DNA of 30,765 bases, from IMG/VR virus record IMGVR_UViG_3300047300_000198, positions 1-30,765 of that record; one strand, written 5' to 3'. Shown here in pieces: positions 1 through 30,765 of this stretch (its first letter is position 1; the number at the start of each line of letters is the position of its first letter). The notes below the pieces were generated by a model. The model made no database searches. It was not told the DNA's origin and saw only the letters and a list, made by a program, of their open reading frames with translations. A program made the translations under genes and the position numbers. The stretch is from a virus.

Positions 1-261
1 GATTAAGAGCATTAACATAACTATTGATGGAACTAACATATGAGTGATAAGATAATTAGCACTAAGTACAGTGATCAAACGCTTGGCACTTACGTAGACT
101 TTATAGCAGCAGGTAGTGATAGTGTTTCTCAGATTCAAGCTATCACAGGATTAAAGCGTGATGACATTCGAAAGATAGACATGCCTACCATTGACAAGAT
201 AGTGAGTGCTTATGCTAATGGCTTAAAGAATGACGAGAAGATATTTAAGCAGTTCATTGAG
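1..261. repeat. Terminal repeat, left copy (genome ends overlap)
   Basis: Bases 1-261 align without gaps to 30505-30765. Positions 76-261 are identical. Positions 1-75 differ at 13 sites, all synonymous in the two genes they cover. This marks the window as a circular or terminally redundant phage genome with a unit length of about 30504 bp, closed from two slightly different population variants. Confidence 0.93.
2..43 (+). CDS. 3' end of the TerS-like gene (partial, left copy)
   Basis: The frame reads IKSINITIDGTNI and then TGA at 41-43. The same 13 residues end the TerS-like protein at 30137-30547, but here with five synonymous codon changes. It is the tail of that gene seen at the other contig end. 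The stop overlaps the next start as ATGA (40-43). Confidence 0.85.
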   Translation: MKSINITIDGTNI

Positions 262-624
262 ATAGATGGGGTGAAGTTCGGCTTTCATCCTAACCTTAAA
301 GCTATGACGTTTGGTGAGTGGCTTGACCTTACTGAATTCAGTAAGAACTTCCCACAACAGCTACCTGAACTAATGTGTATTCTCTATAGACCGGTAACAG
401 CTGAGATAAACTTGCAGTATAAAATAGAGGAGTATAACAGTGATGTGCATCTTAAGTACGTGCCTCAAATGAGGAAGATGAATCTTGCCAATGTGAATGC
501 TGCGCTGCTTTTTTTTTCGACACTCAGAAGAGATTTAGTGAGCAATACACCCGAATATTTAGAGCAGGAGCTGGAGAAGCTGAAGAGGGAGATCAGTCAG
601 TTAGCCGAAGAGGTGAAACATTAG
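40..624 (+). CDS. Tail assembly chaperone (unshifted, gpG-like form)
   Basis: The 194-aa product is probably the short form of the tail assembly chaperone that coats the tape measure protein before tail tube polymerisation. Its N-terminal half (FGFHPNLKAMTFGEWLDL) resembles chaperone-like proteins of Bacteroidota phages. Its C-terminus, from about residue 170, is a charged coiled coil (YLEQELEKLKREISQLAEE). A run of nine T at 509-517 (codons for LLFF) lies 36 codons before the TAG stop, and the -1 frame stays open from there to 779. This matches the lambda G/GT layout, where most ribosomes make G and a few make GT. The position, directly after TerS and upstream of the tail genes, fits. The start overlaps the TerS stop as ATGA. 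Family assignment is from resemblance and layout, not from a search. Confidence 0.65.
   Translation: MSDKIISTKYSDQTLGTYVDFIAAGSDSVSQIQAITGLKRDDIRKIDMPTIDKIVSAYANGLKNDEKIFKQFIEIDGVKFGFHPNLKAMTFGEWLDLTEFSKNFPQQLPELMCILYRPVTAEINLQYKIEEYNSDVHLKYVPQMRKMNLANVNAALLFFSTLRRDLVSNTPEYLEQELEKLKREISQLAEEVKH
509..517 (+). promoter_or_regulatory. T9 slippery sequence for -1 frameshifting
   Basis: Nine consecutive T (frame 0: C TTT TTT TTT CG split as ctt ttt ttt tcg) form a T_TTT_TTT slippery site at the point where the -1 frame becomes a plausible protein. Either ribosomal -1 slippage or transcriptional slippage would produce the fused chaperone. Confidence 0.65.
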
Positions 625-779
625 CAAGCGTTTACCAATGGTGGCACGTGATAGAAGAGATGGCTGAGAGAGATGTAACTAAATTTGATGCTATCACTAA
701 TACAAGAGCTTCAACCATATTCACCCATCTGACCTACGCAATGGATTACACTAACTCACTTCAACAAAAGCTTACTTAA
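516..779 (+). CDS. -1 frame extension of the chaperone (gpGT-like tail)
   Basis: After a -1 slip at the T9 run the frame reads FDTQKRFSEQYTRIFRAG, then a Gly/Glu-rich linker, then a helical domain containing ASVYQWWHVIEEMAERDVTK and FDAITNTRASTIFTHLTYAM, ending TAA at 777-779. The predicted fusion from base 40 is 246 aa. The segment 625-794 otherwise contains no gene start. A W-rich domain with a DVTKFDAIT-like motif is what one expects of the T part that recruits the tape measure protein. The extension has no credible start of its own, which argues for frameshift expression. A sequencing error in the homopolymer could instead be hiding one continuous gene. Confidence 0.65.
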   Translation, partial: FDTQKRFSEQYTRIFRAGAGEAEEGDQSVSRRGETLASVYQWWHVIEEMAERDVTKFDAITNTRASTIFTHLTYAMDYTNSLQQKLT

Positions 780-791
780 TTTCCACTAATA
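780..791 (+). promoter_or_regulatory. Intergenic motif TTTCCACTAATA (copy 1)
   Basis: The motif lies between the stop of the chaperone extension and the start of the fibre gene. The same 12 bases occur at 10977-10988 before the scaffold gene, and a shorter form is at 24105-24113. Its function is unknown: it could be a late promoter element or a translation leader. Confidence 0.4.
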
Positions 792-794
792 GAT

Positions 795-2756
795 ATGAGC
801 ACAATTAACTACACATACAACGTAATAGTAGATAGGTTTAGACAATTCGCAGCAGGACACTTTCAGCTGCGTAGGTTTACACATGGTGAGATTAGCCAAG
901 CTGATTTAGAGAAAGAAGCAGAGTGGCCTTGGCTGCACGTTAAGCCTCGCGCTATCAATTACTCGCCAGGTACGAGAAGCTTCAGCTTTGAGATATTCAT
1001 CTCTGACCTTCCTCGCGACAAAGAAGATAAGACAGGCTATCAGGCAGAATCAATTACTGACTGCTCGCTAATCTTCCAAGACTTAATCAATGAGATTTAC
1101 TTGGGTAATATGTTTGGCTCGGATGTAGTGCTTACTCGCCCTGTTAATGCTGAGCCATTCGTAGAACAGTACACTCACACGCTAACAGGGGTAACAGGAA
1201 CAATAGAGCTGAATTTAGATTACGATTGGAGCGCATGTAGCATTCCTGCAAGCTGGAACTATAATACTCCAACAGATAGCGGTACTGATGGATGGGGAGC
1301 ACTTCAGTTTATTGAGAGCTTAGATCAGAATGGTGTATTCGTTAGCCTACTTAATGACGTAGAAGCACCGGGTAATTCTTACTACTATGGCACTAACGCA
1401 AGCGGAGTGAAAGGATGGTATGCAATAGTGGATAATGTAGGGCTTACCTGCGAGACTCTACCTGATTGCGCTACTATCATTTCTATAGTAGATGACATCG
1501 CAGCGCTTCAAACTGATAAAGTAGATAAGGTAGCAGGCAAGGGGCTATCTACTGAAGATTATACAACGGCAGAGAAGAGCAAGCTCGCAGGTATTGAGCC
1601 AGGAGCTGAGGTGAATGTTAATGCTGATTGGAATGCAGTAAGTGGGGATGCTCAGATTCTTAACAAGCCTACCATTCCATCTATCGCAGGGTTAGTTCCT
1701 GAGACTCGCACGATTACAATCAACGGAACAACGCAAGACTTGTCAGCAGATAGAACATTCACAATTGCAACTAACCCTGGAACTGTTACAAGCGTAGCAG
1801 CGCTAACGTTAGGCACAACGGGAACAGATTTAAGTAGCACCGTTGCAAATGGAACAAGCACTCCTGTAATAACGCTAAATGTACCTACTGCTTCAGCAAC
1901 GAATAGAGGTGCTTTGAGTTCGGCAGATTGGTCTACATTTAATGCTAAAGAAAATTCAGCCAACAAGCAGAATTCGTTAGCAACTGACGGCACAGGGGTT
2001 AAATTTCCAACGGTAGATGCTGTAAACAACTTATCAATAATAGATAAGTATAAAAGAGGTATTCAATATTTTACAGATTTAGAAGGTCGAGGAAGTACAG
2101 TTCCAAATTTCACTCAATTAATTTCAGGAACAGGAGCGACAACTGAACGTGTTGTAGTAACTGTTCCAAACGCTTCTACAAATCAAATAGGATTTTGTCA
2201 ATATCAAACAGGTACAACAGCTACAGGTTATGCAGTTCATTTTAATGAGCCAAACGTTGGAACACAATTTTTCTTCGGTGGTGGTGCGTGGGTATTTGAA
2301 ACATATGTTTGCGTAGAAACACTTTCTACATCTTTGGAACGATTTAGATTTATTGCAGGTTTTGGAAGTGCGGCAACAAATGGAGCTGAAGGTAACGGAG
2401 CATTTTTTACATACGATGAAGGTGCAACACAGAACGGAACTGCCGCTACTCCTAATTGGCAAACTCAAACTTGTGTAGGTAGTGTTCGTACACTTACCAC
2501 AACTTCAGTAGCAGTAACAGCAGGTGCGTGGGTTAAATTAAGAATTGAAGTTAATGCGGCAGGGACACAAGTATTGTTTTATATTAATGGAACGTTAGTA
2601 GCTACTCACACAACTAACATTCCTACTTGGGTAAGTGCTGCTAATCCGAGAGGATTTAACGTGAAGCAATCTATTGCTAAAACAATAGGCACAACAAATA
2701 GAAGTGTATTTTGCGATTATTTGGGATACGAAAACAGATTAACAACTGCACGATGA
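795..2756 (+). CDS. Tail fibre / receptor-binding protein with tail-completion-like N-terminus
   Basis: This is a 653-aa virion protein. Residues 1-150 (FAAGHFQLRRFTHGE, then RSFSFEIFISDL) resemble a tail-completion-type domain common in Bacteroidota phages. Residues 226-300 carry the fibre shaft motif KLAGIEPGAEVNVNADWN followed by SGDAQILNKP, and 365-413 carry a second shaft-like segment (RGALSSADWSTFNAKENSAN). Residues about 423-653 look like a beta-sandwich of the concanavalin/laminin-G kind (WVKLRIEVNAAGTQVLFYIN), likely the host-binding tip. The tip-coding part, from about base 2040, avoids AGC serine codons that are common in the first half, which suggests module exchange. The TGA overlaps the next start as ATGA. 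Confidence 0.7.
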   Translation: MSTINYTYNVIVDRFRQFAAGHFQLRRFTHGEISQADLEKEAEWPWLHVKPRAINYSPGTRSFSFEIFISDLPRDKEDKTGYQAESITDCSLIFQDLINEIYLGNMFGSDVVLTRPVNAEPFVEQYTHTLTGVTGTIELNLDYDWSACSIPASWNYNTPTDSGTDGWGALQFIESLDQNGVFVSLLNDVEAPGNSYYYGTNASGVKGWYAIVDNVGLTCETLPDCATIISIVDDIAALQTDKVDKVAGKGLSTEDYTTAEKSKLAGIEPGAEVNVNADWNAVSGDAQILNKPTIPSIAGLVPETRTITINGTTQDLSADRTFTIATNPGTVTSVAALTLGTTGTDLSSTVANGTSTPVITLNVPTASATNRGALSSADWSTFNAKENSANKQNSLATDGTGVKFPTVDAVNNLSIIDKYKRGIQYFTDLEGRGSTVPNFTQLISGTGATTERVVVTVPNASTNQIGFCQYQTGTTATGYAVHFNEPNVGTQFFFGGGAWVFETYVCVETLSTSLERFRFIAGFGSAATNGAEGNGAFFTYDEGATQNGTAATPNWQTQTCVGSVRTLTTTSVAVTAGAWVKLRIEVNAAGTQVLFYINGTLVATHTTNIPTWVSAANPRGFNVKQSIAKTIGTTNRSVFCDYLGYENRLTTAR

Positions 2757-2875
2757 TACTAACTAAATACAGAATGATTACCGAGAATGGTTACATCGAA
2801 ACGTTGAACGAAGCTGAAGCTATTGAGTGGGGAAATTACGAAGTAGTAACAGAAGAGATTCCTAAAGAAGCATGA
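2753..2875 (+). CDS. Small protein, 40 aa, unknown function
   Basis: The ORF MILTKYRMITENGYIETLNE (first 20 residues) fills the gap between the fibre and the gp10-like gene, with ATGA overlaps at both ends (2753-2756 and 2872-2875). This is the coupling pattern used throughout the genome and is the main support for it. The product is acidic at its C-terminus (VVTEEIPKEA). No function is assigned. Confidence 0.6.
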   Translation: MILTKYRMITENGYIETLNEAEAIEWGNYEVVTEEIPKEA

Positions 2876-3495
2876 GCATCTTAGCTGAGCTATTCGAACA
2901 GGGAGCGCTATACGATGTGCTCTTAGATTTCGGTGAGACCGTTACTGATCGCGCACGCTCTAACATTCGCATCCAGCAGACACGATACGGAAAGAAGCGT
3001 AAGGCTAACACTACAGGAACGCTCGCAGCTTCACTCTACTATGACGTAGATGTAACAGGCACTACTCCCTCCATTAGCTTTAACTCATCTGCTGACTATG
3101 GCAAGTGGGTGGAGTATGGTAGGCAAGGTAAGGAGAGTAACTACCCAGGTATAGATAAGCGCTTCGCAGCAAGTGCAGCCAAGCCTCCTGTTCCTGCGAT
3201 ACTAACGTGGATGAATCTTAAGAAGATTAAGCTGCGCGCTATGGGAGATACCGGTAAGATGACGAAGTTCGCTAAATCATCAGTTAACAAAGATGAAAAG
3301 AAGCGTTTAGCTGTAGCTACTGCTATGGCTAAGAGCATCGAAAAGAAAGGTATTGCTCCACTATACTATTGGAGAGATGCATATTTAGAAACACTACCTG
3401 AATACGCTCAACAGCTCAACGCAGCAATGGGTGAGGCTGTGAATATTTATATCTTAAATCAGACACGAAAATTAACTAATATTAAACCATCTTAA
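2872..3495 (+). CDS. HK97-gp10-like head-tail / tail completion protein
   Basis: The 207-aa product has features of the HK97 gp10 family, which joins head and tail during siphovirus assembly: an N-terminal helix ending in ETVTDRARSNI, a central TLAASLYYDV strand, the motif ADYGKWVEYG, a PPVPAILTWM segment, and a C-terminal KGIAPLYYWRDA block. It has a basic insertion (KKIKLRAMGDTGKMTKFAKS) between the last two blocks. It starts in an ATGA overlap with the 40-aa gene and lies two bases before the next gene. Confidence 0.65.
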   Translation: MSILAELFEQGALYDVLLDFGETVTDRARSNIRIQQTRYGKKRKANTTGTLAASLYYDVDVTGTTPSISFNSSADYGKWVEYGRQGKESNYPGIDKRFAASAAKPPVPAILTWMNLKKIKLRAMGDTGKMTKFAKSSVNKDEKKRLAVATAMAKSIEKKGIAPLYYWRDAYLETLPEYAQQLNAAMGEAVNIYILNQTRKLTNIKPS

Positions 3496-3497
3496 TA

Positions 3498-4781
3498 ATG
3501 GCAATTACAATACATCAGCAGCCATATCAATACACAGCACTGAAGCAAAAGCTTATAGTGGTAGCTACATCTTCTAACATAGGACAGCCTGGCTTTCGCT
3601 ATGTGGTAGAGGTGAGCGTTAATGGTGGCACTATCAATACTTTTTACGTGCAGCCTAACATCAATGGCGCTTTAGTATTTGACTTATACCCTGTAGTCTA
3701 TTCTAAGATGGATTTAAGCGTGAGCACTACTGATGTAGCAAATAGCTTATTTGGTAGCTATACAGTGCAACAAAGCACATCTACTAAAAACATCATGTAT
3801 GTTGAAGCTAATATCTATGAAGGCTATGAAGTGTTAGGTGTATTTGAGAAGCAAGCTACTGCCTATCCAATAAATGATATGAGCTTTATTAATGCAGCCT
3901 TTCAGATTAGTGATGGTTTTAACCCTAATCCATCTACTCACTTTGCATTAAGCTCAAGCACAAGCTACATCATGAGTGATTTAGTTAGAAGCACTTATGC
4001 CTTAGATGATGTACTAAATAAGTATTCTTTGGGTGCTAACACGATAGGCATAACAGCTTTTGCTGATGACTATGGAGTGTTAACTATCCCTGCTGATGAT
4101 GGAAGTAAATTAACAGGCAACGTAATTAATAGCGTGCAGATAATTCAGTTTAATGCAGCAGGCACACCAGTGCAGACTGACACATTAGCTTGCACCATTG
4201 GAGTAGGAAAGATTAATCACCTTCCACTACTACCTGCTAACATCGAAGATGCGTATGGCTTAGATGCGAATTGGCATCATTACATACTTAACTTCAGAAC
4301 ATCAGGAGGCTCAGCAGCCGCACGATCAATAGCAGTATTCAAGGCAGAAGATGAGTGCAGATTTGAGAAGATACGCTTAGGCTGGGCTAACAGCAGAGGT
4401 GGATGGGATTACTTCAATTTTACTAAACGTAGTGAGGAAAGTTACTCAGTGGAGCGCAAGCGCTACAGAAAAGTAGTGGGTAACTATGGCACAGCAGATA
4501 GTGGTGAGGCATTTGGATTTAATACGTACGATAGAGGTTTAACTGAGCGCACTCCATTCGTAGAAAAGATGCTTAGAGTTAGAACGGACTTCTTAACAGA
4601 GGGCCAATTTGAATACTTAAAGAATCTGATTTATAGTGAATCAGTTTATATTATCGGAGCAGATGGCTCAGCTACACCTGTAGTAATTGACAGCAATAAC
4701 TATACAGCCATTAAGAGCAAGTCTTACATTAAGAATGATTTAGAATTGATGTTGAAATTCAGTAACGATTACACAGCCTAA
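3498..4781 (+). CDS. Tail protein, 427 aa (probable distal tail / baseplate component)
   Basis: This resembles virion proteins of Bacteroidota phages with a beta-rich N-terminal half and the block LGWANSRGGWDYFNFTKRSE near residues 295-315, followed by ERTPFVEKMLRVRTDFLTEG and a stretch for an edge domain. It lies directly upstream of a 1022-aa tail protein, with TAATG overlap at 4779-4783. The pair sits upstream of the tape measure gene rather than after it, which is unusual. The exact role, distal tail protein or hub partner, is inferred from position only. Confidence 0.55.
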   Translation: MAITIHQQPYQYTALKQKLIVVATSSNIGQPGFRYVVEVSVNGGTINTFYVQPNINGALVFDLYPVVYSKMDLSVSTTDVANSLFGSYTVQQSTSTKNIMYVEANIYEGYEVLGVFEKQATAYPINDMSFINAAFQISDGFNPNPSTHFALSSSTSYIMSDLVRSTYALDDVLNKYSLGANTIGITAFADDYGVLTIPADDGSKLTGNVINSVQIIQFNAAGTPVQTDTLACTIGVGKINHLPLLPANIEDAYGLDANWHHYILNFRTSGGSAAARSIAVFKAEDECRFEKIRLGWANSRGGWDYFNFTKRSEESYSVERKRYRKVVGNYGTADSGEAFGFNTYDRGLTERTPFVEKMLRVRTDFLTEGQFEYLKNLIYSESVYIIGADGSATPVVIDSNNYTAIKSKSYIKNDLELMLKFSNDYTA

Positions 4782-7700
4782 TGAGAGCAGAAGTAATATT
4801 GACAGTAACGGCTTCTAATGGAGCAGCTGTAGTAGTAGACCTTTACGAGAATGAGAGCATCAGTTACTCATCTAACTTCAACAGCGTTTCTGAGTTCACT
4901 ACCAGGGGCGCTTTCTCGCGTGAGTTCAGAATACCTGCAACGCAGAATAACGTAGATTTCTTCGGGCAGCAGTACAGCCCAAGCTTACTCAATAGTGATA
5001 GCACTCAGATTAATGTACTTCGAAAGATAGATGCTACCTTAAGCGTTAATACTTTACCCATTGCTGAAGGGCACATTCAATTTAAGCAGGTAGTAACTCA
5101 TCAGGATAAGGTGCATGAATTTGTCATAGCGTTCTTTGGAGAGACGGTAGACTTAGCGCGAAGCATTGGAGATAAGCTGATAAGTGAGTTAGACTACACA
5201 GATTTAGCTCATGAGAATAGCTATGAAAATATAAATCTTATTAATGATGGCTCACTCTTAGACAGCGCTATCTGTTATACGCTAACTGACAAGGGGCAGA
5301 ATTGGAGCGAAGATACAGCCATAGGTAGCAGAAGAATCTTTAGCTCAGTTAATCCTATCTATACATCAGAGTTAACTTTAGCAGTTCAGGCTAAATGGCT
5401 TCTCAATAAGATTATAACAGAGGCAGGATTTACGTATAGCGGAGATACGCTGAATGCAGAGCTTGAAAGAATGTATATTCCATACATCACTAATCCTCTT
5501 ACACTTGGCCCATTAAACAACGATGAAGCTAAATTCTTAGCAGCATTTGCAGGAGGCTCTACATCAGTCACTATTGATGGAACAGCTCCTAATGGTCAAA
5601 CTAAAAAACAGCTTACCGGTTGGACAGAGGCATCCGATCCATCTAATAGCTTTGCTTCTAACGTATACACTTCACAAGGTAACTTTAATGCAACTTTTTA
5701 TATTAATGCTAATTTTACTGTGCCTGGTGCTGTAGCATTTGCACAGAATGCTTATGACTTTGTATTAGGTGTTACAAGAGGAGGGATAGAAACACTTTAT
5801 CCAATGGGTGGAGGTAGTGCTATTTCAGATACTGTTATAGAATATGACTTTACAACAGGACAATATATTCAATCTCCTGTTGATCCTGTAGTTTATGCTA
5901 CCTATACTTTAGATATGCAAGTAGGTGATGAGATACGTTATTACGTTTATGCTCATGCAGGTAGCGCACAGACTATTGTATTTGGGTTTAACTGTAGTAT
6001 TGGTATTTCATTCGTAACAGGAGAGCTACAAGCACAGCCTGTAAGCTTTATTAAGAATGCTCCTGAACTTAAGCAGGTAGATTACTTGCGCGATATTCTG
6101 AAGATGTTTAACGCTGTCTTAGTGCCTAACCCAAACATGCCTAACGCTGTTGAGATTATTCCAATGGTAGAGTATTTGGGTAGTGGAGATGATTACGATT
6201 GGACAGGAAAATTAGACACATCTAAAGACATCACATTAACACCAGCTTCAGACATTAGGAAGCGAGTGTTGAGGTGGAGCTATAAAGAGCAGGGAGATTA
6301 TTTTAATGCTAAGTATAAGAGTGGTGCTCAGAGAGTCTATGGTGAGCTTCGCTTAACCGATGCAGGAAATGACTTTAGCACAAGTGATTATACAGTAGAA
6401 TTAAACTTCGGAGCTTCGCCATGCGATTTGATTCCAAATACTACGTATATCATCCCTAAATACTTTAACGAAACAGGCGAGTTTATGTCTCCTGGGCCTC
6501 GCATTCTTTATAGAAGAGATTATGCAGAGAGTGCTGTAGTGATGGTATACGATGAGGTAGCAGAAGATGCGAGCTTTACAGTTATCCCATTGCTATCTCA
6601 TTACCAATCTATTCCAACTGAGATAGGAACAAATGACTTGAACTTCGGCCAAGAGATTCCTCCGCACCCTATTGAGGCTATGCCATTACATACACTGTTT
6701 GATAGATATTGGAGAGAGTATATCGCAGAGCTTTACGATGACGAGCAGAAGATAATGGAGGCTTACTTTCAATTAGATGTAACTGATGTATTTAACTTGA
6801 AATTTAACGATAAGATTTGGGTTAAGGATTCTTGGTGGAGAGTGATAGAGCTAACTGATTACATCGTAGCGGAAGAGCAGGTGACTAAATGCAAGCTCAT
6901 GCGCTTGTTAGATATAGGTGCGCTTTGTCAGTATACACCATCTACCATTAACGTAAGTACAGGAGCTGTTGAATTCTTAGATTATGATGGCAATACAAGT
7001 TATGGATCACAGGAATGCTGCGAGTATTATGGCTATACTTGGACAACTGATAAAGGCCGCTGCTTTGCATCTACAGGAACTAATGGAACAGGAGGCATCA
7101 TCAGCTCACCTAATAACATAGGAGGTAGCAATATCACTAATACAAGTGGCAATCAAAAGAGCGCTACAGGTATGGGTAACGTGAATAGAGCTTCTATTGA
7201 AAACAATAACGAGCGAATCTTAGTTAGTGGATTAGGCCATGGTATTTCACCTAACAATAACTACAGCCAAGCTTTAGGCTATCGCAACTTTATCAGGCCA
7301 AATCTTGAAGGCACTACTGTGATGGGTAAGTGGGCAGAAGCTGATGTGAGAGGGGTGCACTTTGGTGGCGGTACGTGGTATGATGGAACGAGTGACTTTG
7401 GAATTACGCTACCCGGTCGCAATCAGCATGGCTTTATCCAGCTCATGGGGTTAGGTGCGTTAAATACTAATCCAACTAATATAGATTTGTTTGTAGATGG
7501 AGTTAATGGTGGCACAATTAAGCTACCTACTGAATCCGTTTGGATGGTTAAGATATTCATATCAATTCTTGAATATAACTATGGCACTACTGACTATACT
7601 GGCAACGTAGCAAGCTTAGAATATAGTACCATGTTTTGGCGAGATAAAGTAACGCACTATACATCTACTCCTGATTTAGTGCATGACTTCCATAATGGAT

Positions 7701-7849
7701 GGGCATCGGGTAAATTTGACCTTTATACTCCTATCGTTAGCGGAGCAATAGCACCTTATATTACTTGTAAACTAACAGGCAAAACAGCTGTAATTAGCGC
7801 AACCTTTCAATATACACAAGTTAAATTCCAACGCACTCCAATTATATGA
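4781..7849 (+). CDS. Large tail tip / baseplate hub-like protein, 1022 aa
   Basis: The N-terminal region contains SNFNSVSEFTTRGAFSREFR followed by IPATQNNVDFFG, a pattern seen in large tail proteins of Bacteroidota phages. Residues 746-761 hold a compact four-Cys-type motif (ECCEYYGYTW, then GRC) that could bind metal or form disulphides. The rest is Gly/Asn/Thr-rich and beta-like, with FVDGVNGGTIKLPTESVWMV near residues 905-925, similar to phage tip domains that end in a peptidase-free fold. It is the largest gene in the window. It could be a tail spike with host-binding activity; no catalytic motif was recognised. Confidence 0.55.
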   Translation: MRAEVILTVTASNGAAVVVDLYENESISYSSNFNSVSEFTTRGAFSREFRIPATQNNVDFFGQQYSPSLLNSDSTQINVLRKIDATLSVNTLPIAEGHIQFKQVVTHQDKVHEFVIAFFGETVDLARSIGDKLISELDYTDLAHENSYENINLINDGSLLDSAICYTLTDKGQNWSEDTAIGSRRIFSSVNPIYTSELTLAVQAKWLLNKIITEAGFTYSGDTLNAELERMYIPYITNPLTLGPLNNDEAKFLAAFAGGSTSVTIDGTAPNGQTKKQLTGWTEASDPSNSFASNVYTSQGNFNATFYINANFTVPGAVAFAQNAYDFVLGVTRGGIETLYPMGGGSAISDTVIEYDFTTGQYIQSPVDPVVYATYTLDMQVGDEIRYYVYAHAGSAQTIVFGFNCSIGISFVTGELQAQPVSFIKNAPELKQVDYLRDILKMFNAVLVPNPNMPNAVEIIPMVEYLGSGDDYDWTGKLDTSKDITLTPASDIRKRVLRWSYKEQGDYFNAKYKSGAQRVYGELRLTDAGNDFSTSDYTVELNFGASPCDLIPNTTYIIPKYFNETGEFMSPGPRILYRRDYAESAVVMVYDEVAEDASFTVIPLLSHYQSIPTEIGTNDLNFGQEIPPHPIEAMPLHTLFDRYWREYIAELYDDEQKIMEAYFQLDVTDVFNLKFNDKIWVKDSWWRVIELTDYIVAEEQVTKCKLMRLLDIGALCQYTPSTINVSTGAVEFLDYDGNTSYGSQECCEYYGYTWTTDKGRCFASTGTNGTGGIISSPNNIGGSNITNTSGNQKSATGMGNVNRASIENNNERILVSGLGHGISPNNNYSQALGYRNFIRPNLEGTTVMGKWAEADVRGVHFGGGTWYDGTSDFGITLPGRNQHGFIQLMGLGALNTNPTNIDLFVDGVNGGTIKLPTESVWMVKIFISILEYNYGTTDYTGNVASLEYSTMFWRDKVTHYTSTPDLVHDFHNGWASGKFDLYTPIVSGAIAPYITCKLTGKTAVISATFQYTQVKFQRTPII

Positions 7850-8043
7850 CGAATCCACACGAAGATATACTCATTAGTATGACTCTGCTCCGAGCTGGAG
7901 CGCAAGGTAAGACTAAGACTTTTCAGCATGCAGTAGGTGCTCACAACGCAAGGCTGAAGGTATGGCAAATAAGGGCTATTAATTACACTATAGTTATAGG
8001 ATTAGTTAGCTTAATAGGATTAACAATTTATAGCATAGTATAA
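7846..8043 (+). CDS. Small membrane protein, 65 aa
   Basis: The product has a soluble, basic N-terminal part (about residues 1-43) and one hydrophobic C-terminal helix, INYTIVIGLVSLIGLTIYSI. It is tightly embedded: ATGA overlap with the upstream tail gene and TAATG overlap with the tape measure gene. Its position between tail genes suggests a small virion or assembly factor rather than a lysis protein, but the sequence gives no function. Confidence 0.6.
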   Translation: MTNPHEDILISMTLLRAGAQGKTKTFQHAVGAHNARLKVWQIRAINYTIVIGLVSLIGLTIYSIV

Positions 8044-10223
8044 TGGCAGCACAAGAGATGATATTAAAGCTCCTCTTCAATGATGATGGAACTTTTGTTG
8101 GATTAGAAGAGATTAACAAAGAGCTTAAGAAAGTAGATGACTCTACCACTAAGGTAGAAGAGTCTACTAAAGGCTTAAAGCAGCAATATGCAGAGTTAAG
8201 AAAGGAGCAGGATAAGTACGATCCAGGTAGTGAGAAATTCAATGAGCTTTCTCAAAGAATGGGAGAGCTTAAGGATAGGATGAATGATGCTGCTGATGCT
8301 GTTAAAGGTAATACAGGGCCTGCTATTGAGGGATTGCGTAACTCATTTGGTTTAATGGGTGAGCAATTAATGAATTTAGATTTTGAAGGCTTAAGTCAAT
8401 CATTAAATTTAGTAACGGCTAACATTAACCGAATTGATACTAAAGCTTTAGGAGATGGATTAAGTGCTGCATTTAAAGCTGGTGTTGCAGGTGTAAAAGC
8501 TTTAGGTAAAGCTATTGCTGCTAATCCATTGCTTTTATTAGCGAGTATTATTGTAGGTATTATAGCTTATTGGGAAGAGTTAACTGCTCTATTCGAAATG
8601 TATCAAGCTAATGGAGTAGCTAAAGTAAAGTATTACTTAGAGAAGTCTCTTGATGCTATGAAGAAGCAAGAGCAAATCTTAAATAAACAGATAGCTCTAA
8701 GTAAGGCTTATGGTGATTCTACATTTGTTCAGTATAGATTACAAGAGCAGTTATTAAAGAATCAGATTAAGCAGCAAGAAACGCAGATGCGTATTGCTGA
8801 GATTAGCAGAGATAAAGAGAAGCTTCAAGAAGCTTACAATAAAAAGCTTGAGTTACAGAATCAATTATCTGCTCAACAAGCTTCTGCTCAAAAAGAGTAT
8901 AATGATGGATTGGTAGAAGCTTATGGTTTATTAGGAGATACTCAGGCTACTGAATTAAAGAAGCAACAGGCTACACAAAAATTAAGGAATTTATTAGAAG
9001 AGGCTAATACTAAATTAAAAGAGCAGCAACTATTACAAGAGAACATTAAAAATGAAACAGCAGGAGCTGCTGAATATATTAATGAGTGGGGAGAAACTGT
9101 ATCAAATGTAACGGAGCGCTATTCGTTAAACGCATCACGTTCTGATGCGTTTGGTATTAAACAGACTGAGGCAGATATTAAATTGCTTCAAGATGTAATT
9201 AAAAAGACTGAAGCACAAATTGAAAAAGAAGCAGCAGATGCAAGACAAGCTAAAATAGATACAAGAAATGACTTTGAGCAGGAGCTACGTAATGACCTAT
9301 TCAAATCATTTAACACAGCAGATGCTTATGAGTTAGAGTTACTTCGTCAGCAGTATGAGAAGAAAAAGAAAGAAGCTAAAAAGAATGGCGCCGATTTATT
9401 ACTTGTAGAGGAGTGGTATAATAACGCTGTCATAGAGTTATTAACTACTCAGGTAGAGCGAGAAGCAGCTTTAGAGAAAGATAGAAATGATAAGAAGCTC
9501 GCTAAATTAAAAGCTTATAATGATGCCTATGCTCAAGCTATTGCAGATGAGCAGTTATTAATTGAGAGCATTCAAGAGAATATTTATGAAGCTGGTTTAT
9601 CTAATCAAGAATTAGAATTAAAACAAGTAAGAGAGCATTATTTTCAACTCATTACAGAGGCTGAATATTATGGACAAAATGCACAAGCTTTAAAGGACAA
9701 ACAAGCTAAAGCTGAATTAGAAATTACTAAAAAATATGCTGAAGCTGAAGCGCAGCTAAAGGTAGATACAGTAAGGCAAGGCTTACAAGCACTTACTGCA
9801 CTTAACGAGAGCTTTACTGCACGCACAGAGAAAACTGCACGTAGACAATTCAACGTGAATAAGGCGCTTAATATAGCTACATCCTTAGTAGATACTTACG
9901 CGGCTATTGTTAAAGCTTTAAATTCACCCGAAACTGTGCCAACATCTGTTAAGATAGCACAAGCAGTAGCAGTAGGTGTGATGGGATTTGCCAACGTAGC
10001 TAAAATAGCTAAGACTCAATTTGGTGGAATGACTCCTGATACTACAGGGCCTAATGCTACAACTACTTCAGATAGTGGAACAATGAACGCACCAGCTGTA
10101 GACTTCAGCGGAGGCAACTTTAACAATAATGCACCGGGTACTGTTGAGACTTATGTGCTTGCAGGTAACGTAGCCAATGCTTTAGAGGCACGTCAGAAGA
10201 TAATAGATCAATCTTATTTGTAA
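8043..10223 (+). CDS. Tail tape measure protein
   Basis: The 726-aa product sets tail length and is thought to pass through the tail during DNA injection. Residues 20-90 and 190-640 are long, charged helical/coiled-coil stretches rich in K, E, Q and A. One hydrophobic segment lies at about 158-176 (AANPLLLLASIIVGIIAYW). The C-terminal third has a second, weakly hydrophobic stretch around TSVKIAQAVAVGVMGFANVA. This composition and order are typical of tape measure proteins. At roughly 1.5 A per residue, the known scaling for such proteins, the tail would be about 0.1 micrometre long. Confidence 0.85.
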   Translation: MAAQEMILKLLFNDDGTFVGLEEINKELKKVDDSTTKVEESTKGLKQQYAELRKEQDKYDPGSEKFNELSQRMGELKDRMNDAADAVKGNTGPAIEGLRNSFGLMGEQLMNLDFEGLSQSLNLVTANINRIDTKALGDGLSAAFKAGVAGVKALGKAIAANPLLLLASIIVGIIAYWEELTALFEMYQANGVAKVKYYLEKSLDAMKKQEQILNKQIALSKAYGDSTFVQYRLQEQLLKNQIKQQETQMRIAEISRDKEKLQEAYNKKLELQNQLSAQQASAQKEYNDGLVEAYGLLGDTQATELKKQQATQKLRNLLEEANTKLKEQQLLQENIKNETAGAAEYINEWGETVSNVTERYSLNASRSDAFGIKQTEADIKLLQDVIKKTEAQIEKEAADARQAKIDTRNDFEQELRNDLFKSFNTADAYELELLRQQYEKKKKEAKKNGADLLLVEEWYNNAVIELLTTQVEREAALEKDRNDKKLAKLKAYNDAYAQAIADEQLLIESIQENIYEAGLSNQELELKQVREHYFQLITEAEYYGQNAQALKDKQAKAELEITKKYAEAEAQLKVDTVRQGLQALTALNESFTARTEKTARRQFNVNKALNIATSLVDTYAAIVKALNSPETVPTSVKIAQAVAVGVMGFANVAKIAKTQFGGMTPDTTGPNATTTSDSGTMNAPAVDFSGGNFNNNAPGTVETYVLAGNVANALEARQKIIDQSYL

Positions 10224-10228
10224 CAAAT

Positions 10229-10387
10229 ATGGCGAATTTTCCACTATTAAAAAAGTGCATCTCAAGGGGAGTAAGAAATGCTTTATCCGAGGTAGATAAG
10301 CAAGAGCTTGAAGATACTGAGGCTATAATTGATGAAGTGATTAACGCGATACTTTTTGAAATATCTGAAACATACGATAATGAATAA
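10229..10387 (+). CDS. Small acidic protein, 52 aa, unknown
   Basis: The frame MANFPLLKKCISRGVRNALS followed by an acidic helix (EVDKQELEDTEAIIDEV) lies between the tape measure and protease genes. Its last eight bases overlap the protease start (ATGAATAA). Start and stop fit the compact coupling of the neighbours. No function is recognised. Confidence 0.55.
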   Translation: MANFPLLKKCISRGVRNALSEVDKQELEDTEAIIDEVINAILFEISETYDNE

Positions 10388-10973
10388 CGAAATTAAATTG
10401 ATTGAATACGGCCTTGGAGAGGATGATTCTAACATGGGGGTATACGCTGTTAGCTTGGTATCTGATCCTGCTATTATGGTAGACTTCGTAGCGCTATCTA
10501 AGCAGAATCTCTTACTCGCTCGCGTAGAAGATGGAGAGAAGCGCATGCTGTATGGCCCTGCTCTTATTCCTAATCAGCCTATTGTTAGATACGATGGTAA
10601 TGGTGAAAAGTATTTTATCACTTATAGCAAAGAGACCATTGAGCAGACAGCGCAAGAATTCTTAAAGCGTAACATGCACCATAACCATACTATTCAGCAT
10701 GAGATGCCTGTAAATAATCTTACAGTAGTAGAATCATGGATTAAGATGGGTGCAGATAAAGGTGATAACTACGGCTTTGAGCTTCCTGATGGCACTTGGA
10801 TGATAGGAGTGAAGGTAGATGATGATAGCACTTGGCAGGCTGTAAAGAATGGCGAGGTTAAAGGCTTCTCAATAGAGGGGTGGTTTACACCTATCGAAGA
10901 GAAGGTAGTGCAAGAGAAAGACTTAGAGCAGTTACTAACTGAATTGAGTGAAGCACTTGAAATGAAATCTTAA
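10380..10973 (+). CDS. XkdF-like prohead protease
   Basis: The 197-aa product resembles the XkdF-type putative serine proteases that mature phage heads. Visible blocks are HHNHTIQHE at 100-108 (candidate catalytic His), VVESWIKMGADKGDNYGFEL, the segment DGTWMIGVKVDDDSTWQAV, and the terminal motif GEVKGFSIEGWF with candidate Ser164. The ATG at 10380 is preferred to an in-frame ATG at 10356 because it gives the family-like start (MNNEIKLIEYGLGEDDSN) and an 8-base overlap with the preceding gene. Scaffold-like and capsid genes follow, which is the expected order. Confidence 0.75.
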   Translation: MNNEIKLIEYGLGEDDSNMGVYAVSLVSDPAIMVDFVALSKQNLLLARVEDGEKRMLYGPALIPNQPIVRYDGNGEKYFITYSKETIEQTAQEFLKRNMHHNHTIQHEMPVNNLTVVESWIKMGADKGDNYGFELPDGTWMIGVKVDDDSTWQAVKNGEVKGFSIEGWFTPIEEKVVQEKDLEQLLTELSEALEMKS

Positions 10974-10976
10974 TTT

Positions 10977-10988
10977 TTTCCACTAATA
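10977..10988 (+). promoter_or_regulatory. Intergenic motif TTTCCACTAATA (copy 2)
   Basis: This is identical to 780-791. It lies just after the protease stop inside a T-rich leader and 11 bases before the scaffold gene start. With copy 1 it precedes two late structural genes. Confidence 0.4.
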
Positions 10989-10999
10989 AATAATAACAC

Positions 11000-11569
11000 A
11001 TGAACATGATTTCTGAAATTTTAGAAAAGTTCGCTCCAGCGCTTTCAAAGCATGGGGTGAAATTGTCAGTAGAAGAGACTCCTGCCGTTGAAACCTTTGA
11101 GGTTAAGATGATGGCTGAGGGTGCTTTAGCTGATGGCACAATGATCTATTCACCTGCTGCCGAATGGGCAGAGGGAGTAGAAGTATTTGTAATGGATGCA
11201 GAAGGCAATCCAACTCCTCTAACTGATGGCGAGTATACTTTGGATAACGGTAAGAAAATCGTTGTTACAGAGGGTAAAATCGCATCTATTGAAGATGCTC
11301 CATCTGAAGCTCCTTCAGTAGAAGTTACTGTTGAGCAAGAGGTAGCTGAGACTTACTCTAAAGAGCAAGTAGAAGGCTTACTTAAGAACATCATTACTGA
11401 GTTCGAAACAAAGTTAGCTGCTGCTGAAGCTAAGATTGTAGAGCTTTCACAAGCACCGGCTGCTGTAACTGTTAAGCAATCTCGCCAAGTAGCTCAGCCA
11501 ACTGCTGTAGATATGTCTCGTATGACATCACAGCAACGTGCATTTGCAATTATCAATAAATTTAAATAA
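11000..11569 (+). CDS. Scaffold-like capsid assembly protein
   Basis: This 189-aa protein has a central module with DGTMIYSPAAEWAEGVEVFV and a second half-module ending in KKIVVTEGKIASIE, which recurs in proteins between protease and capsid genes of Bacteroidota phages. The C-terminal half is a charged helix (QVEGLLKNIITEFETKLAAA) followed by a basic tail ending MTSQQRAFAIINKFK. A helical, highly charged protein directly upstream of the major capsid gene is best read as the scaffold. It could also be a capsid-associated decoration or delta-domain protein. Confidence 0.6.
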   Translation: MNMISEILEKFAPALSKHGVKLSVEETPAVETFEVKMMAEGALADGTMIYSPAAEWAEGVEVFVMDAEGNPTPLTDGEYTLDNGKKIVVTEGKIASIEDAPSEAPSVEVTVEQEVAETYSKEQVEGLLKNIITEFETKLAAAEAKIVELSQAPAAVTVKQSRQVAQPTAVDMSRMTSQQRAFAIINKFK

Positions 11570-11594
11570 ACACAAATAAAAACAAACAAAAAAA

Positions 11595-12524
11595 ATGGCA
11601 ACTAATTTAACCATTTCTTCAAGCTCATATGCTGGCGAGTTAGCTCTGCCGTATATCAGCGCAGCAGTTTTATCGGGAGATACTATTGCTAACAACTACG
11701 TAACTGTTAAAGAGAATGTAAAGTACAAAATGGTACTTAAGACTCTTGCTTCTACAGGAATCGTTAAAGCATGGGGATGTGATTTCGACAATGCTGACTC
11801 TACCTTAACTTTGGCTGAGCGTGTATTGACTGTTACTGACCTTAAGGTGAATTTGGAAGTGTGCAAGGATCAATTTGCAAAAGATTGGGAAGCTGCTCAA
11901 ACAGGAAGAGGATTTGCTAACGATGCTATCCCTGCTAACTTCGCTGATTTCTTAATCGCTCACCTTTCAGGTAAGGTAGCTGAGAACATCGAATACACTT
12001 TGTGGCAAGGTAACTTCGAATCTTCATCTTACACTTCTTTCAACGGAATTTTGAAGGTGTTGGATACTGCTAAATCAGGTACTCCTGATGTTGACTTCGC
12101 TAACGCTTTCACAAGCTCAAACGTTATTGCATCTCTTGAGACTTTGATGTCTGCTCTTCCTGCTGAATTGATTGGTGATGCTTCAGTTAAGCTTTACGTT
12201 AACAGAAAAACTGCTCAACTTTATCGTCAAGCTTTATCAGCTTTGGGTTACTTGCAACAGTTCAACGCTGCTGCTAACTATCCTCTAATGTTCGATGGAT
12301 ATGAAATCTATGTTTGCCCAGGTATTCCTGATAACGTAGCTCTTTTCGCTAAGCCTGAAAACTTGTTCTTCGGTACTGACTTGGTATCTGATTTCAACGA
12401 GGTGAAGGTTGTAGATATGTCTACTACTGATGGTAGCGATAACGTAAGAATGGTTATGAAGTTCCGCGCAGGTACTCAAGTAGCTATCCCTACTCAAGCT
12501 ATCCTTGGGTTTATGAATCCCTAA
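11595..12524 (+). CDS. Major capsid protein
   Basis: This 309-aa protein makes the head shell. Placement after protease and scaffold, and motifs such as RGFANDAIPANFADFLIAHL, IEYTLWQGNF and LGYLQQFNAAANYPLMFDGY then EIYVCPGIPD, fit HK97-fold capsid proteins of Bacteroidota phages. Codon use is strongly biased (AAC, TTC, GCT, CTT, CCT) compared with neighbours, as expected for the most abundant phage protein. No Shine-Dalgarno site is present; the leader is almost pure A/C (11570-11594), the typical strong initiation context in Bacteroidota. Confidence 0.88.
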   Translation: MATNLTISSSSYAGELALPYISAAVLSGDTIANNYVTVKENVKYKMVLKTLASTGIVKAWGCDFDNADSTLTLAERVLTVTDLKVNLEVCKDQFAKDWEAAQTGRGFANDAIPANFADFLIAHLSGKVAENIEYTLWQGNFESSSYTSFNGILKVLDTAKSGTPDVDFANAFTSSNVIASLETLMSALPAELIGDASVKLYVNRKTAQLYRQALSALGYLQQFNAAANYPLMFDGYEIYVCPGIPDNVALFAKPENLFFGTDLVSDFNEVKVVDMSTTDGSDNVRMVMKFRAGTQVAIPTQAILGFMNP

Positions 12525-12541
12525 TTAATACTCCTTTGTTA

Positions 12542-12575
12542 AAAGAGTGGGTTAGCTAAGAGCTGCCCATTCTTT
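12542..12575 (+). terminator. Stem-loop after capsid gene (10-bp stem)
   Basis: AAAGAGTGGG (12542-12551) can pair with CCCATTCTTT (12566-12575) with one G-U pair and a 14-base loop. Its 3' arm overlaps the next hairpin, so the two are mutually exclusive. It probably stabilises the capsid mRNA 3' end or modulates read-through into the tail tube gene. Confidence 0.5.
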
Positions 12576-12590
12576 GCAAAGAATATTTTT
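12569..12590 (+). terminator. Palindromic hairpin followed by T run
   Basis: The 16-bp perfect palindrome ATTCTTTGCAAAGAAT (12569-12584) is followed by A and five T. It could be a weak intrinsic terminator that lowers transcription downstream of the capsid gene. Confidence 0.5.
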
Positions 12591-12613
12591 AACAATAAAA
12601 AAATTATAACAAG

Positions 12614-13162
12614 ATGGCATGTCTTACCACAGCTGGATTCCAGATCAACTGTTCCGAAGGAATTGGTGGAATCAAAGCAATCTACTTAGGAGCTTATAGC
12701 ACTTTCGCTAATACAGCTACTATTGACGGCACTACAAACATGGTAACAGCACTTGCTACCGGTAGTGTTTACGAATTCGAATTACCAAAACACACAGGCT
12801 CATTTACTGAAGAGGGTACAATCTCTATCGAAAATGGTACTGTGTTCTATACTCAGACTGTTGTAGCTAACTTCCATGGTATGTCAGCTGCTCGCTCTTT
12901 GCAACTTCAAACCATTTCTAAAGGTCGCAATGTATTATTCGTTCAAGATAACAACGATAATATTTGGATGTGCGGATATAAAGATGGAGTGCAAGTAACT
13001 GCATTCACTACTCAAACTGGAACAGCTAAAGGTGACCTTAACGGATACACTATTACCTTCACAGGCGAAGAGAAAGATAAGGCTTACTTACTTGACCAAG
13101 ATGCAGGTGATGCACCTTTCGCAGATTTCTCTACAGTAACTGTAGTAGCAGGTACACTTTAA
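12614..13162 (+). CDS. Major tail tube protein
   Basis: The 182-aa product lies directly after the capsid gene and is beta-rich. Motifs visible include GGIKAIYLGAYSTFANTATI, YEFELPKHTGSFTEEGTISI, the stretch RNVLFVQDNNDNIWMCGYKD, and GTAKGDLNGYTITFTGEEKD near residue 150. The last block is shared with tail tube proteins of Bacteroidota phages and may carry the edge strand used in ring stacking. It has capsid-like codon bias and an A-rich leader, consistent with high expression. Assignment rests on pattern and place; a virion decoration protein is less likely. Confidence 0.65.
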   Translation: MACLTTAGFQINCSEGIGGIKAIYLGAYSTFANTATIDGTTNMVTALATGSVYEFELPKHTGSFTEEGTISIENGTVFYTQTVVANFHGMSAARSLQLQTISKGRNVLFVQDNNDNIWMCGYKDGVQVTAFTTQTGTAKGDLNGYTITFTGEEKDKAYLLDQDAGDAPFADFSTVTVVAGTL

Positions 13163-13164
13163 AA

Positions 13165-13186
13165 TAAATTGTGCTATATTTAAGGC
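13165..13186 (+). promoter_or_regulatory. Weak promoter-like site
   Basis: TATATTTAA at about 13174-13182 resembles the Bacteroidota -7 element TAnnTTTG with the last base changed. It lies within a 24-base gap before the next start. No clear -33 TTTG was found, so support is weak. Confidence 0.25.
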
Positions 13187-13597
13187 ATGATTTATTTACT
13201 AAAAAATACAGCAGCACAGCTCCTCTACCTTACACTAAAGGAAGGGGAGCTTTTGCTGTCTAATACATACACGCATTATCTACTCGAATTAACTAACGAG
13301 CAGACACTTGAAAAGCTTTATGCTATCCCAACTCAGATAGCTCAGAATGATAGGTATACTACCATTCAGATAGGCACGAATGCCAACACACCAACAGCTG
13401 CTAGCTTATTAATTAACTACCCAGCACGCTTTTCTTACATAGTGTATGGTCAGAATAGCAGCACTAATTTAGATCCAACTAACGCAGTAGTAGAAGGGGT
13501 AATAGAGAAGGGATATTTGATTGTTGAAGATATTACTACTCCTCGCTTTACTGAGCCGAATTTAACTATAGATAACGACATTACATACAATGGATAA
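13187..13597 (+). CDS. Virion-associated protein, 136 aa
   Basis: The product is a beta-rich protein with an early hydrophobic stretch (AAQLLYLTLKEGELLL), and a late block ARFSYIVYGQNSSTNLDPTN followed by VVEGVIEKGYLIVED. Proteins of this type occur between tail tube and portal or near baseplate genes in Bacteroidota phages. Its last eight bases overlap the portal start (ATGGATAA). The exact role is unknown; a head or tail accessory protein is likely. Confidence 0.5.
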   Translation: MIYLLKNTAAQLLYLTLKEGELLLSNTYTHYLLELTNEQTLEKLYAIPTQIAQNDRYTTIQIGTNANTPTAASLLINYPARFSYIVYGQNSSTNLDPTNAVVEGVIEKGYLIVEDITTPRFTEPNLTIDNDITYNG

Positions 13598-15677
13598 GAT
13601 TTCAGCACCAATGCTTGTGAACTTGGGAGCAGCCATGCCTCAGGAAGCAGTAGAAAAAGAGACACCTAAAGGCTTTGTTACTTTTGGTGAGTCAAATCTT
13701 TTCCCAAATTATTTGATAGATTTATATTACTCTTCACCTGTGCATTCAGCGCTTACGATGAGCATAGCTTTCATGATTGCAGGGAAGGAATTTAAGAGTA
13801 ATAATCCTGCTGTTCAACGTGAGATAGATAGACTTAAATTAAACGCAATCAGAAGGCCTCTAACGCTTGATGCTAAGATGCACGGAGGTTATTACTTAGA
13901 AGTAATTTGGAGCGTAGATAGAACTAAGATAGCTAAGATTAATCATCTTCCTTATGAGAATTGCCGCTTAGCCGTGGCCAATGAAGAGGATGTTATACCG
14001 GGCATTTACTACTCTAAAGATTGGAGCGATACACGCAAAAAGAAAAATATTCCTGCGTTCATTCCAATGTATAACCCAAAAACTAAAGCAGATGAGCCTT
14101 CTCAAGTGCTATTTGTTGGAATTATGACACCGGGCAGCGCTTACTACCCGAAGCCTGACTACTATAGTGCTATTAATTACATTGAAATCACAAGAGATAT
14201 CAGCGAATTTTACCGAGCATTTTTAGCTAATGGTATGAGTCCATCGTATTTCTTGCACATGAGTAATGGTATTCCTGATCCTGAAGAACAGTTAGCTATT
14301 AAGCGCAACTGGGAGACTATGGTCGGTGCTAAAAAAGCAGGTAAAGTAATCTTTACTTTCAACGAATCAGCAGAGCGCATGCCTCGCTTGGATGTAGTAG
14401 ATATGACTCAGGCAGATAAGCAATGGATGGAGCTTAGCAATCAGTCGCGCGAGAATATCTTAGGCGCTCACCGAGTTACTTCACCTTTATTATTTGGTAT
14501 TAGAGACTCAAGCGGATTAGGCAGTAACGCTGATGAAATGAAATCAGCTTATAGAATTTTTAATAAGAATATAATTGAGCCTTACCAACAAATAGTAACT
14601 GATAGCATTGAAGAGATATTTAAAGGCATGGGTATTATTGGCGATGTTTACATTGAGCCTAATGATATTTTGGGTGAAGAAATCATTACGCCAACTGTTG
14701 CACAATCTGCAACAACTCAATTAAGCGCTGAAAAAAAAAAGATTAGTTTAGAGATACCTGAAAGCTTTGCACCTACGGCAGAGATGGCTGCCGAGGCTGA
14801 GTTAGGTCTTAAGTGGCGAGATGAGTATGGAAGAGGTGGCACAGAGATAGGTGTAGCTCGCGCGAGAGATATCAGCAATATGCGTAACTTAAGCTTTGAC
14901 ACTGTGCAAAGAATGAATAGTTACTTCGCACGCCATGAGGTAGACAAAGAAGCTATCGGATGGAATCAGGGAGAGGAAGGATTTCCAACAGCAGGCAGAA
15001 TAGCATGGCAGTTATGGGGAGGAGATGCAGGCAGAGACTTCGCTAAAAGAATCATAGACAGATACGCAACTGAACTTAGCGCTGATCCACAAGAGAAGCC
15101 TGTTTTCACAGAAGAGGATGAGAATTGGTGGTGTGAATTCTTAGCTGATAAAGGCGAGATAGTAGACGAGGATGAGTGGGAGCTTATAGAAGCTGAGCCT
15201 GTTAATCTTGCATCAGTTAGAAGCTACGCAGATCCCGATAAGCCATCTGAAATGGATAGCGGATTGTACAAAATTCGGTACAGCTATTCAAAGAATCTAA
15301 GCGCTAATAGTCGCAAGTTCTGTAGACAAATGGTGAGCGCAGCTAAAGCTGGCTATGTTTACAGATACGAAGATTTAACTGCTATGTCAGATGATAGCAA
15401 TTCAGTAAATCCTAATATGGGCCATCAGGGTTCAAATTATAGCGTGTGGTTATACAAAGGCTCAGTCAACTGTAAGCACTATTGGGAGCGCAAAGTATAT
15501 TTCAGAAAGCGTGAGAAGGGAAGATTCATTGCAGATAATGGCTTAGAATCATCTAATCCTATCTCAGTAGCGAAAGCTATTCGTGCAGGGATGCCTTTGA
15601 AAGATATTACTAAGAACTTTGCTACAGCTAATACAGCAACCTACAATCAACCTAACCAAGGCAGATACCCAGCATAA
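13590..15677 (+). CDS. Portal protein with long C-terminal extension
   Basis: This 695-aa protein is the dodecameric DNA gate of the head. Residues 1 to about 380 are portal-like (FGESNLFPNYLIDLYYSSPV, then MHGGYYLEVIW; NHLPYENCRLA; ESAERMPRLDVVDMTQADKQ; SPLLFGIRDSSGLGSNADEM). A second domain at about 400-495 carries GGTEIGVARARDISNMRNLS, YFARHEVDKEAIGW and GRIAWQLWGGDAGRDFAKRI, a block shared with phage head proteins. A third domain at about 560-690 carries FCRQMVSAAKAGYVYRYEDL and NCKHYWERKVYFRKRE, reminiscent of MuF-type head C-termini. A run of ten A (14731-14740) separates the portal part from the rest. Total length is about 300 residues more than a plain portal of this group. Confidence 0.8.
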   Translation: MDKISAPMLVNLGAAMPQEAVEKETPKGFVTFGESNLFPNYLIDLYYSSPVHSALTMSIAFMIAGKEFKSNNPAVQREIDRLKLNAIRRPLTLDAKMHGGYYLEVIWSVDRTKIAKINHLPYENCRLAVANEEDVIPGIYYSKDWSDTRKKKNIPAFIPMYNPKTKADEPSQVLFVGIMTPGSAYYPKPDYYSAINYIEITRDISEFYRAFLANGMSPSYFLHMSNGIPDPEEQLAIKRNWETMVGAKKAGKVIFTFNESAERMPRLDVVDMTQADKQWMELSNQSRENILGAHRVTSPLLFGIRDSSGLGSNADEMKSAYRIFNKNIIEPYQQIVTDSIEEIFKGMGIIGDVYIEPNDILGEEIITPTVAQSATTQLSAEKKKISLEIPESFAPTAEMAAEAELGLKWRDEYGRGGTEIGVARARDISNMRNLSFDTVQRMNSYFARHEVDKEAIGWNQGEEGFPTAGRIAWQLWGGDAGRDFAKRIIDRYATELSADPQEKPVFTEEDENWWCEFLADKGEIVDEDEWELIEAEPVNLASVRSYADPDKPSEMDSGLYKIRYSYSKNLSANSRKFCRQMVSAAKAGYVYRYEDLTAMSDDSNSVNPNMGHQGSNYSVWLYKGSVNCKHYWERKVYFRKREKGRFIADNGLESSNPISVAKAIRAGMPLKDITKNFATANTATYNQPNQGRYPA
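14731..14740 (+). promoter_or_regulatory. A10 run inside portal gene (possible slippage site)
   Basis: Ten A in the codons gaa aaa aaa aag (residues 381-384) sit at the boundary between the portal domain and the extension. A shift to either other frame meets a stop within a few codons (-1: GAT TAG; +1: TTA GTT TAG), giving a portal-only product of about 385 residues. Functional slippage is inference. Confidence 0.4.
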
Positions 15678-15695
15678 TAACTAAAAATTAATAAC

Positions 15696-16268
15696 ATGCC
15701 AATAGCACCCGAAATACTTTTCATTAACGAGGAATTCTTAAAGAAATACACTCAGCTTAACGAGGCTGTAGACACTAACTTAATTAGACCTGCCATGTAC
15801 TTAGCTCAAGACAAGTATATCACTTTGTGGTTAGGTACTGACTTAACTAATAAGATTAAGACTGAGATAAGCGCAGGTACTTTATCAGGAGTCTATGAGA
15901 CTTTGTTAAATGAATATATCGTTAAGCCAACTGCTTGGTGGACAATGGTGGAGCTTTATCCTATGCTCATGTATAAGCATGATAATGGTAACTTAGTTAC
16001 GCGCCAATCTGAAAACACTACAGCTATCTCTAAGAGTGAGATGGATTCATTAATTGAGAAAGCTCGTGAGAATGCTAACTGGTATACTCAAAGATTAGTA
16101 GATTATCTTTGTGCTAACAATGCAGATTACCCTGAATACTCTTCCAATAATTGGCCTGATATTCACCCATTACGCAAGGTGAATAGACAAAGTACAGTAG
16201 TCTTTTCTGATGGCAGAAATTATGATAGTCCATGGAGCAGATTTAACGTAAGAGATTTCACTAATTAA
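15696..16268 (+). CDS. Head-tail adaptor / head completion protein
   Basis: The 190-aa helical protein follows the portal and resembles head-tail adaptors of Bacteroidota phages: an N-terminal LFINEEFLKKYTQLNEAVDT, then AMYLAQDKYITLWLGTDL, the WWTMVELYPML core, and a C-terminal segment (NADYPEYSSNNWPDIHPLRK) rich in Asn and Pro. Such adaptors bind beneath the portal ring and start the neck. It is the last clearly structural gene before the lysis cassette. Confidence 0.65.
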   Translation: MPIAPEILFINEEFLKKYTQLNEAVDTNLIRPAMYLAQDKYITLWLGTDLTNKIKTEISAGTLSGVYETLLNEYIVKPTAWWTMVELYPMLMYKHDNGNLVTRQSENTTAISKSEMDSLIEKARENANWYTQRLVDYLCANNADYPEYSSNNWPDIHPLRKVNRQSTVVFSDGRNYDSPWSRFNVRDFTN

Positions 16269-16273
16269 GATAC

Positions 16274-16393
16274 ATGAAACTAAGCAAGGAGCAGCAAACA
16301 CGTAAAGACTATGAGAAAAAGCTCAAAGTCTACTTAAGTAAACGCGATAAAGAATTAAGAAAGAATGAAAGCACCAACAATAGACGAGCTTAA
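16274..16393 (+). CDS. Small basic protein, 39 aa
   Basis: A short, highly charged frame (MKLSKEQQTRKDYEKKLKVY, first 20 residues, then SKRDKELRKNE) fills the space after the adaptor and overlaps the next gene by 29 bases. Lys/Glu-rich helical character. No known function. The ORF is supported by filling an otherwise empty gap and by coupling. Confidence 0.45.
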   Translation: MKLSKEQQTRKDYEKKLKVYLSKRDKELRKNESTNNRRA

Positions 16394-16910
16394 AGCTCAA
16401 TTCACAGAGCTTGGCTATAAGTGGCCTACTATTCACGTGGTAGGTATACGCAGCAAAGCTAATCTGCCTAACCAATTTGATGACCTCATCGGATTGGTAC
16501 AAGGTAATGAGGTGAAATGGTATACCGGCACAACTAATCCAGGTACTTTTTGGCTTAATAATCCCATCAATTCTTTAGGCACAGCAGTTCTGAAAGCAGG
16601 ACAATACGTAGACACTTGGGTTATTGGCTTGCATAAGGGTAAGTATACTGCTTTAGTTCAGTCCAAGAAGGTAACTGTGTATAGAGATGCGGATAAAGAT
16701 AGCATTGCTGAGGAGCAAGGTAAAGAAGAAACAGGCCTATTTGGAATTAACATCCATCGCGCTAATGAATTAACAGAATCTCGCAACATTGACAAGTGGA
16801 GCGCTGGCTGCCAAGTGCTTAACAATCCAACACAATTCAAAGAGCTTATGCAAGCTTGCATTAAATCAGGTAAAAAATCATTCACTTATACACTACTACA
16901 CGAGGCATGA
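16365..16910 (+). CDS. Putative endolysin, YkuD-like cell-wall enzyme
   Basis: This 181-aa protein ends in GINIHRANELTESRNIDKWS then AGCQ, giving candidate catalytic His131, Ser146 and Cys149 in an H...SxGC arrangement as in L,D-transpeptidase (YkuD)-like and related murein enzymes. The N-terminal part (IDELKAQFTELGYKWPTIHV) looks like a leader to a small beta barrel. It is followed by two holin-like genes and a spanin pair, so it is the likely lysin. No signal peptide was seen, so it would need a holin for export. The mode of cleavage is not certain. Confidence 0.6.
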   Translation: MKAPTIDELKAQFTELGYKWPTIHVVGIRSKANLPNQFDDLIGLVQGNEVKWYTGTTNPGTFWLNNPINSLGTAVLKAGQYVDTWVIGLHKGKYTALVQSKKVTVYRDADKDSIAEEQGKEETGLFGINIHRANELTESRNIDKWSAGCQVLNNPTQFKELMQACIKSGKKSFTYTLLHEA

Positions 16911-17083
16911 GCAATCATCAGCAACAGATAGCAGAGGGAGTAACAGGAACGGTAAGCAGCATCTTATTAAGCGTGCCTGCGTGGATGTTAGATGTTGAAT
17001 TCGCATTAAAGATATTTTGTCTAATGCTATCAGCAGCAGCTTCTATCTTCACGATCTATAAGATGAGCAGAAAGAAGCGTTAA
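16907..17083 (+). CDS. Holin-like membrane protein, 58 aa
   Basis: A small protein (MSNHQQQIAEGVTGTVSSIL, first 20 residues) with hydrophobic stretches SSILLSVPAWML and FALKIFCLMLSAAASIFTIY, and a basic C-terminus (KMSRKKR). Two short membrane segments and a charged tail suit a holin or holin partner. It begins in an ATGA overlap with the endolysin and ends one base before the next start. Too short for a family call. Confidence 0.55.
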   Translation: MSNHQQQIAEGVTGTVSSILLSVPAWMLDVEFALKIFCLMLSAAASIFTIYKMSRKKR

Positions 17084-17329
17084 ATGAAATGGCTTAAGAG
17101 TATATTCAGTAACGAATCAGATGCTAGCTCCAAGCGAGTAGCATCTATCTTAGCATTACTTGTATGCATTAATCTTTCGTACATTGGCACGTTCACAGAA
17201 TACAAGACACCTGAATACATGTTCGATGGCTTGCTTATTTTAGCCGGTGGAGGCTTGGGATTAACTGTTATAGAATCTATCTTTACTAAAAAGAAATCAA
17301 ATGACTCAGCAAGCCAAGAATCAAATTAA
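17084..17329 (+). CDS. Holin-like membrane protein, 81 aa
   Basis: An amphipathic N-terminus (MKWLKSIFSNESDASSKR) is followed by two hydrophobic segments, VASILALLVCINLSYIGTF and MFDGLLILAGGGLGLTVIES, and a polar basic tail. This is the layout of small class II-type holins in Bacteroidota phages. It directly follows the first holin-like gene; the two may act as a pair, for instance holin and antiholin, which the sequence cannot settle. Confidence 0.6.
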   Translation: MKWLKSIFSNESDASSKRVASILALLVCINLSYIGTFTEYKTPEYMFDGLLILAGGGLGLTVIESIFTKKKSNDSASQESN

Positions 17330-17657
17330 GGGAGCGGTAGTTATAGTGTTAGCCATTGCTATCTGCGCTACATTTCAAATAATGTACATTGCGTTAAAGG
17401 ACAGTAAGAAAGCCATTGAAGGCTACGAGAGAAGAGCAGATAGAGCTACTCACGTAATAGATAGCTTAGAGGCTACCAACGTACAGCGCATGCTTCAGAT
17501 AGAGGAATTAAATAAGCAGTTAGAATACAACAAACAGCAATATGAAGCAAACATTAGCGCTATTGATAGTCTTGATAGGAATGGCCTTCGCAGAGCCATG
17601 CACAATCTACTCTCAAGCCTTACAGAAGAAAGATACCCTGGTCAGCTTAACGAGTAA
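17301..17657 (+). CDS. Rz-like inner membrane spanin
   Basis: The 118-aa product has one N-terminal transmembrane segment (GAVVIVLAIAICATFQIMYI) and then a long periplasmic coiled coil (residues 40-95: DSLEATNVQRMLQIEELNKQ). This is the usual architecture of i-spanins, which span the periplasm and fuse inner and outer membranes with an o-spanin. It overlaps the holin gene by 29 bases and contains the start of the next gene. Confidence 0.6.
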   Translation: MTQQAKNQIKGAVVIVLAIAICATFQIMYIALKDSKKAIEGYERRADRATHVIDSLEATNVQRMLQIEELNKQLEYNKQQYEANISAIDSLDRNGLRRAMHNLLSSLTEERYPGQLNE

Positions 17658-17940
17658 TGAAGTAAGAGCACTACTCAAGTTAAAGGCTGAGCGCGATTAT
17701 CTCTTTAACGCTGTAAGTATCTGCACCAAATCAGATAGTGTTAAGGCTAAAGTTATTACTGATCAGCAGAAATCTATTGATGAATATGCTGTGCTTAACG
17801 AGCGCATGGCAATAAATCTGAGCGCAGCACAGCAAGAGCTGAGTAAACAAGCTGCACGTAAAGAATCTTGGCGCAGCGCTGCGCTTATTGGCATTCCAAT
17901 CTCATTTATAGGCGGCATTATCTTCACTATATTCTTCTAA
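17542..17940 (+). CDS. Spanin-partner-like secreted membrane protein, overlapping
   Basis: The 132-aa protein starts 116 bases inside the Rz-like gene in another frame. It has a signal-like N-terminus (KQTLALLIVLIGMAFAEPC), a helical periplasmic middle part, and a C-terminal hydrophobic segment (AALIGIPISFIGGIIFTIFF). Embedding of an Rz1-like gene in Rz is classical, but no clear lipobox is present, and the second hydrophobic end suggests a membrane-anchored variant. It is the last gene before the terminator at 17963. Confidence 0.5.
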   Translation: MKQTLALLIVLIGMAFAEPCTIYSQALQKKDTLVSLTSNEVRALLKLKAERDYLFNAVSICTKSDSVKAKVITDQQKSIDEYAVLNERMAINLSAAQQELSKQAARKESWRSAALIGIPISFIGGIIFTIFF

Positions 17941-17962
17941 ATTAACATTTCTTTGTTAATAA

Positions 17963-17990
17963 CTTTGCTAAAATTAGCAAGGTTTTTTTT
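17963..17990 (+). terminator. Strong intrinsic terminator of the late/lysis operon
   Basis: The stem CTTTGCTAA (17963-17971) pairs with TTAGCAAGG (17974-17982), with a G-U near the base, followed by eight T. It closes the + strand late block. The 13-bp TTTGCTAAAATTA of this hairpin recurs at 18015-18027 in the promoter region. Confidence 0.85.
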
Positions 17991-18018
17991 GTTTATGTGA
18001 AATTTGTTTGTACGTTTG
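17988..18018 (+). promoter_or_regulatory. Bacteroidota-type promoter (TTTG-N19-TACGTTTG)
   Basis: TTTG at 17988-17991, a 19-base spacer, and TACGTTTG at 18011-18018 match the Bacteroidota sigma-ABfr promoter pattern (TTTG, then TAnnTTTG). TTTGCT (18015-18020) and AGCAAA (18036-18041) form an inverted repeat around the expected start, a possible operator or leader hairpin. It is placed to start the early/replication region. Confidence 0.7.
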
Positions 18019-18040
18019 CTAAAATTAAATCAATAAGCAA

Positions 18041-18154
18041 ATGAAAAAAGCACTACTCTTCTTAGCCATGCTAATAGCAGGCTTACTCATCGGAGGATCA
18101 TTCGATGCACAAACAGCAGAATTAGAATCACAACCAAATCACATCTCAAAATGA
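18041..18154 (+). CDS. Small secreted or membrane peptide, 37 aa
   Basis: The frame MKKALLFLAMLIAGLLIGGS has a textbook short basic-hydrophobic signal or membrane helix, then a polar tail. It is the first gene after the promoter and its stop overlaps the next start as ATGA. It could be a membrane peptide or a superinfection factor. No homologue is known to me. Confidence 0.6.
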   Translation: MKKALLFLAMLIAGLLIGGSFDAQTAELESQPNHISK

Positions 18155-18327
18155 AAGTAGAATTAATTGAAGAACAAAGGTACAATGAGACTTGGTACTT
18201 TGTTAAAGTAGACGGCTCATACGTAGCTGGCAAGAAAACATACGAAGAGGCTAAAGAAGAATTTGATAAAGCAGCTTCATTCGTTCCTAAGCTAACTGTG
18301 TTAGAAGTTAAGGAGGTAGAGCTATGA
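18151..18327 (+). CDS. Small protein, 58 aa, unknown
   Basis: The frame MKVELIEEQRYNETWYFVKV then DGSYVAGKKTYEEAKEEFDK reads as a compact domain with YF-rich strand and helix. It has ATGA overlaps with both neighbours. No function is recognised. Confidence 0.55.
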   Translation: MKVELIEEQRYNETWYFVKVDGSYVAGKKTYEEAKEEFDKAASFVPKLTVLEVKEVEL

Positions 18328-18554
18328 ACTATCAGTTAGTAGTTACTCCATTACGCGAGGATAGAATCAGCATGTACCATCGCATGAAGATACCTACATC
18401 ATTTGACTGCGAGAGCTTCGAAATAGCTCAGCAGATGGCGCACCTTCTTTTTGACCTCTACCAATTCAGAGAGCTACCTATGTGGCACGATGAATACCCA
18501 GGTGAATACTCATTTGAAGGCGAAGGCTTTTTGATAGAGATAAAAGAAATTTAG
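18324..18554 (+). CDS. Hypothetical protein, 76 aa
   Basis: Acidic product with a helix around EIAQQMAHLLFDLYQFRELP and a beta-like tail ending GFLIEIKEI. Coupled through an ATGA overlap to the preceding gene. Early, host-takeover-type location directly after the early promoter. No family recognised. Confidence 0.55.
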   Translation: MNYQLVVTPLREDRISMYHRMKIPTSFDCESFEIAQQMAHLLFDLYQFRELPMWHDEYPGEYSFEGEGFLIEIKEI

Positions 18555-18562
18555 TATATTAG
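18530..18562 (+). promoter_or_regulatory. Second early promoter (TTTG-N21-TATATTAG)
   Basis: TTTG at 18530-18533, a 21-base spacer and TATATTAG at 18555-18562 fit the Bacteroidota promoter with one mismatch in the -7 element. It overlaps the end of the preceding gene and is followed by an AT-rich leader ending AATAATCATG. Confidence 0.5.
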
Positions 18563-18579
18563 CAACTTAATTAATAATC

Positions 18580-18813
18580 ATGAATAAACCAAACAACACA
18601 ATTACCGGTAAGGTAATAGTCTCTCGGTGGGATGCCGAGAAGGCTCAATGGAAGCTGTACACCAATGCTCACAGCTATTCACTAACTGATTTCTCAAACG
18701 CTAAAAAGTATGGCGAAGTGATGCCTGATGATGGCACATTCCTCTACCAATTCGAAAGCGAGGATGAGAATAATATCCATGACTACTTTATGAGTGATCG
18801 CTATGTCATTTGA
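18580..18813 (+). CDS. Hypothetical protein, 77 aa
   Basis: A mostly beta-like product (ITGKVIVSRWDAEKAQWKLY) with an acidic C-terminal helix (QFESEDENNIHDYFMSDRYV). First gene after the promoter-like site at 18530. Overlaps the next short gene by 11 bases. No function is assigned. Confidence 0.55.
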   Translation: MNKPNNTITGKVIVSRWDAEKAQWKLYTNAHSYSLTDFSNAKKYGEVMPDDGTFLYQFESEDENNIHDYFMSDRYVI

Positions 18814-18973
18814 GCAACGATTCAAGAGCAGATTCATCTGCGTGCAGAGTTCAGTAGCGGGAGAGCAACTGAGCTACAATGAGGTAGTACAGCACTTACA
18901 ATATACGAAAGGCACAACAGCCTACGAGAATTGGAGAGCGCATTTCATAAATAATCCTCATGAGTTACAATAG
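18803..18973 (+). CDS. Small protein, 56 aa, unknown
   Basis: MSFEQRFKSRFICVQSSVAG, then QLSYNEVVQHLQYTKGTTAY, ends 13 bases into the SSB-like gene. It has the look of a small helical DNA-binding protein (basic start, helix, aromatic end). Its frame is distinct from both overlapping neighbours and fills 130 bases that would otherwise be empty. Confidence 0.5.
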   Translation: MSFEQRFKSRFICVQSSVAGEQLSYNEVVQHLQYTKGTTAYENWRAHFINNPHELQ

Positions 18974-19583
18974 AGAGCCTAACTGGGATAAGCTCAAGCC
19001 ATCAATAGATTGGGATGAGCAAGAGAATAAGTTAGCAGATAAGTTAGATAAGTATATTAATCAAAACAAAATAAAACAAGTAGTTATGAAACAAGGAACA
19101 GTTAAAAGTCAAAAATTCGTTAGAAATTGGGATGGCCCAAATGGTACTATTTACTACTTCGATTTAATCGTAGAAAGCAATGGATTAAATGAAGTAGGCC
19201 AAGTAGGTGTAAAGGATATGAACAGCCCTAAGATTGCAGTAGGTGCTACTATTCACTATACATCTGAAGAGCGTGTAGGGCCTACCGGTAAGAAGTCAAC
19301 CAACTTTAAGCTTCAGAATCCTAATCCATTTAATGGCGGTGGTAGCAGCTCAGGCGCAGGTTACACTCCTCGCAAAGAATCACCTGAAGTTCAGAATTCA
19401 ATCTCTAAATCAGTAGCACTTAATAACGCTGTTCTATTCTGCAAAGAGCAGAAGGGTGCAAAGCCAGGTGATGTATTAGATACGGCTGAGATATTCTTAG
19501 CATGGCTTAAGGGTGAGCATGTAGAGGCAGTAGAAATTAAAGCAGTAACCAATGAAAGCAGCAACGATGAAATGCCATTCTAA
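18960..19583 (+). CDS. Single-stranded DNA-binding protein
   Basis: The 207-aa protein appears to be a phage SSB. Residues about 40-130 look like an OB fold (KQGTVKSQKFVRNWDGPNGT, then NSPKIAVGATIHYTSEERVG), followed by a Gly/Ser linker (GGGSSSGAGY), a helical segment with ALNNAVLFCKEQKG, and the acidic tip SSNDEMPF. That tip resembles the DDDIPF-type C-terminus of bacterial SSBs, which docks partner proteins. It sits at the head of the replication block. Similarity in fold is inferred. Confidence 0.7.
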   Translation: MSYNREPNWDKLKPSIDWDEQENKLADKLDKYINQNKIKQVVMKQGTVKSQKFVRNWDGPNGTIYYFDLIVESNGLNEVGQVGVKDMNSPKIAVGATIHYTSEERVGPTGKKSTNFKLQNPNPFNGGGSSSGAGYTPRKESPEVQNSISKSVALNNAVLFCKEQKGAKPGDVLDTAEIFLAWLKGEHVEAVEIKAVTNESSNDEMPF

Positions 19584-19788
19584 GTTAACTCCATTTCACG
19601 CATGGGTACGCAGTCACTTTGTGACTGTGGCCCAATTTGCGGAGGTGCTGGAGGTGAGCTACCCGACAGCGCAGAAGTATATTAAGCAGCCACGATCTAT
19701 GAAGGTAACGCATATCGGCAAGCTTGCTAATATTACTGAGGAAGAGATACCATACATTCTCGAATTAATGAAAGATTCTAAAAACTAA
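19567..19788 (+). CDS. Small HTH DNA-binding protein
   Basis: The product of 73 aa from this ATG (an in-frame ATG at 19552 is also possible) contains a helix-turn-helix pattern, TVAQFAEVLEVSYPTAQKYI, then a basic segment and IGKLANITEEEIPYILELMK. It resembles small Cro/XRE-like phage regulators. It overlaps the C-terminus of the SSB gene in another frame, so it is co-expressed with it. No lysogeny genes were seen, so a role in early-gene control is more likely than repression of lysis. Confidence 0.55.
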   Translation: MKCHSKLTPFHAWVRSHFVTVAQFAEVLEVSYPTAQKYIKQPRSMKVTHIGKLANITEEEIPYILELMKDSKN

Positions 19789-19793
19789 AAACT

Positions 19794-19898
19794 ATGAAAG
19801 ATATCATTTTGACTAATGAAAGAATCATTGAAGCATTACGTCAGCCAACAAACGAAATTGTTGAAAGTATTTTAATTTTACTAATAACTAAAAATTAA
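19794..19898 (+). CDS. Very short ORF, 34 aa, uncertain
   Basis: MKDIILTNERIIEALRQPTN ends in a hydrophobic block (ILILLITKN). It sits between the HTH gene and the first paralogue of the AMHKEE group. The spacing is coherent, but there are no family clues. Confidence 0.35.
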   Translation: MKDIILTNERIIEALRQPTNEIVESILILLITKN

Positions 19899-19903
19899 AA
19901 ATT

Positions 19904-20152
19904 ATGGAAAAGAAACAAAGTAGTGTAGAGCAGAAAGTCTTCAAAAGCAGTTTAGATTTGCTATTATATTATTTACCAAGTGCAATTAGGAGGCAGTTTA
20001 AAGAACAAATTAAACAAGCCAAAGCAATGCACAAGGAGGAGGTTGTAGATGCTTATCGTGAAGGTAATCATTCAGAAATGAGAGGTGGTAAAGTAATTTT
20101 TGAAAAAATGGAAGACTACTACAACGAAACATTTGGAGGTGACAATGAGTAA
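19904..20152 (+). CDS. AMHKEE-family small protein, paralogue 1 (82 aa)
   Basis: Begins MEKKQSSVEQKV, contains QAKAMHKEEVVDAYREGN, and ends YYNETFGGDNE. Two more copies follow at 20145 and 20947. The common core is the AMHKEEI-type helix and the FGG tail. Its final codons (ACATTTGGAGGTGACAATGA) also hold a GGAGGTGA Shine-Dalgarno site for the next gene. Function unknown. It probably recurs as a small modular protein in Bacteroidota phages. Confidence 0.65.
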   Translation: MEKKQSSVEQKVFKSSLDLLLYYLPSAIRRQFKEQIKQAKAMHKEEVVDAYREGNHSEMRGGKVIFEKMEDYYNETFGGDNE

Positions 20153-20402
20153 GCAAAGTAATATTGAATATCTTGTGAGCGAAATTGAAAACATAGGTTT
20201 TTCAGTTAATAACACATTGGAGTTTTATGACACAGTTCAAATTGCTCGTGAGATGCATAAGGAAGAGATAAAAAATGCTCAGATGGATATGTTTCTTCAT
20301 TTAAACAACTTGCCTTATGGTTCTGATTATTTAAATAAAATGCAAGAAGCAGAAAATTTTGCAGATGAATATTACACTAAAACATTTGGAGGTGAACAAT
20401 GA
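20145..20402 (+). CDS. AMHKEE-family small protein, paralogue 2 (85 aa)
   Basis: Real start is taken at ATGAGTAAG (20145), which overlaps the stop of paralogue 1 by eight bases and sits behind GGAGGTGA; an upstream in-frame ATG at 20100 is inside the neighbour. Shares REMHKEEIKNAQ and ends EYYTKTFGGEQ. More diverged than copies 1 and 3. Function unknown. Confidence 0.6.
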   Translation: MSKQSNIEYLVSEIENIGFSVNNTLEFYDTVQIAREMHKEEIKNAQMDMFLHLNNLPYGSDYLNKMQEAENFADEYYTKTFGGEQ

Positions 20403-20695
20403 AACACACTAAAATTATGGGTAGGATAGTCCTGCTATTTGGAATCGTTATGCTAATGTCTTTTATTCCCGAAAACTTCAGAGAGTTCTTTGGTGATTGG
20501 CAATGTGAGGGAAGCCATTACAACCCAAAAGATGATAACCATAGTGGATGTGCTTACATCAGTCAATATGCAAGTCATCTACCTACTTGGCATTGGGGAT
20601 TCAGACATTGGATATGGATGATTATGGGAGTTGCCCTCTTTATCTACAATGCAGTTCTTATTATAATTAAAATTGATAAATACAGTAATGAGTAA
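20399..20695 (+). CDS. Two-helix membrane protein, 98 aa
   Basis: Segments IMGRIVLLFGIVMLMSFIPE and HWIWMIMGVALFIYNAVLII flank a Cys-, Trp- and His-rich outside or periplasmic loop with two Cys (QCEGSHYNPKDDNHSGCAYI) and WHWGFRHW. The loop may bind metal or form a disulphide. Its location in the paralogue chain, coupled by ATGA and preceded by GGAGGTGA, shows co-expression. It could modify the host membrane early in infection; this is a guess. Confidence 0.55.
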   Translation: MKHTKIMGRIVLLFGIVMLMSFIPENFREFFGDWQCEGSHYNPKDDNHSGCAYISQYASHLPTWHWGFRHWIWMIMGVALFIYNAVLIIIKIDKYSNE

Positions 20696-20954
20696 AGAAG
20701 AAGAACTAAAAAAGAAAGCAGAAGCATCTTGGGAAGGGTGTCACGGATGTAATGAGAGTGATAGAGATATGTGGATAAATGGTTACATCAAAGGAGCATT
20801 GGCTAACCAAATCGAACTACCAACGGATGAGGAGATAGAGGAAGAATCTTCCAAAATAGATTATGGCGGTGGTTCAGAGGGATGGATTAAATCAGCATTC
20901 AGACAAGGTGCAAGATGGATGAGAGATAAAATCAAAGGAGGTGGAGATGAGTAA
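20688..20954 (+). CDS. Hypothetical protein, 88 aa
   Basis: Start at ATGAGTAAAG (20688) is preferred because it overlaps the upstream stop by eight bases. Contains EELKKKAEASWEGCHGCNES (CxxC pair), MWINGYIKGALANQIELPTD, then an acidic helix and GSEGWIKSAFRQGARWMRDK. A similar C-terminal helix occurs in small phage proteins of unknown role. It is preceded by no clear SD and followed by GGAGGTG. Confidence 0.6.
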   Translation: MSKEEELKKKAEASWEGCHGCNESDRDMWINGYIKGALANQIELPTDEEIEEESSKIDYGGGSEGWIKSAFRQGARWMRDKIKGGGDE

Positions 20955-21180
20955 CAAGAAACAAAGTAGTATTGAATGGTTAGAATGGCAAATCAATCTT
21001 GGATTATCTGAGAGAGGTTTAATTAGTGCTTTTAAAGAAGCTAAAGCAATGCACAAGGAGGAGATTGAAGAAGCATATGGACATGGACAAAATAATGGTT
21101 ATATGTATGCACATCAGAAAGCAATCACTATAAGTAAAGAAAATTATTTTAATCAAACATTCGGAGGTGACAATGAGTAA
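20947..21180 (+). CDS. AMHKEE-family small protein, paralogue 3 (77 aa)
   Basis: Starts MSNKKQSSIEWLEWQIN, contains FKEAKAMHKEEIEEAY, and ends NYFNQTFGGDNE, clearly related to the copy at 19904 (shared KQSS start, AMHKEE helix and TFGGDNE end). The same GGAGGTGACAATGAG junction links it to the DnaA-like gene. A recent duplication of the cassette is the simplest account. Confidence 0.65.
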   Translation: MSNKKQSSIEWLEWQINLGLSERGLISAFKEAKAMHKEEIEEAYGHGQNNGYMYAHQKAITISKENYFNQTFGGDNE

Positions 21181-21658
21181 CGTAGTGGAAAGGAAAATAG
21201 CAGATTTAATTCTGCTCATTCCATCGGAGCAGCAGCAACATGCACGTAGACGCATTGACAATTTAGTGAGAGCCGTAATAGAGACACCTATCCCTGAGCT
21301 CAAGTGGCAGACTATTAATGGAGAGGTAGAGTCTTTAAATGAGCAGCGAGTAAATGCTATGATGAAGGTAGTGTGTAAACTCACCCAGGTAGATTGGTCA
21401 GAGCTTAAGGGTAAATCTCGTAAGAGAGAGATTAATGATATCAGGCAAACGTCTATGTGGATTATTAGAAAAGGCACATCTTTAAGCTTTGCTAATATCG
21501 GTAACATATTCAATAGGCATCATGCTACTGTGCTGCACGCTGTAGAATCGGTAGAAAATCTTATTCAGACTGACCGAATGTATAGAGGCCATGTGCAACA
21601 GATTCTAAACCACATAGATAACGAGAATCTCAATAAGGCATTCGATAAATTAACTTAA
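21173..21658 (+). CDS. Stand-alone DnaA domain IV (origin-binding) protein
   Basis: The 161-aa protein from the SD-linked ATG (21173) ends in a DnaA domain IV-like region: KLTQVDWSELKGKSRKREIN, DIRQTSMWIIRK, SLSFANIGNIFNRHHATVLH, with RHHATVLHA at 115-123 matching the RDHTTVLHA-type signature of bacterial DnaA. In DnaA this domain reads TTATnCACA boxes. No AAA+ ATPase domain is present, so it cannot load helicase by itself. It likely binds the phage origin or captures host DnaA. Its N-terminal 60 residues are helical and not recognised. Confidence 0.78.
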   Translation: MSNVVERKIADLILLIPSEQQQHARRRIDNLVRAVIETPIPELKWQTINGEVESLNEQRVNAMMKVVCKLTQVDWSELKGKSRKREINDIRQTSMWIIRKGTSLSFANIGNIFNRHHATVLHAVESVENLIQTDRMYRGHVQQILNHIDNENLNKAFDKLT

Positions 21659-21675
21659 TTAATAAATCAATAATC

Positions 21676-22059
21676 ATGAAGCAATTAACCATCAGCTATG
21701 ATACCGGAAAGGTAACAATCGAAAGGGTAAAAAAAGTATGCGTATTAATTAACGCAGGCATGACTCCCAGCGCAGCGCTAAGAAATGAGCGCATGGGTAA
21801 GCAATATCTACAACTTATGCGAGAGGTAGGTATAATTAAGAAGGTAGGCTCACGCGAATGGGAGGCTGTGAAGCATTTAAGACAGGATAAATTCAATCAA
21901 TTTGTAGAGGCAAAGAATCGGTATTACGAAAATATCCAAGCAAGTAAAGCAGATACTGATATGCTGGGTTTAGTCAACATGCCTAAGTCAGCACCTATAA
22001 AAAAAGAGGCTGTATTGCCTTGGTGGAAGAGATTTCTTTTATATTTGCTCAATCACTAA
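21676..22059 (+). CDS. Hypothetical protein, 127 aa, possibly DNA-binding
   Basis: The N-terminal half (KVTIERVKKVCVLINAGMTP, SAALRNERMGKQYLQLMREV) looks like helical DNA-binding segments, followed by a basic region, and a C-terminal hydrophobic patch (LPWWKRFLLYLLNH). It lies in the replication block with an AT-rich leader and no Shine-Dalgarno site. No family is named. Confidence 0.5.
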   Translation: MKQLTISYDTGKVTIERVKKVCVLINAGMTPSAALRNERMGKQYLQLMREVGIIKKVGSREWEAVKHLRQDKFNQFVEAKNRYYENIQASKADTDMLGLVNMPKSAPIKKEAVLPWWKRFLLYLLNH

Positions 22060-22071
22060 TCAATTAAACCA

Positions 22072-22398
22072 ATGATGACTATTCTATTAAAGCGCATAGA
22101 AGCGCTCGAAGAGAGGGTAAAAGCGCTTGAATCTAAGCGCTCTGCCTCTACCAAATTTTCACCACCATCACTCTCAGATGTAGTAGCTTACATGAATGAT
22201 GACTTAGTTTTGGCTAAGAAATTCTACTGCCATTACGAGAGCAATGGATGGAAGGTAGGCAAGAATCCAATGAAGAGCTGGAGAGCAGCTGCTGATCAAT
22301 GGATGGCAAGAGAGATTAATAACCAAAAAACTACACAAGATGAGCAAAGAATTGGCCGCATTAGTAGACAAGAGCTTCAGTCGTTCACTCAGCGCTGA
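22072..22398 (+). CDS. Replication-associated protein with DnaD-like C-terminus
   Basis: The 108-aa protein has a short N-terminal coiled coil (RIEALEERVKALESKR) and then AKKFYCHYESNGWKVGKNPM, KSWRAAADQWM, a motif found at the C-terminus of phage replisome organiser and DnaD-like proteins that interact with DnaA, DnaB or a loader. It overlaps the next gene by 59 bases and follows the DnaA-like gene by two genes. This suggests a role in replication initiation. Confidence 0.6.
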   Translation: MMTILLKRIEALEERVKALESKRSASTKFSPPSLSDVVAYMNDDLVLAKKFYCHYESNGWKVGKNPMKSWRAAADQWMAREINNQKTTQDEQRIGRISRQELQSFTQR

Positions 22399-23083
22399 GG
22401 AGAAAGCTATCGCAGCTTGCGTTAGCTCACCCAAGTTAAGCAGTATTTCTGAGCAGGAATTCAGAGAGCTGATTGCTCAGGCAGCTGTAGTCAATAGCAT
22501 TAAATCTCTGCCTTCAGACATCGAAGTTAATTTACTTCGCCAAGTAGCAGATACAACTTACAAAGGGCTAAGCGTTAAAGATTGGCAGAATGCTTTTCTA
22601 TACAATGCAATAGGTAAAGACTTCGAAAGAGTAGAGCCATTTAACCTATTTAGCGTAGCCTTCATGAGTGATGTATTTAAGCGCTATCAGGAGTATAAGA
22701 GCAAAGTATGGCGAGAGTTAAATAAGGTGCTTATACTTCCTGAAGCTGAGCCTACACACGTAGAAGCTACTGATCCACTAACTGCTCTGCACGCTGATGT
22801 TCAAAGATGGAAGGAAGGCAAAGAAAGCTGGGTAGAGATAGCTGCACCTTACAACTGTCAAAGGCTATTCAGAAAAGGCATCTATAAGAAATCTATGTGG
22901 CAGCCTGAAGTATGGCAGCGCTTTGATGAGATGGCTAAAGCTAAGACTGAGGCTAAGTTTAAAGCATCCAACCGAGTAGTATTAGGCCCATCAGCTCAAG
23001 AGGAATTCGATAACTACCAAAAGATAGAATTGAGTAGATTAATTTACATTGACATCATTAAAAAGCTGATTTCAAATGGGTAA
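22340..23083 (+). CDS. Hypothetical replication-region protein, 247 aa
   Basis: A mostly helical protein: AALVDKSFSRSLSAEEKAIA, an ELIAQAAVVNSIKSLPSD segment, KGLSVKDWQNAFLYNAIGKD, and FNLFSVAFMSDVFKRYQEYK, then a C-terminal helical bundle. Paired genes of this kind follow replisome organiser-like genes in Bacteroidota phages and may handle helicase loading. No Walker motif was seen. Overlaps the HNH gene by eight bases. Confidence 0.5.
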   Translation: MSKELAALVDKSFSRSLSAEEKAIAACVSSPKLSSISEQEFRELIAQAAVVNSIKSLPSDIEVNLLRQVADTTYKGLSVKDWQNAFLYNAIGKDFERVEPFNLFSVAFMSDVFKRYQEYKSKVWRELNKVLILPEAEPTHVEATDPLTALHADVQRWKEGKESWVEIAAPYNCQRLFRKGIYKKSMWQPEVWQRFDEMAKAKTEAKFKASNRVVLGPSAQEEFDNYQKIELSRLIYIDIIKKLISNG

Positions 23084-23708
23084 AGTAATATGGACCTCAG
23101 AAGAAATACAATATCTGCACGCTAACTATGCAGATAACTTTACCGAAGATGTAGCTAAGGCTTTAAAGAAAAGCGTTAAAAGCGTTTACGCTAAAGCTTA
23201 CTCACTTGACATTAGGAAGAGTAAATCACATCACAAAAAGGTAATGGCTAAGACTTCTATACGTATTCGTGAGGGAGCTAAGATTCACAGATATGCTAAA
23301 GGTCATGAGCCTGCTAACAAGGGCAAGAAAATGCCTGCTGAAATTTACGCTAAGGTAGCACCTACCATGTTTGGTAAAGGACATAAGCCTCATAACTTTA
23401 GGCCTGTAGGTAGTGAGCGCTTAACTAAAGATGGATACCTGGAGCGCAAGGTGGCTGATCCTAAAACTTGGCGAGCTGTTCATATTTTAGTATGGGAAGC
23501 TGCACATGGTCCGGTACCTGCTAAACACAAAGTTATATTTAAGGACAACAACAAGTTAAACAATGAGTTAAACAACCTTGAATGTGTGAGTTATGCTGAT
23601 GCTATGCTCAGAAATAGTATAATTAGATACCCAGCGGACCTAAGATTCGCTATGAAAACACTTAAAAAACTAAAAAGACAAATCAATAATGGCACGAAAC
23701 AAGATTGA
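23076..23708 (+). CDS. Free-standing HNH endonuclease
   Basis: The 210-aa protein has an N-terminal Myb/SANT-like helical segment (VIWTSEEIQYLHANYADNFT, KKSVKSVYAKAYSL), a basic linker with GHEPANKGKK, and an HNH domain of the type LTKDGYLERKV, AVHILVWEAAHGPVPAKHKV then FKDNNKLNNELNNLECVSYA. Candidate catalytic residues include His136, His144, His151 and Asn-rich metal site residues near 158-167. This is the layout of phage homing-type endonucleases. It sits between replication genes, so it may be a selfish insertion or a recruited nuclease. Coupled to both neighbours. Confidence 0.78.
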   Translation: MGKVIWTSEEIQYLHANYADNFTEDVAKALKKSVKSVYAKAYSLDIRKSKSHHKKVMAKTSIRIREGAKIHRYAKGHEPANKGKKMPAEIYAKVAPTMFGKGHKPHNFRPVGSERLTKDGYLERKVADPKTWRAVHILVWEAAHGPVPAKHKVIFKDNNKLNNELNNLECVSYADAMLRNSIIRYPADLRFAMKTLKKLKRQINNGTKQD

Positions 23709-23934
23709 AGATTTAAGAAATCACCTATTTGAAGTAATAGAAGCGCTTAAAGATGGTGATATTGACATGGATAAGGCTCAGACAATAGCAGATGTAGCAC
23801 AAGTAATTGTGAATAGCGCTAAGGTAGAAGTCGATTTCATGAAGGTAGTACATGGTAATGGTAGTGGCTTTATTCCATTGGACAATAGAGGAGCTTATGA
23901 GACTAAGCAAATTACTATAGGAGGTGAGGAATGA
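23689..23934 (+). CDS. Hypothetical protein, 81 aa
   Basis: Starts within the HNH gene (20-base overlap). IEDLRNHLFEVIEALKDGDI, QTIADVAQVIVNSAKVEVDF read as two helices, then a short beta-like tail ending ITIGGEE. Its last codons contain GGAGGTGAGGA, a Shine-Dalgarno site, for the next gene. Same pattern as the AMHKEE chain. No function known. Confidence 0.55.
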   Translation: MARNKIEDLRNHLFEVIEALKDGDIDMDKAQTIADVAQVIVNSAKVEVDFMKVVHGNGSGFIPLDNRGAYETKQITIGGEE

Positions 23935-24098
23935 AAAAAGTTAAATTCATTCATCCTATCACAGGAGCAGTGCATAGAGTTTTATGTGAAAAAGTTCAAA
24001 GTTACCAACAGCGTGAAGAATTCTATCACCTATGCACAGTAAATGAAAATACAGTGGCAGTTATTCCTATGTCATGGGCAATGATAAGAATAGAATAA
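23931..24098 (+). CDS. Small protein, 55 aa, unknown
   Basis: MKKVKFIHPITGAVHRVLCE, then an aromatic/His segment (EFYHLCTVNENTVAVIPM). Starts in ATGA with the preceding gene after a GGAGGTGAGG Shine-Dalgarno site. Followed by the terminator at 24122. No function is assigned. Confidence 0.55.
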   Translation: MKKVKFIHPITGAVHRVLCEKVQSYQQREEFYHLCTVNENTVAVIPMSWAMIRIE

Positions 24099-24104
24099 GC
24101 ATTT

Positions 24105-24113
24105 TTTCCACTA
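24105..24113 (+). promoter_or_regulatory. Intergenic motif TTTCCACTA (copy 3, partial)
   Basis: A shorter form of the motif at 780 and 10977, again directly after a stop codon and behind six T. It is followed by a terminator and lies 51 bases before the next start, so its relation to transcription of downstream genes is uncertain. Confidence 0.3.
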
Positions 24114-24121
24114 TCTAATAG

Positions 24122-24149
24122 AAGGCTCAGCACTATGCTGGGCTTTTTT
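24122..24149 (+). terminator. Intrinsic terminator
   Basis: Stem AAGGCTCAGC (24122-24131), loop ACTAT, and GCTGGGCTTT (24137-24146) with two G-U pairs, running into a T tract to 24149. It closes the replication operon at the small gene ending 24098. The next gene begins downstream at 24165. Confidence 0.8.
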
Positions 24150-24164
24150 ATTAAACACAAAAGT

Positions 24165-24515
24165 ATGAATCTATTTAAGAAGAAAAAGGAGCAGATAGAT
24201 TTAAACGCAAAGCTGCTACCTGAGTTATGTAGCACTTATGTAGTACAGTGGAACTACAGCGAAGATATCGGTAATGAGGCTATAATAGCTGAGAACATTC
24301 CGTTTATGTTTGATGCTCGCAAATGCGTGGGTATTCAGGCTGAGGTAGAATTTAAAAGTGATGGTACTTATTACGTAGGCCAGCGCACTTTAGCACTAAT
24401 GCAAGGCGTAGATAATCCCATGATAATAGATGTGCCGTACAACGAATTTAAGAAGCATTACCAAGAGCTTAAATCTAATATAATTACAAATGATTACATC
24501 ATACAGAGAGGGTAG
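24165..24515 (+). CDS. Hypothetical protein, 116 aa
   Basis: Taken from ATG 24165, because an upstream in-frame ATG at 24135 lies inside the terminator stem. The product starts MNLFKKKKEQIDLNAKLLPE, then beta-like segments VGIQAEVEFKSDGTYYVGQR and VPYNEFKKHYQELK. It overlaps the metallophosphoesterase gene by 26 bases. No known function; position suggests it works with TerL-region genes. Confidence 0.5.
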   Translation: MNLFKKKKEQIDLNAKLLPELCSTYVVQWNYSEDIGNEAIIAENIPFMFDARKCVGIQAEVEFKSDGTYYVGQRTLALMQGVDNPMIIDVPYNEFKKHYQELKSNIITNDYIIQRG

Positions 24516-25371
24516 AAATATCATAGTAACAACCTGCAAGAGTGGGGATAAATTCTTAATGATGTCTGACGTGCACTGGGATAATCCTCACTGCGATAGG
24601 AAGCTCCTTAAAGCTCACTTGGATAAGTGCTTAGAAGAAAATATCTACTTCGCTGTGAATGGTGATTTGTTTTGTGCTATGCAGGGCAAGTACGATCCTC
24701 GCAGAAGTAAGAATGACATCAGACCTGAGCACAATGTAGCTAATTACTTAGATGCTCTCGTTAACACAGCTATAGATTATTTTAAGCCTTACGCTCACCT
24801 ACTTGTATTCGTGGGCTATGGTAATCATGAGACAGCCATAACTAAGAACTGTGAAACTGATTTAATTGAGCGCTTTGTTAGTGGGTTAAATCGTGAAGCT
24901 GGCACTAATGTATTGGTAGGTGGTTATGGTGGATGGTGGATACATAGAGTGATGAAGTCTAAAAATTCTTCTGTAGTTTTTAAGACTAAATATTATCATG
25001 GATCAGGTGGTGGAGGAGTAGTAACTAAGGGAGTAATCCAAAACAATCGAATGGGTGTTATGATAGATGGCGCTGATTGTATTTGGAGTGGGCACGTACA
25101 CGAGCTTTATCATCATGCCGATATGGTAGAGGAACTGTCCTATGCTCATAATGGAGGCTACAAAATCAACATGAGATATGTGCACCACATTAGAACAGCA
25201 AGCTATAAAGAAGAATATGATGAGGGCTACATGGGCTTTCATGTAGAGCGCATGAGACCTCCTAAGCCATTAGGTGCTTATCTGATGCAATTAGATTTAC
25301 AAAGAGTTAGGAATGAGCGTGTTGACACTTGCATAATTGTTCCTAACTTTGTGCAATGGCGCGACAAATAG
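24490..25371 (+). CDS. Calcineurin-like metallophosphoesterase
   Basis: The 293-aa protein shows the metallophosphoesterase set in order: SDVHWD (Asp27, His29), NGDLF (Asp59), GYGNHETA (Asn112, His113), YYHGSGGGG (His170) and WSGHVHELYHH (GHVH at 201-204). It likely binds two metals and hydrolyses a phosphodiester or phosphomonoester. It overlaps TerL by 16 bases, so both are co-translated. In phages such proteins may trim DNA ends or act on nucleotides; the substrate is not evident. Its start lies inside the preceding gene. Confidence 0.85.
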   Translation: MITSYREGRNIIVTTCKSGDKFLMMSDVHWDNPHCDRKLLKAHLDKCLEENIYFAVNGDLFCAMQGKYDPRRSKNDIRPEHNVANYLDALVNTAIDYFKPYAHLLVFVGYGNHETAITKNCETDLIERFVSGLNREAGTNVLVGGYGGWWIHRVMKSKNSSVVFKTKYYHGSGGGGVVTKGVIQNNRMGVMIDGADCIWSGHVHELYHHADMVEELSYAHNGGYKINMRYVHHIRTASYKEEYDEGYMGFHVERMRPPKPLGAYLMQLDLQRVRNERVDTCIIVPNFVQWRDK

Positions 25372-26675
25372 AATACAATTTTAAGCCGCTAACAAGGCAA
25401 AGCGAAGCACTTAAATTTCTTTCTGTAGATTCAGATGTAGAAACTATCCTTTATGGTGGAGCAGCAGGCGGTGGAAAGACTATGCTCGGCTGTATGTGGC
25501 AGATACTTCGAAGATTAAAGTATCCAGGTACACGCTCGCTTATTGGCCGAGCTAAATTAGACACGCTCAAGAAAACTACAATGGCTACCTTCTTCCAAGT
25601 AGCTCATGAGATTGGTTTAAAGGCAGGAGAAGATTTTATCTATAATCAGCAATCTCACATTATTAAATTTAGCAATGGATCAGAAATAATCTTAGCTGAT
25701 TTATTCCTATATCCATCTGATCCCATGATGACTGATTTAGGAGGGTTAGAAGTCACTGATGTATTCATAGATGAGGCTACAGAGATAACTGAGAAAGCTT
25801 ATAGCATTGTCAGCTCACGTATCCGGTACAAGCTTAATGAGTTTGGATTAAAGCCTAAGATTCTGCTCACTTGCAATCCTTCTAAGGGATGGATATACAA
25901 TCAATTCTACTTACCCTATAAGAATCATAATCTACCTTCACATAGAGCTTTTGTTCAAGCACTACCTGGGGATAATATACACTTACCCGATAGCTATGTT
26001 ACAAGCCTTACCCGATTACCCGAAGCTGATAGAAAGCGCTTGCTTGAGGGAGACTGGGAATTCGATAATAGCTCAGATAGATTGTACATGTATGACGAGC
26101 TGATTAGATGCTTCAGAGAGCCAATGAATGTGGGTGAGGGATACATCACAGCAGATATTGCGCGTTTGGGTAAGGATAGAACTGTGCTTTGTGTATGGAA
26201 GGGATTAAGCTGTATTGATATCATTATTCTTAAACAGAAGCGACAAGATGAAGTTAAGGCAGAGATTCAGCGCCTAATGAATCAGCACCAAATTAAACTA
26301 AGCAACGTGCTCGCAGATGCTGATGGGGTGGGGGGTGGCCTTGTTGACAGCTTACGATGCAGGGAATTTTTGAACGGCAGTAAAGCTGTTAGAGGTAATC
26401 AGTACATGAATTTAAAAGCTGACTGCTACTTTAGATTAGGCGAGCTAATAGATAAGAATGAGATTACTCTGCCTATCAAATATCAGGAAGATATAGTTAA
26501 AGAGCTTGAGTTAGTAAGACGTGTTGATCCTGATAAAGAAGGTAAGCTAAGAGTAACATCTAAAGATACCATAAGCCAGCGCACCGGTGGCATCTCACCC
26601 GATATTGCTGATGCTATTATGATGCGAGCCTACTTTGAACTCAATAGAAATTACACTAAATACGCATTTATTTAA
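25356..26675 (+). CDS. terL: Terminase large subunit
   Basis: The 439-aa packaging motor has Walker A GGAAGGGKT at 34-42, Walker B VFIDE at 136-140, the coupling motif TCNPS at 172-176, and an RNase H-like nuclease domain with candidate metal residues Asp267 (ADIARLGKDRT), Asp321/Asp323 (ADADGVGGGLVD) and Asp416 (GGISPDIADAIMM). It cuts concatemeric DNA and pumps it through the portal. It lies 3.5 kb from the TerS-like gene rather than next to it. The gene is followed by a 330-base non-coding region. Confidence 0.95.
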   Translation: MARQIEYNFKPLTRQSEALKFLSVDSDVETILYGGAAGGGKTMLGCMWQILRRLKYPGTRSLIGRAKLDTLKKTTMATFFQVAHEIGLKAGEDFIYNQQSHIIKFSNGSEIILADLFLYPSDPMMTDLGGLEVTDVFIDEATEITEKAYSIVSSRIRYKLNEFGLKPKILLTCNPSKGWIYNQFYLPYKNHNLPSHRAFVQALPGDNIHLPDSYVTSLTRLPEADRKRLLEGDWEFDNSSDRLYMYDELIRCFREPMNVGEGYITADIARLGKDRTVLCVWKGLSCIDIIILKQKRQDEVKAEIQRLMNQHQIKLSNVLADADGVGGGLVDSLRCREFLNGSKAVRGNQYMNLKADCYFRLGELIDKNEITLPIKYQEDIVKELELVRRVDPDKEGKLRVTSKDTISQRTGGISPDIADAIMMRAYFELNRNYTKYAFI

Positions 26676-26702
26676 ATTGGGAAGATTGGGAAAGTTGGGA
26701 AA
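26676..26702 (+). repeat. Three tandem 9-bp repeats (ATTGGGAAA-type)
   Basis: ATTGGGAAG, ATTGGGAAA and GTTGGGAAA follow directly after the TerL stop. It is the start of a non-coding region with further repeats. Possible protein-binding iterons of a replication origin. Confidence 0.7.
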
Positions 26703-26720
26703 ATTCATGCAATATAACTC

Positions 26721-26768
26721 CTAAAAAGTGTAATCAATTACATTTTTTAGTACTTAAAAGTGTGATTA
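26721..26768. repeat. 14-bp inverted repeat plus imperfect direct copy
   Basis: CTAAAAAGTGTAAT (26721-26734) pairs with ATTACATTTTTTAG (26737-26750) with one mismatch/wobble. A direct copy CTTAAAAGTGTGATTA at 26753-26768 matches 26721-26736 in 13 of 16 positions, 32 bp apart, about three helical turns. This pattern suits dimer or cooperative protein binding. As a transcript it would be a strong AT-rich hairpin. Confidence 0.65.
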
Positions 26769-26773
26769 TAGTA

Positions 26774-26796
26774 TGACTTTTAAAACATTAAAGTCA
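26774..26796 (+). other. Hairpin TGACTTT...AAAGTCA
   Basis: TGACTTT (26774-26780) and AAAGTCA (26790-26796) form a 7-bp stem with a 9-base loop in the non-coding region downstream of TerL. Confidence 0.5.
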
Positions 26797-26810
26797 AAAC
26801 ATAGGCTTAC

Positions 26811-26880
26811 TGATTGCTATACTATACTTTAATAGTATAAAACAAAATAGCCCTACCGTTGTAGAGCTATCCTGCAATCA
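26811..26880 (+). other. Three-way-junction fold in non-coding DNA or RNA
   Basis: TGATTGC (26811-26817) pairs with GCAATCA (26874-26880) and encloses two hairpins: TATACTAT/ATAGTATA (26818-26825 with 26832-26839) and ATAGCcCTA/TAGaGCTAT (26847-26870, one mismatch). It is part of the origin-like region or a small structured RNA. Confidence 0.55.
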
Positions 26881-26943
26881 ATAATCAATGTCGCCTAAAC
26901 CAAAAGGCTGAAATGGATGCTCAAAGATACCATCTAAATGCTA

Positions 26944-26975
26944 TGTGAATAAGTATGTTAACAAGATGTGGATAG
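26944..26975. other. Two DnaA-box-like sites (candidate origin)
   Basis: TGTGAATAA at 26944-26952 (reverse complement TTATTCACA, a perfect TTATnCACA match) and TGTGGATAG at 26967-26975 (8 of 9) lie 23 bp apart start to start. They sit in a gene-free region with repeats, and a phage protein with a DnaA domain IV is encoded at 21173. A candidate replication origin. Similar boxes also occur by chance within genes, for example at 20770 and 27618, so the evidence is moderate. Confidence 0.5.
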
Positions 26976-26992
26976 CACTATAGTTAATTGCT

Positions 26993-27000
26993 TAATTTTG
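26993..27000 (+). promoter_or_regulatory. Promoter-like -7 element TAATTTTG
   Basis: TAATTTTG at 26993-27000 fits TAnnTTTG, six bases before the ATG at 27006. If used, the transcript would be leaderless or nearly so. No good -33 box at the expected place was found. Confidence 0.35.
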
Positions 27001-27005
27001 AATAC

Positions 27006-27350
27006 ATGAAGAATGAAGAGGCACTCATTCAAGAGGCTGTTATTAACTATTTGGTAGCTCAGTACCCTAAGGCTCTTTACTGTGCTTCAGCAGGTGGGGT
27101 AAGAACATCCATGAAGCAGGCTGTGAAGATGAAGAAAACAGGTTACGTTAAAGGCTTCCCTGACATCTTTATCTATGAGCCTCGCAAAGAATGGCATGGC
27201 TTAGCCATTGAAATGAAAACAGCTAAGGGTGTGGTGAGTCAGAGTCAGAAGGAATGGAGAAAGAATTTAGATCAGAGAAATTACATGGCATTTATTTGCC
27301 GAAGCTTTGATGAAGCCAAAATAGTAATAGATGAATACCTGGCGCTCTGA
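27006..27350 (+). CDS. VRR-NUC domain nuclease
   Basis: The 114-aa product resembles VRR-NUC (PD-(D/E)XK-type) nucleases of phages. Motifs: EEALIQEAVINYLVAQYPKA, GGVRTSMKQAVKMKKTGYVK, GFPDIFIYEP and GLAIEMKTAKGVVSQSQKEW, giving the D...ExK pair. It probably cuts structured or branched DNA, for example during recombination or replication. The start at 27006 is preferred over an in-frame ATG at 26988 because MKNEEALIQEA is the usual family start and an upstream promoter-like box lies between the two. Its end overlaps the sigma-like gene. Confidence 0.75.
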   Translation: MKNEEALIQEAVINYLVAQYPKALYCASAGGVRTSMKQAVKMKKTGYVKGFPDIFIYEPRKEWHGLAIEMKTAKGVVSQSQKEWRKNLDQRNYMAFICRSFDEAKIVIDEYLAL

Positions 27351-27831
27351 ATTCGATAAGTGCTATCCCGAATGGCGCAGAGTAGCATTTAGTGTAGTGC
27401 GCTCAGATGTCGCTGACGAGTTACTTCATGACACACTTCTTAAGATATTAGAATCAGATAAGGATAAGCTCGCAGATATTCACAAGAGAGGTAAGCTTAA
27501 TAACTATGTGAGCAACAGTATTAGGCTATCAGCTCGCTGCACGAATAGCTCATTCAATTATACGCTAAGAAGATTCGAAAAGATACGCAATGATCTGCAA
27601 GATGATATTATAGATGATGTGAATAAGAGTGTGGGGATGCGCTTAGAGAATGAGCAGTTAGATATCTTTATTAGTCGCTTACCTTACTTTGAGCGTGAGC
27701 TATTCTTTCTTTATGCCTTAGATGATTTCTCTTACCAAGCTTTGGCTAAAGAGACCGGTATACCTTTAGCGTATCTTTACAGAACTATTCAGAAAGCGAA
27801 AACTACACTTAGAAATTCACTACAGATATGA
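27331..27831 (+). CDS. ECF-like sigma factor (late transcription regulator candidate)
   Basis: This 166-aa protein has a sigma-70 region 2-like segment (VAFSVVRSDVADELLHDTLL and KLNNYVSNSIRLSARC) and a region 4-like HTH (LPYFERELFFLYALDDFSYQ, ALAKETGIPLAYLYRTIQKA, KTTLR). Such compact proteins resemble ECF sigma factors and Bacteroidota phage RNA polymerase sigma subunits. It would direct host RNA polymerase to phage promoters, plausibly late ones. It overlaps its neighbours by 20 and 4 bases. There is no adjacent anti-sigma gene. Confidence 0.7.
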   Translation: MNTWRSEFDKCYPEWRRVAFSVVRSDVADELLHDTLLKILESDKDKLADIHKRGKLNNYVSNSIRLSARCTNSSFNYTLRRFEKIRNDLQDDIIDDVNKSVGMRLENEQLDIFISRLPYFERELFFLYALDDFSYQALAKETGIPLAYLYRTIQKAKTTLRNSLQI

Positions 27832-28292
27832 TGATAAACAATTCAGATTTCGAAGCGAGAGTTAAAGTCTGCAAAGAGTGCCCTGTCTACAATAAGACAT
27901 TCGGTACATGTGGGCCTCCTGTTAACGCTATTAATCCATTCAAGCAACCTCACACGATAGGAGAGGTAACATTCAAGCCATGTGGATGCCCTGTGGATCA
28001 CTTAGCATCTTACGCAGCTACTGACTGCCCAGCTAAGTTATGGCCCAAATTAGAAGAGAAGGATTGGAAGATGCCAACACTTGAGCATATCAAAGCTATT
28101 AAGCAAAGAGGTAGGCTTGCACCTGGAGAGATGGCTAAGCTGTTTAAGTTACGCAGAGAGTATCTTGGAATCAGAGATGGTAAGAACTTCACAAGCTGCA
28201 CTCCTTGCATGAATGAGCTATTAGATAGATTAGAAAAAACATTAACTGAAGATTTAAAGAAGGTAGAAACTACTTCTGAGCCAATAACATAG
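27828..28292 (+). CDS. Cys-rich zinc-binding-like protein
   Basis: The 154-aa protein has CKECPVYNKTFGTCGPP, KPCGCPVDHLASYAATDCPA and, near the end, SCTPCMNELLDRLEK. Nine Cys in CxxC and CxC type groupings suggest zinc binding. Related proteins occur in Bacteroidota phages of this genomic region, with unknown role. It ends at an in-frame TAG (28290-28292), after which the same frame continues for 16 codons (VTATPTKKRRAKRKKI) up to TGA at 28341, exactly at the start of the next gene; see findings. Confidence 0.6.
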   Translation: MMINNSDFEARVKVCKECPVYNKTFGTCGPPVNAINPFKQPHTIGEVTFKPCGCPVDHLASYAATDCPAKLWPKLEEKDWKMPTLEHIKAIKQRGRLAPGEMAKLFKLRREYLGIRDGKNFTSCTPCMNELLDRLEKTLTEDLKKVETTSEPIT

Positions 28293-28339
28293 GTAACTGC
28301 TACTCCCACAAAGAAACGTAGAGCTAAAAGAAAAAAGAT

Positions 28340-28528
28340 ATGATACTAACCATTTACATTATAGGATTTCTATTACATACAGGAATCCTCTCATTAAACA
28401 TTTACAGACATCAGAGGCACTTATCTAACTACCATTGGTATGCTTATGTGGGTGTAGCATTTACAGGGCTTGTATGGCTACCTTTTTGGGTATACATATT
28501 AGTCTTACGTTTTCAACAGAGAAAATAG
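28340..28528 (+). CDS. Small two-helix membrane protein, 62 aa
   Basis: Two hydrophobic segments (ILTIYIIGFLLHTGILSLNI and VGVAFTGLVWLPFWVYILVL) separated by RHQRHLSNYHWYAY and ending in a basic tail. It is the last gene before the large non-coding region. No family is recognised. Confidence 0.6.
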   Translation: MILTIYIIGFLLHTGILSLNIYRHQRHLSNYHWYAYVGVAFTGLVWLPFWVYILVLRFQQRK

Positions 28529-28563
28529 TTTTGCACAGATATATCTCGTAACATTTTTATATA

Positions 28564-28571
28564 TAGATTTG
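28564..28571 (+). promoter_or_regulatory. Promoter-like -7 element TAGATTTG
   Basis: TAGATTTG fits the Bacteroidota -7 consensus TAnnTTTG, four bases upstream of the first structured strand (28575). The expected -33 TTTG was not found; a TTTTG lies at 28529-28533, somewhat too far. GTAAC (28548-28552) and GTTAC (28571-28575) form a small inverted repeat around it. Confidence 0.5.
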
Positions 28572-28985
28572 TTACAGGGTGTGATTACTGTTAGCATATT
28601 ATTTGATTTTAGGTTATACGCCCTTTGGATGTTTTCACCCTGCATCCTTAGGGCTATATTTTTTACGGGCGGAAGCGATTAACGGCAGCGTAAAGAATGA
28701 ATAGAGCTACTGTGGGATAGTAACACAGCTCAGGGGTATGGCTAAGGTATAAGCCCCAGGTTACTTAGGGAGGGCAATCTCTCTAAAAGATAGATACCAT
28801 GTTAGTGCACATTGCTGATGACACTAACTCATAATGGCGAAGAACTCAAGCGACAAGCAAAGAGACAGTCATTTAAATGAGAGCCCAACACATTGAGAAA
28901 TCTTTGTGCTTGGATACTTCTATCTCTCATTTAGCTCAGAATCTAAGCTCTAAGCATAGAGTTAATAGCTAAAGCTTAAAGCTAA
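28572..28985 (+). ncRNA. Candidate large structured non-coding RNA (about 410 nt)
   Basis: At least eight helices can be drawn by eye: GCCCT/AGGGC with GGATG/CATCC (28620-28654), whose loop CACCCTG (28636-28642) can also pair with CAGGGTG (28575-28581) as a pseudoknot; TTTACG/CGTAAA (28662-28694); a bulged hairpin at 28704-28731; GGCT/AGCC with GG/CC (28735-28757); TTAGGGAG/CTCTCTAA (28765-28786); CCAT/ATGG with GTTAGTG/CACTAAC (28797-28837); TAAATGAGAG/CTCTCATTTA (28874-28933) capped by CCAA-CACA/TGTG-TTGG and a GAAA tetraloop (28897-28900); AGCTCTA/TAGAGTT (28946-28963). It is not tmRNA, RNase P, 6S or tRNA by any motif I can see. The 5' end is set by the promoter-like TAGATTTG, the 3' end by the AT-rich tail. 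Confidence 0.6.
28615..28664 (+). terminator. Hairpin plus T run, alternative terminator
   Basis: The GCCCT/AGGGC helix is followed by TATATTTTTT, which resembles an intrinsic terminator. If so, it would end the upstream operon or a roughly 90-nt RNA. It competes with the TTTACG/CGTAAA stem, whose 5' arm includes the last T residues. This could be an attenuator. Confidence 0.35.
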
Positions 28986-29011
28986 TTACACTAATAGTTA
29001 AACTAACTAAT

Positions 29012-29371
29012 ATGCAGAATATACGTAGAACAATTATCAGGAGTGTTTTAGCCTTAGAGAAGATAAGCTTTGATTATGATGGAACATTAACTAATTCTCA
29101 AGGGCTGTCGCTGATTAAGAGAAAGATTACAGAGGGATATGACGTTTATATCATAACAGCAAGAGGTGAGGGAAGGAAAGGGCCTGTATTAGATTTGGCT
29201 AAAGAATTAGGCTTACCAGCACGTAAGGTAATCTTTGCAGGATCAAATGCTAACAAGATTCTTAAGATTAAGACTCTAAGCATATCTAAGCACTATGACA
29301 ATAATCCTGATGTGATTAAACGTATTAATGAAATGACTAACGCAGAGGGTAAATTGGTGAGCTATGAATGA
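29012..29371 (+). CDS. HAD-superfamily phosphatase-like protein
   Basis: The 119-aa protein has the HAD motifs: FDYDGTLTNS (Asp21 nucleophile, Asp23 acid/base), IITARGEGR (Thr49, motif II), a Lys-bearing segment near RKVIFAG, and KHYDNNPDVIKRIN (Asp95, motif IV). It may act on nucleotides or as a polynucleotide-type phosphatase; the minimal size fits small phage HADs. It overlaps the next gene by eight bases and is preceded by the structured region. Confidence 0.78.
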   Translation: MQNIRRTIIRSVLALEKISFDYDGTLTNSQGLSLIKRKITEGYDVYIITARGEGRKGPVLDLAKELGLPARKVIFAGSNANKILKIKTLSISKHYDNNPDVIKRINEMTNAEGKLVSYE

Positions 29372-29513
29372 TAATAACTATAATTTTTTAAAGGCGCAAG
29401 TGAAAGCCTTTCACCCTAACTGGACCGAAGAGCAAGTTAATGCTGAGTGCGAAAGAATATTAAACGAGGGTGAAGGTGGAGAGGATGAAGGCTGCCTTTA
29501 TTGTGGATCATAA
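29364..29513 (+). CDS. Small acidic protein, 49 aa, with CxxC
   Basis: MNDNNYNFLKAQVKAFHPNW, then an acidic segment (GEGGEDEGCLYCGS) that ends in a CxxC. Starts in the last eight bases of the HAD gene. Could bind a metal through the terminal Cys pair, but one pair alone is weak. Function unknown. Confidence 0.55.
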   Translation: MNDNNYNFLKAQVKAFHPNWTEEQVNAECERILNEGEGGEDEGCLYCGS

Positions 29514-29553
29514 CTGTTAAATTTCAATAATCAATTCTACAAATTACCGAATT

Positions 29554-29790
29554 ATGCAATGTAACATAACATTTGATTTAGACTCACCTGAAGATGTAGC
29601 TCACCATCTTAGATGTACTAAAGCATTAGACTTAACACTGTGCTTAAATGAGTTCAGAACTCAGCTATTTGCTAAGCTTAAGTATGATGAGATGAGTAAA
29701 AAAGAAAAGCAGGCTTATGCTGACATCAATACTTTGCTTAACGAGACTTTAGAAGAGTATGGTATTCACTTAGATGAGCTTTGCAGATGA
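29554..29790 (+). CDS. Hypothetical protein, 78 aa
   Basis: QCNITFDLDSPEDVAHHLRC, TKALDLTLCLNEFRTQLFAK and LKYDEMSKKEKQAYADINTL describe a helical protein of a pattern recurrent in Bacteroidota phages, upstream of the packaging genes. It is preceded by a 40-base AT-rich spacer, and its stop overlaps the next start as ATGA. No function recognised. Confidence 0.55.
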   Translation: MQCNITFDLDSPEDVAHHLRCTKALDLTLCLNEFRTQLFAKLKYDEMSKKEKQAYADINTLLNETLEEYGIHLDELCR

Positions 29791-30140
29791 TATTAATACC
29801 GGCACAATTAGAATCAGTAGGTACTCGAAAGGACAAAACTCTTAAACTGACCTTTGGCACTAACGAGCTATCACCAGCACAAGCAGCTGAACTGTTCGGT
29901 ACTGCCAATCAGTTCGGATACTTAGCATTCAAAGATGAGAGCTTCAGGAAAGAAGAGTTAGATGCTGTTGAATCGCTGAAATCAGAGTTAGAAGATACAA
30001 TTAAGAAGCCATCACAAAGATTAAGGGGTATTTTATTCAGATGCTATGAGGCTGATAGTGAAGGTTTTGTTACATTTGCTAAATACTATGACTCTAAGAT
30101 GGAGCAATTAATAACACATTTTAAAAATAAGTTAGCATGA
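29787..30140 (+). CDS. Hypothetical protein, 117 aa
   Basis: Start at 29787 (ATGA with the previous gene) gives MILIPAQLESVGTRKDKTLK then LTFGTNELSPAQAAELFGTA and FGYLAFKDESFRKEEL, plus KKPSQRLRGILFRCYEADSE. This layout is familiar from Bacteroidota phages and prophages, near packaging or recombination genes, but the activity is not known. An ATGA overlap couples it to the TerS-like gene. Confidence 0.6.
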   Translation: MILIPAQLESVGTRKDKTLKLTFGTNELSPAQAAELFGTANQFGYLAFKDESFRKEELDAVESLKSELEDTIKKPSQRLRGILFRCYEADSEGFVTFAKYYDSKMEQLITHFKNKLA

Positions 30141-30547
30141 GTGAAGAGGACAAAGGACAAAATGTAACTATCAAAAAAGATGCTATGCTTCAGGCACTTA
30201 CATCTACGCTGGGTAATGTTACAGAGGCTGCTGAGAAGATTGGTATAGCGCGCAAGACTCATTACGAATGGCTCAAAGATGATCCTGAGTATAAAGCAGC
30301 AGTAGACTCACTGAAGAACGTAGCTTTAGACTTCGCAGAATCGCAGCTTAAGAAGCTCATGGAAGGAGCAGAGCGCCAAGCATTAACTCACGATGGTGAG
30401 GTGGTAACAATTAAAGATGCACCTAACACAAGTGCTGTTATCTTCTATCTTAAGACTCAAGGTAAGCAGAGAGGGTACATCGAAAGACAAGAGCTGAGCA
30501 CAGAGATTAAGAGCATTAACATTACAATAGATGGTACAAACATATGA
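30137..30547 (+). CDS. Terminase small subunit-like protein
   Basis: The 136-aa protein has an N-terminal HTH (MLQALTSTLGNVTEAAEKIG, IARKTHYEWLKDDPEYKAAV) followed by helical residues 55-90 and ends with TKTQG-like segment (VIFYLKTQGKQRGYIER). Small terminase subunits bind packaging sites in DNA through such an HTH. The gene lies immediately upstream of the tail chaperone. The stop is shared as ATGA at 30544. It could also be a transcription regulator, but context favours TerS. Confidence 0.6.
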   Translation: MSEEDKGQNVTIKKDAMLQALTSTLGNVTEAAEKIGIARKTHYEWLKDDPEYKAAVDSLKNVALDFAESQLKKLMEGAERQALTHDGEVVTIKDAPNTSAVIFYLKTQGKQRGYIERQELSTEIKSINITIDGTNI

Positions 30548-30765
30548 GCGACAAGATAATCAGCACTAAGTATTCAGACCAAACGCTTGGCACTTACGTA
30601 GACTTTATAGCAGCAGGTAGTGATAGTGTTTCTCAGATTCAAGCTATCACAGGATTAAAGCGTGATGACATTCGAAAGATAGACATGCCTACCATTGACA
30701 AGATAGTGAGTGCTTATGCTAATGGCTTAAAGAATGACGAGAAGATATTTAAGCAGTTCATTGAG
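30505..30765. repeat. Terminal repeat, right copy
   Basis: Aligns to bases 1-261. The last 186 bases are identical, the first 75 differ at 13 silent positions. Confidence 0.93.
30544..30765 (+). CDS. Tail assembly chaperone, 5' part (right copy, partial)
   Basis: The first 74 codons encode the same protein as 40-261, with codon changes only within the first 12 codons (for example AGC for AGT, GAC for GAT, TCA for AGT). The frame runs off the window end. It is the same gene at the other end of the circular map. Confidence 0.88.
   Translation, partial: MSDKIISTKYSDQTLGTYVDFIAAGSDSVSQIQAITGLKRDDIRKIDMPTIDKIVSAYANGLKNDEKIFKQFIE

Follow-up and report, generated by a model that had tools for sequence, protein, structure and literature searches.

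The question raised by this locus is what occupies an apparently gene-free gap in a viral genome. In the window (i.e., the whole stretch of virus DNA that was analysed, positions 1-30,765 of record IMGVR_UViG_3300047300_000198), this gap separates the open reading frames at 28340-28528 and 29012-29371, and a preliminary description, made from the sequence alone, had assigned to it a large structured non-coding RNA, perhaps of a new class. Homologue comparison and folding place such an RNA, about 390 nt long, at 28575-28961 on the plus strand, so that the coordinates first proposed were right to within a few bases, with a repeat (X2) extending the RNA to 28961. The claim that the region has no coding frame also stands: there is no ORF of at least 60 aa within the gap, and among 30 aligned homologues ATG frames reach 47 aa at most and lie on varying strands; indels across these homologues occupy single columns for the most part. 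A hidden gene was rejected because the frames are short and without conservation. The plus strand folds better than dinucleotide shuffles of its sequence (z = -2.46, with 2 of 100 shuffles equally good), as one of the originally proposed checks had asked, and an RNA on the minus strand was rejected for its weaker fold (z = -1.29). Together with the covariation considered below, these results argue that the gap holds an elaborately folded non-coding RNA, whose gene, some 390 nt long, probably has a TAnnTTTG promoter of its own. The features of the RNA are as follows.

28564-28571 (+): Bacteroidota-type -7 promoter-like box (TAnnTTTG), here TAGATTTG
28575-28642 (+): leader pseudoknot pk0, 28575-28581 with 28636-28642, in 30/30 homologues
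28620-28664 (+): leader hairpin, 28620-28624/28650-28654 plus 28627-28631/28643-28647, then a U-rich run; terminator-like
28657-28699 (+): P1, 28657-28667/28689-28699, enclosing GGCGG...ACGGCAGC; 2 double-changed pairs in the lineage
28704-28731 (+): P2, GAGCU/AGCUC, with conserved loop ACUGUGGGA; invariant in the lineage
28719-28765 (+): pk4, 28719-28724 (AGUAAC) with 28760-28765 (GUUACU); from the 44-member comparison
28733-28757 (+): P3, GGGGU/GCCCC, with loop GGCUAAG; 2 double-changed pairs in the lineage
28746-28798 (+): pk5, 28746-28750 (GGUAU) with 28794-28798 (AUACC); from the 44-member comparison
28766-28785 (+): hairpin H5, between the 3' strands of pk4 and pk5; 2 double-changed pairs
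28801-28828 (+): hairpin H6, with invariant loop CACAUUGCUGAUGA; paired in all, one-sided changes only
28855-28864 (+): direct repeat X1, AAGCAAAGAG; 9/10 match to 28952-28961
28875-28932 (+): H7 (28875-28883/28924-28932), enclosing GNRA-capped H8/H9 (28885-28913)
28952-28961 (+): direct repeat X2, AAGCATAGAG, from the X1/X2 comparison; the RNA probably ends here

Relatives of the downstream HAD-like protein are encoded by 45 viral contigs, and some of these contigs (L004, L005, L009 and L010) have the same RNA. A scan with an invariant 16-mer yielded 29 homologues, which with the window make 30 sequences. RNAalifold, applied to five sequences, detected double-sided changes at 14 pairs. A hand-built structure of 80 pairs, including three pseudoknots, was 97.2% paired when evaluated over the 30 sequences and also had 14 pairs with double-sided changes; with the partners slid, pairing fell to 35-47% and no more than 4 pairs showed such changes. 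Shuffling the letters of the 3' strands gave a mean of 11.3 double-changed pairs, and 20 of 500 shuffles reached the observed 14, such that the excess in this measure is modest. The cells with a double change numbered 99 against 27.7 in the shuffles, and none of the 500 reached either this count or the covariation score of the structure, bearing out the covariation that had been named as a check. Compensatory changes occur in six helices (pk0, the leader hairpin, P1, P3, H5 and H8), and P2, pk4, pk5, H6 and H7 are nearly invariant within the lineage of the window. Because P2, pk4 and pk5 scarcely vary there, the support for these three comes from the wider family only.

The core of the RNA (28657-28798) is formed by two interleaved pseudoknots (P2/pk4 and P3/pk5), with P1 ahead of them. 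Its helices were evaluated in 44 members that share little sequence, by comparing a fixed helix search with the same search on shuffled flanks. The resulting z scores were 14.0 for P1, 6.4 for P2, 2.7 for pk4 and 3.5 for pk5, and 0 of 60 shuffles did as well for pk4 and for pk5; P3 alone (z = 1.3) was not significant across these divergent members. The RNA of the window fits the order P1, P2, pk4, P3, pk5, with the ACGGCAGC and CUGUGGGA loops, of a wider RF02932-like superfamily, a grouping defined in this analysis. These core-defining pseudoknots went unnoticed in the first reading, and the one that it singled out lies in a separable leader. Beyond the core, the H6 loop CACAUUGCUGAUGA (28808-28821) is the same in all 30 homologues and contains UGAUGA.

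The leader begins with the promoter-like box, which the preliminary description had located correctly and which reads TAnATTTG ahead of the RNA in 30/30 sequences. A sigma factor gene (phrog_1740, 27331-27831) lies just upstream of the RNA, and its product might read a TAnnTTTG-type box. The 7-bp pseudoknot of the first reading (CAGGGUG/CACCCUG in the window) recurs as pk0, of 7-10 bp, in all 30 sequences, and its strands differ among them (e.g., UAUGUGUGA/UCACACAUG, GGGUGAG/CUCACCU and UAUGCGUGAG/UUCACGCAUG); this check was made independently of the exact alignment. The leader hairpin has 4 pairs with double-sided changes among the 30 sequences. A search for terminator-like sites found one against 0.2 expected, in a register that differs from that of the leader hairpin.

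The leader and the core are not always found together. The core is absent from L002, L003, L006, L007 and L008 despite their similar HAD-like proteins, and these core-less relatives have the same promoter-like box and pseudoknot-hairpin leader (e.g., CAUGCGACA/UGUCGCAUG). The different DNA behind this leader, an alternative cassette, was found in 42 contigs; the loci that have it are L002, L003, L006, L007, L008 and L291-L332, with the promoter-like box ahead of nearly all copies. Direct reading of its frames indicates that this cassette, which lies upstream of the HAD-like gene, encodes MANITHLSKSKLSNQ or variants; a second short frame of about 50 aa, with a hydrophobic Phe/Leu-rich tail, overlaps the first. 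The idea that the cassette is a second RNA was dropped, since it reads as protein-coding with two overlapping tiny frames. Because the same leader precedes a coding cassette, the 5' pseudoknot would belong to the start of the transcript and not to the RNA core: pk0 probably lies at the 5' end of the transcript, and the comparison indicates that the leader pseudoknot hairpin is a separable module. Close relatives do without the core, so it cannot be essential in this phage group; it resembles a dispensable cassette that can be exchanged.

Downstream of the core, H7 is 99% paired and H8 has 3 double-changed pairs in the 30 sequences. The GAAA-capped hairpin of the preliminary description was also recovered, its tetraloop (28897-28900) being GNRA in 30/30 (GAAA in 17, GCAA in 8 and GUAA in 5). 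In most family members, the region 3' of the core begins with GGCUCC and X1, continues through a spacer that contains a large hairpin, and closes with UCACC and X2, where X is a phage-specific direct repeat of about 8 nt (8-10 nt) that differs between RNAs. Across the family loci, the mean common word of X1 and X2 is 5.96 for an RNA's own pair vs. 3.03 for mismatched RNAs. Among 27 RNAs, the X word has exactly two copies per RNA, its complement occurs within the RNA at chance level (13.59 vs. 13.60), and copies elsewhere in the locus are not in excess (27 vs. 23.8). That X pairs with an internal guide, or is a site repeated elsewhere, was rejected given this lack of excess. In the window, AAGCAAAGAG and AAGCATAGAG flank hairpin H7, match at 9/10 positions and are likely to represent repeat X, with the GGCUCC and UCACC flanks absent.

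Whether the RNA constitutes a new class depends on its relation to RF02932 (Betaproteobacteria-1 RNA), an sRNA without known function. At gathering thresholds, Rfam gave no match in the whole window; below them, RF02932 matched 28658-28761 with 36.0 bits (gathering score 49.4; E = 2.6e-5 to 4e-5, and 4.4e-7 in another search). Rfam matches to suhB, CRISPR-DR32 and SNORD121A had E-values of 0.6-2.6 and were taken as chance. Relatives were sought by their loop words, for which a strict exact pattern replaced a looser one that was swamped by chance coding matches. Several tens of viral contigs contained them, as did 31 bacterial genome stretches from Paraburkholderia, Caballeronia, Burkholderia, alphaproteobacteria, Bacteroidota, and Methylococcales and Nitrospina MAGs. 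All 22 of the 22 pattern-found viral contigs matched RF02932 at E<=1, with only 5 above gathering, and the Rfam gathering score recovered an RF02932 match in only 1 of the 10 member loci scanned.

The reciprocal search used a covariance model built from 24 cores of the window's lineage only and covered 50 pre-selected loci. The model gave 30 matches at E<=10, of which 20 had E below 1e-3; the matches coincide with RNA sites and most run the full length, and full-model matches included L213 (2.7e-14, the best), L214 (1.5e-13), L178 (6.5e-10), L219 (7.3e-10) and L187 (1.7e-9). Because the 50 loci were picked by loop words, part of each score is built in, but their full-length extent is not. The matches include other phages and proteobacterial and Bacteroidota genomes, so that the covariance-model search suggested at the outset succeeded beyond the window's own lineage. 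Neither the window RNA nor any of six family RNAs had a BLASTN match among isolated phages. By this comparative evidence, the core is homologous to RF02932 though not a member by the Rfam cut-off, and the window RNA represents a divergent branch within a superfamily that extends beyond the Rfam entry. Members of this family occur in phages, in prophage-like elements and on some chromosomes, across several bacterial phyla. The suggestion of a new class thus survives in part: the RNA falls outside RF02932 by gathering score, but its core shares ancestry with that family. Neither RF02932 nor this RNA was found by name in the literature, of which coverage was incomplete, and parts of this account may be published.

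The genes around the RNA vary across the family and include DnaB, HNH, PD-(D/E)XK/Rad52, portal, integrase and Paraburkholderia housekeeping genes. In the window, the operon starting at 29012 encodes a HAD-like protein and then a small-terminase-like protein (30137-30547); the large terminase gene (25356-26675) lies 3.5 kb from the latter, with the RNA between them. A fixed partner gene and a terminase-linked packaging RNA were both rejected because, although terminases are near in the window, neighbours vary family-wide. In three alphaproteobacterial genomes (L213, L219 and L234), the RNA follows a tyrosine integrase at a distance of about 0.8-1.2 kb. Paraburkholderia copies are preceded by what reads as a sigma70-like TATACAT box. 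Up to five copies occur per genome (in one Paraburkholderia genome), with four on one contig; multi-copy or truncated Paraburkholderia loci include L226/L241 (G051), L216, L217, L230 and L232, and two truncated copies are broken at the same point, after GGCGAAGTTA.

The varied neighbours, the convergent genes and the five copies in one genome favour an independent RNA that acts in trans, as opposed to a gene-specific leader, and the conservation of unpaired words across phyla points to a conserved partner or to catalysis. With confidence that we would put at about even, we propose a structured RNA gene whose stable, knotted core acts in trans through its conserved loops and whose 5' end is protected by pk0. 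Located at or near the transcript start, pk0 would shield that 5' end, and the core, acting in trans as a stable RNA, would fix the unpaired loops GGUCGG...ACGGCAGC, ACUGUGGGA and GGC(G/U)AAG in a set arrangement. Through these loops the RNA may bind a partner found in many bacteria, for which a conserved host protein or RNP is the likeliest candidate, and the phage would profit from this binding; the variable repeat X would adapt the RNA to some feature particular to each phage. This trans-acting RNP model does not account for the match between X1 and X2. An unlikely but serious alternative is that the RNA is a cis-acting leader, i.e., the 5' UTR of the operon at 29012, whose transcription or translation it would control in the manner of an attenuator or an antitermination RNA. 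It would account for the terminator-like hairpin with its U-run, for the alternative coding cassette behind the same leader, and for the codirectional downstream gene seen in 19/24 viral loci as well as in the window; however, downstream genes vary among lineages, Paraburkholderia copies adjoin unrelated genes, and the nearest downstream gene is convergent in 5/12 genome loci and 5/24 viral loci (10/36 loci having one).

Another alternative is a ribozyme or selfish element, in which the core would cut and join RNA (or guide DNA cutting) at X1/X2 and spread without a protein of its own. The X1/X2 copies, near-identical within an RNA, different among RNAs, exactly two in number and not enriched elsewhere, are as expected of such an element, as are the multiple and truncated copies at unrelated Paraburkholderia loci. 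We nevertheless regard it as improbable: even at permissive E-values, an Rfam search of the region returned no intron or ribozyme family, X has no internal complement as a guide strand would give, and no recombinase or reverse transcriptase is consistently beside the RNA in the family loci. The bolder version, in which a knotted RNA spanning phyla carries its 8-10 nt word twice as a programmable address or a cut-and-join site and would be an RNA-only mobile or RNA-guided element, is a long shot. We give the least credence to a structural phage RNA of the GOLLD/ROOL type, forming RNA-only multimers late in infection. GOLLD and ROOL are large pseudoknotted RNAs of phages and prophages with unknown function (PMC12286853), and the features reported for RNAs of this type (phage-borne, ornate, pseudoknotted and probably dispensable; PMC12286853, PMC7567579) are in keeping with those seen here. 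Against this, the window RNA is shorter, has a different core and no tRNA neighbours in the window, tRNAs near other members are only sporadic, and Rfam gave no match to either RNA at gathering in the whole window or at E<=10 in 28400-29100, in agreement with the earlier reading that nothing ties it to them.

Among other known RNAs, neither ARAGORN nor Rfam detected a tRNA or tmRNA in the window, and a group I or II intron was rejected, there being no Rfam match at E<=10 and the RNA sitting between intact ORFs. The P4/P1-type regulatory RNAs of phages and the satellite ncRNAs are also phage-encoded non-coding RNAs with short repeats around a structured RNA; the present family differs from these in that the RNA holds no complement of its repeat and the surrounding contig has no further copies. 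Antisense RNAs of phage leaders have also been mentioned (PMC7567579). The closest likeness is to RF02932, with which the window RNA shares GG.CGG...ACGGCAGC, ACUGUGGGA and GGC.AAG in the same order, along with P1 and P2, in a match that spans the full 120-position model. This match stops short of the 3' strands of pk4 and pk5 and of the 3' domain, and does not display the two interleaved pseudoknots; in addition, the window RNA is set apart by a 5' leader pseudoknot, by the H6 hairpin and by an altered 3' domain that lacks GGCUCC...UCACC. RF02932, filed under one bacterial class, thus captures just the one bacterial branch that databases have so far recognised within a much broader group of RNAs from phages and mobile elements; annotation at the Rfam gathering score misses most members, and the knotted core and phage-specific repeat provide the structure, boundaries and mutants for functional tests.
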